A stretch of DNA of 64,000 nucleotides from NCBI RefSeq assembly GCF_016865525.2, contig NZ_CP075169.1, forward strand, positions 2,852,337 to 2,916,336. The letters are read 5' to 3'. This document shows positions 1 to 64,000 of this stretch, piece by piece. The number at the start of each line of letters is the position of its first letter. Within the stretch, counting starts at the first letter, position 1. Source of the DNA: Sodalis ligni (GTDB lineage: Bacteria; Pseudomonadota; Gammaproteobacteria; Enterobacterales; Enterobacteriaceae). A program made the translations under genes and the position numbers. The notes under the pieces are model-generated. The model was not told the origin of the DNA. It ran no database searches and was given only the letters and a program-made list of their open reading frames with translations.

Positions 1-73
1 AATATATACAGGGTGATCCTGATGTAATAATGATGCGTAACAGACGCAGAGGATGCTTTGCCCTGAGAAAGTT

Positions 74-91
74 GGCGGTGTATTTACCGCC
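74..91. repeat. Inverted repeat upstream of the MFS gene
   Basis: A 6-bp perfect inverted repeat (GGCGGT, 6-base loop, ACCGCC) lies 42 bases before the MFS start codon. It is followed by a short pyrimidine-rich stretch. It could be an operator or the terminator of the gene to the left; the sequence does not decide. Confidence 0.3.
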
Positions 92-132
92 GTTACCCTA
101 CCTTTTTCAGTTGTATAAACAGGACGCAAAAG

Positions 133-1422
133 ATGGATATTTCAGTTTCCGCGGCGCCGACAAAAAGACGCTATCTGACGCTGCTGATGATCTTTATCAC
201 GGTGGTTATCTGTTATGTCGACCGGGCAAATCTGGCGGTGGCATCGGTGCATATCCAACAGGAATTCGGCATTGATAAAGCCCGCATGGGATATATATTT
301 TCAGCCTTTGCCTGGACCTATACCATTTTCCAAATACCCGGCGGCTGGTTTCTCGACCGGGTCGGCTCAAAGATGACCTACTTTATCGCCATCTTCGGCT
401 GGTCGCTGGCCACCCTGGGGCAGGGGTTCGCCAATGGTTTAACCACCCTGCTCGGGCTGCGCGCCATTACCGGTATGTTTGAAGCCCCGGCTTTCCCCAC
501 CAATAACCGTATGGTCACCAGCTGGTTTCCGGAGCAGGAGCGGGCTTCCGCCGTCGGCTTTTTCACTTCGGGGCAGTTCGTCGGCCTGGCGTTTCTGACG
601 CCGCTGCTGATTTGGATCCAGGAAATGCTCAGTTGGCATTGGGTCTTTATCATTACCGGCGCCATCGGTCTTATCTGGTCGATTATCTGGCACTTTGTGT
701 ACCAGTCGCCAAGAAAGAGCAAAGGCATCAACGCCGCGGAACTGGATTATATCGCCGCCGGCGGCGGCATGATTGACGGCGACGCGCCCGTTGAAAAGAA
801 AATGCGCGTAGCCCTGTCCGCCGCTGACTGGAAGCTGGTATTCAACCGCAAGCTGGTGGGGGTCTATCTCGGACAGTTCGCCGTGACCTCCACGCTGTGG
901 TTCTTTTTAACCTGGTTTCCCAACTATCTGACGCAGGAAAAGCATATCGGGGCTCTTACCGCCGGTTTCATGACCACCGTGCCCTTTCTGGCGGCTTTTT
1001 TCGGCGTGCTGCTGTCGGGTATCTTCGCCGATCGCATGGTAAAGAGCGGAAAATCCATCGGTTTTGCCCGTAAAACGCCGATTATCTGCGGACTGCTGCT
1101 CTCTACCTGTATTATGGGGGCCAACTATACCAACGATCCCGTCTGGATTATGGTGCTGATGGCGCTGGCCTTCTTCGGCAACGGCTTCGCCTCCATCACC
1201 TGGTCGCTGGTGTCGTCGCTGGCGCCGCTGCGGCTAATCGGCCTTACCGGCGGCGTGTTCAATTTTGTCGGCGGGCTGGGGGGCATCACCGTACCCCTGG
1301 TGGTGGGATACCTGGCGCAGGATTATGGCTTTTCGCCGGCGCTGATCTATATCGCCGTGGTGGCCCTGCTGGGGGCGCTGTCCTATATTTGCCTGGTGGG
1401 CGAAGTAAAACGCGTGGGGTGA
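133..1422 (+). CDS. MFS transporter, anion:cation symporter (GudP/GarP-like) family
   Basis: Inner-membrane major facilitator of 429 residues, the usual length for the ACS family that imports sugar acids such as glucarate, galactarate or galactonate. The N-terminal half shows the family hallmark 'VDRANLAVA' in TM1 (residues ~29-37) and '[11 protein letters not shown]' in the TM2-TM3 loop (~70-80). Twelve hydrophobic segments can be traced. The ATG at 133 is preceded by AGGA at a good distance. The gene stands alone, so the substrate cannot be read from context. The neighbouring EamA gene is a ruin. Confidence 0.85.
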
Positions 1423-1614
1423 TAACCATTTCGGACTATGCGCCATGGAATGGCGAACGTGGGCCAGCGATGCTTCGGGCGGTAAATCAGCCCCATCGGA
1501 CCCATTACTACAGTGAGACGTCCCGATGATGTATTCCTATGGCTGCGTCCGTAACAAAACGTTATCTTATATGCCGTTGTTTAAATTTTTTGCCGATACG
1601 GTCAATCAGGATTT

Positions 1615-2450
1615 ATGATGGCAATATTAATGGGATTGCTTTCAGCACTGTGCTGGGGTGGTACGGATTTTTTGGCGGGCTCCGCCGCTCGAAAAATAGG
1701 TGTTTATAAATCGCTTTTTTTCAGTCAGATTTTTGGTCTGCTGCTGCTTTCCATCATTGTGCTGTGTTCGTATAAGCCGGTTAGCGCCAGCGTAGCAAGT
1801 CTGTCAATATGTATCGCCGCATCCCTTTGTAATCTTGCCGCCATGGTCTTTCTCCTGAAGGCCCTATCTATTGGTAAAGCCGCTGTTGTTGCTCCAATAG
1901 CGTCGCTCTATGGCGCCATAACCACGCTGCTTTCCCTATTTTCCGGAAATTCCTTTCTTCCTTGACGCTGTTCAGCCTGATTTTATGCGTGCTGGGGCCT
2001 GCCTGACCAGCATCCCGAAATCTGGGGATGGCAAGCGTGAAACGCCGGCATCCATTATTTTTGCATTTCTTTCCGCAGTACTGTTTGGCGCGGGATTTTG
2101 GCTACAGGGCGAGTTTGCGGTGCATGCTTTTGGCGTGATAAACGCCTTATGGATTTATTATTGTACTGCGGTGATCCTGTTATTCATTTATTTATCCGTG
2201 AAAGAGACTTCGCCGCACCGCCTGTGTCTCTGTTGTCTTTACTTTTCTCAATCAGCTTTTTAGCTTGGTAGGGTTCTTCTCTTTGGCCTATGGCGCAAAA
2301 TCAGGGCATGTGGCAATAGTGACTGTTTTAAGCTCCCTGGCCAGTGGAGTGACTGCGCTATTAGGTTTTTATACGAGGGAGCGCCTTAGCCGATTGCAGG
2401 GAGTAGGGTTGGTGGTGATCATTACCGGCGTTATGCTGCTAAAAGTGTAG
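1615..2450 (+). pseudogene. EamA/DMT-family permease, frameshifted
   Basis: Remnant of a ten-helix drug/metabolite transporter. Three reading-frame pieces (1615-1965, 1985-2263, 2265-2450) together give a normal EamA protein of about 280 residues. The first piece carries the family N-terminus (ALCWGGTDFLAGSAARK), and the last ends GVGLVVIITGVMLLKV like an intact member. Comparing frames, continuity is restored by adding single bases near 1950, 1993, 2217 and 2269, each in a short homopolymer. Four one-base losses in 0.8 kb make a functional product very unlikely. Substrate unknown. Confidence 0.8.
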
Positions 2451-2628
2451 CAATGATCGCTGTTTCCCTTTGTTAAAGGCCAGTGGAGCGGCGTGAGTCG
2501 TTTGCGGATAACTATTGCTGTTTATAAGGGACCGGCATTGGATTATCATGCTGCCGATTCCCGTTCTCCTGTTCCGGCTCATTTTGGCCGATGGCGTTTC
2601 AGTTGGCGTATTTGATTGCTCGGAAATA

Positions 2629-3864
2629 ATGATAAAAATAATATTATTTGCATCGATGTTTTGCGGCGCTTTATTGCTCTCTGCCTGCGGTACCTTATCC
2701 CGCATGCCTGTGGATACCTCCAGCGCCGCCGGCCGGGATTTCGCCGCCAACGGAAACCTGCCGGCACAGGTGGACAGCCTGGCCCGGCCTTTACTGGCCG
2801 CAAAACAGATGCCGGGGCTGGTGGTGGGGGTGCTGCAGGGGGACGGCACAAAAACGACTTTTAGTTACGGTGTCACTGACGCGGAACACGGTTATCCTAT
2901 CACCGGCGACACGCTGTTTGCCGTCGGTTCGGTCAGCAAGGGTTTTATTGCCGAAATCACGGAGATCCTGGTGCGCAAAGGCGTGTTTCGCTGGGATGAG
3001 ACGTTGCAGACCCTGCTGCCTTCCACCGTCCGCCTCAGCGCCGATGCGCGCAAGATTACCCTGCTGCAGCTGGCGACCCATACTTCCGGCCTGCCGAGGC
3101 AAATGCCCTCGATGGCAATATTAACCGCCTTTATTGACTATCTGTTTACCGGTGAAAATTTCTACCATTCCTTGGATAATGACAGCATGCTGGATTATCT
3201 GGCGGATTTCCACAAGCCGGGGAAAGCTGAACCGCGCTATTCCAATCTGGGATATGCTTTGTTGGATTATATCCTGCAAAAACGTACCGGTAAAAATGTC
3301 AATCAGCTACTGGCGGAGAATATTACCGGGCCGCTGGGGTTGACCCATACCGGCTACGACCCGCGGCTACTGCCGGGGTATTCCCGGCGCGCCATCGGCC
3401 ATGCCGGCGACCAGCCCAAATTTATCCGCCGCGGACAGCCGGTGCCCGATTGGTGCTTTTCCTCCTCCATGGTGGGCGCCGCGGGCCTTTACACCAATGC
3501 GAACGACCTGCTGTCCTATGCCCAGGCGCATATGCGGGCCACGGGCAATCCGGCGCTGGATGCGGCGTTGCGGGATTCGCTGAATGTGCGTTTCCATCGC
3601 AGCCAACAAGCGGCGGCCATTGCCTGGGTTGTCGATAACGTGGGCCGGCAGCGCATTACTTACCAGGTGGGATTTATCGGCGGCTACTCCAGCTATATCG
3701 GCCTTGATACCCGGCATAAGACCGCGGTGGTGGTGCTGCAAAATAGCTTTAACTGGACAAATACCATCGGCCATCGCTTGTTGCAGCGAATGGGGGACGC
3801 CGCCGATGCAAAGGCGGCATCGGATCAACTCAGCGTTTCGCCAGGTCATGCGCCGTATCGTTAA
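2629..3864 (+). CDS. Serine beta-lactamase-like hydrolase (AmpC/AmpH-type), predicted lipoprotein
   Basis: Predicted penicillin-binding-protein-like hydrolase. I place the start at the ATG at 2629, because it yields a clean lipoprotein signal peptide with lipobox LLSAC (Cys ~20); longer in-frame starts bury it. Catalytic motifs of the class C beta-lactamase fold are visible: SVSK (nucleophile motif SxxK) in 'VGSVSKGF', and YSN in 'PRYSNLGYALL'. The C-terminal 'GFIGGYSSY' may be the third motif. The arrangement resembles AmpH-type D-Ala-D-Ala carboxypeptidase/endopeptidases that trim peptidoglycan. The 3' end overlaps the converging efflux-channel gene by 35 bases. Confidence 0.8.
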   Translation: MIKIILFASMFCGALLLSACGTLSRMPVDTSSAAGRDFAANGNLPAQVDSLARPLLAAKQMPGLVVGVLQGDGTKTTFSYGVTDAEHGYPITGDTLFAVGSVSKGFIAEITEILVRKGVFRWDETLQTLLPSTVRLSADARKITLLQLATHTSGLPRQMPSMAILTAFIDYLFTGENFYHSLDNDSMLDYLADFHKPGKAEPRYSNLGYALLDYILQKRTGKNVNQLLAENITGPLGLTHTGYDPRLLPGYSRRAIGHAGDQPKFIRRGQPVPDWCFSSSMVGAAGLYTNANDLLSYAQAHMRATGNPALDAALRDSLNVRFHRSQQAAAIAWVVDNVGRQRITYQVGFIGGYSSYIGLDTRHKTAVVVLQNSFNWTNTIGHRLLQRMGDAADAKAASDQLSVSPGHAPYR

Positions 3865-5272
3865 GGGCATCGGCCGACCAGCCGCCCCCCATATCCCCTA
3901 TCAGTGACACCGAATCCAGCAGACGCTGTTCCTGTACGCTCAGCGCGTTTTGCTCTGCGCTCAGTTGCGTCACCTGGGCGGTGGCGGCGGTGGTGTAATC
4001 CACCGTGCCCACCTGATACTCATTGAAGGCGATCTGGGCGCCGCGGGTGGCGTCGGTAACTGCGCTGTCCAGCACCGCCGCCTGCTGGGCGAGAATATGC
4101 AAACCGGACAGATCGTCTTCCACGCTCTGGAACGCCGTCAGCACGGTGCCGCGGTAATTGGCCACCGCGCCGTCATAAGCGGCCTTGGCGGCGGCGACCT
4201 GGCCTTCACGGGCGCCAAAATCGAACACCGTATCATCCACCTCGGCGCCCAGAGACCAGATATGGTTGGCGGCATGCAGCAGGCCGCTGAGCGGCGTTTG
4301 GGAAAACCCATCGGCAGCGGACAGGGAGAGCGTGGGATAATAAGCCGCCTCGGCAACCCCCACCGCGGCGTTTTGCGCCGCCATCTCGCGTTCGGCCACG
4401 GCGATGTCCGGCCGCCGCTGCAGCAAGGTTGAGGGCACCACCAGCGGAACGGTGGGCAGCGTAGGCATGGGGGCGGGTTCGATGGTCAGGTCTTCCGGGT
4501 TCTTGCCCACCAATACCGCAATGGCGTGGGCGTATTGGGCGCGCGCCACGCCGAGGGCGATGAGACTGGACTGGGCGTTCTCCAACTGGGTTTTCGCGGT
4601 GATGACATCGGACGGCTTCGCGGTGCCGAGGGCGCCCTGATTGGTCAACACCCGCAGGTACTCTTGATAGGCCGCCACCGTTTTTTGCAGCAGGGCAATA
4701 TTGGCATCGCTGGTGCGCAGTTCAATGATGGCGCTGGCCAGGGCGGTCTGCTCGGACAGGGTGGCATTGGCCAGGGTGGCTTCGCTGGCCTGGGCGGTGG
4801 CCTTGTTCTCTTCGATGGTGCGGCGAACCTTGCCCCAGAGATCGATTGACCAACTGGCGCTCCCTTCCAGCGCGCCCGAATTGCTCACGGCGCCGGAGCC
4901 GCCCAGGCTGCTGGCGCCGGCGGTGCGCTGCCGGGTTGAGGAACCGGTGACGCCTATCGTGGGAAACAGGCTGCTGCGGGCGGTTTCCACGTCGGCCAGG
5001 GCTTCCCGGTAGTTGGCGTAATCCTGGCGCACGGTCTGGTTGGAGACCGACACCGCCGGTTCCAGCCGGTTTATCAGCGGGTCGTTAAACACCGTCCACC
5101 AGTCGCCCTTGGGGGCCTCGGCGGAGGGCGCCGCCACGGTCCAGCCGGGCAGCGGTTTGAATCGGGCCGGTACCGGCACCTGCGTGCGATGGTAGTCGGG
5201 GCCCACCATACAGCCGCCGAGCAACAGCGCTAGGGAGGTCATCAGGGCGATGTGGGAGATTTTCATATTCAT
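3830..5272 (-). CDS. Outer-membrane efflux lipoprotein (NodT/OprM-type, TolC family)
   Basis: Outer-membrane channel of a tripartite RND pump, 480 residues. The signal peptide ends in lipobox LLGGC (Cys ~21), followed by 'MVGPDYHRTQVPVP', the standard start of the OprM/NodT group. Two OEP repeats with coiled-coil-rich sequence follow (residues ~65-250 and ~270-460). It is the last gene of a four-gene minus-strand operon; its ATG overlaps the stop of the upstream RND gene (ATGA), so translation is coupled. Enterobacterial mdtABC normally borrows TolC. Carrying its own channel is more like Pseudomonas muxABC-opmB. Confidence 0.9.
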   Translation of the reverse strand: MNMKISHIALMTSLALLLGGCMVGPDYHRTQVPVPARFKPLPGWTVAAPSAEAPKGDWWTVFNDPLINRLEPAVSVSNQTVRQDYANYREALADVETARSSLFPTIGVTGSSTRQRTAGASSLGGSGAVSNSGALEGSASWSIDLWGKVRRTIEENKATAQASEATLANATLSEQTALASAIIELRTSDANIALLQKTVAAYQEYLRVLTNQGALGTAKPSDVITAKTQLENAQSSLIALGVARAQYAHAIAVLVGKNPEDLTIEPAPMPTLPTVPLVVPSTLLQRRPDIAVAEREMAAQNAAVGVAEAAYYPTLSLSAADGFSQTPLSGLLHAANHIWSLGAEVDDTVFDFGAREGQVAAAKAAYDGAVANYRGTVLTAFQSVEDDLSGLHILAQQAAVLDSAVTDATRGAQIAFNEYQVGTVDYTTAATAQVTQLSAEQNALSVQEQRLLDSVSLIGDMGGGWSADALNDTAHDLAKR

Positions 5273-8200
5273 AGGCTCGCGTTCGTTTTATTCCACGGCA
5301 GGCTGGCCGACCACTTGGCGAGTCTGGCGCGCAAACGGTCGAGATAGAGATAAATCACCGGTGTTGTATACAGCGTAAAGACCTGGCTGAAAATCAGGCC
5401 GCCCATCACGGTAATGCCCAGGGGCTGTCGCAGCGATGCCCCCTGGCCGATGCCGATGGCCAGCGGCACCGCCCCCAGCACGGCGGCGGCGGTAGTCATC
5501 ATAATAGGCCGCAAGCGCATCACCGCCGCCCCGTGAATGGCTTCCCTCGGGGTATAGCCCTGATCCCGCTGCAATGTAATGGCAACGTCAATCATCATAA
5601 TGGCATTCTTTTTTACGATGCCAATCAGCAAAATAATGCCGATAAGGGCGATAACCGAGAACGGCGTACCGAACAGCAGCAGCGCCAGCGTAGCCCCGAT
5701 GCCGGCGGACGGCAGGGTGGAAAGTATAGTGACGGGATGTATCGTATTCTCATACAGTATGCCCAGCACGATATAGACCGCCGCCAGCGCCGCCAGGATC
5801 AGCAGCGGCATGGTGGACATGGATTGGCCGAATGCCTGCGCGGCGCCGGCGAAACCGCCGTGAATGGAGGCCGGCACCTTGAGTTCCCGCATGGTCTGAT
5901 CGATGGCCGCGCCGGCGGCGCTCAGCGAGCCGTCGGGGGGCAAATTGAAGGAAATGGTGGCGGCCACCAGGCCGTCCTGATGGTTAACCTGGGTGGCGGT
6001 ATGGTTTTGCGTATAAGAGGCCAGCGCCGGGAAGGGCACCAGGCTCTCGGCGGAGGTGCTGTCGGCGCTGCCGCTGGAGCTGCCGCCCCGGGAGTTGGAA
6101 ATGGCGTTTGTCAACTGGTTGGCTTCGGCATCGGCATTCAAGGCGTTGGTGGAGGTAGACGAACCCTGCGCGGAGGTTTGCGTGGCGCCGCTCACCAGGC
6201 TTGACGACATCTGGGTTTGATCGGTGCCGCTGGCATTTCCCGCCGCCGGGCTGAAACGGATGCGATTGAGCATTTGCGGATACTGCCAATACTGCGGCGC
6301 CACTTCCATCACCACATAATACTGATTGAGGCCATTGTAGATGGTGGAAACCGCACGCTGGCCAAACGCATCATAGAGCACGCTGTCCAGCTGATTGGGG
6401 GCGAAGTTATAGCGGGCGGCGGTAGCGCGGTCGAAATGAACATAGGCCTGCAGGCCGTTTTGCTGCAAATTCGAGTTCACGTCCAGCAAGCTGCCGCGGT
6501 GTTTAGCCAGCGCGGTCACCAGCCGCGGTACCCAGGTATAGAGCGCCTGGGCGTCGTCGCTGGTCAGGGTATACTGGTACTCCGCCGCGGATTGGCGTCC
6601 GCCGATGCGCAGATCCTGCGCCGCCTGCAGGAACAGCCGCGCGCCGGATACGCCGTTGAGTTTTGGCCGCAGCCTTTCCGCCACCCCGGCGGCGGATATT
6701 TTACGCTCCGCCAGCGGTTTGAGCTCGATAAACACATTGGCGGTGTTAAGGGCGCGGCCGCCGGTGAACCCGGATACCGAGGCCACCGCCGGATCCCGTT
6801 GCACAATGGCCTCCAGCCGCGTGAGCTTTTCCTTCATGGCCTGGAACGAAATGCTCTGGTCGGCGACTATCTGGCCAATCATCACGCCATTGTCCTGCTC
6901 CGGGAAAAAGGTCGAGGGCACCAGCCTGATGAGAAAAACATTAAGCACGATAAGCCCCACCAGCGTCAATCCCACCAGCAGCGCATGATCCAGCACCACC
7001 GTCAGCGAACGGGCGTAGGCATGCTTGAAACGCTCAAACTGATGTTCGCACCACAGCGACCAGCGCGCCTTGCCCTTGGCGCCCGCGGCCTGTTTGCGCC
7101 TGAGCACGCAGGCGGCCAGGGTCGGGGTAATGGTGAGGGAGATGAGCAGCGAGAACAGAATGGCGATGGAGAGCGTCATGGCGAATTCGTGAAACAGCCG
7201 TCCGACGATGCCGGGCATCAGCAGGATCGGCAGGAATACCGCGATAAGCGACAGGCTCATGGAGATCACGGTGAAGCTCACCTCGGCGCTGCCGCGCAGC
7301 GAGGCCTCGCGGACGCTCATGCCCGATTCAACATGGCGGACGATATTCTCCAGCACCACCACCGCGTCGTCCACCACAAATCCGGTGCTGATGGTCAGCG
7401 CCATCAGCGAAAGATTGTCCAGGTTATAGCCCAGCAGATACATCGGCCCAAAGGTGCCGATAATGGAGAGCGGCAGCGCCACCGTGGGCACCAATACCGC
7501 CCGGGGCGACTGCAGGAACACGAACACCACGCCGATAACCAGCAGCACGGCGATAAACAGGGTCCGTCCCGTATCGCCGACCGCGGCTTTAACCGATTGC
7601 GACAGATCGATGGCGATATTGAGATGGATATTGCCCGGCAGGGTCGCCTGGATCGACGGCAGTACCTTGCGGATCTGCGCGACGGTATTCACCACATTGC
7701 CGCCGGGCAGCGGGTAAACGATGACCAGCACCGATGACTTGCCGTTGTATAGCCCGGCGTTGCGAAGGTTTTCCGCCGAATCCTGAACGCTGGCCACATC
7801 CCCCAGCATGACCGGCGCGTTATTGCGATAGGCAATCACCAGGTTGCGGTAGGGTTCCGCTTTGCTGAGCCGATCATTGGACATGACTTCGTAACGCTGG
7901 CCGTTCTGGTCGATATGTCCTTTGGCGCTGTCGGCGTTGGCGGCGCTGATGGCGGCGCGCACGTCTTCCAGGCCGATGCCGTAACTGTTCAATTGATCCG
8001 GCTGCAGCTCAACGCGCACCGCGGGCAGGGCGCTGCCGCCAAGGGTAATTTCACCCACGCCGCTCACCTGCGACAACTGCTGTAAAATCACCGAATCCGC
8101 CGAGTCATAGAGCTGGGCGCGGGTCAGGGTGTCGGAGGTGAGCGCCAGGACCATCAGCGGCGTACTGGCCGGATTGTACTCGCGATAAATCGGGTTGTTG

Positions 8201-8571
8201 CGCAGCGTGGTGGGCAAGTCGGCGCGCGCCGCCTGGATGGCGGCCTGCACATCACGGGCGGCGCCGTTGATATCGCGATTCAGCCCGAACTGAATGACGA
8301 TCATGGCGGAACCCACATAGCTGGTGGAGGTCATTTCCGTCACGTCGGCAATGGTGCCCAGCCGCTTTTCAAGGGGCTCCGCCACGGTGGAGGCCATAAT
8401 GTCCGGACTGGCCCCCGCCATGTTCGCCTGCACCACGATAACCGGAAACGCGACATTGGGCAGCGACGACACCGGCAGGTGAAAAAACGCCAGCGTTCCC
8501 GACAGCAGGATGGCCAGGGCCAGCAGCGCGGTGGCCACCGGCCGGCGGATAAACAGGGCGGAAATATTCAC
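5269..8571 (-). CDS. mdtC: RND efflux permease, MdtC/MuxC type, with extra Ser/Thr-rich insert
   Basis: Inner-membrane proton-driven RND pump of 1100 residues with the usual twelve helices and two large periplasmic loops. The N-terminus 'MNISALFIRRPVATALLALA' and TM4 'GFVVDDAVVVLENIVRHVE' (the proton-relay Asp pair) are standard. MdtC/MuxC proteins are normally about 1025-1040 residues. The excess is a low-complexity Ser/Thr/Ala/Gln/Asn-rich insert at residues ~775-842 in the second periplasmic loop. The start codon overlaps the end of the MdtB-like gene by four bases (ATGA). It presumably pairs with that subunit in a heterotrimer; drug range unknown. Confidence 0.9.
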   Translation of the reverse strand: MNISALFIRRPVATALLALAILLSGTLAFFHLPVSSLPNVAFPVIVVQANMAGASPDIMASTVAEPLEKRLGTIADVTEMTSTSYVGSAMIVIQFGLNRDINGAARDVQAAIQAARADLPTTLRNNPIYREYNPASTPLMVLALTSDTLTRAQLYDSADSVILQQLSQVSGVGEITLGGSALPAVRVELQPDQLNSYGIGLEDVRAAISAANADSAKGHIDQNGQRYEVMSNDRLSKAEPYRNLVIAYRNNAPVMLGDVASVQDSAENLRNAGLYNGKSSVLVIVYPLPGGNVVNTVAQIRKVLPSIQATLPGNIHLNIAIDLSQSVKAAVGDTGRTLFIAVLLVIGVVFVFLQSPRAVLVPTVALPLSIIGTFGPMYLLGYNLDNLSLMALTISTGFVVDDAVVVLENIVRHVESGMSVREASLRGSAEVSFTVISMSLSLIAVFLPILLMPGIVGRLFHEFAMTLSIAILFSLLISLTITPTLAACVLRRKQAAGAKGKARWSLWCEHQFERFKHAYARSLTVVLDHALLVGLTLVGLIVLNVFLIRLVPSTFFPEQDNGVMIGQIVADQSISFQAMKEKLTRLEAIVQRDPAVASVSGFTGGRALNTANVFIELKPLAERKISAAGVAERLRPKLNGVSGARLFLQAAQDLRIGGRQSAAEYQYTLTSDDAQALYTWVPRLVTALAKHRGSLLDVNSNLQQNGLQAYVHFDRATAARYNFAPNQLDSVLYDAFGQRAVSTIYNGLNQYYVVMEVAPQYWQYPQMLNRIRFSPAAGNASGTDQTQMSSSLVSGATQTSAQGSSTSTNALNADAEANQLTNAISNSRGGSSSGSADSTSAESLVPFPALASYTQNHTATQVNHQDGLVAATISFNLPPDGSLSAAGAAIDQTMRELKVPASIHGGFAGAAQAFGQSMSTMPLLILAALAAVYIVLGILYENTIHPVTILSTLPSAGIGATLALLLFGTPFSVIALIGIILLIGIVKKNAIMMIDVAITLQRDQGYTPREAIHGAAVMRLRPIMMTTAAAVLGAVPLAIGIGQGASLRQPLGITVMGGLIFSQVFTLYTTPVIYLYLDRLRARLAKWSASLPWNKTNASL

Positions 8572-11500
8572 CGGGTCTCACCCTGGCCGCCGTCGGCTAA
8601 CTGCGCGGGTTGGCGGCGAAAGCGTTTTGCCAGGCGATCGAAGCACAAATAAATCACCGGCGTGGTAAACAGGGTCAATAGCTGGCTTAAGCTCAGCCCG
8701 CCGATGATGGCCAGACCCAGCGGACGGCGCAGCTCCGAACCGGTGCCGGACCCCAGCAGCATGGGCAGGGCGCCGAGCATGGCGGCCAGCGTGGTCATCA
8801 GTATCGGCCGAAAGCGCAGCAGCGAAGCCTCCACTATGGCCTCCGCCGGCGATTTGCCGTGCTCCCGCTCCGCCTCCAGCGCGAAGTCCACGATCATGAT
8901 GGCGTTTTTCTTCACGATGCCTATCAGCAGCACGATGCCGATAATGCCGATAACGTCCAGATCCCCTCCCACCAGCATCAGCGACAGCAACGCGCCGATG
9001 CCGGCGGAGGGCAGGGTGGACAGAATGGTCACCGGATGGATAAAGCTCTCGTAAAGCACGCCGAGCACGATATAGACCGCCACCAGCGCCGCTATCAGCA
9101 GATAGACTTCACTGGACAGGGAATCTTTGAACGCCTGTGCCGCCCCCTGGAACGAGGACGTGATGGAAGGGGGCAGATTCACCGCCTTTTCGGCCTGGTT
9201 GATTTGATCCACCGCCTTGCTCAGGGAGGCTCCCTGCGCCAGATTGAACGAGATGGTCACCGAAGGGAATTGCGACAGGTGGCTTATTACCAGCGGCGAC
9301 CTGGTGATGTTGATTTTGGCAATGGCGCTCAGCGGCACCTGGCCGGTGCTGCTGGTTTGACTGGGCAGGTAGAGTTCACCCAGGGATTGCAGGGTCGGCA
9401 GCTTTTCCGGTTTGGCCACCAGGATCACCCGGTACTGGCTGGACTGATCGAAAATGGTTGAGACAATGCGCTGCCCCAGCGCGTCGTAAAGGGCATTATC
9501 GATAGTGGCCGCGGTGATACCGAAGCGCGCCGCCAGCGGCCGGTTCACCTCGACATTCACGCTCAGGCCGTCATTATTCAGGTCGCTGGTCACGTCGCGG
9601 ATGGACGCGATCGCCTTCATGCGATCGATAAGCGCCGGTACGTACTGCTGGAACGCCTGCTGGCTGGGCCCGCGCAGCACAAACTGATACTGGTTCGGCG
9701 ACACGGTGGTATCCAGGGTCAAATCCTGTTCCGGCTGCAGGTAGAGCTTGATGCCCGGCACGTTGCCCGCCTCGGTCTGAATCCGGCGGGCGATGGCTTC
9801 CGCGCTCTGGGAGCGCTGGGCGTTGGGCTTGAGGTTAATCAGGAACCGGCCGTTATTGAGCGTGGTATTGGTGCCGTCGATGCCGACATATGAGGTGAGA
9901 TTATCCACGTCGGCGTCCTTGAGAATCGCCTGGGCCAGCGCCGCCTGCCGGTCAACCATGGTGCCGTAGGAAACGGAATTGTCGGCGGTGCTGATGGCCT
10001 GGATAACCCCGACATCCTGCACCGGGAACAGTCCCTTGGGGATGGTGATATAAAGGGCCACGGTAATGACCAGGGTAACGGCGAAAACAATCATGGTGAG
10101 GGTCTGGTGGCCCATCACTACCCGTAATCCGCGCTCGTAGGCCGCGAGGATTTTGTTGAACATCCCCTCGCTGACGCGTTCGAAACGGCTCGGGCGGCGA
10201 TCGGCCCGGGCGCGCAGAAGGCGGGCGCACAGCATCGGCACCAGGGTCAGCGAAACCACCCCCGACAGCACGATGGTAATGGCCAGCGTCACGGCGAATT
10301 CGCTGAACAAACGGCCGATAACGCCGCCCATGAACAGCAACGGGATCAGCACCGCTATCAGGGAGACCGTCAGCGACAGGATGGTAAATCCGATCTGCCC
10401 GGCGCCGTGCAGGGCGGCGTTGAGGGGCGACTCACCCTCCTCCAGGTAGCGTACGATATTCTCGATCATCACAATGGAATCATCCACCACAAAGCCGGTG
10501 GCAATGATTAACGCCATCAAGGAGAGATTATCGATGGAGTAGTTCAGCTCATACATGATGGCCAGCGTGCCGATAAGGGACACCGGCACCGAAATACTGG
10601 GAATGATGGTCGCCGGCAGATTGCGCAAAAACACAAATATCACCAGCACCACCAGTATCACCGACAGGATAAGCTCGAAGGCGGCATCGGTTACCGAAGC
10701 GCGGATCACCCCGGTGGAATCGGACACGATCCGGACATTGACCCCCGCCGGCAGGGTGGATTCCAGCTGCGGCAGTTCCTGTTTGATGCGCGCCACCGTG
10801 GCGATGACGTTGGCCCCCGGCTGGCGCTGCACATTCAGCACAATGGCCGGGGTATGATTGTACCAGGCGCCCTGCTCGTTATCCTGGGCGGCCAGGGTCA
10901 CACGGGCAACGTCGCGCAAATAGACCGGCGCGCCGTTTTTATAGGAAACCACCGTATTAAGGTAATCGTTGGGATCCTGGATCTGGTCGTTGCCGTTAAT
11001 GGTGTAGTCAAGCTTGGGCCCGTCGAAATTGCCTTTGGGCTGGCTGACATTCACCTGTGCGATAAGCGATCGGAGATTGTCGATGGAGAGCCCATAGGCC
11101 GCCAGCTTCTGCGGATCGGCCTCGATCCTCACCGCCGGAACATTGCCCCCCGCCGGCGTCACCAGACCGACACCGGGGACCTCCGAAATTTTGGTTCCCA
11201 ACCGGTTGTTGGCCACGTCTTGTAATTGAGGCAGCGACATGGAGCGGGAAGTGATGGCCAGCGTCATAATGGGCTGGTCCGCCGGGTTGACTTTCGCGTA
11301 GGTCGGCGGCGAGGGCAGGCCGCTTGGCAACAGGCTGTTGGCGGCGTTGATGGCTTCCTGCACATCCTGCTCGGCCACATCCAGATTCAAGGAAAGATCA
11401 AATTGCAGCGTAATAATTGAAGCGCCGGCGGAGCTGTTGGAGGTCATCTGCTGCAGCCCCGGGATTTCACCCAGCTGCACTTCCAGCGGCGCGGTCACCG

Positions 11501-11684
11501 TGGTGTTCATCACATCCGGACTGGCGCCGGGATAAAAGGTTTTGACCTGAATCGTGGGATAATCCACGCTGGGCAGGGACGAGACCGGCAAAAAGCGCAC
11601 CGCTACCAGACCTAACAGCACCAGAGCGATCATGATGAGCGACGTGGCCACCGGCCTCATAATGAACAGGCGGGAAATATTCAT
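8568..11684 (-). CDS. mdtB: RND efflux permease, MdtB/MuxB type
   Basis: RND inner-membrane pump subunit of 1038 residues, the expected MdtB/MuxB length. It begins 'MNISRLFIMRPVATSLIMIA' and carries the TM4 acidic pair in 'GFVVDDSIVMIENIVRYLE'. Unlike its neighbour it has no low-complexity insert in the second periplasmic loop, which is a useful internal control for that oddity. It lies 18 bases downstream of the adaptor gene and overlaps mdtC by four bases, so the whole set is one transcript. MdtB and MdtC form a mixed trimer in E. coli. Confidence 0.92.
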   Translation of the reverse strand: MNISRLFIMRPVATSLIMIALVLLGLVAVRFLPVSSLPSVDYPTIQVKTFYPGASPDVMNTTVTAPLEVQLGEIPGLQQMTSNSSAGASIITLQFDLSLNLDVAEQDVQEAINAANSLLPSGLPSPPTYAKVNPADQPIMTLAITSRSMSLPQLQDVANNRLGTKISEVPGVGLVTPAGGNVPAVRIEADPQKLAAYGLSIDNLRSLIAQVNVSQPKGNFDGPKLDYTINGNDQIQDPNDYLNTVVSYKNGAPVYLRDVARVTLAAQDNEQGAWYNHTPAIVLNVQRQPGANVIATVARIKQELPQLESTLPAGVNVRIVSDSTGVIRASVTDAAFELILSVILVVLVIFVFLRNLPATIIPSISVPVSLIGTLAIMYELNYSIDNLSLMALIIATGFVVDDSIVMIENIVRYLEEGESPLNAALHGAGQIGFTILSLTVSLIAVLIPLLFMGGVIGRLFSEFAVTLAITIVLSGVVSLTLVPMLCARLLRARADRRPSRFERVSEGMFNKILAAYERGLRVVMGHQTLTMIVFAVTLVITVALYITIPKGLFPVQDVGVIQAISTADNSVSYGTMVDRQAALAQAILKDADVDNLTSYVGIDGTNTTLNNGRFLINLKPNAQRSQSAEAIARRIQTEAGNVPGIKLYLQPEQDLTLDTTVSPNQYQFVLRGPSQQAFQQYVPALIDRMKAIASIRDVTSDLNNDGLSVNVEVNRPLAARFGITAATIDNALYDALGQRIVSTIFDQSSQYRVILVAKPEKLPTLQSLGELYLPSQTSSTGQVPLSAIAKINITRSPLVISHLSQFPSVTISFNLAQGASLSKAVDQINQAEKAVNLPPSITSSFQGAAQAFKDSLSSEVYLLIAALVAVYIVLGVLYESFIHPVTILSTLPSAGIGALLSLMLVGGDLDVIGIIGIVLLIGIVKKNAIMIVDFALEAEREHGKSPAEAIVEASLLRFRPILMTTLAAMLGALPMLLGSGTGSELRRPLGLAIIGGLSLSQLLTLFTTPVIYLCFDRLAKRFRRQPAQLADGGQGETR

Positions 11685-11702
11685 GGCAAAGGCACCTGTC
11701 CG

Positions 11703-12941
11703 TTATGATTGCGCGTGAGAAGAGCCATGGCCCCGTTTCCCGCCATGGCGCTGCGTCGTTGCGGCGGCGGGAGCCTGCGCGCTTCCCGCCGCGTCAGGCT
11801 GCGCTACTTTGATCCTGGCGCCGTCGCTCAGGCGGTCCATGCCGTCCATCACCACGGTTTGACCCGCCTGGAGGCCGGAAAGAATGACGGTATTCCGGCC
11901 GTCGCTCGGCCCGGGCGTGACCTTATGCACCGAGACGGTATTATCGGCATTCACCAAATAGACAAAATCGCCCGGCGCCCCGGTCTGTATCGCCGGCGTC
12001 GGCACCAGGACCGCGTTTTGCAGCGTATCCACCAGCAACTGCACATTCACGAACTCGTTTGGATACAGTTGCTCGTCGTCATTGGGAAAAGTAGCGCGCA
12101 GCGTCACCGTGCCGGTGCTGGTAGCCATCTGGTTGCCGATGGCATACAGCGCGCCGACGGCCAGCTGTTTGCTGTTATCGCTGTTGTACACCGTTACCGG
12201 CAGTTTTGCGCCGGCGCCGAACTGTTCCAACACCTTACCCAAGGCATTTTGCGGTACGGTGAATTGCACGGTGGTGGGTTTCATGCTGGTGATCACCACA
12301 ATACCCGTGGAGCTGGATTCGGTGACATAATTGCCCACGTCCACCAGCCGTAGGCCGACGCGTCCGTCAATGGGCGCGGTAATACGGCAATAGGCCAAAT
12401 CGAGGTCGTACTGGGCGATACTGGCCTCATCGGCCTTTACCGCCGCCGCGTCCTGTTCAACGGTGAATTTCTGATCGATAAAGGTCTGTTCGGCGATGGA
12501 CTTTTGGGCATGCAGCTGAGTATAAAGCGCCATGTCGGCACGCGCCTGGTCAAGACTGGCCTGATCCTTGGCTAACTGCGCCTGGGATTGCTGCTTGTCT
12601 ATCTGGTATTGCCGGGGATCGATTTGCGCAAGGAATTGCCCTTTTTTGACATCCTGGCCTTCCTTATAGCCCACCTCGGTAAGATAGCCGCTTAGCTGGG
12701 GCAGCACGGTTACCGTGGAAACCGGCGTCACGGTGCCCAGTTCGTTGAGGATTTCCGGCATGCTGCCCAATGTCGCGGCGGTGGCGCTCACCACCTGCGG
12801 CGGCAGACCGGTTCTTTGTTTCTTGCCGTTAAGGTGATGGTACAAAATGACGATGACCAGCACGACAATGACAACCACGGCTATTATCATGCCGCGCCTT
12901 TTGTGACCCTGTTTGCCTACTGTCGGGCCGTTGGTACTCAT
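11703..12941 (-). CDS. mdtA: RND periplasmic adaptor (HlyD/MdtA family)
   Basis: Membrane-fusion protein linking the RND pump to the outer-membrane channel, 412 residues. There is a single N-terminal helix (residues ~17-34). A biotinyl-lipoyl-like half follows ('LSGYLTEVGYKEGQDVKKGQFLAQIDP', split over ~82-108), then an alpha-helical hairpin rich in Gln/Lys/Asp (~110-165), the second lipoyl half and beta-barrel domains. The C-terminus is a disordered Ala/Gln/His/Lys-rich tail. It is the first gene of the mdtA-mdtB-mdtC-channel operon. No regulator gene sits beside it. Confidence 0.88.
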   Translation of the reverse strand: MSTNGPTVGKQGHKRRGMIIAVVVIVVLVIVILYHHLNGKKQRTGLPPQVVSATAATLGSMPEILNELGTVTPVSTVTVLPQLSGYLTEVGYKEGQDVKKGQFLAQIDPRQYQIDKQQSQAQLAKDQASLDQARADMALYTQLHAQKSIAEQTFIDQKFTVEQDAAAVKADEASIAQYDLDLAYCRITAPIDGRVGLRLVDVGNYVTESSSTGIVVITSMKPTTVQFTVPQNALGKVLEQFGAGAKLPVTVYNSDNSKQLAVGALYAIGNQMATSTGTVTLRATFPNDDEQLYPNEFVNVQLLVDTLQNAVLVPTPAIQTGAPGDFVYLVNADNTVSVHKVTPGPSDGRNTVILSGLQAGQTVVMDGMDRLSDGARIKVAQPDAAGSAQAPAAATTQRHGGKRGHGSSHAQS

Positions 12942-13396
12942 ATATCCTCTCCCGGGAAATGATAAAAAACGCCGCGCTGTTCCTCTCTTCGGCCACCGCC
13001 GGAACGGCTCTCAAACTATCCGTATGCATTGAGGCGGTCAAATTATTAAAATGCTTATTTATGTCATGCCTTTACTATTTTCTTTGCCGCCAGATCGTCC
13101 GCTGCCCGTATTTATCGCCGGGAACGCCGGCTTCTCTCCTTACGGACTTAAAACAAATTTCCAGGCGGCACAAGGCTGTAATACCCGGCAATCCGCTGGA
13201 AGAGGCGCTATCGGATGACCTGCCTGACCCGGTAAAACGGCCCGCGGCGTTTACAAGCAAAAGTCATTAATGTTTACATTTGCAATATCGAATGCGCTTC
13301 CCATTAAGAGCCTATGCTGGGATGGTATAATCTGGAGAAAACATAACGGCAGCCTGGTTTATGATCCGACTAAAACAACACAGCAGGAGGCAGATA
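12942..13396. other. Intergenic region between the efflux operon and GNAT gene
   Basis: About 455 bases separating divergent transcription units. It must contain the promoter of the minus-strand efflux operon. I see no clear repeats, RNA genes or convincing reading frame; short open frames here lack ribosome-binding sites. Confidence 0.5.
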
Positions 13397-13507
13397 ATGG
13401 ACTCGGCCTCAAAAGAGCCGGCGGGGCTGTTTGATCCTGCAAACGCACGTGCCGATGCTTCGCGCATCCACCGGGTGACATTGACCAAGAGGAGTCGCGG
13501 CATATGA
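13397..13507 (+). CDS. Possible 36-residue leader ORF coupled to the GNAT gene
   Basis: A short frame opens at ATG 13397 behind a near-perfect Shine-Dalgarno (GCAGGAGG, ending seven bases before the ATG). It runs 36 codons and ends in TGA that overlaps the GNAT start codon (ATGA). The peptide begins MDSASKEPAGLFDPAN and is basic at its end; I recognise no family. The GNAT gene also has its own GAGGAG site, so the frame may be a leader peptide or the tail of a lost gene. This is suggestive, not proven. Confidence 0.35.
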   Translation: MDSASKEPAGLFDPANARADASRIHRVTLTKRSRGI

Positions 13508-13950
13508 CAATGCGGCGGGCAACGGCGCAGGATGTACCGGCCATCCTGGCATTGACGTGCGCCGCTTATGCGAAGTGGATTCCGGTGATTGGCCGCAAGC
13601 CCAAACCCATGGTGGCCGACTACGCCGCCGCCGTCAGCGAACATTTTATCGATTTGTTCTATACAGGCGCCACCCTGGCCGCGTTGATTGAAACGATACC
13701 GGCGTCTGATCATCTGCTCATTGAAAACGTCGCCGTAGCGCCGGAGCAGCAGGGTAAAGGGTATGGACGCCAGCTTATGGGCCATGCGGAAAAATTAGCA
13801 CTCTCCCTCGGGGTAAAGGAGATCAGGCTATACACAAACCAGCTCTTCAGGGAAAATGTACGATTCTATTTGCGGTTAGGCTACCGACTGGACCGTGAAG
13901 AGCCTTTCAGCGGCGGCGTTGTGGTTTATATGAAAAAATCGCTCTGTTAA
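13504..13950 (+). CDS. GNAT-family N-acetyltransferase
   Basis: Small cytosolic acetyl-CoA-dependent acyltransferase of 148 residues, normal for a single GNAT domain. The pyrophosphate-binding motif A is 'VAVAPEQQGKGYGRQLM' (residues ~77-93, Q-x-x-G-x-G). The final strand region 'NVRFYLRLGYRLDREEPF' is also typical. ATG 13504 has GAGGAG nine bases upstream. Substrate unknown. The gene sits alone next to AT-rich, degraded DNA. Confidence 0.85.
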   Translation: MTMRRATAQDVPAILALTCAAYAKWIPVIGRKPKPMVADYAAAVSEHFIDLFYTGATLAALIETIPASDHLLIENVAVAPEQQGKGYGRQLMGHAEKLALSLGVKEIRLYTNQLFRENVRFYLRLGYRLDREEPFSGGVVVYMKKSLC

Positions 13951-14302
13951 CACCGGCTATTGCGGCGTTATTTTTTTTACGATGACGTAATTTCTGGTAT
14001 AGGGCTATATTTCATATTATAATTTTCATCGTAAAAAGACCAATTAATTACGTGAATAATTACTAAATAAATAAATTGAATGCAAAGCATTGTTTCAAAA
14101 ATGGATATCTATGTAATAATAATATTCTCAAACTCACTTAATAGATGTGAATAATATGGATAGCATCGGTAATGCAAAAAACCATTACGCCTATATTTGG
14201 CTTATTAATGAAAAATGAGAAAACGGGAAACTTTCTGTAATAACGGAAAATATTCGGCTAGCAAAGACTCAAATGGAATGGCAATGATATTAAGGAGCGT
14301 TG
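13951..14302. other. AT-rich intergenic region before the toxin-like gene
   Basis: About 350 bases of strongly AT-rich DNA. It would hold the promoter of the toxin-like gene. No palindromes or coding frame stand out. The composition shift relative to the efflux operon fits horizontally acquired DNA. Confidence 0.5.
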
Positions 14303-15352
14303 ATGAATTCATTGAATATGCCGGTTTGGAAAAAATATTCGGAAATTGAACAACAGCTGTTATCCAATGATATGTCGCCACAAGAGCAGCGGGAAACGGA
14401 GCTATTGTTCGGCGTACTGCGGCATGCGCGCAATGAGCCCCGGCGGCGAATCGCGTCCTCGGCCCGTGATACCGCCGTCAGTGGCAAGGGCATCTTTATG
14501 GGCTTGCTTTATGCCGGCGGCCTGCTGGGACGGATGGGCCGGGTTTCCGGGGCATGGCCATCCATTGCCGGAAAAGAAAACGGTTCGGGCGGGTTAATGA
14601 ACCCGACGACGGAGCCGATGGCGGAACATGGCCCCTATAACGCCTGGAGCGGCCTGCACAAGGACATTGATGGTCCCGGCCCGGTAATAGCGGCTCCTGC
14701 AGCCGCCGCGGCGTACCGGGAGCGTCGCGAAACGGCGCGAGGGCATCGCGATCCCGCGCCGGATGTGACGCGGCAGAATAATCATATCGCCCGATTACTG
14801 AATTTGACGACGGCAGCCGGCCACGGCGAGGCACAGAATCGTTCCGAGCCGGACATTCCTTATATACTGGTGAAACGCGCGGCGGGATCTCTTGCGGGCA
14901 GACCTGAAGGGTTGGCCAAAATGGCCTTTACCTTATTACAGGGGTCCGGTCTATATGGCGCTTCTCCCGGCGAAAAAATGACGCAAAACGTCATGCATAA
15001 AATCGTTAATGATTGGAGCATGAATAATTTGTTCGGCTCCTCCCTTGAAACATTTGTGGTGCGGCAAATGGCGGATGTCATTGCCGCACAAGTTAACGGC
15101 CACCGGCAAACCATCATCGCTTTTGATATCAAAACCTGCCGTGACGCGGTATTTAAAAAGCTCTTGCCGTTACAGGACGTTGGAACAGAGGAGGATGGCA
15201 AGAGCAATCCGGCTTATCAATATGTGCTCGACAAGATTATTGCCCCGTCGCTGCCCACGCTGTTTTTGCCGGAGGCGATAGCATGGAAATGGGCACTCTG
15301 GACTGGTGCTATCTGCATATCGGACTCGCTTTTGCCGCCAAAAACGCGGTAG
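14303..15352 (+). pseudogene. N-terminal part of a large secreted toxin/effector-like protein
   Basis: A 349-residue frame starting at ATG 14303 with TAAGGAG five bases upstream. I do not recognise a named domain. It is rich in charged residues and has a Gly/Ala hydrophobic patch near residues 55-75. It ends out of frame: the last ~20 residues after 'FLPEAIAWKW' look random. The next frame (from 15283) continues naturally as 'GTLDWCYLHIGLAFAAKN' if one G is restored near 15292-15294. I therefore read it as the first third of one ~1,240-residue protein whose remaining parts follow at 15283-17544 and 17514-18025. Confidence 0.6.
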
Positions 15353-17544
15353 ACATCGGCGATATGGCCCTGCGGGACGTCATTGAAATCGGCTGTTCAA
15401 TATCGGCCATGCTAATGATGGGTTCATTGCCGGCCGGAGTGATAGAACTTTTTGGCTTCCCGGCGGTGCTGCATTATCTCAAATCAGGTCTTGATAAAGA
15501 TAAAATCGCCGACCTGCTTATTGATTGGCGAGATGAAGACATTAAGCAGATAGTGCTGCAGCACTTTTTTTCCGCGGGGGAAACCAGGGAATATGCGGTT
15601 AATCCATTCAGGCAATTCGGCAAAGCTATCAGCGGCTATAAATCGCGCACGGAACTGGCCAAGGAGATATTGACAAAGCTCTGTGGCGAGCTGAAGCCGG
15701 AGGAATTTACGACCTTGGTGGAAAATTATAAAACCAACGCGAAAGATTATCATTGTCCCTCCGCGCTACACCACAACGGGCACCACCCCTCAATTTGTCT
15801 GCCGGATCTCAATCAGGCCTTTGATCAACAAAATGAAGTTATTACCGCGAAATTTGCCGTTATCGATCGGCTAATGATGTTGGATGTCATGGCGCAACTC
15901 TCCGAGGATGAGAAGCAATTTCTTATCATGTCGACGATCAGGACGGCAGGAGCGGATTTCTCACGGCTGAATTATCTGACCGGCTTGCCGGAGGAATATT
16001 TTATCAACGGAGCGAAACCGGCGGTACAGCTTTTGCCGGGCATCGACCTCTTTTTGGCCTTCACGGCGAAAGCGGAGCATATCTTTGCCCTCGGTCGCGA
16101 TGAGTCGGGCTATTGGCTCAAACGCATCGATCGGCGGCTGGAAAACTATTTTCCGCTGATGGAGAAGAATGTGGCGCAAGAGTATCAATCCTATCGACTT
16201 AACATTTATTCCAGCGAGGGAACAGCGGGTGTTTATAAGACCGCGGGTAAAGACGTGGATGCTCTCTGTGAAGCCCTTGTTGCGCTGCACGGTAAAAAGC
16301 TGTCAACGCAGCTTTATATCCGGGGTTATGAAGAGACCACACGTGAAGCCTTCAATCATTTCATGCTGTCATTTATTCCTTTTTATCACTGTGCCGCCTG
16401 GGACCCCCACAGGCGGGAACAGGCGTTGATATCGTGCGTAACGGACAGCCTCAATCTGGTGCCGCTGGCCGGCCAGGTCGCGGGCCAGTCCATGCGCATT
16501 CTACTGAAAGCGGGGCTGGGCGGCGGGGCTTCCCTGCGCGCGGGAGCGGCGAGTTTAAAGGCCGGTTCTACATTGGGTGGCGCCTTAAGCACCGCCACGC
16601 GGACGTTTGTCGAGCTTGCCCTGGTTTCGGCGTCGGAAGAGCTGGACCGCAGGATGCTGACTGATTTGCTGCTGGTGCTGGCCCGGGCCTTCGATCCCGG
16701 CATCGAGGCGGCAGGCATGCTGGGCCAGGCTGCGTTCCGCCAGACGCAACAAGCTATCAGGCTATTGCGTAACCATAGCCCGTCCATGGAAAAGTTTTTT
16801 TTGAAAATGGGCCATGCCGCACCGGCTGATAAGCTGCCTGTCGGCCCGGAGGGGTATACAACCGCTCGTCTGGCGGGCTTAAATGATGATATTCCCATCG
16901 TGATGCTGGGGGGTGACCGGTATCTTGGCCAGCCTGTGTACGCCAGGATAAGTCCCCATACCGGCGACGTTATCGGCAGAAAGTATACTTTATCCGCAGA
17001 TAATCAATTGGCGGCCATCCCCATGCCGGCGGCAGTGCGCTTGAGGAATATTTTATCTCATGGATTAAGCGGGCGGGGCGCCTCGGCGGCGGCCAGGGTT
17101 TGGCAACAGCAGCAAAGCATAGACACCCTGTCCCAGGTGCATCTGAACGGTGTGGAATGCATAGCGCATATATCGCGGTACGGCGAGCCGGGGGGCGAAC
17201 ATTTGCTGTTTCCCGAGCAGGGCATTCCGTTGGCTCAGGAATCGCTGGATATAGACGCTTATGTGCGAATGGTGAAGGCATTGCCTGCGAGGGAGAGGAT
17301 GGCATTGCGTTTTTGGACATGGCACAACGAAGACAGTATTAGTTATATTGAGGGTTCAATGACGATTGAACTGACGGGGAATATGCCCTCCAAGAAAAGG
17401 ATAAATGAAAATCTCTGGCACGACATCCCAGTAAACGATTGGCAATTTTCCGACAAACACAGTTATTTATCTATGGTTGACTTAATTAAACGTTCGCTCC
17501 CCGGCAATCAGGAAATTATCTGGGTATGGGGCAATATCCTTTAG
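15283..17544 (+). pseudogene. Central part of the large toxin/effector-like protein
   Basis: A 753-residue frame overlapping the previous one by 70 bases. The overlap is the signature of a one-base deletion rather than of two genes. The middle contains hydrophobic, Gly/Ala-rich stretches ('DSLNLVPLAGQVAGQSM', ~400-420 and onwards) and the phrase 'SFIPFYHC', an arrangement that reminds me of membrane-inserting segments in multidomain enterobacterial and Pseudomonas toxins. That is a resemblance, not an assignment. Near 17512 the natural frame shifts again: from 17514 the other frame reads 'NYLGMGQYPLGFTIPWGES', leading into the ADP-ribosyltransferase-like end. Confidence 0.6.
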
Positions 17545-18025
17545 GGTTTACTATTCCATGGGGCGAAAGTATTGGTCCTGGTGATATCGTCACCAATTAC
17601 CCTACCTTTTAACCGTTCACGCGCGAGATCTTTATGCAAAAATTTACCGCCCTAACCGATGGTGAAGGACTATCGGGTAAGAAACACAGGCAGGCTTTGC
17701 TCTATTTTAAAATCGAGAATGGACGGCAATGTATTCCCCTGCTGAGCGATACCGTTACCGCCGACGGCGAATTGACCCTCAATGGCTACGATATCAACCT
17801 TAGGGAATATTTATATCCGCCCAATACATTTTTCCGCGTCAAAAGTATTGCTACCGCTTATATGATTGAAGGAGAAATGCACCCAGCGCAGCGTATCGGC
17901 GTGGTGCTGGAAGAACTTACCGGTCCGGTAAACGAGGCGAAAATATTCATACCGGCGAAAGTGTGCCGGTGACCAGCGAGGATTGGACAAACATGGTGAA
18001 ACGATACCATTTGTCGCTCCTATAG
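17514..18025 (+). pseudogene. Degenerate ADP-ribosyltransferase-like C-terminal domain
   Basis: In frame with 17634, the stretch 17514-17972 reads 'NYLGMGQYPLGFTIPWGES', 'IGPGDIVTNYPTF', a TAA stop (17610-17612), then 'PFTREIFMQKFTALTDGEG', 'QALLYFKIENGRQCIPLLS' and 'NLREYLYPPNTFFRVKSI'. This order (Y-R-G, then G-D-x-V...F-x-S, then an ExE next to L-x-P-P-x-T-x-F-R-V) is the layout of R-S-E mono-ADP-ribosyltransferases. Here the Arg is Leu (YLG), the STS segment is hit by the stop, and ExE is LRE. A lost A near 17940 hides the true end 'NIHTGESVPVTSEDW...' up to TAG at 18025. The piece from ATG 17634 might still be translated alone (112 residues). Confidence 0.55.
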
Positions 18026-18943
18026 GCAGCAGATGTGGTCATTCTCTGCCAAGGTCGGCAGGATGCTAAGTTGACTTAGATTAAGGCTTGTCGGGCTGAA
18101 ATTACACCAGCCCTCAATAACTGATATCACAACACTCTGGATGATGTCCGGAAGAACGTTTTATAGAATCACTGTGGACGGCAATCTACAGTTTCAGCTA
18201 TTTAATGGATGGTAATTTTGATCATATCAGACGTGAAATCGACAAAATCCGTATACAGTACGGAAATCAATGAAAATAGACAGCAGGATAATTGCTTTTC
18301 AGCGTTATTATGGGTTAATGCCACGGATGTCCGTTTCCATCCAACCAAGGCAACATACTCAAGCACTCCAGGATTAGGCGAAACAGAATGGTTTTCCATG
18401 AGAGCGGGGCAAGTATGGTGAATCTTGCCCTAAGGCAATTTCATGTTAAACACCTTTGTAAAAATTCACGCCCAGTACCGCGTCATTTATGATCTCGTAT
18501 GAAAAACTCGCGCCCGCCGTTTATCGAGGTTTATGGCAGAGGCAGAATGATGCCCTACGCTGAAAGAGAAATTATCGTGCTGAATACCGAAGCGATGGGT
18601 ATCACCTTTTGGGCAGGGGTATCTATAAAATGCGAAACGTCACCGGCATTGAGCTTTTGGCGTAGAGTGCGAGACGTTCCGCTTTTCAGAACAAAGCTGT
18701 CCGGGCCATGCCCTGGTCAACCGTGGGTTGAATCCGACGGCCTTGACGTTACCGTCCGCCAATGGCGGCAACCGTGATTTGCGCTTCAGAGGGTGGGCTT
18801 TATTATCGGGACAACAGTGCTTAACCGGTATGTTGCGCCGGACTGGCGGTTTTAGGTGGGGCCGGGTTTTGCAGGAGGGGCTCCTACATTAATAAAACAA
18901 AGATAATAAAGGGCTTTATTTCCTTAAGAAAAACGGGTTTTTT
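18026..18943. other. Unassigned 0.9-kb region
   Basis: No gene that I can support. Short frames at 18209-18421 and 18499-18777 have no recognisable family or ribosome-binding site. A 24-codon frame at 18489-18563 begins 'MISYEKLAPAVYRGL', which resembles the start of carboxymuconolactone-decarboxylase-type proteins and may be a scrap of one. The region looks like decayed accessory DNA. Confidence 0.4.
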
Positions 18944-19945
18944 TTGTTTTGGCATTTGGCTCCTTTTCCCCCATCCCGTACCCGCCCCCCCCCCCACGCG
19001 CTGCTGCCATCCCTTTTACTTTCCGTGGCCGCGGGGGAGTTGGGGGGGGACGGGCCCTATTCCCGGGTGCATCACTTCGCCCGCCAGCTCAGTTCCCCCT
19101 TTGCCCTGCTGGCGGCGGTGGGCGCCCGAACCAGCCGCATCGAGATTGGCACCGGCGTTATCGATATGCGCTATGAAAATCCCCATTACATGGCCGAAGA
19201 CGCCGGCGCGGCCGATCTTATCTCCGGCGGACGCCTTCAGTTGGGCATCAGCCGCGGCTCCCCGGAACAGATCATAGACGGCTGGCGCCATTTTGGCTAT
19301 CAGCCCGCCGAAGGCGAGTCGGACGCCGACATGGGACGACGCCATACCGAGGTCTTGCTTGACCTTCTGCGAGGGGAGGGTTTCGCCAAGCCCAACCCGC
19401 AGCCGATGTTCCCGAACCCGCCGGGCTTATTGCGCCTCGAGCCCTTTTCCGCCGGCCTGCGGGACCGGATTTGGTGGGGCGCCGGCTCCAATGCCACCGC
19501 GGTCTGGGCAGCTAAATTAGGTATGAATCTGCAAAGTTCAACGCTTAAGGACGACGAAACCGGGGAACCTTTCCACATTCAGCAGGCCAAGCAAATTCGG
19601 GCCTACCGTGCCGCGTGGCGGGAAGCCGGTCACGCGCGCGAACCCAGGGTGTCGGTGAGCCGCAGTATCTTCGCCCTGATGGATGAGCGGGATCGCGCCT
19701 ATTTCGGCAATAGCAGCCGCGATGGCGACCAAATCGGTTTTCTTGATGAGAAGACCCGCGCTATTTTTGGCCGCGGCTACGCCGCCGAACCGGATGTCCT
19801 GATCGCGGAGCTAAAACAGGATGAAGCCATAGCCGAAGCCGACACCTTGCTGTTGACCGTGCCTAACCAATTGGGGGTCGACTATAACGTTCACGTCATC
19901 GAGTCAATCCTGACCCATGTGGCGCCCGGCCTGGGATGGCGCTGA
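18944..19945 (+). CDS. LLM-class flavin-dependent oxidoreductase (luciferase-like), N-terminus corrupted
   Basis: Bacterial-luciferase-like monooxygenase family, using FMNH2 or F420-type chemistry; substrate unknown. From 'RVHHFARQLSSPFALLAAVGARTSRIEIGTGVI' on (quoted in parts: 'RVHHFARQL', 'RIEIGTGVIDMRYENP', 'LQLGISRGSPEQ') the protein is a normal member and runs intact to the stop. The first ~40 residues keep only the outline of the family (FWHLAPFPPSRTR..., ALLPSLLLSVAAGELGGDG). They coincide with abnormal runs of C (18985-18995) and G (19042-19049). The true start is not visible; 18944 is only the first possible one. Confidence 0.7.
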   Translation: MFWHLAPFPPSRTRPPPHALLPSLLLSVAAGELGGDGPYSRVHHFARQLSSPFALLAAVGARTSRIEIGTGVIDMRYENPHYMAEDAGAADLISGGRLQLGISRGSPEQIIDGWRHFGYQPAEGESDADMGRRHTEVLLDLLRGEGFAKPNPQPMFPNPPGLLRLEPFSAGLRDRIWWGAGSNATAVWAAKLGMNLQSSTLKDDETGEPFHIQQAKQIRAYRAAWREAGHAREPRVSVSRSIFALMDERDRAYFGNSSRDGDQIGFLDEKTRAIFGRGYAAEPDVLIAELKQDEAIAEADTLLLTVPNQLGVDYNVHVIESILTHVAPGLGWR

Positions 19946-19951
19946 ACGATA

Positions 19952-19985
19952 AAAAACGCGGCCAACAGATCTCTGTCAGCCGCGA
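19952..19985 (-). terminator. Rho-independent terminator
   Basis: A long hairpin (CGCGGC at 19958-19963 pairing with GCCGCG at 19980-19985, with an inner ACAGA/TCTGT pairing) is followed on the minus strand by six T. It would end leftward transcription from the small His-rich gene and may also stop the converging LLM gene. Confidence 0.6.
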
Positions 19986-20111
19986 AAGCGTTGCCTGGCG
20001 TCAGGCCTGGTCTAAATAGCTTTTCATATTAGCGCTACACTTGCGGGAGATGACATCCCGCCAGCGCTGGCCCTGCACGATGAGAAGTGAAGCATTAATG
20101 CGCAAAGCTAT

Positions 20112-20285
20112 TTAGCGTCTTTCGATAACGACGGGGTGATGTCTTTTAATCGGGTGTTTTACCACATGATGGCGATGCTTATGGACCACAACGACCTTTT
20201 CATGCCTGACGGGAGCTGCCCAGCTTATGGTGGTTATCGGCAGCGTAAAAACGGCTAAAGCCAAGCAAAGTGCAATTTTCTTCAT
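20112..20285 (-). CDS. Small secreted His-rich protein (57 residues)
   Basis: A 57-residue protein: a clear Sec signal peptide 'MKKIALCLALAVFTLP' (cleavage likely after 'SWA'), then a short mature part of about 34 residues dense in His, Val, Lys and Arg ('HKHRHHVVKHPIKRHH'). Such small His-rich periplasmic proteins occur in enterobacteria without an assigned function; metal binding is a reasonable guess only. The start codon sits behind a weak AGAGAA site. A terminator lies ~125 bases downstream (19952-19985), supporting a real monocistronic unit. Confidence 0.7.
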   Translation of the reverse strand: MKKIALCLALAVFTLPITTISWAAPVRHEKVVVVHKHRHHVVKHPIKRHHPVVIERR

Positions 20286-20390
20286 GGTGTTCTCTGTTGA
20301 AGATAGTTAAGAGAATTGATTATAGATGGTAATGCGTTTTTGTATGCCGGACTATTCCTTATTTTAATTCAGGTTCCATAAAATTTACCG

Positions 20391-20426
20391 CCGCCAGTGC
20401 CGCCAGTGCCGCCAGTGCCGCCAGCG
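20391..20426. repeat. Tandem 9-bp repeat, four copies
   Basis: Four direct copies of CCGCCAGTG (the last with one change, CCGCCAGCG) just beyond the 3' end of the MetE-like gene, on its downstream side. Read through in one frame it encodes Ala-Ala-Leu repeats, but it lies after the stop codon. Confidence 0.85.
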
Positions 20427-20446
20427 GCGATCTCGGTATTTTTATC

Positions 20447-21601
20447 TTAACGCCGCCATAATTTCTTGCTGGCGATCTCCGCCCCGGCCCGCAGTGCCCT
20501 GAACTTCTCCCGGACGATAGTGGGATGCACCTCGGTTTTATAGGTTGCCTGTGAAGAGAAGCCACAATCAGCCCCTGCCAGCACATTGTCTCTTCCAACG
20601 CGCTCAGCGAAACGAATCAAGCGTTCAGCGATGAGCTCAGGGTGTTCGACGGTATTACTGGCGTGGCAGATAACCCCCGGGATGAGGCGTTTCCCTTCCG
20701 GCAGTTTCACCTGTTCCCATATATGGTATTCATGTTCATGGCGGACATTCCCGGCTTCAAAGGAGTAATCCGAGACGTTAAGATCCAGCATATAGCGTAC
20801 AAATTCGATAAAAGGCACGTCATGGATACGCGGCCCCTCATTGATGCTATAGCAGGTATGATAGCGTATTTTTTCCTGGGGAATTCCGCGCAGCGCATGA
20901 TTCAGAATGGTGACATAATCAGTGGCTTTCTGACGGATCTGGGCGCTGGTGAGATGCCGATCGGCAAAAAGATCGGGTAAAAAGGGATCGTCAATCTGCA
21001 GGGTAAATCCGGCATCGATAATGGCTTTATATTCGACTCGCAGGGCTTCGGCAATAGCTGACAGATAGTCCCCCTCATTTTCATAAAAAGCGTTGCTGCC
21101 GACGCCTGTGGGCGCCACCGAAGGAACAAAGGCGGAATGAGCGGGAGTGATTTTCAGCGCATCCGCCAGATTGCCCAGATCGCGCTTGAGCTGCGCGACG
21201 CCATGATAGGACACCGGCCCGGTACAGACGACCGGAACAAAAGGCACCAGGTTTCCTCCCAGCATTGCTTTGCCGAAATACTCGCTGTAATACTCGGGAA
21301 ACGCTTCGACTTCAGCTTCAAAAGCGGCATAACCCGCTCCCGGCCGGGGCTCGAAACCGGAGATACGATCGCGGACGTAGGCGAAAAAACCCACTTTGGA
21401 CATTTCGCCGTCCGTGACAATATCAATGCCATCAGCCAATTGCTGCTGAACTGACTCGATTACCGATTCCCGGATGCAATTTTCAAGTTCGGCCCGATTG
21501 CCCGTGCCTTCGATATTGGCCTTCATAAGATCCAGCAATCGAGTCGGGCGCGGCAGGCTGCCGACATGGGTGGTTAAAATGCGAGGTTCTTGTTGCGACA
21601 C
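20447..21601 (-). CDS. Cobalamin-independent methionine synthase-like methyltransferase (MetE C-terminal domain only)
   Basis: A 384-residue protein equal to the C-terminal barrel of MetE, the catalytic half that transfers a methyl group to a thiol such as homocysteine. It belongs to the stand-alone YxjG/YxjH-like group. It opens with 'LTTHVGSLPRP', and has 'GEMSKVGFFAYV', 'RYHTCYSINEG' and 'NVLAGADCGFSS', whose His/Cys and Cys are the expected zinc ligands. The start is GTG 21601, chosen because AGAGGAG lies seven bases upstream. The methyl donor is unknown. It is transcribed away from the DASS transporter, sharing a long regulatory region with it. Confidence 0.85.
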   Translation of the reverse strand: MSQQEPRILTTHVGSLPRPTRLLDLMKANIEGTGNRAELENCIRESVIESVQQQLADGIDIVTDGEMSKVGFFAYVRDRISGFEPRPGAGYAAFEAEVEAFPEYYSEYFGKAMLGGNLVPFVPVVCTGPVSYHGVAQLKRDLGNLADALKITPAHSAFVPSVAPTGVGSNAFYENEGDYLSAIAEALRVEYKAIIDAGFTLQIDDPFLPDLFADRHLTSAQIRQKATDYVTILNHALRGIPQEKIRYHTCYSINEGPRIHDVPFIEFVRYMLDLNVSDYSFEAGNVRHEHEYHIWEQVKLPEGKRLIPGVICHASNTVEHPELIAERLIRFAERVGRDNVLAGADCGFSSQATYKTEVHPTIVREKFRALRAGAEIASKKLWRR

Positions 21602-22165
21602 GTGCAGACTCCTCTGAGATAATTTTTTCTATTATGAGTGGATGAAACCACCGCGGTTATTCTAGGGGAGGAAGGGTGAATTGCCGACCGCCAATAATAC
21701 CGGGACATCGTCACGGTGATGTTAATAAAAGAGCTTCACGGAACGAATTCAATCGCATTTAATCATGACGGATAATTAATCGTAGCCGGCCATTTATTGC
21801 GAAGGAGGGTAGGGGAAATAATCTTTCCCTTAAATAAGACGTTGACAGCTGCAACAATGGGCGATGAAAGTCCACCCATCAAAATGAATTATTGATAAGT
21901 TACTTGATCAAGATCAATAAAAAATTAATGCGTCATTTTAGTTTTGTTGCCGGCAAACAGGAGGATATGTTCTGCTCTTTCAATAAGTTTATATTGTAAT
22001 AAATTATTAAAGAATTAATGAATAAATTAAAAATAATGCTTTCTAATTAATGAATAATTGTCATATTCAAGGTTTATCCTGTCTTATAATGGTAAATATC
22101 CGCAATACAGGCGCCGTTCTAAGGGAATAGACTGAAATCCTAACGTTAAACAAAGGGATCGTCCG
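21602..22165. other. Divergent intergenic region with FNR site
   Basis: A 564-base region, AT-rich on its right half, separating the divergent MetE-like and anion-transporter genes. Apart from the FNR box listed separately I see no RNA gene. A nine-codon frame behind GGAGG near 21968 is probably chance. Confidence 0.5.
21904..21917. promoter_or_regulatory. FNR-binding site (perfect consensus)
   Basis: TTGAT-CAAG-ATCAA matches the FNR consensus TTGAT-N4-ATCAA at every fixed position. It lies ~250 bases upstream of the DASS transporter start and ~300 bases from the MetE-like start. Anaerobic induction of the anion transporter is the simplest reading, since dicarboxylate and citrate carriers of this family serve fermentation or fumarate respiration. 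Confidence 0.65.
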
Positions 22166-23620
22166 TTGAAAATCAAAACATCCTATGGTCTGAGCTGGCT
22201 GTCGCTGGCCGTCATTGTCGTGGCCGGCCTGGCGCTGTGGCGGGTTGTGCCCCCCACCGGACTCAGTGTCCACGCCTGGCATTCAGCGGTGATATTTGTG
22301 GCCACCATTATCGCCATTGTGGCTAACGTCCTGCCCATCGGCGCCATAGGCATTATCAGCATCACCCTTTTTGCGCTGACTTATGCCGCCGGCGACAAGA
22401 GCGCCGAAGGCGCCATCGTTACGGCGCTAAGCGAACTTAACAGTTCTCTGATTTGGCTTATCGTCGTGGCCTTTATGATTGCGCGCGGGTTTATCAAAAC
22501 CGGCCTCGGGCGACGGCTGGCGCTGATGCTGATTCGGCTGCTGGGAAAACGTACCCTCGGCCTGGCTTACGGGCTGGCGTTCGCCGACCTGCTGCTGGCG
22601 CCGGCAATGCCCAGCAATACCGCGCGCTGCGGCGGGGTAATTTATCCCATCGCCGATTCGCTGGCGCGCAGCTTTGATTCTCATCCCGATAACGCATCGC
22701 GCAGTAAAATCGGCACGTTCCTGATCGTTTGCATCGGCAATGTCAACGATATCACCTCCGCGCTGTTTATGACCGCGTATACCGGCAATCTGCTGGCGGT
22801 GAAGCTGGCAGCCGACGCCGGCGTGTCTATCTCTTGGTTCGAATGGTTTCTCGCCGCCGTGGTGCCCTGCGCGGTGTCGCTCGTCATTGTGCCGCCATGC
22901 GTTTATTTCCTGGTGCGCCCGGAGATTAAAAAGACGCCGGATGCGCCTAAGTTCGCCGCCGCCGAGCTGGAAAAAATGGGCCCGCTGGGCCGTTCGGAGT
23001 GGCTGATGGTCGTCACGGTATTACTGCTGCTGATACTGTGGATTTTTGGCTCAACCCTCGGGGTGGATCCCACCACCGGTTCGTTTGTCGGCCTGTCGTT
23101 TCTATTGCTGACCGGCGTGTTGACCTGGGAAGATATCAAAAGCGAAAAGGGCGCCTGGGACACCCTGGTATGGTTCGCCGCATTGCTGATGATGGCCAAC
23201 AAGCTGAAGGATCTGGGATTCACTACCTGGTTCGGCAATGTGGTAGGCTCGAATATCGGCCATCTGATGTCCGGCACGCATTGGGTGTGGGTGTTGCTGC
23301 TGTTAAATGCCGCCTATATGTACCCCCATTACTTCTTTGCCAGCGGCAACGCGCAGATCGCCGCGCTGTATGCGGTGTTTCTGGCCGTCGGCATAGAGCT
23401 TGGCATTCCGGCGCTGCCAATGGCCTTTATGCTGGCATTTACCAGCAGCCTGTATTGCTCCCTGACCCAATATACCCATGCGCGCGGTCCCATCCTGTTT
23501 GGCGCCGGCTATGTGCCCACCAATGTCTGGTGGCGCACCGGTTTTATCATCAGCATAATCAACCAGGTGATATTCATGGCGGTGGGACTGGCCTGGTGGC
23601 GGATTCTAGGACTGTTTTGA
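22166..23620 (+). CDS. DASS-family anion transporter (CitT/TtdT-like)
   Basis: Inner-membrane divalent-anion symporter/exchanger of 484 residues, the family size. Many hydrophobic helices are evident; 'PSNTARCGGVIYPI' (residues ~150-163) is the conserved SNT substrate/sodium motif of the CitT branch, and a matching segment 'TSSLYCSLTQYTHARGPILF' follows in the second half. Translation starts at TTG 22166 with AAAGGGA upstream; no better ATG precedes the conserved N-terminus. The substrate is likely a di- or tricarboxylate such as tartrate, succinate or citrate. A perfect FNR box upstream suggests anaerobic use. Confidence 0.85.
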   Translation: MKIKTSYGLSWLSLAVIVVAGLALWRVVPPTGLSVHAWHSAVIFVATIIAIVANVLPIGAIGIISITLFALTYAAGDKSAEGAIVTALSELNSSLIWLIVVAFMIARGFIKTGLGRRLALMLIRLLGKRTLGLAYGLAFADLLLAPAMPSNTARCGGVIYPIADSLARSFDSHPDNASRSKIGTFLIVCIGNVNDITSALFMTAYTGNLLAVKLAADAGVSISWFEWFLAAVVPCAVSLVIVPPCVYFLVRPEIKKTPDAPKFAAAELEKMGPLGRSEWLMVVTVLLLLILWIFGSTLGVDPTTGSFVGLSFLLLTGVLTWEDIKSEKGAWDTLVWFAALLMMANKLKDLGFTTWFGNVVGSNIGHLMSGTHWVWVLLLLNAAYMYPHYFFASGNAQIAALYAVFLAVGIELGIPALPMAFMLAFTSSLYCSLTQYTHARGPILFGAGYVPTNVWWRTGFIISIINQVIFMAVGLAWWRILGLF

Positions 23621-23631
23621 ACGGCGATAGA

Positions 23632-24540
23632 TCATTGATGTCCGCCCGCCGGCAGCGAATAGTCCATCCGCTTCAGATCGTCCAGCAGCCCCGGGCCGGT
23701 CGGCTCCCAGCCGAGCTGTTCGCGGGTCCATGCGCCGGAAGCCCGCAGGTCCATGCCCGCGAACATGGCGAACCAGCCGAAATGCTGCGGCACCTGTTCG
23801 GGCGATAGGGACACCACCGGCACACCGAGCCCTGCTCCTACCACCTCCGTTATGATGCGCGCGCAAACGCCCTCCTCGGCAACGGCATGATACCTGTCCC
23901 CCCGGCGCCCCTGGTCCAGGACCAGCGCATAGAGCTTCGCCACATCCAGCACATGGGCCGCCGGCCAGCGGTTGGCTCCCTCGCCGACATAGGCCGCCAC
24001 GCCTTTCTCCCGGCAGATCGCGATGAAGGGCGAGATAAGCCCCTGCTTGAACGTATCGTGGACCTGCGGAAGCCGCACCACGCGTACGTCGACGCCGGCC
24101 GCCAGCAGTGCATTGCCCTCCAGCTCGGAGGCCACGCGCGGATTGGGGTTGTTGGCGTTGAAAACGTCTTCCGTCGCCGGCCGGCCCAGTCCGGCATCGC
24201 CCATGCCGGTTCCGGATGTTATGATGAGGGGCCGGGCGGAGCCTTTGAGGGCGGAACCCAAGGCGTTAATGACCCGCCTGTCCTTTTCGCAATTGGCCAC
24301 AAAGTGCGAAAAGTCATGATCGAATGCGGTATGAATAACCGCATCGGCCTTGGCCGCGCCGTCGCGAAGGCTGTCCAGATCCTCCAGATCGCCGCGATGC
24401 GCTTGCGCGCCGGCGGCCTCCAGGGACCGGGCGCCGGCATCCGATCTCGCCAGACCGAGGACTTGATGCCCGGCGGCAAGCAGTTCGGGTACGATGCGTG
24501 ATCCGATGAAACCGGTCGCACCAGTAAGAAATACGCGCAT
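23632..24540 (-). CDS. NAD-dependent epimerase/dehydratase-like SDR protein
   Basis: Extended/atypical short-chain dehydrogenase of 302 residues. The Rossmann motif TGATGFIGS (residues 6-14) binds NAD(P). The fold's second part 'DAVIHTAF' and the 'NRWPAAHVLDVAKLYALVL' segment are typical of this subgroup, often annotated as NAD-dependent epimerase; the Tyr-x-x-x-Lys pair is not evident. Start ATG 24540 follows TGGAGGT. It is a distant paralogue of the gene at 45103-46041 in this window. Substrate unknown. Confidence 0.8.
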   Translation of the reverse strand: MRVFLTGATGFIGSRIVPELLAAGHQVLGLARSDAGARSLEAAGAQAHRGDLEDLDSLRDGAAKADAVIHTAFDHDFSHFVANCEKDRRVINALGSALKGSARPLIITSGTGMGDAGLGRPATEDVFNANNPNPRVASELEGNALLAAGVDVRVVRLPQVHDTFKQGLISPFIAICREKGVAAYVGEGANRWPAAHVLDVAKLYALVLDQGRRGDRYHAVAEEGVCARIITEVVGAGLGVPVVSLSPEQVPQHFGWFAMFAGMDLRASGAWTREQLGWEPTGPGLLDDLKRMDYSLPAGGHQ

Positions 24541-24931
24541 AGAATACCTCCAGTGTTGTGTGAAGGAAGTGTTGCCTGAAAGCGGCCGCTATAAAAGTAG
24601 TGAGTTTATCGTAGTATAAATAGCAACAGGATCGCGTCGCCGGAGGGATTGCCGCGTGGCGGGCCATCAACGTAAAAACGCCCGGAATCCGGCGATTTTC
24701 AGGGCGTTAGCCCATCGGCTCCCACCCTGGCAGCGGTAACCGTCTTGATTGACACCGAATACACTACGCGGATATTGCCCAGTAACAATAAATAGTGTGG
24801 CATAATGAAGGCAGTCTGGCATATGCGAGATAACAGATAAAGCGACTCATCAGTGCTACAAGATAGATCCTTCGCGGCAAATATAGTGCGCAGGTCATTC
24901 CCTCATGCGCTGAAATAAGGTACAAGGCTGC
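24541..24931. other. Intergenic region between SDR and RIO kinase genes
   Basis: About 390 bases between divergent genes. A long imperfect hairpin around 24675-24705 (ACGCCC...GGGCGT) without a T-run is the only structure I notice. No coding sequence supported. Confidence 0.4.
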
Positions 24932-25783
24932 ATGAAAATACCAAATAGAATCCAACCGCTGGTGGCTGACGGTCTGATAGACGATGTGGTCCGTCGATTG
25001 AAAAGCGGCAAAGAAGCCGACGTGTACACTGTGTTATGCGGTGAAGAGCACAGTTGCGCCAAAGTCTCCAAAGAAGCCTGATGGCGTAGCTTCAAGCAGG
25101 CCGTGCAGTATCAGGAAGGCCGCAAAGTCCGTAACAGCCGCAACGCGCGGGCTATGCAAAAAGGCACAAAGTTCGGCCGCAAGCAGCAGGAAGAGTCCTG
25201 GCAGACGGCGGAAGTCAATGCGCTATTCCTGCTGGCGGATGCCGGGGTGCGAGTACCGCAGCCCTATATCTGTCTGGACGGAGTGCTGCTGATGGAGCTT
25301 ATCACCGACGCCGACGGCGTGGTCGCGCCGCGTCTGAGCGAAGTGATTCTGACGGAAGATGAAGCGGTAGCCGATTTCGACACCATGATCCGCAATATCG
25401 TGCGAATGCTGTGCGCCGGTATCGTGCACGGGGATTTATCAGAATTCAACGTGCTGATGGACGCCAAAGGGCCGGTCATTATCGACCTGCCCCAGGCGGT
25501 GGATGCCGCGGCGAACAACCACGCCGAATCCATGTTCGAACGGGATGTCAACAACATGACCGAATACTACGGCCGGTTCGCGCCGCGGCTGCTGGAAACC
25601 CGTTATGCGAAAGAAATCTGGGCGCTGTATGAAGACGGGAAGCTGACACCGGAAACCATTCTCACCGGGCAGTTCGCCGAAAATACCCAGAAAGCCGATG
25701 TGGATTCATTGCTCGATGAAATCATTTCCGCTGAATATGAATACTACGATCGCCAGCGGGCACAGAAGGAGCGCGACCTTTAA
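24932..25783 (+). pseudogene. RIO1-like protein kinase (PA4780 type) with premature TGA
   Basis: Atypical serine kinase of the bacterial RIO1-like group. From ATG 24932 the frame reads 'MKIPNRIQPLVADGLIDDVV', 'LKSGKEADVYTVL' (phosphate-binding loop with its invariant region) and 'CAKVSKEA', then TGA at 25079-25081. The same frame continues without another interruption: 'WRSFKQAVQYQEGRKVRNSR', catalytic 'GIVHGDLSEFNVLM' and metal-binding 'VIIDLPQAVD', to a normal C-terminus. So only one nonsense codon (codon 50) separates it from a full 283-residue protein. A restart at 25103 would lack the nucleotide loop and be inactive. Confidence 0.8.
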
Positions 25784-25806
25784 AGCCCGCCGGGATGCCG
25801 CCTTGT

Positions 25807-26468
25807 TTATAGGTTCAGGTTTCCAAACGCACCACTCCAATCATGCTCGAATTTATCGATGGCGGCGTCCACCGCCGGAGAACTGATTAATTGTTGCGCC
25901 ACGTCCAAAGGCAGGGTAATGGCCTCACAGCCTGCCAACAGGCAATCCAGCGCCTGGCGCGGGGTTTTGAAACTGGCGGCCAGCACTTTACAGCGCGGCG
26001 CGTGCAGGTCGAGCAGCGCCTGCAATTCCTGTACGGTTTTGATCCCGTCGCCGCCTTGCGCATCTACCCGGTTGACATAAGGGGCAACATATTCCGCGCC
26101 GGCCAGTGCGGCCAGCAGTCCCTGCGCCGGGCTGTAAACCGCTGTGCCCAGGGTTGTAATCCCGCCGGTGGTTAATAGCTTGATGGCGGCGAGTCCTTCT
26201 GAGGTCACCGGGACTTTTACCACAATCCCCGGAATGCGCTCCACCAATTGCTTCGCCTGAGCAACCATTGTTGCCGCGTCGCGGCCCAATACCTGAGCAA
26301 ACAAACGGCCATCTTTTCCCACGGCTTCCCGCAGGCGCGGCAAGACTTCCCATAACGGGACCTTACTGGCGGCAACAATGCTTGGATTGGTGGTAACGCC
26401 GGCAAGGGGAATATACGCGCCAGTCGTTCTACTTCCGCGACATTCGCGGTATCCAGATAGAGTTCCAT
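25807..26468 (-). pseudogene. fsaB: Fructose-6-phosphate aldolase (TalC/FsaB), frameshifted near the start
   Basis: Class I aldolase of the transaldolase family, in a known enterobacterial neighbourhood with pflDC-frwD. From ATG 26468 (AAAGGA upstream) the frame gives '[20 protein letters not shown]' and then derails. The rest, in another frame, is '[18 protein letters not shown]', '[17 protein letters not shown]' (Schiff-base Lys ~85) to a normal end. One base is missing in the CCCCTTG run near 26412-26418. With it the protein would be ~220 residues, the family length. The closest match I can recall is E. coli FsaB. Confidence 0.85.
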
Positions 26469-26824
26469 CGGTTTTCCTTTCATTCAATCGTCATAGTCAC
26501 TTTCACGTTCGCGCTGATGCCAGATTAAAAAACATGGCGCTATTAAGCTATGCGTCAAAAGTGTCAAACACTGGATAAATGTATTCAACGCAATAAAATG
26601 TGCTTCAAGTCACAACTTCGCATTGGATTTGACTTGAGTCCTTATGGGCAAGAGAGTTGAGCAAGCTCGCATTTTTATTTTAACAATACAAAAGTCCAGT
26701 AAATGCCCTTTTTCTCGTCTGTCATCTTCCGTGGCGTATGCCTATTGTTTAAAGCGCCGGCTACCTTGAAAAAGCGGCCTGCCCGGTGGGTGTTTTCATG
26801 CCATTCTTTTAATGAGGGGTCTTC
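26469..26824. other. Divergent fsaB/pflD intergenic region
   Basis: About 355 bases separating the broken aldolase gene and pflD. It contains a near-consensus CRP site (listed separately). No FNR box was found here, although a glycyl-radical enzyme would be expected to work only without oxygen. Confidence 0.45.
26599..26614. promoter_or_regulatory. CRP-cAMP site, near consensus
   Basis: TGTGC-TTCAAG-TCACA differs from TGTGA-N6-TCACA at one fixed position and is flanked by AAA on the left. Placed between the divergent fsaB and pflD genes, it fits catabolite control of this sugar/PTS-associated locus. Confidence 0.5.
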
Positions 26825-29122
26825 ATGACGAATCGAGTCCAACAGCTGAAAAGCGCAATGCTGGCCCATCCCCGCGAAATTTCGCTGGAGAGGGCATTGC
26901 TCTATACCGCCAGCCATCGACAAACGGCAGGTGAGCCGGTGTTAATGCGTCGCGCCAAGGCAACCGCCTATATTCTTGATAATGTTGATATTGAAATTCG
27001 TGATGGCGAATTGATTGCCGGCAACCGCACCGTAAAACCGCGGTCCGGAATTATCTCTCCGGAAATGGATCCTTATTGGCTGCTTAACGAGCTGGATCAA
27101 TTTTCCTCTCGCCCTCAGGATCGTTTTGACATCAGTGACGAAGATAAACAGATTTATCGCGAGCAGCTTTATCCTTATTGGGTAACGCGATCGATGAAAG
27201 ACTTTATTAATGGTCAGATGAGCGACGAGGTTAACGCTGCCGTCAGTACGCAGATTTTCAGCATAAACCAGACCGATAAAGGCCAGGGCCATATTATTAT
27301 TGATTATCCGCACCTGTTGAATAACGGCCTGGCGAAGCTTATTGCCGAGATGAAAAGCCGCTGCGCCGAGCATCAGGATAACGTCTTCTTTCAGGCCGGC
27401 TTGCTATTGCTGGAAGCATCACAGCGACGTATTTGGCGTTATGCCGCGTTGGCCGCCAAATTGGCGAAAGGGTCCACAAACGATAGCCGCCGTAAGGAAT
27501 TGCGGTCGATTGCGGATATTTCCCGTCATAATGCCCAGTATCGCCCGGAAGATTTCCGGCAGGCCTGTCAGTTGTTTTGGTACATGAACGTAATATTGCA
27601 ATATGAATCTAACGCCAGCTCTTTATCACTGGGGCGTTTTGACCAATACATGCTGCCATTTTACCAGTCCTCTTTGAGCCGTGGCCACAGTCCGGCGTTG
27701 CTAAAAGAGTTGCTGGAATCACTGTGGGTAAAATGTAATGACGTAGTATTGTTGCGTTCAGCCGGCAGCGCCCGCTATTTTGCCGGGTTCCCAACGGGTT
27801 ATACCGTGATATTAGGCGGCTTGACGGAAAATGGCCGCAGCGCGGTGAATATGCTCTCTTTCCTGTGTCTTGACGCCTATCAAACCGTTCAGCTTCCTCA
27901 GCCGAATATCGGCGTACGGGTAAATGAATTAATCGATCGTCCGTTCTTGCTGAAAACGGCGGAAACCATCCGGCTGGGAACCGGCATTCCGCAGATCTTT
28001 AATGATGAAGTGGTGGTGCCCGCGTTCCTGAATCGGGGCGTCTCACTAGAGGATGCTCGCGATTATGCGGTGGTAGGCTGCGTCGAGCTTTCTATTCCCG
28101 GCAGAACCTACGGTTTGCATGATATTGCCATGTTCAATCTGCTTAAAGTCATGGAGATTGTCTTGCTGGAAAATGAGGGCAGCGCGGTTATCACCTGGGA
28201 CAGCCTGCTAAGGCAGATACGCGATAAGATTCGCCACTATATCAAGCTGATGGTGGAAGGCAGCAATATTTGCGATATCGGCCACCGCGACCGGGCGCCG
28301 GTGCCGCTGCTTTCTTCGTTTATCAGCGATTGCATGGCGAAGGGCAAGGATATAACCGAAGGCGGCGCGCGCTATAATTTCTCGGGTGTCCAGGGCATTG
28401 GCATCGCTAATCTCAGCGATTCGTTACACGCCTTGAAAGGTATGGTATTTGATCAACAGCGTCTGAGCTTTGATGAGCTTCTGGCGGTGCTGAAAGCGAA
28501 TTTTGCCACTGCGGACGGGAAAAATATCCGGGCCCGGCTGATTAACCGCTTTGAGAAATACGGCAATGATATTGACGAGGTGGATAATATCAGCGCTGAT
28601 TTACTGCGCTTCTATTGCAAAGAAGTCGAAACCTGGACCAACCCCCGCGGCGGGCATTTCTCGCCGGGGTCTTATACCGTATCCGCCCATATACCCTTGG
28701 GTGCGGTGGTCGGGGCAACGCCGGACGGACGTCTTGCGGGTGAACAGCTGGCCGACGGCGGGCTATCGCCGATGCTGGGGCAGGACAGCAATGGACCTAC
28801 GGCAGTATTAAAATCAGTCAGTAAACTGGACAACTATTTGCTGTCGAACGGTACGCTGTTAAATGTGAAATTTACCCCGGCTACGCTTGCGGGCGACGGC
28901 GGGCTTAATAAACTCAGCGACTTTTTGCACGCCTTTACCAAACTGAAACTGCAGCATATCCAGTTTAACGTGGTGAATGCCCAAACGTTGCGGGAAGCAC
29001 AGCAGCGTCCGCAGGATTTTGCCGGCCTGGTGGTTCGCGTTGCCGGTTATAGCGCCTTCTTTGTGGAGTTGTCGAGGGAGATTCAGGATGACATTATCCG
29101 CCGCACGGCGCATCAATTGTAA
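26825..29122 (+). CDS. pflD: Glycyl-radical enzyme, PflD-type (formate C-acetyltransferase 2 homologue)
   Basis: Oxygen-sensitive glycyl-radical enzyme of 765 residues, the same length as E. coli PflD. The active-site cysteine is in 'VVGCVELSIPG' (~residue 420), and the radical glycine in 'VVRVAGYSAFF' near the C-terminus (~742). PflD-type proteins are annotated as formate acetyltransferase 2, but the group includes diol dehydratases; the single catalytic Cys here (no CC pair as in PflB) makes the pyruvate reaction uncertain. The coding sequence overlaps pflC by 35 bases. It is intact although both flanking genes of the locus are broken. Confidence 0.9.
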   Translation: MTNRVQQLKSAMLAHPREISLERALLYTASHRQTAGEPVLMRRAKATAYILDNVDIEIRDGELIAGNRTVKPRSGIISPEMDPYWLLNELDQFSSRPQDRFDISDEDKQIYREQLYPYWVTRSMKDFINGQMSDEVNAAVSTQIFSINQTDKGQGHIIIDYPHLLNNGLAKLIAEMKSRCAEHQDNVFFQAGLLLLEASQRRIWRYAALAAKLAKGSTNDSRRKELRSIADISRHNAQYRPEDFRQACQLFWYMNVILQYESNASSLSLGRFDQYMLPFYQSSLSRGHSPALLKELLESLWVKCNDVVLLRSAGSARYFAGFPTGYTVILGGLTENGRSAVNMLSFLCLDAYQTVQLPQPNIGVRVNELIDRPFLLKTAETIRLGTGIPQIFNDEVVVPAFLNRGVSLEDARDYAVVGCVELSIPGRTYGLHDIAMFNLLKVMEIVLLENEGSAVITWDSLLRQIRDKIRHYIKLMVEGSNICDIGHRDRAPVPLLSSFISDCMAKGKDITEGGARYNFSGVQGIGIANLSDSLHALKGMVFDQQRLSFDELLAVLKANFATADGKNIRARLINRFEKYGNDIDEVDNISADLLRFYCKEVETWTNPRGGHFSPGSYTVSAHIPLGAVVGATPDGRLAGEQLADGGLSPMLGQDSNGPTAVLKSVSKLDNYLLSNGTLLNVKFTPATLAGDGGLNKLSDFLHAFTKLKLQHIQFNVVNAQTLREAQQRPQDFAGLVVRVAGYSAFFVELSREIQDDIIRRTAHQL

Positions 29123-29966
29123 ATGCATTGACTATCCGGCCGATGAAACGGCCCGCATTTTCAATATCCAGCGCTACTCCCTTAACGATGGACAAGGGAT
29201 CCGTACGGTGATTTTTTTCAAGGGATGCCCGCATCGCTGTCCATGGTGCGCCAACCCTGAATCCATTTCCGGCAGTATTGAAACAGTGCGCCGTGAAAAA
29301 AAATGCCTCCATCGCGCTGTCTGTCTCAATGATGCGGATGAATGTCCCTCCGGCGCATTGGCGCGTATCGGCCGCGACGTGACGCTGGATGGTTTGGAAA
29401 AAGAGGCACTGAAGGATGATATCTTCTTTCGTTCATCGTCCGGCGGAGTGACGCTTTCGGGGGGAGAAGTATTAATGCAGGCTGAATTTGCCACGCGTTT
29501 TCTTGCCAGGTTGCGGCGATTGGGAATCAATACCGCGATTGAAACAGCCGGCGATGCGCCTGCCGCTCGTTTACTGCCCCTTGCGCGTCAATGTGATGAT
29601 GTGTTATTTGATCTGAAAATCATGGATGAAAAACAGTCAAAAGAAGTGCTTCATATCAATTTGCCGCGGGTGCTGAAAAATATGCGCTTACTGGTGGCTA
29701 ACGGTATCCACGTTATTCCGCGCATTCCTTTGATTCCGGGATATACAATGACGCGGGAGAATATGTGCCGGGTACTGGATGTGTTGGCGCCTTTGGCAAT
29801 AGATGAATTACATATATTGCCTTTCCACCCCTACGGAGAGCCCAAGTATTCTCTGTTAGACCGGCCATGGCAGATGAAAGGCGTGCCTGCGCCGGATGAA
29901 AGCGACATCGCTCCGTTGCGATTAATGGCTGAATCCGCCGGCTATCGTATTAAGGTCGGCGGCTAG
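29088..29966 (+). CDS. pflC: Glycyl-radical enzyme activating protein PflC (radical SAM)
   Basis: Radical-SAM activase that installs the glycyl radical on PflD. The start at ATG 29088 (GAGGGA upstream) gives 292 residues, as in E. coli PflC. The SAM cluster motif CPHRCPWC (C-x3-C-x2-C) is at residues ~44-51, and 'GGGVTLSGGE'-like SAM contacts appear as 'SSGGVTLSGGEVLMQ'. The auxiliary ferredoxin-like insert reads 'CLHRAVCLNDADECPSGA'; as I recall E. coli PflC it has 'CLHCAKC', so one cluster cysteine appears replaced by Arg here. Translation is coupled to pflD by overlap. Confidence 0.9.
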   Translation: MTLSAARRINCKCIDYPADETARIFNIQRYSLNDGQGIRTVIFFKGCPHRCPWCANPESISGSIETVRREKKCLHRAVCLNDADECPSGALARIGRDVTLDGLEKEALKDDIFFRSSSGGVTLSGGEVLMQAEFATRFLARLRRLGINTAIETAGDAPAARLLPLARQCDDVLFDLKIMDEKQSKEVLHINLPRVLKNMRLLVANGIHVIPRIPLIPGYTMTRENMCRVLDVLAPLAIDELHILPFHPYGEPKYSLLDRPWQMKGVPAPDESDIAPLRLMAESAGYRIKVGG

Positions 29967-29994
29967 TCCGCTAAGAGGATAGGAAGGTGACAGA

Positions 29995-30337
29995 ATGACG
30001 CGTTATCTTGTTGCGGTAACTGCCTGTATAAGCGGCGTCGCCCATACGTATATGGCGGCGGAACGTTTCGAAAAATTATGCCAGCAGGAAAAATGGTCCG
30101 TGAAGGTTGAAACGCAAGGCGCATTAGGCACGGAAAATGCCATAACGGCGGAAGATATAGCGAGGGCAAATGTGGCGGTGCTTATCACTGATATTGTCAT
30201 TGACGGCGCGGAACGGTTTGCAACGTGCAGAAGCGTTCAGACAACCACCCGCATTTTTGTTAGAGCCCCATAAAGTGATGTCAGTAGTTGAACAAGCGTT
30301 TAATTTACCCAATGGCACACATCTTAAAGTGAGCTGA
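29995..30337 (+). pseudogene. frwD: Fructose-like PTS EIIB component FrwD, frameshifted at the C-terminus
   Basis: Phosphotransferase EIIB domain. It begins 'MTRYLVAVTACISGVAHTYM', with the phosphorylatable Cys in 'VTACISGVAHTYMAAE', as in E. coli FrwD downstream of pflDC. After 'TTRIFV' the frame breaks and stops at 30273. The other frame continues naturally as 'EPHKVMSVVEQAFNLPNGTH' and stops at 30337, giving ~113 residues when two bases (probably AG in an AG repeat near 30262) are restored. The first ~87 residues would still be made. The EIIC/EIIB partners frwC and frwB are not upstream of pflD here. Confidence 0.8.
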
Positions 30338-30387
30338 AGAATAGGTAACGTAAAGGGATGTGATAGGGATCGCGGTATTCATACCCT

Positions 30388-31251
30388 TCATCTGGTAGAT
30401 AAGTCGTTACTCTCTTTATTGTCACATTGGCTTCGCCACTGGCTTCTGTATTCGGTTGGGGATCGGGCCGTACTTTTACGAAAAATACGACAAAAATAAT
30501 TACTGTCGATGAAACCACAGCTGCTCGCGATTTCTTTAACCTTCATATCATAACCTTTAAGTAATAACTTAGCGCGTTCCAGACGAACGTGGTTAAGGTA
30601 TTCGTTGAAACCAATGCTGCCGGTTTTCTAAAAGATGTGAAAGATAATTGGGAGAAATATGAAAACGTTTAGCAACATCATCGCGGGTGAGTTGAAACGA
30701 GGCGTTATCGTCAATATATTCCTGAATGACCTCAAATAACGCCCGGCTGGGGTTAATTTCTGCGCCTGGTTGATGAGTTGGTCTGAGCAGTGGCTCAGCA
30801 AGCCGGCGAGAACCAATCGCGCGGTTTGCTGATCGTCCAGGTTGGAAACAATCTCATTCATCGCTTGCAGCAGAAAAGAACCGACCCGCGGGCCGAGGCG
30901 GGCGACGTTTTGTTTATCAACGTAGATGAGTTTATCACCATCCCAGTGCTGAATGCTAAAGCCTAATTTATTTTTGCTAAATAGAATGCTTAATAATGTT
31001 GCAGGACGGGTCCAGCTTATCAAATTCCATTTGCCCGCGGGTATATAAAGCGCATTGTATTTTTTTAGAATTCCTTGGGCTTCCGGCAGACTTTTATCTT
31101 GAACTTCTCCTTCTATCACAATTTCGAGACGAGGAAAGCTTACTACGCTAGCCAAAGGCGGGGCAGGGAGCGAGTTATTCGGGAATTTTAAAGTCATTGC
31201 ATGATGACGGGAAATCAACCGAGCAATGATGTCTATAACGTCTTGCTGCAT
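30388..31251 (-). pseudogene. yijO: AraC-family regulator YijO, frameshifted
   Basis: Transcription regulator found next to frwD in E. coli. The N-terminal sensing half is intact in one frame ('MQQDVIDIIARLISRHHAM', 'SVVSFPRLEIVIEGE', 'LGPRVGSFLLQAMNE'). The DNA-binding half is spread over two other frames: 'ALFEVIQEYIDDNASFQLTR', 'HISPNYLSHLLE', then 'GSIGFNEYLNHVRLERAKLL' and 'CGFIDSNYFCRIFRKS', ending at TGA 30388. Single bases are missing near 30740 and near 30625. Both AraC helix-turn-helix units lie beyond the first break, so the product as read cannot bind DNA. Confidence 0.8.
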
Positions 31252-31455
31252 AGCCAGATCTCTTTTAAACGATAACGGGGATCTTAAAAGGTTTCATGAG
31301 GTCTTTCAAGCGAGACAGGATGGGTCATTTTATGATTAAGAGCCTGAAGAAAACCTTCAGGCCCATGTGCAATGAAACCGAACATTCAGCTTTGGTGCCG
31401 CAGCCATTGTTAAAAATAGGCTTAGGTCATAACACGGCGGCCATCCGTCTGTTTT

Positions 31456-32223
31456 TCATAAAACGTCAAGGAGCCACTTTTGCGCCGGCGTCAGACGGGA
31501 GGCGGTTTCCGGCTTCAGCCATTTGCGTTGATCCTGCTGCTGCGCATCCTCGCGATCGCAATATAAGCCATGTAAAACTCTGCGCCGGGTACCCACGGTA
31601 TTGGTGGTCCCGCCATGCCAGGCATGGGCGTTATAAATCATCACGCTGCCCGCCGGCGCCGCAAAAATGGCTTCATCAGGATGCGGTAAGGCCGGGTCGG
31701 GCAAGATATCTTCGGGCAATTCCGGCCGATGGTGGGTACCGGGAATAATGCGCGGCGCGCCGTTGGCCGCGCTCAAGTCATCTATAGCCCAGATTGCGTT
31801 GACCAGATGGACCTTTGGAAAATCGGGACGGGGTTTTTTCCAGTCCGCATGCAGGGGCTGATGACCGCCGTGGTGGAGCGCTTCCCTGCCATTCAGGCTG
31901 GAGATTTTAAATGGCCGCTGGAAAATATGGCGGCATACCGACAGAACGATGGGATGAGCCCAGACTTTCTCCCATACCGTGCCTTTGTTTATCATATTGG
32001 CGATTCGGGTGGCGGTCTCTTCCTGATGGTGTTCTGCCGCGAGATTATCCCCTTCCTTTTTTATCAGCCCGTCAAACGCCGCACGCATATCTTCAAGCCA
32101 GTCCGGGTCAATAACATCGCGGATAACGACGTAGCCCTTGGTCTCCAACTGGTCAATCATATCGCGGGATAAATCAGCAGTGGCGCCAAGAGCCTCAAGA
32201 TAGCTTTCAGATTGGGTTTTCAT
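31456..32223 (-). CDS. Phytanoyl-CoA dioxygenase (PhyH) family protein
   Basis: Non-haem Fe(II)/2-oxoglutarate oxygenase of 255 residues. Iron ligands are visible as the H-x-D of 'QPLHADWKK' and the distal His of 'NAHAWHGGTTNT', followed by an Arg (RRRVLHGLY) that should hold 2-oxoglutarate. I start at ATG 32223 ('MKTQSESYLEAL') because AAGGAG lies just upstream and the longer frame adds an unrelated extension. The substrate is unknown; bacterial PhyH proteins hydroxylate diverse small molecules. No biosynthetic partner genes are adjacent. Confidence 0.85.
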   Translation of the reverse strand: MKTQSESYLEALGATADLSRDMIDQLETKGYVVIRDVIDPDWLEDMRAAFDGLIKKEGDNLAAEHHQEETATRIANMINKGTVWEKVWAHPIVLSVCRHIFQRPFKISSLNGREALHHGGHQPLHADWKKPRPDFPKVHLVNAIWAIDDLSAANGAPRIIPGTHHRPELPEDILPDPALPHPDEAIFAAPAGSVMIYNAHAWHGGTTNTVGTRRRVLHGLYCDREDAQQQDQRKWLKPETASRLTPAQKWLLDVL

Positions 32224-32399
32224 ATTAGCTCCTTCATTTTCACGTTTTTGTAACGTATTAAAAAATACGCGATCATGAGCAATAAAGAAGCAGGCTAATG
32301 CAACGAAAATCTGGACATATGTGGCATGGCGGCAAAAGTGTGATTTATATTGGAAATCCACTCATGGGACAGTGCGGCAACATCCGCAGAACACCGCGG

Positions 32400-33302
32400 C
32401 TAAAACGCCAGTCCTTTGCGCTTCGCCATATCAATAAACGCGCGTAGCTTAGGCTGCGCCTGAGTCCCGGCCGGAAAGTACAGGTGCGCCCCGACGGTCG
32501 GCAGGATGTAGTCCCGCAACACCGACTCAAGACGGCCCTCGGCCAGGTCCCCGGCTACTTCAAGGTCGGCGACATAGGCGAGGCCCAGGCCCTGACGGGC
32601 GAACGACAACAGCGACGCACGTTCATTGACCACGATTCGTCCGGGCATATCTACCAGGAAGTCATGGCCCCGTCGGTTGAATTCCCACCGGTGTCGTTGT
32701 CCCGACGTGACAAATCGGTAGATGACGCCTTCATGCAGCGTCAGCTCTTCGGGCTTTTGCGGCCGCCCGGCCCTGGCAAAATAAGCAGGAGAGCCGACCA
32801 CAGACCAGCGTAGTTCGGGCGTCAGCCTCACCGCCACCATATCTTTTTCCACTGTCTCTCCTAGCCGGATACCCGCGTCATAAGGCCCGCTCGCGAGATC
32901 GACCGTTCCCTCATTTATCGACAATTCCAGCGTGACGTCGGGATAAGCGCGGTAAAACTCGGGTACAAAGGGTTCAACGAGCAGCGTCATTGCGAAACGC
33001 GTCATGGTGAGACGTAGGGTGCCCGTCGGACGCGCCTGGTAGCTCGAAAGATGCGCCAACGCATCGCCGATGTCGGCGGCGGCCGGCTGTAAACGTTCGA
33101 ACAGCACGGCGCCGGGCTCCGTCAAGACGACGCTACGCGTTGTTCGCTGGAACAGGACCACGCCGTACCGCTGTTCAAACTTCTGGATGGCCTTGCTCAC
33201 AGCCGTCGACGATATGTTCAGCACCAGCGCCGCCCGCGTAAAACTTAAGTGATTCGCGACGGCAAGAAACGTAATGACCCCGTCGAGTTGATCTTTTTCC
33301 AT
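32400..33302 (-). CDS. LysR-family transcriptional regulator
   Basis: DNA-binding regulator of about 300 residues with an N-terminal winged helix-turn-helix ('TFLAVANHLSFTRAALVLN', 'STAVSKAIQKFEQRYGVVLF', 'RTTRSVVLTEPG') and a periplasmic-binding-like effector domain. It belongs to the group with the 'QRTTRSVVLT' wing. I use ATG 33302 (MEKDQLDG), 11 codons inside the longest frame, to match family length. It is divergent from the SnoaL-like gene at 33449 across a 146-base gap, the usual layout for a LysR regulator and its target. Confidence 0.85.
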   Translation of the reverse strand: MEKDQLDGVITFLAVANHLSFTRAALVLNISSTAVSKAIQKFEQRYGVVLFQRTTRSVVLTEPGAVLFERLQPAAADIGDALAHLSSYQARPTGTLRLTMTRFAMTLLVEPFVPEFYRAYPDVTLELSINEGTVDLASGPYDAGIRLGETVEKDMVAVRLTPELRWSVVGSPAYFARAGRPQKPEELTLHEGVIYRFVTSGQRHRWEFNRRGHDFLVDMPGRIVVNERASLLSFARQGLGLAYVADLEVAGDLAEGRLESVLRDYILPTVGAHLYFPAGTQAQPKLRAFIDMAKRKGLAF

Positions 33303-33448
33303 TAGACGATTACAAACCTCAGGTTGATAACCCATCCCATTTCCAGCAGTTTATCAGCCCAAGGGCATGAAGTAACCTGTCAGTCATTTCACGGCCACAA
33401 CTGCTCTCCACCGTAAGGCTTCCGCGCTGATAAATGAGGAACTTCACC

Positions 33449-33988
33449 ATGAATATGATTGATAAAGGACGACGTAACGCACTGTACTTCGGGGGGGCCG
33501 CGACGTTATCCGCGCTGTTTGCCGCGCCGCTGGCCTTAGCCCAAAGCGGTACGGATGCCACTGCTTCCAACAAACGGAAAGTCGAGGAGGGGCTTACAGC
33601 CTGGAGCCGTGGAACGGGCAGTGTCCTAAGCGTTCTTTCCGACGATATCAAGTGGACGATTCCCGGCAATTCACTTATCGCGGGCACGACGGTCGGCAAG
33701 AATGAGTTGAACCAAAAAATCAACATTCCCTTTGGCGCGCGCTTTGCACAATCTACTGATAAGTTCCGTCCCATCGCCATCAACGGCATCTATGGCGATG
33801 CAGACATGGTGATCGCGCATTTCCAGGGACGAGGCATTGCCAATGACGGCAAGCCCTACGTCAACAACTATGCCTGGTTTCTCAAAATGAGGGACGGCCT
33901 GGCTGTCGAGGGAACCGCATTTTTCGATAGCGTCGCGTTCAACGATCTCTGGACGCGCGTGCCGGTCGGCAATGTGCGGCGCGAATAA
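33449..33988 (+). CDS. Exported SnoaL/NTF2-like protein
   Basis: Protein of 179 residues with a cleavable N-terminal signal. 'DKGRRNALYFGGAATLSALF' has a twin-arginine-like start followed by a hydrophobic core and 'ALA' cleavage site (~residue 31). The mature part is a cone-shaped NTF2-like fold ('VEEGLTAWSRGTGSVLSVLS', 'DDIKWTIPGN', 'TDKFRPIAING', 'YAWFLKMRDGLAVEGTAFFD'). Such proteins act as isomerases, hydrolases or simple binders; nothing identifies the ligand. ATG 33449 has GAGGAA upstream. Probably controlled by the divergent LysR gene. Confidence 0.8.
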   Translation: MNMIDKGRRNALYFGGAATLSALFAAPLALAQSGTDATASNKRKVEEGLTAWSRGTGSVLSVLSDDIKWTIPGNSLIAGTTVGKNELNQKINIPFGARFAQSTDKFRPIAINGIYGDADMVIAHFQGRGIANDGKPYVNNYAWFLKMRDGLAVEGTAFFDSVAFNDLWTRVPVGNVRRE

Positions 33989-34023
33989 CGACACGGCGCT
34001 TTCAACTGGATGGAGAAAAAGAC

Positions 34024-34092
34024 ATGCTTGGATACGTACAGGATTTGAATGGTACCGGCGGCGTTTCGCAGCCGCTTAACACAATCACCTGA
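34024..34092 (+). other. Short ORF scrap between the SnoaL-like gene and hxsC
   Basis: A 22-codon frame 'MLGYVQDLNGTGGVSQPL...' opens behind GGATGGAG right after the SnoaL-like gene. It may be the first codons of a gene cut off when the hxs segment arrived next door. No family can be assigned at this length. Confidence 0.25.
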
Positions 34093-34113
34093 AAAATATC
34101 TAAGCCGATGTCA

Positions 34114-35311
34114 TTAAGCCAAAAATGGCGTGATATGTTGCGTGAGAAAAAATTTGTCAGTAGCGGAATCGAAAAAACCGCCGCAGTCGTCGTGTTTAAT
34201 ACACTGAGCGCATACCGGCGGATAGGTATTTTTGAAATCGCTGATGCTTTTGGCGCAGATGTCATGTACATCGCTGTTGACCACGCAGAGCGGCAAATTA
34301 AAAATGCGGGCCTCTATGCCATAGAGCTGGAGAGTATCCACCGCTGCCGACAGAGTATCCTTGTAATCCCAAGGGTCGATTGAAAGGGCTGACCAATTAA
34401 GTTTGGCATAGCCCATATTCTCCATACCCATCAGCGCCACATGTTTGACAAAAATAAATTCTTCGCAATAAATTCCGCTAAATCCGGAAGATATTCAATC
34501 GTCTTTGATGCAATACGATACGCAATTCGATGGAAATGCCCTGCTTATAGCAGTTAAGCAATCCCGTTAGGGTTTGGTCGAAAGCTCCACTGCTTTGCAC
34601 AATATAATCATGAATGTCTGAAACATGTGCAAAAGCGGGATGCCGACCAGCAGATTGCCGCGAGCCGCCGCCGCAAGATGGGCGACATAGCTCGTAATAA
34701 AAAGCGCCCGTTAGTCAAAAGGTGGATCAAGGTCAATGGGGAGCGCTGTGCAATCTTACCGACGATGCGTATTAAGCCTTCGTTTAACATCGTTGGCTCG
34801 CCGCCGGTAATACATAGCGTCTCGGGCAAATGGTCATCATCCAGCAGATCTATCGTGGCCGCAACGCTTGCTTCCAACTGAAAGGATCCGCAATCCGTGC
34901 CGGTTTGGGCGGTTGCGGGCACATTATGCATAGGTTATTGCAGACTTCAGTAACCAGAAAAGCATTGTTGTGTGATGCGGTACGATAATGGCGGTGAATT
35001 CTGCCTTTGACGCTAATACTGATAATGTCTCCGTACGAGAAGACAATATTCGGTTTAACCAGAAGCACGGGAAACCGACCATTTTCCAACAGTGCAGACG
35101 CCCGGCAGTCGTCGGCCGTGCAAATCAGCGCGGCCGGGCATTTGTCCGGGAACGAAGGGAGGATGGCGTCAGCAGCCAAATAGACAATATCGCGGTTGGT
35201 CATCGGGTAGGACCCCGTGACTACTTTGCCGAATAGTTCTCGAATCAAGCCATAGGTCGATTCTGCCTGCGTAAACAAAAAACAGGTGTCAAGAGGGATG
35301 GACCGCTTCAT
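34114..35311 (-). pseudogene. hxsC: His-Xaa-Ser system radical SAM maturase HxsC, multiply frameshifted
   Basis: Second radical-SAM enzyme of the His-Xaa-Ser cassette. Its ATG (35311) overlaps the hxsB stop (ATGA). The SAM motif is intact: 'VCNNLCIMCPQPPK' (C-x3-C-x2-C), followed in other frames by 'ETLCITGGEPTML', 'LIHLLTNGRF', 'ARGNLLVGIP', 'HDYIVQSSGAFDQTLTGLL', 'VKHVALMGMENMGYAKLNW', 'SISDFKNTYPP' and 'CAQCIKHDDCGGFF'. These match the HxsC pattern closely and in order. At least four frame changes occur (near 34925, 34690, 34640 and 34500-34460). With them restored the protein would be ~400 residues. As read, no active enzyme is made. Confidence 0.8.
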
Positions 35312-36763
35312 TGCAACCCCCATTGCAGCAATATATGCCGGGTCTGAACGTCACCGGAGGTCAATTTATTAATAATCATTTTGATGATGTTCTGGTTTTT
35401 ATAACAAAAATCGTCCTTGCCCGGCCGCCCATAAGGCGAACCAGTGACTTGGTAGCGGCGGACAGGATCGGCGCCGCAATAGGGCGCATAAGCACAGTCC
35501 GAGCAGACGGGCAAGCTATCGTTAACTCCCGCCATCGCCAATTCTTGCATTACCGGCCCCAAAACAATTCCGCCCGGGTATTCTCCTGCACATTCCCCAT
35601 CTTAAAATGCCGATCTCCGGTTTCAGCCATCATGCGGCTTTCATCGCTGGGATAAATATTGCCATCGTAGTTATATAAAGTGACGCCGAAACCGGCGCCA
35701 CAGGGTGATTGTAAATCGACAAAACCTGTCGCCCAGGGCGTGACAAGTTTCTTTACAATCAGACTGGCATAGGATTCGCGAAACGGCTGGCCGTCTTTAT
35801 TTAACTGTATGATATAGTCCAGGCATTTTTCATAGAAAGCCAAAAGGCTTCGGTCGTATAACCAATTTTGCTGAAATATTTTTGTGCAAAGCCGTAAGGA
35901 TTCAATTCGCGTATAAAGATACTGCTAAACCCATGTCGGATATATTCATCGATGATTTCTTTGTGCAGGCCGAGACTTGGGCGTGTGGTCGTCATCAGCG
36001 CGCTAACATTACCGAAGGCGTTTTTTTGTCTGATGCGATCCAGGGTAGCGATAAGCGCCTCCCAAGCGCCGGCCTGGCTAAATTTCCGATTAGCATTATG
36101 CAATGACTGCGGGCCGTCTAACGAGGTGCTAATGGAAATATTATGCTCGATCAAAAAGTTGAGATCGCCGTCATTCACTTCACATAGGTTGGTGCACAGC
36201 ACGAATTGGATCTCTTTACCCGTACTTTTTTGTTGCACCAGCTTCACAGCCCGTCGGACCAATGGCATTGTCAACGTCGATTCTCCACCCTGAAACTCCA
36301 GCGTGAGCTTGGAGGAGGGCATGGACAAGGCCATATCAATACTGCCGTCGAGCACGGCTTCGCTCATATCAAAGCGAGCGGAGTCGGACTGACAGGATTT
36401 TCTCGATGCCTGGCAGTAAACGCAGGAGTTGTTGCAGCGTACGGTCAGCACAAAAATATGCAATTGAGCAAAGTTTTCGAGAAAGGCTTTTTTGGTCTTA
36501 TATTTGGACGCCAAGAGGGGGATCGGATCTAAGGCATCGTCATCGATAATGATGTGCTTCGATCTCAATTCATAATAAAGTTTTTTATCGGTGATTTCTT
36601 TTTTAGAAACCAAGACGCTAAGCTGTTCGTCAGTTAAACAAATCCATTCGCCGTAATCAGTTGAAATAAAATACCGTTTAGCATCCAATTTGCTGAATCT
36701 GAAGGGTAACAACTTATAATGAGGTTGGTAAAAAGCCTCAGCGTTTGCGAATTTAACGCTCAT
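35308..36763 (-). pseudogene. hxsB: His-Xaa-Ser system radical SAM/SPASM maturase HxsB, two frameshifts
   Basis: Radical-SAM peptide-modifying enzyme, ~485 residues if repaired. An N-terminal recognition region ('YKLLPFRFSKLDAKRYFIST', 'GEWICLTDEQLSVL') precedes the SAM motif 'TVRCNNSCVYCQASR' (C-x3-C-x2-C, residues ~108-115) and 'LEFQGGEST'. The SPASM-type C-terminus supplies cysteines in 'SPCGAGFGVTLYNYDGNIYP' and 'LPVCSDCAYAPYCGADPVRR'. Single bases are missing in a T-run near 35838 and in a G-run near 35566. The gene overlaps its upstream neighbour by 11 bases and hxsC by 4, so the cassette is translationally coupled. Confidence 0.82.
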
Positions 36764-36982
36764 GATTGAATTTTTCTTGTATGCTGAGTATCAGCGCATT
36801 ATTGAGAAAAGTATTGATGATTACCGCGCTCTCAAGGTCGTGTGCCTTTGTGACGCTGAAATCCAGCAGCATACCTCCTCCGTTTCGGGCGGATACTGAT
36901 AAATAATCCGCAAATAAAGACGCCATTTCTTCAATGGCATGCTGGGTATAAAATCAGGATCCAGGTTAATCTGCATTGGCAT
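36753..36982 (-). pseudogene. Unrecognised small protein within the hxs cassette, frameshifted
   Basis: Between hxsD and hxsB. It starts at ATG 36982, overlapping the hxsD stop by one base (TGATG), and reads 'MPMQINLDPDFIP'. If one C is restored in the CCC run near 36951 it goes on as 'QHAIEEMASLFADYLSVSAR', 'NGGGMLLDFSVTKAHDLESA' and 'FLNNALILSIQEKFNHER', stopping at 36753 inside hxsB. That is ~77 residues. I do not recognise it. The C-terminal pattern loosely recalls the end of small HxsD-like proteins, so it may be a second HxsD-type partner. The perfect nesting between the two genes argues that it is a real component. Confidence 0.55.
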
Positions 36983-37365
36983 CATACCTGGGAAGTCAGT
37001 ATATGAAGAATATCGTCGGAAACCGCGTCGCGCACCAGCGTGGCCGCCGGCGAAAAGGCTTTTCTAACGATTTCGGCATGTATTTCTTTTGTTTCGCCGA
37101 GCACAATCTGACGCATCTGGTTTTCATGCAGCAGATCAAGAAAGTCCTGGACCGCCCGGTTGATATCGCTGGCTGGTGCTGCGGAATTTTTATTATAAAA
37201 ATTAATCGATAATTGTTTATCCGCTACTTTAGTGACGTGAATATAAAACCGGTCTGTCAATGAATAACATGTTTTCATTATTGCATTGGTCGCATAGATT
37301 TCTTTGTCTACGATGACGAAAAAATAATCGCCGAACGCATTCACACCTTTACCAATGGGCGGCAT
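36982..37365 (-). CDS. hxsD: His-Xaa-Ser system protein HxsD
   Basis: Small partner protein of the cassette, 127 residues, apparently the only uninterrupted hxs gene. The features I associate with HxsD are present: 'DKEIYATNAIMKTCYSLTDR' near the N-terminus, a beta-strand pair ('FYIHVTKVADKQLSINFYNK'), and 'AVQDFLDLLHENQMRQIVLG' followed by 'ETKEIHAEIVRKAFSPAATL'. Its role is not established; a PqqD-like substrate-presenting function for the two maturases is a reasonable guess. The stop codon overlaps the next ATG by one base. hxsA ends 48 bases upstream. Confidence 0.75.
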   Translation of the reverse strand: MPPIGKGVNAFGDYFFVIVDKEIYATNAIMKTCYSLTDRFYIHVTKVADKQLSINFYNKNSAAPASDINRAVQDFLDLLHENQMRQIVLGETKEIHAEIVRKAFSPAATLVRDAVSDDILHILTSQV

Positions 37366-37413
37366 GGTTTACTTACTCTATATATAGCCAGCATTGCTGC
37401 TGGCTAGGACCCA

Positions 37414-37730
37414 TTAGCAGGTTTTACCCGGCGTGCAAGAGTAGTGGCTCGCATGGCTCGCGTGGCTGGAATGGCTATAGTGGGCGGCGAATGCTTGCCC
37501 ATCTAACGCCGGCCGATCCAGGATAACGGCTACGCCGGTCTGCGGGTTGGTTCGGTTAGTGATGCTTTCCTGAACCCCATTGTTCACCGGCCTGGTGTCC
37601 GTTGATGCCATGGCGTTCATGCTGCCGCCTGCTAACATCCCAACAACAATCCCAGCGAGAATCGGTTTTATCTTTTGCTATTTTCAACCTCGTCTAGCGA
37701 GATTTTAGGTACGGTAGGTAATTCTTTCAT
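37414..37730 (-). pseudogene. hxsA: His-Xaa-Ser repeat precursor peptide HxsA-like, frameshifted after the leader
   Basis: Predicted substrate of the radical-SAM maturases. From ATG 37730 (AGGATT upstream) the frame encodes 'MKELPTVPKISLDEVENSK', a plausible leader, then stops. If one A is restored in the run at 37673-37676, it continues as 'IKPILAGIVVGMLAGGSMNA', a hydrophobic segment, then 'DTRPVNNGVQESITN' and a C-terminal core 'AHYSHSSHASHASHYSC' followed by 'TPGKTC'. The core has five consecutive His-x-Ser triplets framed by Ala and Cys. Total ~105 residues. Without repair the core could only be made from an internal start (e.g. 37638), losing the leader. Confidence 0.7.
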
Positions 37731-38085
37731 TATAAATCCTTACCAATTTAGAAACATAAGGAAATTATCAATCAATATAATAATATTCCTATGCATTATT
37801 TTTTCCTTTGATTTTACTGCAAAAATTGACATAGAACAATATTTATTCAATGCAAAAGAAGCCGTGATCTCTAGGTTTTACTTCGTCATTAGGTGGAATA
37901 TATTGAAGAATCATTACTTGAGTAACCCCGCAGCGAGTAACGGAATCATTATCATTATCATTAGCCAATCACTGAATTTATCCCATGGTAAGAATAGCGC
38001 TGGGCAAACACGGCGATATCCTGGCGGCGGTAATAAAATAACTATCATTCGAGAGTGAGATAGTTATTATATGTTAAAAGCTCAT
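37731..38085. other. AT-rich intergenic region upstream of hxsA
   Basis: About 355 bases, notably AT-rich, expected to contain the hxs promoter on the minus strand. I find no FNR, CRP or sigma-54 element and no supported coding sequence; the long open frame on the plus strand has no ribosome-binding site and looks like AT-rich chance. Confidence 0.45.
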
Positions 38086-38468
38086 TCATCTTGAATGCAT
38101 CGTAATACCCCATATTTTTGTAATCTGCTGATTCTCGAGATGTAGCACCCAGCAATAGCTCATATTAAAATCTGCACCGTTTTTCCCTTTCCACCTGTAG
38201 CATGGAATTGCAGGCAGGCAAGGTTGCCATCGACGATCATCGTATCGATTATTGGGACAGGCCATGATTCCAGCTTGTCATCAAGTCGTTTAATAAGTTG
38301 ACTACAGTAAGCCTCTTTCCCTTGGTAGGTCCCGGATACGGGCGAAGTTCCCATTGCATTGAACTCCAGGTCTTCATGCAGTGCAGACATAAAGTTATCT
38401 CCCCATCCCCGGCTTGCAATCGTCTGGAAAAGGGATGTCAGAAACCGGCGATTTTTTTCGCTCATCAT
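38086..38468 (-). pseudogene. SnoaL/NTF2-like protein, frameshifted
   Basis: Small cytosolic NTF2-like protein. The frame 'MMSEKNRRFLTSLFQTIASR' through 'NLACLQFHATGGKGK' is normal for a SnoaL-like ketosteroid-isomerase fold. After that it derails and stops at 38160. With one A added to the A-run near 38176-38181, it ends 'NGADFNMSYCWVLHLENQQI' and 'TKIWGITMHSR', stopping at 38086, for ~127 residues. ATG follows GAGGAAA. It is followed on the same strand by nothing, and preceded by another NTF2-like gene 24 bases upstream, so the two were probably one transcript. Confidence 0.7.
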
Positions 38469-38492
38469 TTTCCTCGTAACTGTAGATGATAA

Positions 38493-39029
38493 TTAGCGTG
38501 CGGCTTTGAGAATATCTGAGAGGCCGCGTGTTAATAACTGGCGTGGCGCATCAGTCCCATCGACCGGAAGAAGGGTTCTGCTGCGTATTTTCCAGCGCCC
38601 CGCATGGCGTTCGAGCTCCCAACGGTTAACGACAACCCGGTGGATACGGTACCCGGTTGACGAGCCATGATTAGCCATCTCGCGCATTTCACCCTGTTTA
38701 TCCAGCTGTAAAAGTTGCAAGTAGGAGGTGACAATAGCCTTATCGCCGCGTAGTTCGATTAACGGTAACCCGGCAAAGTGTGCCAGTCCGCCTTTGATTG
38801 CCTCCTCATGGGCCTGCCTGAGAATAAATGCCGCGATAGCCTCCACGCTTTTGCTCCATCCAACCCTCTCCGCGATTAAAACTCCATCCTCCATATAGAC
38901 AGCAGCGGTATATTCGGCGAGGCCGGTATCAGCGCTGGGAGGGTGAGAAGCGATAAGTTCATAAATAGCTAATTTATCCTCTATCATCTGCAGCCGCTGC
39001 TCTACGGTGGGTTGATTTTCATCGGTCAT
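38493..39029 (-). CDS. SnoaL/NTF2-like domain protein
   Basis: A 178-residue NTF2-like protein of the SnoaL_4 type. Helical N-terminus 'QRLQMIEDKLAIYELIASHP', 'AEYTAAVYMEDGVLIAERVG' with the acidic residue typical of the pocket, and 'GYRIHRVVVNRWELERHAGR' in the final sheet. Function unknown; relatives include dehydratases and isomerases for small cyclic substrates. It is divergent from a LysR regulator 128 bases away, the same layout as the LysR/SnoaL pair at 32.4-34.0 kb. Confidence 0.75.
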   Translation of the reverse strand: MTDENQPTVEQRLQMIEDKLAIYELIASHPPSADTGLAEYTAAVYMEDGVLIAERVGWSKSVEAIAAFILRQAHEEAIKGGLAHFAGLPLIELRGDKAIVTSYLQLLQLDKQGEMREMANHGSSTGYRIHRVVVNRWELERHAGRWKIRSRTLLPVDGTDAPRQLLTRGLSDILKAAR

Positions 39030-39156
39030 TGGTTATCTCTCCTGTTTTTACAAGCTTGCCTGAAGCGGAAGCGACATTATAATTATTCTTTAAAATTACA
39101 TAATCCCGCATAAACTAAGTGCAGTGATTATCCATGCTTAACAATAAGGGCGATTG

Positions 39157-40048
39157 ATGATTGAAGGTTCGGATTTTTGGCGCTAAAACATTTATTTTGG
39201 TCGCGGAGAAATTGAACTTCAGGGCTGTCGCTGCCATGTTGGGCATTTCCGCGTCTGCCGTTAGCCAGCAGATTAATGGGCTTGAGGGACGCTTGGGACA
39301 GCGGCTTTTCAACCGCACAACGCGCTCCGTGGGCCTCACTGAGGATGGAAAATCACTTTATCTGCAAACCGCGCCGTTACTGGAGAATCTGGCAGGGGCG
39401 CTCGCACAGGCGCGCGCCAGAAGTCATATCATAAGGGGAAATATTCGCATACATGCCTTTCGTTCGGCAGCGATGATGTTCCTGGATCATAAGGTACCCG
39501 GTTTTCTTAGCTCTTTTCCCGATGTACATATTGATATCACCATTAACGATTCACCTACTGACCTTATCGCGGGAGGGTATGATCTTTCCCTACGGCTGGG
39601 CGATGTGCTTGATCCCGGATTAATTGCGGTACCCGTTGGCGGCCGGTTGCATCAGATAGTGGTGGCCGCGCCGTCTTATCTTGAAACTCATGAAGATATC
39701 AAACACCCCGAAGATGTAAGGCAGCACAATTGCATTGGCTGGCGCTGGCCGGGAACGGTAACGCCGGAGCCATGGCAGTTTTTTTATGACGGCCAGATCA
39801 AAAACATTCCGGTAACGGGGAATCTGGTGGTGGACGATCGCGAGCGACAATATCAAGCCGCCATCGCGGGAATCGGTATTGCCCAGGTGACCGCGGAAAG
39901 AATGAGCGCGCATCTTTTATCCGGCGCGCTACATCCTATTCTCAATGAATGGGATGTGGAGTTTGCCGGCTATCATCTTTGCTGGACTGCCGGCAAATCC
40001 ATGTCTCCGGCGATGAGAGCCTTTATTGACTGGTTACGTCAGGATTAA
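39157..40048 (+). CDS. LysR-family transcriptional regulator, start possibly frameshifted
   Basis: LysR regulator of ~295 residues; helix-turn-helix 'LNFRAVAAMLGISASAVSQQ' and wing 'RLFNRTTRSVGLTEDGKSL', then the effector domain to a normal end. The start is awkward. The frame that carries the protein opens only at TTG 39161 with no ribosome site. ATG 39157, with AAGGG six bases upstream, is in another frame. Restoring one T and one A gives the natural 'MIEGSDFLALKTFILVAEKL'. So either TTG is used or the first codons carry two one-base losses. It probably controls the divergent SnoaL-like genes. Confidence 0.75.
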
Positions 40049-40083
40049 CGTAGAGCAGTTGCGCATGGATCCGATACAACTAC

Positions 40084-42585
40084 TTAATCCGTAACAATTT
40101 TAATTGAAACCAGCCCTATCCCTAATAGCCTTTTATCCCCGGACTCTCCGGATTCTTTTGGACTCTTCGGATAAGGTGGAATAATCTCAATATCCTTTGC
40201 CTTATTGACGTTGACGAAATGAAGTGTCGCTAAGCTTGGCTGTCCGTTGACGCTTATGCTTTGTTGCTGGTTACCTACAATAACGGTTATCGGCTTGCCA
40301 ATGTTCGGGCCATAGGCCCGTGCAGTGATTTCAATCGTAAAGCTGCTTGGGAGCGTCTTATCAAACGACAACCGTACTACCGGTGCTAGATTGGCATCGC
40401 TCCAACGCCCCCAGGACTCTGGGGGCGATAATCCGGAAATGCTATCAAGGAAGTCTGGCACACCTTTCTGATTAAAAGCATAGCCCTGAGCGGGGATAAG
40501 TGCTGACCCTTTCTGCGCAGGCTTCGCTAACTTCGGCAGCATGTACGTGGTAAAGTCTGGCAATAGCGTCATGCTGCCGTACGCACTCAAGTGATCGCCA
40601 TCGAAAAACATAGAGTGCCCCTCCCTCCAGACGCTGCATTCCGTACCAGGGCAAAGCACCGGGAAAGGATCCCAGACGCTGACCGACGGAAGAGCATTGA
40701 TCACCTGGCTGTAGCTGTTAAGAACTGGAGCTCGGTATTTTTGCAGCAGATCGCGTTTCATTGACATGCCGTGGGCGCACATAGGGTTATTCATATTAAA
40801 CCAATCGGTACAGCGGTAAGGTGGCGACTGGAAGATAGGTTTAGGCGCTTCAAAAACAACATGCACACCCTGCTCGCTGAATTCACGCAGTGTCTCGATC
40901 GCATAGGTAACTGAAAGCTGTCGATTAGCCTGCGCTTTGGCGCTAAAAAAACTTTGTTGATGAGATTCTGGTCCAAAATAGGCCCACTGATCGCCGAACC
41001 GTGGTAAGCGTAAAGATGCCAGAAAGAGTACATCGCCGGGTTTGACCCGATTGTGCAGCGCGCGCAAAGAGGCCTCAGCATTTGGGCGGCACTGGACATT
41101 ATCGAGATCGCGTTCAGTTTGGAAACTGATAAACGGGCAGCCCCATTGAGGTAAACATCCACCTCCAAATTATTTCTGATGGAGAACTGCTTATATAATG
41201 TCGCATAGGCTAGGGCATGGGAGTCACCGATCACATGTAATACCCTATACCTTGACGATTTCTCTTGCAGGCAGCCCTCAGGTTTGTAAACCAAAATGCT
41301 GACGCCATTATCTTCTAGCATTTTAGGCCCGGCCCGGCAGCCAGGGTCTTCAGGAGTCGCAGGCCCTCTTTCAGGGTACCAGTCTTCGGCATCCGCAGTC
41401 ACCTTGCTAAGAGATTTTATCCGACCATGCATTGAGCTCCGATGCTCCCCAATAGGCAACAGCAATAATGCATAGCCCAATGGCAATAACGACAGAATTC
41501 GATGCCTTTTGACTACCTTGTGCTGCCGCATGGGTGTTTCAATCAGGTAGTAGGATAACGACGCCAGCAACAAGGTGACCGCTAACGCTGACAACATTGT
41601 CACAGGGAGTCTAAACCGCAGGTCCATCTGAACAGTACAAATGTCGGCCAATGCCATAGATAGAGAGAGTATGATCTTTTCCAAGGAAAAGAATATAGCG
41701 GTTACTCAGCAAGGTTTTCAGCCATGGCAAACATCTTTGTTTGTACAGGCTGGATATAATACCCAACGTAGATATTACGGCAAGTATAGCGCCGGGCATC
41801 GGGAAATTAACCGGTCTCGAAATAACAAAAGAAAGCAGTAAACTAAAAATGCCGTAATACCGATAATGCCGGAGAATCTATTCTCAGTACGTTCTCCTTC
41901 CCCGTAGGACAGAGTGATTATCTGATACAGCAATACGCCGGAAGCCAATTCCCAGAAGCGTCCAGGGCTTAAAAATAGGAATTTGTTGGTTGAGTTTGTG
42001 ATTGCCAAGCAGAGAAAATAACTGATACCAATAGCCCAATTGAAAACAAAACGACGGAAGAACGCTTACCACGCTGTCTGTTTAGCCAGGCAAAAACAAG
42101 ATTGGGAAAATAAGGTAGAATTGCTCCTCTACCCTAGAGACCAGGAATGAGCGAACGGGTTAAATTCGGTTGTTGGTGCAAAGTAATCCCGACCATTCGC
42201 AGCCAAAATGAAGTTACTTAACCCCATAAAGGCAAACAATCCGGTTTTCTGATTACCGTTACTTAACCATGAACCGGGGATGAACAATGCAGAAACATAA
42301 CCTGTTACCAGCAAGCATACGATAAGTGCTGGGAAAATACGTTTGATCCTTCTTGCATAAAAAATGCCACGAAGCTTCTTATCCCTGCTCCTTTGAAATG
42401 GGTGATGGAGGCACTGACGACAAAGCCTGATATCACAAAAACACATCTACGCCGACAAAACCGCCAGGCAACCAGGATGAGTGCAAATGATAGATAATAA
42501 CAGAAACGACAGCCAAAGCGCGGAGCCCATCAATGAATGGAAAGTACTGCGACTGCTTTAGTTTTACATTGTCCAACCGCATCAT
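40084..42585 (-). pseudogene. Acyltransferase-3 / SGNH-domain protein (OafA/YrhL type), heavily frameshifted
   Basis: Membrane O-acyltransferase that would acetylate lipopolysaccharide O-antigen or another surface glycan. Fragments in three frames follow the family order: 'FIDGLRALAVVSVIIYHL' and 'PGGFVGVDVF' (42.4-42.6 kb), 'RRIKRIFPALIVCLLVTGYV' and 'FNPFAHSWSLG' (42.1-42.4), later helices (41.6-42.0), then the periplasmic SGNH part with 'HVIGDSHALAYATLY' (Ser in GDSH) and 'FDGDHLSAYG' (Asp-x-x-His) at 40.1-41.3 kb, ending intact at 40084. At least five frame breaks are needed to join them. It is non-functional as read. Confidence 0.75.
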
Positions 42586-43582
42586 AATGCCACTTTTGTA
42601 ATTGGAGCTTACCAATGGAAAATTCTCTACTTAAAAAGGAAGGTAGTATTTCACTAACTATCTAAAATGCTAGTAAACAGGCGGATGTTTGTAAGCGAGC
42701 GGGGAACTCACCTTACCCTCCGATATTAACCGGTCAATATTTTTCTTGTTTGCAACAAAACGGATCGGATTTAGCAACATTTGTAACTGTAGTCCCCTGA
42801 ATTTAGTCTTACCGCTTGATGGAGTTCTCTGGTTAAAATGCAACCAACCGACAGCTCCCGTTTGGGGCGTCATCTTCTCGGCGGATGTTGTGTTGATTCT
42901 TATGAGAAATAAATAAGTTGTTTAGCTTATATTTCATATATTTATTTTGTGCTTCGATTACAGAATCGGGACAAATTAAAAGTTATTTCCAAACGAAAAG
43001 ATTGTGATTCCATAAATAAATATTTTCGTTAGCTGTGTTGGTATCTTTCCAAATTGAAGATGGAAACATATCACTTATATAATTGTTTTTGATGAATATA
43101 CATTTGGTTCACTTTCAATTATTCCAATATTTTTAAAGCACCTCTAACGGCTATACTTGAGAAATTAGGAAGCAATAGCATAACAACAAAAAATACTAAA
43201 GCCGTTGTGATGAAAACTATGTTTTTATCTTTAATTTTATTTGAAATCATCTTCAGAAAAAATAGCATGGCTGGTGAAATGAAGTGTTAACAAACTAAAA
43301 ATAATTATGAGCATGCTGATTCCAATATTGCTGTCCGCAGTACTAAGATTAAATATGAATAACAAAGGAGTTGTTATGGCTAATCCAGAAATCAAAGAGA
43401 AAAAGAAATGACAATTTTTCTTTGAGAAAATTTTCCTTCTTACCTCTTTGCTTTTCATGCAATAAATATGAATCTTTTCTCATTTCTTTGAAAAGATATG
43501 CGCCGCAACGAAAGTAATAGGCGAGAATAAAAGCAAGGTTATTGCAAAATATAATATTTTATATGATGATGACAGGCCGATT
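42586..43582. other. AT-rich unassigned region
   Basis: About 1 kb of very AT-rich DNA with one possible small membrane protein (43237-43458, listed separately). The rest shows no gene I can support. It lies between the wrecked acyltransferase and an IS3 scrap and looks like junk left by past insertions. Confidence 0.45.
43237..43458 (-). CDS. Hypothetical small membrane protein
   Basis: A 73-residue frame 'MKSKEVRRKIFSKKNCHFFF' followed by two hydrophobic helices (~18-38 and ~45-65) and an acidic end 'FSEDDFK'. Basic start and two-helix layout are plausible for an inner-membrane protein, but I recognise no family, see no strong ribosome-binding site, and AT-rich DNA easily yields such frames. 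Confidence 0.3.
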   Translation of the reverse strand: MKSKEVRRKIFSKKNCHFFFSLISGLAITTPLLFIFNLSTADSNIGISMLIIIFSLLTLHFTSHAIFSEDDFK

Positions 43583-43760
43583 ATACACAGTGACAGAGGC
43601 GGACATTACCGCTAGCCTGGCTTAGCCTGGCTGGCTTGAACGCATCCAGGCAGCAGGACTGGTCCGCTCAATGTCACGTAAGGGATGTTCTCCCCATAAT
43701 GCCGCCTGCGAGGGCTTCTTCGGACGGCTTAAGAATGAAATGTACTATGGTCGTGACTGA
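43583..43760 (+). mobile_element. IS3-family transposase fragment
   Basis: Remnant of an IS3-type integrase catalytic core. 'IHSDRGGHYR' (with the second catalytic Asp) is followed, after a small direct duplication (TAGCCTGGCT / TAGCCTGGCT) that breaks the frame, by 'GWLERIQAAGLVRSMSRKGC' and 'NAACEGFFGRLKNEMYYGRD' (catalytic Glu). Both ends of the element are missing, so it cannot move. Confidence 0.75.
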
Positions 43761-43764
43761 GGAG

Positions 43765-44237
43765 TTAACAGGCATGCTTGCCGTCTTGTTCGCCCGTTCC
43801 ATTGGGGAATATATATCCGCCATTGCGAACCAGCGCCTTTACCTCTTCGCTCACTTGCACGGGATGCTGACTGATTCTCGCAATGAACTCCTTTTGTCCC
43901 CGCACGTACGACTTCGCATCGTGCTGCGCGCTCCACAGGACAATGCTCAGCATGATGGGAATGAGGTCCAGGCCTTTTCGGTCAGCGTGTAGAAGTCCTT
44001 GCGCCCGTCATCGGGGCTGGGCACCCTCGAGAGAATGCCTTGCGCCTCAAGAAAGGCAAGGCGGGAAGCAAGGACATTGGTCGCGATTCCCTCTTCTGAT
44101 TTCAGGAACTCGCCATAGGTCTTCTTACCGGCGAAAACGATGTCGCGAATGATCAAGAGCGACCACCGGTCGCCAAAGATCTCCACGCCGTAGTTCACCG
44201 CGCAGTGTGACCTGATTTCTTTACCTGTCGTTTTCAT
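43765..44237 (-). pseudogene. HxlR-family transcriptional regulator, frameshifted in the C-terminal part
   Basis: Winged-helix regulator. 'CAVNYGVEIFGDRWSLLIIR' and 'TYGEFLKSEEGIATNVLASR' form the HxlR helix-turn-helix; 'DDGRKDFYTLTEK' is the wing. At that point one G is missing (near 43973): the frame as read ends at 43947 after 96 residues. The natural frame runs on 'GLDLIPIMLSIVLW' to 43765, giving ~157 residues. The truncated form keeps the DNA-binding domain but loses the dimerising helix, so partial function is possible. Divergent from the oxidoreductase cluster with two operators between. Confidence 0.7.
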
Positions 44238-44252
44238 GGCGAAATCTTAACA

Positions 44253-44273
44253 TTGCTTGCATATCGCAAGCAA
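44253..44273. promoter_or_regulatory. Palindromic operator 1 (probable HxlR site)
   Basis: A perfect 8-bp inverted repeat with core CTTGC-ATATC-GCAAG (44256-44270), 16 bases upstream of the HxlR start codon. It shares its CTTGC-N5-GCAAG core with the second site at 44306-44326. Two like palindromes between a divergent regulator and its likely target are good evidence for autoregulated operators. Confidence 0.65.
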
Positions 44274-44296
44274 ATGCCGTGATTACTTTCTTTTTA

Positions 44297-44326
44297 CAAG
44301 TAATGTTACTTGCTTATTGCAAGCAA
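44297..44326. promoter_or_regulatory. Palindromic operator 2 plus overlapping inverted repeat
   Basis: The core CTTGC-TTATT-GCAAG (44309-44323) repeats the architecture of operator 1. It is overlapped on the left by CAAGTAA-TG-TTACTTG (44297-44312), so binding at one could exclude the other. It is ~95 bases before the first oxidoreductase gene. Confidence 0.6.
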
Positions 44327-44419
44327 TATGTCTAGCATGGTTTGTATGTTGAGCGCGGTCGCTGGATCGCCGCCGGCAAGCCATGATTGATTAGCCTCCT
44401 ATCACTAAGGAAACTGCAC

Positions 44420-45053
44420 ATGAGCACTATCAGCATCATCGGCTCAGGCGGCATGGCCGCAGCGATCGGCGGCCTGGCCGCCAAGGCCGGACACGCCGTC
44501 GAGGTGATGAGCCGCGACGCCGCCAAGGCGCGGGCGCTGGCCGAGCAGGCCGGGGCCCGCGCGACGACAGGCACGTTCGGTGCCGTTCCGGCCGGGGATA
44601 TTGTCATCCTGGCGGTTCCGTACTCCGCCGTTCTGAACGTCGTGAAGCAATACGGTGACAAGCTTGCAGGCAAGCTACTGGTCGACATCACCAACCCCGT
44701 CGCCGCCGACCTCACGAGCTTTGTGACACCTGGCGACAGCTCCGGCGCGCAGGAGATAGCGCGGGCCGCTCCCGCCGACGCGGTGATCGTCAAGGCATTC
44801 AACACCCTGTTCTCCCACGTCCTGGCTGCCGGCTCATTCCAGGGGCGCTCGCTAGACGTCTTTATCGCGGGCGACGACGCGCGGGCGAAGGGCATGTCGC
44901 GGTATTCATTGAGAGCCTCGGACTGCGCCCGATGGATATCGGACTGCTGCCCATGGCGCGGACGCTGGAACACGTCTGCTTGCTGTCGCTGGGCCTGCTC
45001 GCACACGCCATCAAGCACACCAACTTTTCAATCGGGGTCAGCCTTCCCGGCTG
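44420..45053 (+). pseudogene. F420-dependent-NADP-reductase-like oxidoreductase, frameshifted
   Basis: NAD(P)-binding Rossmann protein. ATG 44420 ('MSTISIIGSGGMAAAIGGLA', dinucleotide motif GSGGMA) is preceded by AAGGAAA. 'LLVDITNPVAADL' and 'VKAFNTLF' are conserved in this group. One C is missing near 44892-44894; beyond it the natural frame is 'HVAVFIESLGLRPMDIGLLP' and 'SLGLLAHAIKHTNFSIGVSL', ending at 45053, ~211 residues, like the intact paralogue at 46114. As read, a chimeric tail runs to 45115 and overlaps the next gene. First gene of the HxlR-controlled cluster. Confidence 0.75.
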
Positions 45054-45102
45054 AGCTCACCCGTAGCACTATTTTTTCATCTCACTTACAAGGAACAGCA
45101 GC

Positions 45103-46041
45103 ATGCGCGTTTTAGTTACTGGAGGAACCGGCCATATCGGTTCGTACATCATCCCTGAACTGGTCGCGGCCGGACACGAAGTTACCGGCCTGGCCCGCTC
45201 GGACAAGGCCGCAGAGGCGGTGGCCGCACTTGGCGCCAAGGCGCGGCGCGGGGATATTTCCGACCTTGAGGGGCTCAAGGCGGCGGCGGCGGACGCCGAC
45301 GGCGTCATTCACGTCGCCCACAGGCAAGACCTGCTTCCCTCCGGTGGGATCGACGCCGTGGCCGCCGCGGAACTCCAGATCATGCTCGCGTACGGCGAGG
45401 CGCTGGCTGGAAGCGGCAAGCCGCTGGTCGTGTCGGGGAGCATCGGCGCGCCCGGGTGGGAAAAACTGGGCCGGCCGGCCACCGAGGAAGACCCGTCACT
45501 TCCCGGCGGCGATGCGTACAAGGGGACCCTGCGGGTGCGTAACGTCGTCGATCTCGCCGTCATCGGCCTCGCCGAGCGGGGCGTGCGGTCGTCGATCGTG
45601 CGGATCCCTACCATCGCGCACAGCACGACCGACGTCGCCTTCCTGCCATTGTTGATCGGGCTGGCGAAGGAAAAGGGCGTCATCGGTTATCCGGGAGAAG
45701 GCGCGAACCTGTGGCCGGCCGTACACGCCCGTGACCTCGCCATCTTGTTCCGCCTGGCGCTGGAGAAGGGTGGGGCAGGCAAATATTGGCATGGGGTCGA
45801 GAGTGAGGGCATCCCGTTCCGCGCCATCGCCGAGGCCATTGGCAGCCGCCTGAACGTGCCGGCCGTGAGCATTCCCGCAGACGTGCTGATGCTGCCAGGC
45901 TACTTTGGATTCCTGGCAAACCTGGTCACGCTCGATCTCCCAGCATCGAACCTTATCACCCGGCAGGCCCTGGGCTGGGAACCCACTCAGCCCGACCTGT
46001 TCGCCGATATGGACAACGGCCACTATTTTCCGGCTGCCTGA
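45103..46041 (+). CDS. NAD-dependent epimerase/dehydratase-like SDR protein
   Basis: Atypical short-chain dehydrogenase of 312 residues. Rossmann motif TGGTGHIGS (residues 6-14), then 'ADGVIHVAHRQ', 'GKPLVVSGSIGAPGWEKLGR' and 'EGANLWPAVHARDLAILFRL'. It is a clear relative of the SDR at 23632-24540 and belongs to the group often called NAD-dependent epimerase; the true substrate is unknown. ATG 45103 follows AAGGAAC. It lies 49 bases after the broken F420-like gene and 72 before its intact paralogue, so the three form one operon. Confidence 0.85.
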   Translation: MRVLVTGGTGHIGSYIIPELVAAGHEVTGLARSDKAAEAVAALGAKARRGDISDLEGLKAAAADADGVIHVAHRQDLLPSGGIDAVAAAELQIMLAYGEALAGSGKPLVVSGSIGAPGWEKLGRPATEEDPSLPGGDAYKGTLRVRNVVDLAVIGLAERGVRSSIVRIPTIAHSTTDVAFLPLLIGLAKEKGVIGYPGEGANLWPAVHARDLAILFRLALEKGGAGKYWHGVESEGIPFRAIAEAIGSRLNVPAVSIPADVLMLPGYFGFLANLVTLDLPASNLITRQALGWEPTQPDLFADMDNGHYFPAA

Positions 46042-46113
46042 CGCGCGCTGGATTGCCGGGGCGATGTTCCGGTAATACATGACGAGCAACCTGTTAACTG
46101 ACGAGGAAACGAT

Positions 46114-46764
46114 ATGAGCACTCCCATCAGCACCATCAGCACCATCAGTATCATCGGCGCCGGCGGCATGGCCACGGCAATCGCGGGCCGTAGCGTCAAG
46201 GCTGGACACGTAGTCGAGGTGATCGGCCGCGACCAGTCCAAGGCGCAGGCGTTTGCCGATAAGCTTGGCGCTGGCGCGACCACCGGCACGTACGGCGCCG
46301 AACCAAAGGGGGACATCGTCATCCTCGCCGTGCCATACGGCAGTGCGGCGTCGGTGGTGGCCGATTTCGGGGCGGCGCTGGGCGGCAAGGTGATCATCGA
46401 TATCACCAACCCGATAGCACCCGACCTCTCGGGTCTTGTGTCCCCCAATGGCAGTTCCGGTGCGCAGGAGACTGCCAAAGGTCTCCCCGCCGGTGCGCAT
46501 GTCGTGAAAGCGTTCAACACTCTCTTCGGCCCTGTGCTTGCCAAGGGTGGCCGGCTCGACGCGTTCATCGCAGGCGACGATGGAGAAGCCAAGGCCCGCG
46601 TTGCGACTTTCCTCGGGAGCCTCGGCCTGCGGCCTTTGGATATTGGTGCCCTGCACATGGCCCAGACGCTCGAATCGCTTGGCCTCTTGATGATCGGCTT
46701 GGCAAAAAACGGCGCCGGCACGTTCGATATTGCCATGCACGTCGATATTGGATTGGCGCGATGA
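46114..46764 (+). CDS. F420-dependent-NADP-reductase-like oxidoreductase
   Basis: NAD(P)-binding oxidoreductase of 216 residues. It begins with the Ser/Thr/Ile repeat 'MSTPISTISTISIIGAGGMA', the last part being the dinucleotide-binding motif GAGGMA. 'KVIIDITNPIAPDLSG' and 'HVVKAFNTLFGPVLA' mark the family of small NADP oxidoreductases related to archaeal F420-dependent reductase. The host need not make F420; many members use other flavins or have unknown partners. It is the intact copy of the decayed gene at 44420. GAGGAAACG precedes the ATG. Confidence 0.85.
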   Translation: MSTPISTISTISIIGAGGMATAIAGRSVKAGHVVEVIGRDQSKAQAFADKLGAGATTGTYGAEPKGDIVILAVPYGSAASVVADFGAALGGKVIIDITNPIAPDLSGLVSPNGSSGAQETAKGLPAGAHVVKAFNTLFGPVLAKGGRLDAFIAGDDGEAKARVATFLGSLGLRPLDIGALHMAQTLESLGLLMIGLAKNGAGTFDIAMHVDIGLAR

Positions 46765-46854
46765 GCACGCAAGGGAACGCGCAGATCGTGAAGGCACTAT
46801 TTGCAGCACTGGGCCGCGGCGGCCTGGCTTAAATCTCACAAACAAGGAGTACTG

Positions 46855-47454
46855 ATGGCTTATGCAATTATCGGCTTCGGCAAACTTGGCGAGGCGCTGG
46901 CCAAAGCCTTCGCCCGCAGCGGCATCGACGTATCGGTTGCTACCACGCGCGACCCGGAAAGTTTTGCTGCCGATGCTGCCGCAATCGGACCCACGGTCAT
47001 TCCCACGACATTGGCGCAAGCCATCAAGGCGGACATCATCTTTTTGGCCGTCCGTTACGAATCGCACCCGGATGTCGCAAAGGCGTTGCCGACCTGGCAG
47101 GGAAAGACCATCGTCGATGTGACCAATGCCTACGGCGCGCTAGCTGAGGAACTGAAAGGACAGGCTTCAGCCGCGGTCGTCGCGCAGGCCTTCACGGGTG
47201 GAAAGGTAGTCAAGGGTTTCAACCATCTGGGCGCTCCCGTTCTTGGCCAGGATCCGGCCGTCCATGGCGGCAAGAGGGTCGTGTTCCTCGCGAGCGACGA
47301 CGACGGCGCAGCAGCAGAGATAGCGGCGCTGGCGGAGAAGCTCGGTTTTGCTCCGATCTCACTTGGCGCTCTTGCGAAAGGTGGCTTGCTGGTGCAGGCG
47401 CGGGAAAAAGGCTGGGGTCAACTGATCTTAAAGGACCTGGTCAAGTTCGACTGA
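46855..47454 (+). CDS. NAD(P)-binding oxidoreductase, F420-reductase-like, divergent paralogue
   Basis: A 199-residue Rossmann protein. The ATG at 46855 is chosen because AAGGAG lies seven bases upstream and the family start 'MAYAIIGFGKLGEALAKAFA' follows (GFGKLG dinucleotide motif). 'TIVDVTNAYG' and 'VVKGFNHLGAPVLGQDPA' parallel the NP.../KAFN segments of the two neighbouring genes but are clearly diverged. Last gene of the cluster; transcription then runs toward the integrase remnant and tRNA-Asn. Substrate unknown. Confidence 0.8.
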   Translation: MAYAIIGFGKLGEALAKAFARSGIDVSVATTRDPESFAADAAAIGPTVIPTTLAQAIKADIIFLAVRYESHPDVAKALPTWQGKTIVDVTNAYGALAEELKGQASAAVVAQAFTGGKVVKGFNHLGAPVLGQDPAVHGGKRVVFLASDDDGAAAEIAALAEKLGFAPISLGALAKGGLLVQAREKGWGQLILKDLVKFD

Positions 47455-47538
47455 TGAAGCGGGATCGCACATGTCGATGCGATTCTGCTTCGTTAACAAA
47501 ACGGTGCCGCGGTAATCCCCCCGAAAAACCGGGGTTGT

Positions 47539-47607
47539 GGATTCAGACAGTTTGAAAGGTTTTGCTAGAGGTTTAATGCTGCGGATTTTCGTGTCGTTAA
47601 GAGACAT
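47539..47607 (-). pseudogene. P4-type tyrosine integrase, N-terminal scrap
   Basis: From ATG 47607 leftward the frame reads 'MSLNDTKIRSIKPLAKPFKL', the characteristic start of P4-family integrases (arm-type DNA-binding domain), and loses similarity after 'SES'. It is placed and oriented as such genes always are, starting ~160 bases beyond the 3' end of a tRNA. The rest of the integrase is gone. Confidence 0.7.
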
Positions 47608-47768
47608 ATGGGGGTCACTCCATAATCGAACCAACCTGACCCCAAATCTGACCACCAATTTTTCCCGATGCCGAGGGAAAACTGAAAACGCATCGGGAAG
47701 ATTTTTCACGCTAACTTATTGTATCTGAATCACATAGAGATTCGTAAAGAGGCATGAAAACAAGAAAT

Positions 47769-47844
47769 TGGCTCCTCTGACTGGACTCGAACCAGTGACA
47801 TACGGATTAACAGTCCGCCGTTCTACCGACTGAACTACAGAGGA
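47769..47844 (-). tRNA. tRNA-Asn (GTT)
   Basis: A 76-base cloverleaf read on the minus strand. Acceptor stem TCCTCTG pairs with CAGAGGA, the CCA end is encoded, the D-loop is AGTTCAGTCGGTAGA, the anticodon loop CTGTTAATC contains anticodon GTT, and the T-arm has GGTTCGAGTCC. All stems pair. Its 3' end faces the integrase scrap. Confidence 0.95.
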
Positions 47845-48122
47845 ATTGTCGGAACGCCGCGAATACTAATGATGCCGGCCGGATTTGTCAAAGCGCATTT
47901 TCTTTTAGGGGCACGTTTGACCAAATCCTCGCCAGGATGCTGATTTTACAAGCAAAACCCCATTATCTCAAGGTTCATAGGCAGTTAACATGGCCTATCT
48001 CCTTTCCGGACGTTTGCCCAGGCCGGGTTGGGTCGGGCTCGCGACTGATTGTCCAGCCATCGTCACGCCATTGTCCATTGTGTCCACAATGTCCATTTTC
48101 CCGCCCCGTTAGGCACATCTTG

Positions 48123-48138
48123 TGTCCGGTTCCCGACA
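48123..48138. promoter_or_regulatory. NifA upstream activator site of nifH
   Basis: TGT-CCGGTTCCCG-ACA fits the NifA site TGT-N10-ACA exactly. It lies ~95 bases before the -24 element, i.e. about -120 to -135 relative to the inferred start, much as in Klebsiella nifH. Confidence 0.8.
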
Positions 48139-48194
48139 AATGGTTTGTTGTTTGTTCATAACCCGGTCCTAAAATAATAACCGTTTTAAAATAA

Positions 48195-49169
<975 letters not shown>

Positions 49170-49187
49170 TATCAACCTGCGTCAGTC

Positions 49188-49213
49188 CCTGAGCCGGCTA
49201 CGGCTGGCTTAGG
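49188..49213 (+). promoter_or_regulatory. mRNA stem-loop between nifH and nifD
   Basis: CCTGAGCC pairs with GGCTTAGG (one G-U pair) around a ten-base loop, without a T-run. It is a likely 3' stabiliser that lets nifH transcript accumulate above nifDK, as iron protein is needed in excess. Confidence 0.4.
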
Positions 49214-49249
49214 ACATCAAGCCCACTATTTCTCGTAAAGGATATCGCC

Positions 49250-50698
49250 ATGACCGATATTACCGGCGAACAAACCCTGGCGCTGATTCAGGAAGTGCTG
49301 GAAGTTTTCCCTGAAAAAGCCCGTAAAGAACGTGCCAAGCATTATATGCTGAGCTCCCCGGAAATGGAGAGCGTCGGTAAATGCATCACCTCCAACCGGA
49401 AATCGCAGCCTGGCGTCATGACGGTGCGCGGCTGCGCCTATGCCGGCTCGAAGGGGGTGGTGTTCGGACCTATCAAAGACATGGCCCATATTTCCCATGG
49501 CCCTATCGGCTGCGGTCAATATTCCCGCGCCGGACGCCGTAACTATTATACCGGCTACAGCGGCGTAAATGCGTTCGGTACGCTGAATTTCACCTCTGAT
49601 TTTCAGGAAAAGGACATTGTGTTCGGCGGCGATAAAAAGCTGGCCAAGCTGATAGAAGAGATGGAAACGCTGTTTCCGTTAACCAAGGGGATTTCCGTTC
49701 AATCGGAATGCCCGGTGGGCCTTATCGGCGACGATATCGAAGCGGTGGCGCGGGAAGCGCAGAAAAAACTCGACAAACCGGTGGTGCCGGTGCGTTGCGA
49801 GGGGTTCCGCGGCGTGTCCCAGTCTCTGGGCCACCATATCGCCAACGATGTGGTGCGTGACTGGATCCTGTCCAATCGTGACGAAAAAGAGTTCGAAACC
49901 ACCCCTTATGACGTCGCCATTATCGGCGATTACAATATCGGCGGCGATGCCTGGGCTTCCCGGATCCTGCTACAGGAAATCGGCCTGCGCGTAGCGGCGC
50001 AGTGGTCCGGCGACGGCACCCTGGTGGAAATGGAGAATACGCCGAAGGTGAAATTGAACCTGGTGCACTGCTACCGCTCAATGAACTATATCTCCCGTCA
50101 TATGGAAGAAAAATACGGCATTCCCTGGATGGAATACAACTTCTTCGGCCCGACCAAAATAGCCGAATCCCTGCGCAAAATCGCCGCGCTGTTCGATGAG
50201 CATATACAAGCCCAAACCGAACAGGTCATTGCCCGCTACCAGGGGCAAACCGAGGCCGTGATTGCCAAGTACCGTCCGCGTCTGGAAGGCAAGCGGGTGC
50301 TGTTGTATCTCGGCGGCCTGCGTCCCCGTCATGTTATCGGCGCTTATGAGGATCTGGGAATGGAAATCGTCGGCAGCGGCTATGAATTTGCCCATAACGA
50401 CGACTATGACCGCACCTTGCCGGATCTGCATAAGAGTACTTTATTGTTTGACGATGCCAGCAGCTTTGAGCTGGAAGAGATCATCAAAATCCTCAAACCC
50501 GACCTGATAGGTTCCGGCATCAAAGAGAAATACATCTTCCAGAAGATGGGCTTCCCTTTCCGGCAGATGCACTCCTGGGACTATTCCGGTCCTTATCACG
50601 GCTACGACGGTTTTGCCGTTTTCGCCCGGGATATGGACATGACGTTGAACAATCCGAGCTGGACCCAAATGACTGCGCCGTGGCTGAAAACCGCCTGA
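49250..50698 (+). CDS. nifD: Nitrogenase molybdenum-iron protein alpha chain NifD
   Basis: Alpha subunit of dinitrogenase, 482 residues, full length. P-cluster ligands C62 (RGCAYAG), C88 (PIGCGQ) and C154 (QSECPVG) are present. FeMo-cofactor ligands are the Cys of '[10 protein letters not shown]' (~274) and the His of '[13 protein letters not shown]' (~441). The substrate-channel '[14 protein letters not shown]' and Arg/Gln residues near the cofactor look standard. ATG 49250 follows AAAGGA. It reads straight into nifK after a 58-base gap. No sign of decay, in contrast to nifK. Confidence 0.98.
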
Positions 50699-50756
50699 GA
50701 TTGCCTGCTTGCTAAACCCGTCGGTTCACAGATTTGTGGCGCGGGAGGAGAGAATC

Positions 50757-52327
50757 ATGAGTCAGAGTGTTGAAAAAACCAAAGCCTGTTACCCGCTGTT
50801 TGAAGAGGCGGAATATCAGGCGCTGTTCACCAGCAAACGCGACCTGGAAGAAGCTCACGGCGAAGCCCGGGTGAAAGAGGTCTTTGCGTGGACCACCACG
50901 CCGGAATACCAGGAGCTGAACTTTAAACGGGAAGCCCTGACCATCGATCCGGCCAAAGCCTGTCAGCCGCTGGGGGCGGTGCTCTGTTCCCTGGGGTTTG
51001 CCAAGACGCTGCCGTATGTGCACGGTTCCCAAGGCTGCGTGGCGTATTTCCGCACCTATTTCAACCGGCATTTCAAGGAGCCGGTGGCCTGTGTTTCCGA
51101 TTCCATGACCGAGGACGCGGCGGTGTTCGGCGGCAACAAGAATATGAATGATGGCCTGCAGAACGCTTCCGCGCTCTACAAACCGGAGGTTATCGCCGTC
51201 TCCACTACCTGTATGGCGGAAGTCATAGGCGACGATATCAGCGCCTTTATCGCCAACGCCAAAAAAGACGGTTTTGTGGACAGCAAGATAGCGGTGCCCT
51301 TTGCCCATACCCCGAGCTTTATCGGCAGCCACATTACCGGCTGGGATAATATGTTCGAAGGATTCGCCCGGGAATTCACCGACAAGAGCGCGGGCCGGGA
51401 TTACCAGCCGGGCCGCAACGGCAAGATCAATCTGGTGACCGGCTTTGAAACCTACCTGGGTAATTACCGGGTTATCAAGCGCATGATGGAACAGATGGGG
51501 ATCGGCTACAGCCTGCTGTCCGATCCCTCCGAGGTACTGGATACCCCGGCGGACGGAGAATACCGCATGTACGCCGGCGGCACCACGCAGGAAGAGATGC
51601 GCGACGCCCCCAACGCCATCGATACCTTGCTGCTGCAGCCCTGGCATCTGCTGAAAACCAAAAAAGTGGTGCAGGAAGAGTGGCAGCAGCCGGCGACCCC
51701 GGTCAGCATCCCCATGGGATTGAACGCCACCGACCGGTTTTTGATGACCGTCAGCGAACTCACCGGCAAACCCATTCCCGCTGCCCTTACGCTGGAGCGG
51801 GGGCGGCTGGTGGATATGATGCTCGATTCCCATACCTGGCTGCACGGCAAAGCTATGGCCTGTACGGCGATCCGGATTTTGTCATGGGCATGACCCAAAT
51901 GCTGCTTGAACTGGGGTGTGAACCGACGGTTATCCTGTGCCATAACGCCAACAAGCGCTGGCAGAAAGCCATGAAAAAAATCCTGGCGGATTCCCCTTAC
52001 GGCCAGGAGAGCGAAGTCTACATCAACTGCGACCTGTGGCACTTCCGTTCACTGATGTTTACCCGTAAACCGGATTTCATGATCGGCAACTCCTACGGCA
52101 AATTTATTCAGCGCGATACGCTGGCGAAGGGTGAGCAGTTTGAGGTCCCGCTGATTCGCATCGGCTTCCCGATCTTTGACCGCCACCATTTGCACCGCCT
52201 TTCCACCTGGGGCTATGAAGGCGCCATGACGGTATTGACCACCTTGGTGAACGCTTCGCTGGAAAAACTGGATCGCGACACCATGAAACTGGGCAAAACC
52301 GATTACAGCTACGATCTGATTCGCTAA
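50757..52327 (+). pseudogene. nifK: Nitrogenase molybdenum-iron protein beta chain NifK, one-base frameshift
   Basis: Beta subunit of dinitrogenase. ATG 50757 ('MSQSVEKTKACYPLF', GGGAGGAG upstream) opens a frame with the P-cluster cysteines of 'AKACQPLGA' (~69), 'HGSQGCVAYF' (~94) and 'STTCMAEVIGDD'. At 51849-51851 the frame leaves the family: it reads 'HTWLHGKAMACTAIR' and stops at 51893 after ~378 residues. Adding one A (GGCAAA to GGCAAAA) restores 'HTWLHGKSYGLYGDPDF' and a perfect NifK to 52327, ~523 residues. The lost 158 residues are essential for the fold and heterotetramer. The surrounding coding sequence is otherwise under clear constraint. Confidence 0.9.
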
Positions 52328-52332
52328 GCCCT

Positions 52333-52362
52333 CCGCCCCGGACCTGTGCCGGGGCGGCTTTT
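52333..52362 (+). terminator. Strong stem-loop between nifK and nifT
   Basis: A perfect nine-base-pair GC-rich stem (CCGCCCCGG / CCGGGGCGG, loop ACCTGTG) followed by CTTTTG. With only four T it may terminate partly, lowering nifTY expression, or protect the nifHDK message. Confidence 0.55.
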
Positions 52363-52376
52363 GCTGGAGAACTGTG

Positions 52377-52613
52377 ATGCCGAGTGTATTGTTCAGTGAA
52401 AAAAAAGATGGCTTGTATTGCTATATTGCCAAACAAGACCTGGAAGCGCGGGTCTTGCACATTGAGTTTGACGACGCGTCGTGCTGGGGCGGCAATGTCG
52501 AACTGGAGGGCGGCAAGTCTTATTATATTTATCCGCAACCGGGAAAACCGTCTCTTCCGGTGCGTCTGCGCGCCAGCAAAAGCGGCGGGGATGCTTCGGG
52601 AACAGGAGTATAA
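52377..52613 (+). CDS. nifT: NifT (FixT) protein
   Basis: Small protein of 78 residues always found after nifK; its role is not settled and Klebsiella mutants still fix nitrogen. Conserved features are 'MPSVLFSEKKDGLYCYIAKQ' and 'DLEARVLHIEFDDASCWGGN', then 'YYIYPQPGKPSLPVRLRA'. The start is ATG 52377, with GTG one codon earlier as alternative; GGAG lies upstream. The C-terminal tail after RLRA is a little longer than usual. Ends two bases before nifY. Confidence 0.9.
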   Translation: MPSVLFSEKKDGLYCYIAKQDLEARVLHIEFDDASCWGGNVELEGGKSYYIYPQPGKPSLPVRLRASKSGGDASGTGV

Positions 52614-52615
52614 AA

Positions 52616-53293
52616 ATGAATGTGCCAACAGACGATCCCTTATTCTGGCGCTTATTCGCCCTTGCGCAATTACTGCCGCAGTTTGCGCCGCAGGCCTTGA
52701 TCCTCTGGCTGGAGCGGGAATGCCGGCAGCCCTTGTCGCCGGTCCTGCTTGCGCGGCTCGATCCCGCCGCGCTGGCACGGGACTTTCCCGCCGATGTCCC
52801 GCCGCCGTCGGCGGCGCAATGGCAGCAGGCGGCGGCCTGCCTGAAAGGTGATTTGCCAAGCCATCTCATTACGGACCCTGAGCGCGGGCAACCTTTGCAG
52901 CTGCGCGCCGCCTTTGCCTCCAGCAACGGTCTGATGGTGGACGGCCACTTTGGCCAAAGTACGTTGTTCTTTGTCTATGCCTTTGACGGACTCGAGCCTT
53001 TCCTGTATCAGGTACGCCGCTATCGCGATTTGCCTGACGGGCCGGAAGAGGGCAATGAAGCGCGGGCCAGGCTGTTAAGCGATTGCCATTTGCTGTTTTG
53101 CGAGGCCATCGGCGGCCCGGCCGCGGCCAGGGTCATCAGAAATAATATTCATCCGATTAAAATTAAGCCGCCCATGGATATCAGCCAACAGCTGCAAGCG
53201 CTGCAAACCATGCTCGGCGGCAGGATTCCGCCCTGGCTGGCGAAGCGGCTGGGTAAGGCATCCCCTTATATCCAACATGACTTTTCTTTGTAA
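52616..53293 (+). CDS. nifY: NifY, FeMo-cofactor/apo-dinitrogenase chaperone
   Basis: A 225-residue protein that in Klebsiella binds apo-dinitrogenase and holds it ready for cofactor insertion. The N-terminal helical part is followed by a NifX/NifB-like C-terminal domain: 'QLRAAFASSNGLMVDGHFGQ' (~95-114) and 'YQVRRYRDLP', then 'LLSDCHLLFCEAIGGPAAAR'. ATG 52616 overlaps no gene and has CAGGAG nine bases upstream. In Klebsiella nifE follows; here a 2.4-kb stretch with a ruined ankyrin gene intervenes on the opposite strand. Confidence 0.92.
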   Translation: MNVPTDDPLFWRLFALAQLLPQFAPQALILWLERECRQPLSPVLLARLDPAALARDFPADVPPPSAAQWQQAAACLKGDLPSHLITDPERGQPLQLRAAFASSNGLMVDGHFGQSTLFFVYAFDGLEPFLYQVRRYRDLPDGPEEGNEARARLLSDCHLLFCEAIGGPAAARVIRNNIHPIKIKPPMDISQQLQALQTMLGGRIPPWLAKRLGKASPYIQHDFSL

Positions 53294-53318
53294 GCGAATT
53301 GATTTAGAGGACTTGGAA

Positions 53319-55476
53319 TCATTTGCCAGCCGGTATCCGCGGGCTGGCTTTAACATAGTTTCGTTTTGTTATAAGCAATTTTTTGATATTTTCATTCCCT
53401 TGGTTTATTGCTAACTCCAATGGCGTCAAATTATCACCATCCTTGATATCCATATTGATATGACGATTTTCCAAAAGTGCCTCGACAATATCTTCACTGC
53501 CCATGGCGACGGCGATATGCAATGCTGTGCTGCCCGCCGTATTGCACCGGTTGATATCAAGATTGGGAAAAGGCAGTAACAGTTTAACGATACTCAATCG
53601 ATTTTCTGTTACTGCTTTTATCAAGGGGTAGTACGAGGGTTATCACCGTTAATGTTTATGGACTTATGGTTTATGATTTTTTCGTGATGGAAAAATCTTT
53701 CGTCAAAGATAAAAACAGGGCCGAGTGCCCATCATTGTTGATGATGTTGATGTCAGTGCGTTTGTCATCTATAAGTTGCCTGATGATGATTTTTTGCCAC
53801 TGAATATGGCATAAATTAAAGCGGTATTCCCTTTGCAATCTTGAATATTGATATTGATATCACCATGTTTGAGTAATTTATTGCTTATCGCAAATATTCC
53901 CGTTTGTATCGCCATCATCAAGGGTGTTTTTCCTTTGTTGTCTTGAGGGTTGACGTCAATTTTTATATTGAAGCAAGTCAAGAATTATTTCCCTTGAGTC
54001 TAACTTCACGGCCAAAGCCAACGCTGTTAATCCACTATTATCTTTGACGTTGATGTCGAGATCTGAACGAGTAAGAATGTAATCTATTAATATCCTATTT
54101 CTAAAATAATTGCCGCCATCAATAGCGTGGTGCCATTTTGTAAGTATTATTTATAGGAAGTCTATTCTCTGTAAAGAAATGCGTGGCGGCTATAAAAATC
54201 GCAGGATGTTCTATTTCATAAAAGACATTTTCTGGATTATCAAGCCATTCTACATTTAAATTATTTGTGATTTGATTAATATCAGAATTGATAATAGAAA
54301 ATTTAAGTAAATCTTCATCGAGAACGCCGCTTATTTTTCTCTTTTCAGAATATTCAAAGTAAGAGGAAATTGGATATAGTTTGACTTGTTCTCAATCCAA
54401 TAAAACCTTCAATGTATCTGATTCTTATTTTTATTGTCTCCATTGCCAACTGAATCTGGAAATAACGCTGGCTGATATCATGTTTCGCTAAAGCAGTAGC
54501 AATAGCGCTATAAATCATTTCAGGATATTCCAAAACAAACTCATTGACGCCTTTGTCAAATTTAACACAATCCGTAAAACATAAAAAGGATAGTTTTTCC
54601 GCAAGTAATTATTTATATTGCTTGTTTTTCTGAAGCCAGGACTTTTCTTTTGCTTTACAGTGGCGTTTTTCTAAGATAGTCAAAACGCCGTTATAAACTT
54701 CATTCCCTAGGGAACTGATGATTTTCCCAAGGGAAATATCCCTGGTCAAATTCTGCATTAAATCACAAAGTGTGTTATCTGTCTCGGCGATTTTTTCAAA
54801 ATCAATGGTTTTATCGCCAATCACATAATCAATGCCCCAAGGGTGTCTCTTAACTGATACTTATATGCATTGATATATTCATCGTTTCGGGATAATCCAT
54901 GCATTTTATGGCATATTCAAAACTTTTTTCGATGAGTTGTTTTTGATTATCCAGATTTTTCGTAGATTTCGTTAGCGACAATACTGTTTATTTTTCAAAA
55001 ATGCAGGGATGATATTCAATGCTATTCCAAGACCTTTTCAATATAAATGTACATCCTTCTCAGGTCATCTTGAATCTCAGGAGTGTTTTTTGCCACCAGC
55101 AGCATGATGCCATGCAAATATCGCCAGGAATCATGATAAAGGTTCAGTTTTAAGGGTTCGGGAATGCAGTCCGTGCACGAAAGTTCTTCAATAAAATGAT
55201 TGATTATTTTGTCAACATTACCTGCTGCATTCCCTTGGCGTGAAATTTCATGCAACAAAATTTCAATCTGGGATAAATAGAATTGATACGGTTTATCTGG
55301 ATTGTCTTCGGAAATATTATCATTGCGCTGAAGAATGTGATACATCTGCGCATCAGGGAATCAGCATGAGAGAAGGATGTTCTTGTTAAAGAAGAGACTG
55401 GAGTCTGTTGTAAATTGAATGGCACAGTTATATTGCCATTTATATTGTTTTCTATTGGCATAGTTGCTCGCTGCAA
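53319..55476 (-). pseudogene. Ankyrin-repeat protein, multiply frameshifted, inserted between nifY and nifE
   Basis: Opposite-strand gene converging on nifY (25 bases apart). The start 'MQRATMPIENNINGNITVPF' is Ser/Thr-rich; helical sequence follows ('YQFYLSQIEILLHEISRQGN', 'LKLNLYHDSWRYLHGIMLLV', 'FEKIAETDNTLCDLMQNLTR'). Ankyrin units appear toward the C-terminus: 'NVKDNSGLTALALAVKLDSR', 'DNKGKTPLMMAIQTGIFAIS', 'CKGNTALIYAIFSGK', 'NTAGSTALHIAVAMGSEDIV', 'DGDNLTPLELAINQGNENIK'. They lie in different frames; at least six breaks separate them. The DNA is far more AT-rich than the nif genes, so it is a foreign insertion. Such proteins in enterobacteria are often secreted effectors; that is only a possibility here. 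Confidence 0.75.
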
Positions 55477-55661
55477 TAATATTTTATAGTAAGAGTAGAA
55501 CGTTGTTTATGACCGTGGCCGGAGCTTAATGTATTAACATTTAATCATAAGTCAATCTTCCCAGCTTCCAATTTACTTTTCTAAAAGAGATTTGTCCATT
55601 GGCGGCGCGCTGCCTGCCGATACCCGTATCTTCGGCAATCTGTTTTATCCATTGTCTGGTT

Positions 55662-55677
55662 TGTCGTATTCGTGACA
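55662..55677. promoter_or_regulatory. NifA upstream activator site of nifE
   Basis: TGT-CGTATTCGTG-ACA matches TGT-N10-ACA. It is only 33 bases before the -24 element (about -61 to -76), closer than at nifH and nifU. Confidence 0.7.
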
Positions 55678-55710
55678 ATAAAAATATCTTACAAATCAGC
55701 AGGTAAAGGC

Positions 55711-55726
55711 TGGCCTCTGAATTGCA
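55711..55726 (+). promoter_or_regulatory. Sigma-54 promoter of nifENX (-24/-12)
   Basis: TGGCCTCTGAATTGCA has GG and GC ten bases apart and the consensus TTGCA. It gives nifENX its own start, so the ankyrin insertion upstream need not silence it. Confidence 0.85.
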
Positions 55727-55770
55727 TTGGATGTGCAATGGGTAAAATAACGCCGCTTGGCAGAGAGTTC

Positions 55771-57147
55771 ATGATGAATAATAACGACATTGCCGCCCTG
55801 TTTGTGGAACCCGCCTGTGAACACAATGGCAAACACAAAACCGGTTGTAAACCGCCCAAGCCCGGCTCCACCGCCGGCGGCTGCGCTTTCGACGGCGCGC
55901 AGATCACCCTGCTGCCGGTGGCGGATGTGGCCCATCTGGTGCACGGTCCCATCGGCTGCGCGGGGAGTTCCTGGGACAATCGCGGCAGCCGCAGCTCGGG
56001 ACCGGAGTTGAACCGGCTGGGTTTCACTACCGATCTCAGCGAGCAGGATGTCATCATGGGGCGGGGAGAGCGCCGACTGTTTCATGCGGTCCGCCACATT
56101 GCCGAACGCTACCGGCCGGCGGCAATCTTTATTTACAATACCTGCGTACCCGCCATGGAAGGGGATGATATCGAGTCAGTGTGCCGCTCGGCATCCGCCG
56201 CCGCCGGCATTCCGGTGATTGCGGTGGATGCCGCCGGTTTTTACGGCAGTAAAAACCTCGGTAACCGTATTGCCGGCGACGTCATGCTGCGTCAAGTCGT
56301 GGGGCAGCACGAACCGGCGCCCTGGCCCAGCGATTATCCGGTAGCGGAAAGCCTGGGGCATAGTATCGGCCTTATCGGCGAATACAACATTGCCGGTGAG
56401 TTCTGGCAGGTGCTGCCGCTGTTGGATGAATTGGGAGTGAGGGTGTTGTGCACCCTTTCCGGCGATGCGCGCTTTGCCGAAATCCAAACCCTGCATCGTT
56501 CCGAAGCCAATATGCTGGTATGTTCCCGCGCCTTGATCAATGTGGCCCGCCAGTTGAAAGAACAGTACGGCACTCCCTGGTTCGAGGGAAGTTTTTATGG
56601 TCTGCGCGAAATGTCTTCCTCCTTGCGCCAACTGGCGGGATTGCTGGGGGATGAGGATTTAATCGCCCGTACCGAGACCCTTATCGCCCGCGAAGAAGCC
56701 TTCGTCCAATCGAAATTGGCGCCCTGGCGCGATCGGCTGCGGGGGAAACGGGTTCTGCTCTATACCGGCGGGGTTAAATCCTGGTCGGTAGTGTCGGCGC
56801 TGCAGGATCTGGGGATGGACGTGGTGGCCACCGGCACCCGCAAATCAACCGAAGAGGATAAGGCCCGCATCCGCGCGCTGATGGGCGAGGACGCCCTGAT
56901 GATGGATGAGGGCAATCCCCGCCTGCTGCTGGACACCGCCTATCGCTACGGCGCCGATATGATGATTGCCGGCGGCAGGAACATGTATACCGCTTATAAG
57001 GCCCGGCTGCCGTTTCTTGATATCAACCAGGAGCGCGAAGAGGCCTTCGCCGGTTACCAAGGCATGGTAAATCTGGCGGCGGCGGTATGCCGTACATTGG
57101 AAAGTCCGGTCTGGCCGCAGGTCAACCGTCCCGCGCCCTGGCACTGA
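55771..57147 (+). CDS. nifE: Nitrogenase FeMo-cofactor scaffold NifE
   Basis: Alpha-like subunit of the NifEN scaffold on which the FeMo-cofactor precursor matures. I start at ATG 55771 (458 residues; a second ATG follows directly), since the conserved N-terminus '[13 protein letters not shown]' comes soon after and the sigma-54 promoter lies just upstream. Conserved cysteines in '[11 protein letters not shown]', '[14 protein letters not shown]' and '[13 protein letters not shown]' correspond to P-cluster-like ligands; the cofactor-His region is replaced as usual in NifE ('[20 protein letters not shown]'). The gene is intact and is followed by nifN after 18 bases. Confidence 0.95.
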
Positions 57148-57165
57148 AAGGCTGAGGAGAAGAAA

Positions 57166-58545
57166 ATGACACAGGTCGTCCGTTCCGTTAAACCGCTAGC
57201 CGCCAGTCCGATCAAAAGCGGACAGCCCCTTGGGGCCATCCTGGCCGCTATGGGGCTGGAAAATTGCATCCCGCTGGTTCATGGCGCGCAGGGGTGCAGC
57301 GCTTTCGCCAAAGTATTTTTTATCCAGCATTTCCATGAGCCCATCCCCCTGCAATCCACCGCCATGGAGCCGATTACCACCATTATGGGGGCTGACAATA
57401 ATATTTCCGCCGCGCTGCAAACCTTATGCGAACGTAACGCGCCGCGCATTATCGTGCTGTTAAGCACCGGCCTGTCGGAAGCCCAGGGCAGCGATTTAAG
57501 CCGGGCGGTGGCATTATTCCGCGAAAGCCATCCCAAGCACCGGCAGGTGGGGATATTAACCGTCAGTACGCCGGATTTTTACGGTTCGATGGAAAACGGT
57601 TATGCCGCGCTGCTGGAAAGCTTGGTACAGCAATGGATACCCGCCGCACCTCCGGCGGGTATCCGCAATAAACGGGTGAATGTGTTTCTCAGCCATATGA
57701 TGACCCCCGGCGATCAGGAGCTGATTCGCAGCTATGTGGAAGCGTTCGGTTTGCAGCCCGTCATGGTGCCGGATTTGACCCAATCCCTGGACGGCTATCT
57801 GGCCTGCGGGGATTACCACTCTCTGACTCAGGGAGGAACGCCGTTTCGTCTGATGGAGCAGTTGGGACAAAGCGCCGCGAGTTTCATTATCGGCGTCTCG
57901 CTGCAGCGGGTGGCCGCGCTGCTGGAGCCCCGTAGCCGGGGAGAATGCTTTCGTCTGCCGCATTTGATGACGTTACAACAGATGGATGAATTTATCCTGC
58001 AATTGCACCGTATTTCCGGGCGGGAGGTGCCGGCCTGGATCGAGCGCCAGCGCGGGCAATTGTTGGATGCCATGATTGATTGTCACGGCGCGCTGCAAGG
58101 CAGCCGGCTGGCGATGGCCGCCGAGGCGGATCTGCTGCGGGCATGGGTGGATTTCGCCCGGAGTCAGGGAATGGATGTGGGCAGCGTGGTGGCGCCGGTG
58201 AACCAGCCGGGCCTGGCGGCGCTGCCGGTGGAAACCGTCGTCCTGGGGGATTTGGAGGATTTGTCGGATTTGCTGGCGGCTAACCCGGCGGATATGATTT
58301 TTGCCAACTCCCATGCCGCCGGCCTGGCGGAGCGGCTGGATATTCCGCTTATCCGCACCGGCTTTCCCATTTATGATCGGCTGGGGGAATTTCGCCGTAC
58401 CCGCCAGGGATATGCCGGTATGCGCGATACGCTGTTCGAATTGGGCAATGTCATGGAACATCGCCGGCATCACCAGCCGGTTTATCACTCTCCCCTTAAG
58501 CAGGATTTTTCCCGGATTCCCGCCGAACAGGACAGCGGATTATGA
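57166..58545 (+). CDS. nifN: Nitrogenase FeMo-cofactor scaffold NifN
   Basis: Beta-like subunit of NifEN, 459 residues, normal length. The N-terminus 'SPIKSGQPLGAILAAMGLEN' and 'PLVHGAQGCSAFAKVFFIQH' align with NifK, and 'STPDFYGSMENGYAALLESL' is a NifN hallmark. The Cys of HGAQGC supports the bridging [4Fe-4S] cluster. It shares a four-base overlap (ATGA) with nifX, so the two are coupled. A short disordered tail rich in His/Arg/Gln ends the protein. ATG 57166 has GAGGAGA upstream. Confidence 0.95.
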   Translation: MTQVVRSVKPLAASPIKSGQPLGAILAAMGLENCIPLVHGAQGCSAFAKVFFIQHFHEPIPLQSTAMEPITTIMGADNNISAALQTLCERNAPRIIVLLSTGLSEAQGSDLSRAVALFRESHPKHRQVGILTVSTPDFYGSMENGYAALLESLVQQWIPAAPPAGIRNKRVNVFLSHMMTPGDQELIRSYVEAFGLQPVMVPDLTQSLDGYLACGDYHSLTQGGTPFRLMEQLGQSAASFIIGVSLQRVAALLEPRSRGECFRLPHLMTLQQMDEFILQLHRISGREVPAWIERQRGQLLDAMIDCHGALQGSRLAMAAEADLLRAWVDFARSQGMDVGSVVAPVNQPGLAALPVETVVLGDLEDLSDLLAANPADMIFANSHAAGLAERLDIPLIRTGFPIYDRLGEFRRTRQGYAGMRDTLFELGNVMEHRRHHQPVYHSPLKQDFSRIPAEQDSGL

Positions 58546-59009
58546 TTAACTTCCAGCGCAATTTGCGGGTGACCACCGATTCGGACTCGGATTATACCCT
58601 GCGCGTCGCCTTCGCCAGCTCCGATTTACATCATGTCAATCAGCATTTCGGTTCGACGCCCCGGCTGGCGATTTACGGCGTGAAGCCGGATCGGGTCAAT
58701 CTGTTGCAAGTAACGGATTTCATGATTCAGCCGGGACACGATTTGGATAAATTGGCCGGCCGCATCGCTGCGCTGGACGGCTGTCTGTCGCTGTATTGCG
58801 TGGCGGTGGGAGAGAGCGTATTCCGGCAACTGCTGCGGGTGGGCGTCAGGGCGGTAAGCGTCCCCGCCGCCACGTCCATCGCCCTCCTGCTGACGGAGAT
58901 ACAGGAAAACTGGAACGCCCCCTGTCTGCAACGCCATCAGGCCAAACGGGATCCGCACCGTTTCGAGCATTATCAACAGGAAACCCATTGGGAAGAGGAC
59001 GAGTATTAA
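58542..59009 (+). CDS. nifX: NifX, FeMo-cofactor precursor carrier
   Basis: Protein of 155 residues that binds NifB-co and the VK cluster during cofactor assembly. The dinitrogenase-iron-molybdenum cofactor domain is evident: 'YTLRVAFASSDLHHVNQHFG' (His residues that contact the cluster), 'DFMIQPGHDLDKLAGRIAAL' and 'CVAVGESVFRQLLRVGVRAV'. Close to the C-terminal part of NifY in this window. It ends the nifENX operon; a terminator and the NifA site for the next operon follow at once. Confidence 0.93.
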   Translation: MINFQRNLRVTTDSDSDYTLRVAFASSDLHHVNQHFGSTPRLAIYGVKPDRVNLLQVTDFMIQPGHDLDKLAGRIAALDGCLSLYCVAVGESVFRQLLRVGVRAVSVPAATSIALLLTEIQENWNAPCLQRHQAKRDPHRFEHYQQETHWEEDEY

Positions 59010-59012
59010 TTG

Positions 59013-59028
59013 TGTCATTTCTCTGACA
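59013..59028. promoter_or_regulatory. NifA upstream activator site of the nifU operon
   Basis: TGT-CATTTCTCTG-ACA fits TGT-N10-ACA. It starts three bases after the nifX stop codon and before the nifENX terminator, 85 bases ahead of the -24 element. Confidence 0.75.
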
Positions 59029-59042
59029 AAACCGACAACCCA

Positions 59043-59065
59043 CCCCGACATGTTCGGGGTTTTTT
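59043..59065 (+). terminator. Rho-independent terminator of nifENX
   Basis: Stem CCCCGA / TCGGGG with loop CATGT, followed directly by six T. A textbook terminator, set between the NifA site and the promoter of the next operon. Confidence 0.85.
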
Positions 59066-59106
59066 ATCGGCAGGGTGCGGCTATCTTATTGAAAAATCGC
59101 TAAAGA

Positions 59107-59122
59107 TGTGACTGGCATCACA
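59107..59122. promoter_or_regulatory. Perfect CRP palindrome overlapping the nifU promoter
   Basis: TGTGA-CTGGCA-TCACA matches the CRP-cAMP consensus at all ten fixed positions. It shares ten bases with the sigma-54 promoter and covers its -24 GG, so bound CRP and sigma-54 polymerase would compete. Confidence 0.6.
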
Positions 59123-59128
59123 TTTGCT
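59113..59128 (+). promoter_or_regulatory. Sigma-54 promoter of the nifU operon (-24/-12)
   Basis: TGGCATCACATTTGCT has GG and GC ten bases apart and the preferred TTTGC at -12. Transcription should begin near 59140, 20 bases before the IscA-like gene. Confidence 0.85.
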
Positions 59129-59160
59129 CCTTATCTATGACCCTCTTGCGGAGCGACAAC

Positions 59161-59502
59161 ATGATTCAGATCGAAGCGGAAGCCTTGCAACAGCTCCTGG
59201 CCTTACAGCGGCAACTCACCGAACCCTGCGCCGGTTTACGCATCAGGCTGGAAGGCGACGGTTGCCAGAGCGGGCAGGTGACACTGGAGTGGACGCGACG
59301 GCTACGGGAAGAGGATTACCCCGTCAGCTATCAGGGGCTGGTCTTGATAGCCGCCATCACGCACTGGCCCTATCTGCACCGGGCGGTGATCCAGGCGGGC
59401 GCCCAGGGGCAGGAGCCGGGGATATGGATTGAACTACAACTGCAGGGGACAGCCTGTCACTGCGACAATCAGGTATGCGCAACACCACAGACAATGCTGT
59501 GA
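59161..59502 (+). CDS. IscA/HesB-like iron-sulfur accessory protein of the nif cluster
   Basis: A-type iron-sulfur carrier-like protein of 113 residues, presumed to help NifU/NifS load clusters onto nitrogenase proteins. 'LTEPCAGLRIRLEGDGCQSG' has the first family cysteine region, and the C-terminus 'GTACHCDNQVCA' supplies the C-x-C type ligands, though spaced differently from IscA itself. The start ATG 59161 has GGAG nine bases upstream; an in-frame ATG at 59137 lacks one. It leads the nifU operon. Klebsiella has no gene here; Dickeya- and Rahnella-like nif clusters may. Confidence 0.8.
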   Translation: MIQIEAEALQQLLALQRQLTEPCAGLRIRLEGDGCQSGQVTLEWTRRLREEDYPVSYQGLVLIAAITHWPYLHRAVIQAGAQGQEPGIWIELQLQGTACHCDNQVCATPQTML

Positions 59503-59517
59503 GTAGGAGAAAAATTT

Positions 59518-60369
59518 ATGTGGAATTATTCAGAAAAAGTTAAAGATCATTTTTTTCATCCGCGTAATGCCAAAGTCGTCGAACAGGCGAACGCTATCGG
59601 GGATGTCGGCTCCATCAGCTGCGGCGATGCGCTCCGGCTGATGCTGCGTGTGGATCCGGCCACCGAAATCATCGAAGAGGCAGGATTCCAGACCTTTGGC
59701 TGCGGCAGCGCCATCGCGTCGTCGTCCGCCCTGACCGAACTGATTATCGGCCGCACCCTCACCGAAGCCTCGCAGCTGACCAATAAACAGATAGCCGACT
59801 ATCTCGACGGTTTGCCGCCGGAAAAAATGCATTGTTCGGTGATGGGTCAGGAAGCGCTGCGGGCCGCTATCGCGCAATTCCGCGGCGAAGCGCCGGAAGC
59901 GGATCATGAGGAAGGGGCGCTGATCTGTAAATGCTTCGGCGTTGACGAAGGCCATATCCGCCGGGCGGTGTTGCAAAACAACCTCACGACGCTTGAGGAT
60001 GTGATTAATTACACCAAGGCCGGCGGCGGCTGCACCTCCTGCCATGAAAAAATCGAACAAACCCTGGGCGAAATCCTGAGCCAACAGCCGGTGGTGGCCA
60101 AGGCGGCGGAAAAACCCCGCGACGAGAACTGGCTGGCGGTGGAGGAGGTGATTGCCGGGCTGCGTCCGCATATCCAGGCCGACGGCGGCGATATGCGGCT
60201 GCTGGATGTCACTGAAAAGCAGGTGACGGTATCCCTCTCCGGCAGTTGCAGCGGCTGCATGATGACCGATATGACCCTGGCCTGGCTACAGCAGAAATTA
60301 ATCGAACGCCTGGGCCGTTTTATGCATGTGGTGTCGGATACAGCCACCACTTCCACCAGCGCAGTGTGA
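59518..60369 (+). CDS. nifU: NifU iron-sulfur cluster scaffold
   Basis: Modular scaffold of 283 residues that receives sulfur from NifS. The N-terminal IscU-like domain has '[11 protein letters not shown]', '[15 protein letters not shown]' and 'KMHCSVMG' cysteines. A central [2Fe-2S] domain follows with '[16 protein letters not shown]' and '[12 protein letters not shown]' (~135-175). The C-terminal Nfu-type domain carries '[11 protein letters not shown]' and 'SGSCSGCMM' (C-x2-C). All ligands are intact. ATG 59518 follows TAGGAG. Ends nine bases before nifS. Confidence 0.97.
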
Positions 60370-60378
60370 GGCAAAGCG

Positions 60379-61590
60379 ATGAAACCTGTTTATCTGGATA
60401 ATAACGCCACCACCCGTATCGATCCCATGGTGCTGGAAGCGATGATGCCGTTCCTGAGCGAACATTACGGTAATCCTTCGTCCATCCATGATTTCGGCCG
60501 GCCCGCCGGCATCGCACTGGAGCGGGCGCGGGAGCAGGTAGCCAGCCTGCTGGGCGCCCGCCACGACAGTGAAATCATTTTTACCTCGTGCGCCACCGAG
60601 GCCACCTCCACGGCTATCTTGTCGGCGGCGGAAGCCTACCCGGAACGCCGGGAAATCATCACCACCGTCGTAGAGCATCCCGCGACGCTGCAGGTGTGCG
60701 AACGTTTGGAGCGCCAGGGCTACGTTATTCACCGCGTGCCGGTAAACGGCGAAGGGGCGCTGGACTTAGGCATTTACCGGGCGGCCTTGAGCGATAAAGT
60801 GGCGCTGGCCACCGTGATGTGGGCCAATAACGAAACCGGGGTCATCAATCCGGTACGGGAGATGGCGGAGCTGGCCCATCAGGCGGGCGTCCTGTTCCAT
60901 TGCGATGGGGTGCAGGCGGTGGGGAAGATTCCGGTCTCGCTGGCGGATACTGAAATCGATATGCTGTCCTGTTCCGGTCATAAGTTTCACGGCCCCAAGG
61001 GCGTCGGCGCGCTCTATGTCAGGCGCGGCACCCGCTTTAGGCCCCTATTGCGCGGCGGGCATCAGGAACGGGGCCGGCGCGCGGGTACCGAAAATATCGC
61101 CGGCATCGTCGGCATGGGGGCGGCGGCCGAGCTGGCGGATATTCATCTGCCGCTGATGGCGGCCCAGATTGCCGTCCTGCGGGACCGACTGCAGCACAGC
61201 ATCACCAGCGCCATTCCTTATACCCTGGTAATGGGCGGCACCCAGCCGAGAACGCCGAATACGGTGAATATCGCCTTTGAATATATCGAGGGGGAGGCGA
61301 TTTTGCTGTTGCTCAATCACTGCCGGATCGCCGCCTCCAGCGGCAGCGCCTGTACGTCCGGTTCGCTGGAACCTTCCCACGTCATGCGCGCCATGGGCAT
61401 TCCTTATACCGCCGCCCACGGCACCATCCGTTTCTCCTTATCCCGCTATACCCGCGAAAAAGAGATCGAGTATGTCATTGAGCAACTGCCGCCGATGATT
61501 GCACGCCTGCGGGCGCTTTCACCCTACTGGCAGGGAGATCACCCCATGATGGCGGCGGATGCCGGCGGTTTTGTCCCCCCTTACGGGTAA
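60379..61590 (+). CDS. nifS: NifS cysteine desulfurase
   Basis: PLP-dependent cysteine desulfurase of 403 residues supplying sulfur to NifU. '[18 protein letters not shown]' is the family N-terminus; the Schiff-base Lys is in '[11 protein letters not shown]' (~202); the persulfide Cys is in '[17 protein letters not shown]' (~330); the PLP-contacting '[10 protein letters not shown]' is present. Class I NifS/IscS type. The C-terminal tail after '[14 protein letters not shown]' is slightly extended. Between nifU (9 bases) and nifV (16 bases). Confidence 0.97.
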
Positions 61591-61606
61591 GCACAGGAAC
61601 AGACCA

Positions 61607-62767
61607 ATGACCGCTATCGTGATTAACGACACCACGCTGCGCGATGGGGAACAAAGCCCCGGCGTGGCCTTCAGCGCCGTGGAAAAGCTGGCCATCGCCG
61701 TCGCGCTGACCGACATCGGGGTGGGCGAGCTGGAGGTGGGGACGCCGGCAATGGGTGATGAGGAGTGCCGGCGCATCGCCCAGGTGAGGCAGGCGTTGCC
61801 GGGCCAGACGCTGATGGCCTGGTGTCGCCTCAATCGCAAGGAGATCGGGCTGGCGGCGGATCTGGGACTGGATTGGGTGGATGTATCGCTGCCGGCCTCG
61901 GCCCAGATGCGCGATTATAAATTGCGCTTGAACTGGCCGCAAATGGCGCGGGAACTGGCAAGCCATATTCTTTACGCCCGCCGGTGCGGGCTGCGGGTGA
62001 GCGTGGGCTGTGAAGACGCCTCCCGCGCCAGCGACGAAGAGTTGGGACAGATAGCGCGAGTGGCCGGCGATGCCGGCGCGCTGCGGCTGCGTTTTGCCGA
62101 TACCCTGGGAGTACTGGATCCTTTCGCCACCTACGATCGCATTAAGGCGTTACGTTGTCACTGGGATGGCGACATCGAAATGCACGCCCATAACGACCTG
62201 GGCCTGGCCACCGCCAATACCCTGGCGGCGGTGCGGGCCGGCGCCACCCACGTCAATACCACGGTAAACGGCCTGGGCGAAAGGGCCGGAAACGCGTCGC
62301 TGGAAAGCGTGGCCATGGCGCTGGAGACCTGTCTGCATAGGGACACCGGCATCCGTTTCGAACACTTGCCCGGCCTTTGCCGTCAGGTGTCCGCGGCGGC
62401 CCGCCGCCCCATCGACCCGCAGCAGCCCCTGGTGGGGGAACAGGTGTTTACACATGAATCGGGTATTCATGTCGCCGGTTTGTTGAAGAATGCCGCCTGC
62501 TACCAGAGCATCGACCCGGCCCGTTTCGGCCGCCATCATACCCTGGTGCTGGGCAAGCATTCCGGGCGTCACGCCGTGACGCGCATTTTTGCCGATTTAG
62601 GCTATACGCTGGCGGCGAGCCAGGCAGAGCAGCTGCTGCTGGTGCTGCGAAGCCGCGCCGAGGTGTGGAAACACAGCCCGTCGGAGGCGCAGTTGCAGCA
62701 ATTATATAACGAATTATTCGGCGTACCGGGACCGGACATGGGGCTGGCGCTCTGCTCAGGGGGGTGA
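61607..62767 (+). CDS. nifV: NifV homocitrate synthase
   Basis: Condenses acetyl-CoA and 2-oxoglutarate to R-homocitrate, the organic ligand of FeMo-cofactor. 386 residues. Metal/substrate motif '[16 protein letters not shown]' at the N-terminus, '[19 protein letters not shown]' with the HxH of the metal site, and '[20 protein letters not shown]' are all present. ATG 61607 is preceded by CAGGAAC; upstream in-frame codons overlap nifS and are not conserved. One base separates its stop from nifW. Confidence 0.95.
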
Positions 62768-62768
62768 T

Positions 62769-63134
62769 ATGGAATGGTTTAACGCAATACCGGGCATTGA
62801 TGAGATTGATACCGCCGAGGGCTTTTTCGACTTTTTTGACTTGCCCTACGATCCGTCGGTTATCGTCGCCAAGCGCATGCATATCATGGGGGATTTTCAC
62901 CAGCGGCTGGCCGCCATCATCACCGTGCCGCTGCGGGATATACCGGAGGGGGAAGCCGGGGCGGCGGTGCGTAACAAGGCGTACTGGTCCCTGGCCCGGC
63001 ATCTGCTGGGGTTGAGTTACGACCACTTTTTGCAGGGCACGCTGGCCGCACAGTCCGGTCTGGCGGTGTACCAGCGCAATAACAACAAGCGCTATTTCAT
63101 ACCGTTGAACGCCTTGAGCGAGGTGCGGCCATGA
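62769..63134 (+). CDS. nifW: NifW nitrogenase-stabilising protein
   Basis: Protein of 121 residues thought to protect the MoFe protein from oxygen. It matches family features: 'EGFFDFFDLPYDPSVI', 'KRMHIMGDFHQRLAAI' and 'LARHLLGLSYDHFLQGT'. It is longer than Klebsiella NifW (about 85 residues), closer to the size found in other diazotrophs. The stop overlaps the nifZ start (ATGA), and it begins one base after nifV; tight coupling throughout nifVWZ. Confidence 0.9.
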   Translation: MEWFNAIPGIDEIDTAEGFFDFFDLPYDPSVIVAKRMHIMGDFHQRLAAIITVPLRDIPEGEAGAAVRNKAYWSLARHLLGLSYDHFLQGTLAAQSGLAVYQRNNNKRYFIPLNALSEVRP

Positions 63135-63574
63135 AACCCAGCTATGATTTCGGCTCCAGGGTCAGGGTTATCCGTTCGTTGCGCAATGACGGCACTTTCC
63201 CGGGCAAACCCCGCGGGGCGCTGCTGGTGCGTAAGGGCAGCATTGGTTATGTGCGGGAATGGGGCAGCTTTCTCCAGGATAATCTGATCTACCAGGTCCA
63301 TTTTGTGGAAGATGACTGTATCGTCGGTTGCCGGGAGCAGGAGCTGATTTCCGGCAGCGCGCCCTGGATTGCCGGCGAATTCCAGTACGGCGATTGGGTC
63401 AGCGCCGCGCTGCCCCTGGCCATTGCCGGCCAGCCGGTGGTGGTGGCGGGGCAGGTGGGGCAGATCATGGATGAAATCCGCGATCGGCAGCCCATGTCCT
63501 ATGTGGTGCTGTTCGACGGCCGGTTGTTCCAGGTGCCTGAAGCGGCGCTGGCGCCACAAGTATGCGAAAGCTAA
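63131..63574 (+). CDS. nifZ: NifZ, P-cluster maturation factor
   Basis: A 147-residue protein required for forming the second P-cluster of the MoFe protein. 'YDFGSRVRVIRSLRNDGTFP' and 'LLVRKGSIGYVREWGSFLQD' are the conserved NifZ core; 'IYQVHFVEDDCIVGCREQEL' follows. Length as in Klebsiella. Overlaps nifW by four bases and is followed by nifM after 16 bases with a strong GGGGAGG site. Confidence 0.92.
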   Translation: MKPSYDFGSRVRVIRSLRNDGTFPGKPRGALLVRKGSIGYVREWGSFLQDNLIYQVHFVEDDCIVGCREQELISGSAPWIAGEFQYGDWVSAALPLAIAGQPVVVAGQVGQIMDEIRDRQPMSYVVLFDGRLFQVPEAALAPQVCES

Positions 63575-63590
63575 GGGGAGGCGGACCGCA

Positions 63591-64000
63591 ATGCAGCAAT
63601 GGCAGGTTTATACCCGTTTGACATTATCACTGTCTCTATACCGCAATCCGCCGTGGTTATTGAGCGCGGAGCAGTCCGACGAATTCGAGCGGCAATATCA
63701 CCGCCAGGTCAGCCTCGAAAGTCGGATAGAGGAACAGGCCGCGGCATGGGACATGTTCGCTTCTGAAGGTGAGGTTCAGGCCGCCCTGGACGCATTGAAT
63801 CTGCGGGTGGCCGCTCAGGAGGAGTGGCCGGCGCAGCTGGCGCGCAGCGGTTTGGATCGCAACGGCCTCTATCGGGCCATGGCTCATCAGGTCCTGCTGG
63901 AAAAAGTCCTGGCACAGGTAGCCGAACAGGCCCCAGGGCCGGACGAGCAGCGTGTGGTTGAGTGGTACAAAGCGCACCAGGGGCAGTTTATCCGGCCTGA
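63591..64000 (+). CDS. nifM: NifM, peptidyl-prolyl isomerase for NifH (partial, runs off the window)
   Basis: Start of the NifM chaperone that matures the iron protein. ATG 63591 has GGGGAGG upstream. The visible 136 residues include the helical N-terminal part ('LTLSLSLYRNPPWLLSAEQS', 'EFERQYHRQVSLESRIEEQA') and end in 'VVEWYKAHQGQFIRP', the start of the parvulin (PpiC-type) module. The rest, and any nifF, nifLA, nifB or nifQ, lie beyond the right edge. Confidence 0.88.
   Translation, partial: MQQWQVYTRLTLSLSLYRNPPWLLSAEQSDEFERQYHRQVSLESRIEEQAAAWDMFASEGEVQAALDALNLRVAAQEEWPAQLARSGLDRNGLYRAMAHQVLLEKVLAQVAEQAPGPDEQRVVEWYKAHQGQFIRP

Follow-up and report, generated by a model that had tools for sequence, protein, structure and literature searches.

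Is the group of five minus-strand genes at positions 34114-37730 a natural-product cassette caught in the course of its loss, as the preliminary description held, or an ordinary His-Xaa-Ser (hxs) locus whose reading frames were broken in the assembly? The genes lie in a 64,000-nucleotide stretch of DNA of the wood-dwelling Sodalis ligni (the window), which is part of a single 6.44 Mb contig. The hxs system was reportedly described in 2011 by Haft and Basu by comparative genomics, work that is cited in PMC9062424; experimental work on Hxs proteins was not found in the literature searched, and we know of no solved Hxs product. In our judgement the locus is likely to be an ordinary five-gene member of this system, of a sub-type with an extra HxsD-like gene, whose breaks are consensus errors of the assembly.

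The locus belongs to the known hxs system, and its genes run precursor, HxsD, small protein, HxsB, HxsC (Table 1); open reading frames and NCBIfam matches bore out the preliminary description of five coupled genes on one strand. The HxsD stop and an ATG of the small gene share 1 base (36982), the small gene and HxsB overlap by 11 bases (36753-36763), and HxsB and HxsC by 4 bases (35308-35311), as had been described. Also recovered were the five H-x-S triplets, which lie within 37414-37638 in the end of the precursor, AHYSHSSHASHASHYSCTPGKTC, and the C-x3-C-x2-C motif of both radical SAM enzymes (CNNSCVYC in HxsB, CNNLCIMC in HxsC). The count of four frameshifted genes proved correct: the precursor, the small gene, HxsB and HxsC are each split over two or more frames, and HxsD is a single open frame. 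The cassette adjoins SnoaL-like and LysR-type genes (names from sequence).

Table 1. Genes of the hxs cassette, with positions in the window.
Feature	Positions	Strand	Remarks
HxsA2-like precursor	37414..37730	-	LPTVPK stretch at the N-terminus; hydrophobic signal-peptide-like segment to AMA; five H-x-S; CTPGKTC C-terminus; frame step near 37675
HxsD	36982..37365	-	intact open frame, 127 aa; TIGR03976 match
small HxsD-like protein	36753..36982	-	frame step near 36953; homology via relatives
HxsB radical SAM maturase	35308..36763	-	C-terminal part rich in cysteine; frame broken near 35843 and 35559
HxsC, second radical SAM maturase	34114..35311	-	five frame steps, 34883 to 34452

For the search against NCBIfam, the frame-broken pieces were queried separately. 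HxsD was assigned to TIGR03976 with 62.5 bits (cut-off 50). The three pieces of HxsB matched positions 1-291, 291-384 and 387-465 of the 466 positions of TIGR03978 (324.4, 136.1 and 79.9 bits; cut-off 370), three pieces of HxsC matched positions 3-50, 58-112 and 200-291 of the 292 positions of TIGR03977 (54.9, 44.6 and 115.7 bits; cut-off 267.9), and the precursor piece scored 42.7 bits against the HxsA2 model NF038296 (cut-off 48). The comparison with the Hxs models that had been suggested thus held for HxsD, but no HxsB, HxsC or precursor piece alone reached its cut-off; the best E-values of the cassette matches, 9e-11 to 1e-96, are nevertheless far from chance. In Pfam, a single match was above cut-off, namely the radical SAM domain of the first piece of HxsB.

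Intact copies, whose existence had been anticipated, were found in relatives. The first HxsB piece was searched against 295 genomes drawn from the family (E 1e-30 or better), and ten genomes matched: the window's own, two at 66-67% identity, and seven distant ones at 27-29%. The two close cassettes, of Pluralibacter gergoviae and Buttiauxella noackiae, each consist of five open genes; both include the small gene, and an intact relative lacking it would have spoken against the cassette reading. The window precursor is 52 and 57% identical to the copies at loci L016 and L017, respectively, and the small gene shares 50% identity with the intact copy of L016 across 66 residues. The cassette DNA had no match in five other genomes of the genus. 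In both close relatives the cassette adjoins a carboxypeptidase-like gene (name from sequence).

The small protein had been left unnamed; its relatives match the NCBIfam family NF038315, 'HxsD-like protein'. A total of 545 hxs loci were confirmed and 80 were kept for analysis, and the small protein is encoded in 13 of these, each time between hxsD and hxsB. In a set of 9247 ORFs, a profile built from the 13 small proteins alone ranked 54 HxsD proteins ahead of any other ORF (E 0.48), with 18 reaching an E-value of 0.001 or better, and a profile of HxsD from single-gene loci ranked all 13 small proteins ahead of any other ORF (E 0.53), with five reaching that level; one hhalign comparison of the small protein with HxsD gave 96.9% (E 1.7e-10). 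When 12 of the 13 were scanned against NCBIfam, NF038315 was matched by all 12 and the HxsD model by seven. Predicted structures of the window HxsD (pLDDT 91) and of the Pluralibacter HxsD-like protein (pLDDT 94) have in common the order strand, helix, strand, strand, long helix, to which the HxsD model adds one front strand and a further helix behind. As judged from these profiles, the relatives of the small protein are homologous to HxsD. A reading of the small gene as a second precursor or an unrelated peptide, with no HxsD-like partner in the cassette, could appeal to its short length, to the window's two small-gene pieces, which matched no NCBIfam family, and to the window's own genome, in which NF038315 found no match; against the homology of the relatives, the uniform NF038315 matches, the confident model of the L029 copy with its HxsD-type element order, and the small protein's lack of an H-x-S repeat, we regard this reading as highly improbable.

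The presence of the HxsD-like gene is paralleled by a motif in the precursor. A clustered H-x-S ORF (precursor) was detected in 76 of the 80 loci, and a precursor start of the type [LMFIV]P[KRS][VLIS]xK, as a rule ahead of the hydrophobic segment, was present in 13 of 13 loci with the HxsD-like gene versus one of 63 without it (Fisher p 9e-14, uncorrected for kinship and leaving out the four loci without a detected precursor). As the motif was first noticed in these same loci, other loci were checked: the precursor of a held-out viral contig with an HxsD-like gene (L143) starts with MLKLPKVIK, and the motif was absent from 14 other viral precursors (by script) and from the single-HxsD locus L159 (by eye), all of which are without the HxsD-like gene. 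The window precursor, starting with MKELPTVPK, is a looser match. In a tree of HxsB with 80 rows, a minimum of three gains or losses of the HxsD-like gene is forced by well supported branches, and on either side of these changes the motif accompanies the gene.

This co-occurrence suggests that HxsD and the HxsD-like protein act as a leader-recognition pair that would bind the LPxVxK-type leader. A wider proposal, which we put forward tentatively and with somewhat more doubt than confidence, is that HxsD and its short paralogue constitute a heterodimeric leader-recognition module, distinct from the RiPP recognition element (RRE), which would read LPxVxK ahead of the export signal; that module and motif were jointly acquired or lost on at least three occasions; and that hxs loci are of two kinds by substrate recognition. 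No report of a link between the motif and the HxsD-like gene was found in the Hxs literature searched, where the motif itself was not queried by name. The motif splits the little-studied hxs system in a testable way, with a distinct N-terminal precursor motif in HxsD-like loci, and tests of substrate binding could best begin with this motif.

The frame breaks comprise two junctions in HxsB, five in HxsC, and one each in the precursor and the small gene. Intact, near-identical public proteins exist for both maturases: HxsB P0002 (485 residues, 8 member sequences) is identical to the window pieces at 480 of 485 residues, and HxsC P0133 (401 residues, 5 members) at 395 of 401, leaving 5 and 6 mismatched residues, an identity of 98-99%. 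These 11 mismatches, some of them at joints, stand against seven junctions in a comparison at the protein level. At every one of the seven junctions there is a net loss, of 1 base in six cases and of 4 bases in the other, and the steps in the precursor and the small gene, by a frame count from the ORFs, have the same direction. A recent pseudogene would be expected to carry far more substitutions than indels, and gains as well as losses; HxsB and HxsC exhibit neither feature.

As a yardstick, 184 kb of the window's genome were compared with 160 kb of a contig of a sister genome of 5.9 Mb, the two genomes sharing 87% identity in the nif region. Among the 121 reference ORFs, 45 reached the alignment thresholds of 80% of ORF length and 80% identity (51,780 coding bases); some of these ORFs are shadow frames of the true gene. 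Clean single-base gaps were found in ten of the 45, the window's genome being without a base 18 times and having an extra base once; 11 of the 18 missing bases were within runs of three or more. Worst affected is an rnfD-like gene, in which about 320 bases contain eight losses; its divergence is nevertheless 8.1%, one codon position accounts for 74% of its mismatches, and its substitutions look constrained. Pooled divergence was 11.9% for the ten hit genes versus 11.1% for the 35 clean genes, and the share of mismatches at one codon position 61.7% versus 64.0%; the difference is small and toward decay, and much of it is carried by the two most divergent hit ORFs (about 16%). The genes rpoB and rpoC (about 8 kb) are unbroken in the assembly, and a comparison of the nif genes showed a single frame-breaking gap, in nifK. 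The density of breaks in the cassette, nine junctions in about 3.3 kb, is far above the 18 in 51.8 kb of nearby genes.

Taken together, the near-identical intact proteins, the one-way losses and the occurrence of the same losses in other genes fit consensus error better than decay. Decay leaves many more substitutions than indels, with about ten substitutions per small indel in ordinary mutation, so that the few substitutions relative to indels seen here are rather the pattern of consensus error. One argument for a cassette that is real but truly decayed in this strain, through a burst of small deletions once its use was lost, is the distribution of the breaks: they are in dispensable-looking genes (hxs, nifK, nifL-like, rnfD-like and hut-like; names from sequence), and no break was seen in rpoB, rpoC or the remaining nif genes compared, so that error, with breaks as dense as those in hxs, would have to be patchy. 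Sodalis insect symbionts are, moreover, rich in pseudogenes according to a published report (PMC8226273). Decay does not, however, account well for seven HxsB and HxsC junctions that are all losses with few substitutions beside them, for the ratio of 18 losses to 1 gain nearby, for broken and clean genes that are nearly equal in divergence and codon-position bias, or for the near-identical intact HxsB and HxsC, and we consider it unlikely.

A biological use of the breaks, in which the hxs genes would undergo phase variation or programmed frameshifting, might be read from several broken genes in one unit, and from runs of five or more equal bases being somewhat commoner in the hxs genes than in the nif genes (7.2 versus 5.0 per kb). 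Nine junctions in four genes would be hard to read through together, and no breaks occur in the cassettes of the two close relatives or in the near-identical proteins; this explanation is barely credible. We conclude that the breaks are quite probably consensus errors of the assembly rather than decay. A description of the locus as recently decayed or as a snapshot of its loss is not supported, and the claimed case of natural-product gene loss falls away as probably an assembly product.

The precursors were also examined for export with a self-made rule (positive charge at the start, a hydrophobic segment, a small-x-small motif) rather than a trained predictor. A signal-peptide-like segment was found in 67 of 76 precursors, versus one among 80 HxsD proteins and 116 among 1520 shuffled precursors, which makes export of the precursor likely. 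When seven of the longer precursors were tested, the peptidoglycan-binding domain PF01471 was identified in five; judging from these relatives, the mature peptide is probably a component of the cell envelope. A CTPGxTC end is shared by four Enterobacterales precursors, one from Photobacterium and that of the window.

A working model can be drawn from these predictions. The pair of HxsD and HxsD-like protein would hold the precursor by its N-terminal LPxVxK motif, and HxsB and HxsC would modify the H-x-S triplets in the cytoplasm; a published report likewise has the H-x-S motif putatively rely on HxsB and HxsC (PMC9062424). The modified peptide would then be exported by the Sec route and cut after the AxA motif and, in the sub-type with the HxsD-like gene, its C-terminus may be closed by a disulfide within CTPGxTC.

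In comparison with known systems, the locus is a further member of the hxs system, and the HxsD-like family is already represented in NCBIfam. All four components of the system (TIGR03979/NF038296, TIGR03978, TIGR03977 and TIGR03976) are present in one strand-wise unit, with HxsD above its cut-off and the HxsB and HxsC pieces jointly covering most of their models; the window differs by four frame-broken genes in the assembly, and by a precursor slightly below the HxsA2 cut-off that has CTPGKTC at its end. The small gene agrees with NF038315 in the family matches of its relatives and in its place between hxsD and hxsB, whereas its own pieces are without a match and the L029 copy is below the cut-off (21.1 bits; cut-off 41). 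The role proposed for HxsD and the HxsD-like protein, that of a small protein binding the leader of the modified peptide, is the same as that of the PqqD-like RRE. The RRE fold is a winged helix, whereas HxsD and the HxsD-like protein are modelled as strand-helix-strand-strand-helix; fold searches gave no clear relative, and no entry named RRE was among the matches listed, a weak or absent match excluding nothing. Three-residue cyclophane (triceptide) systems employ radical SAM/SPASM enzymes, and the hxs system resembles them in its SPASM-type radical SAM enzyme and in a repeated substrate motif of a ring-bearing residue followed by two further residues. By analogy with the three-residue cyclophane enzymes, the hxs chemistry may be a cross-link of the His to the side chain of residue 3 within each H-x-S triplet, a suggestion that we regard as rather doubtful; the hxs system differs from triceptide systems in having two radical SAM enzymes in one unit.

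The assembly shows frame steps in nitrogen-fixation and rnf-type genes as well as in the hxs cassette. In comparison with the sister species, the step in nifK is the only frame-breaking gap within the nif genes. In the rnfD-like gene, eight single bases are missing within about 320 bases, and despite these losses its substitutions look constrained; its nifL-like and rnfC-like neighbours lack one base each. Two further pairs of ORFs in the window step, by our frame count, toward a lost base, and in this they resemble the breaks of the hxs genes.

Coordinates of genes and ORF pairs (G000:C1, contig of the window's own genome; gene names in -like other than HxsD-like were assigned from sequence, here and in the text)
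Feature	Position	Remark
nifK of the nif cluster	window 50709-52327	one frame step, near 51850, divides the gene
rnfD-like gene (L138)	G000:C1:2949778-2950101	outside the window
glycyl-radical-enzyme-like gene, then activase-like radical SAM gene	window 26825-29966	putative, from ORF reading; genes overlap
ORF pair	window 40084-41684	overlapping, same strand
ORF pair	window 14300-17544	overlapping, same strand

The two enteric relatives, Pluralibacter gergoviae and Buttiauxella noackiae, have intact cassettes (the two loci L016 and L017). Each is flanked by a carboxypeptidase-like gene on one side and, on the other, by an acid-shock-like gene that adjoins a trypsin-like protease gene.

Three loci (L042, L046, L093) that fall inside the main group bearing the HxsD-like gene have neither this gene nor the LPxVxK-type leader motif of the precursor, an apparent joint loss of the two.

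Five IMG/VR contigs (L153, L154, L156, L157, L158) carry relatives of HxsB and HxsC, and HxsD was not found on them; a peptidoglycan-binding domain lies near the C-terminus of the precursor in all four contigs tested for it (L153, L156, L157, L158). Relatives of HxsB occur on 16 IMG/VR viral contigs, on 22 plasmid records, seven of which are predicted to be conjugative, and in two phage records, a Leptospira phage and a second phage (KF114877.1, MT837156.1); because of this presence on phages, plasmids and viral contigs, the hxs system seems to be mobile.
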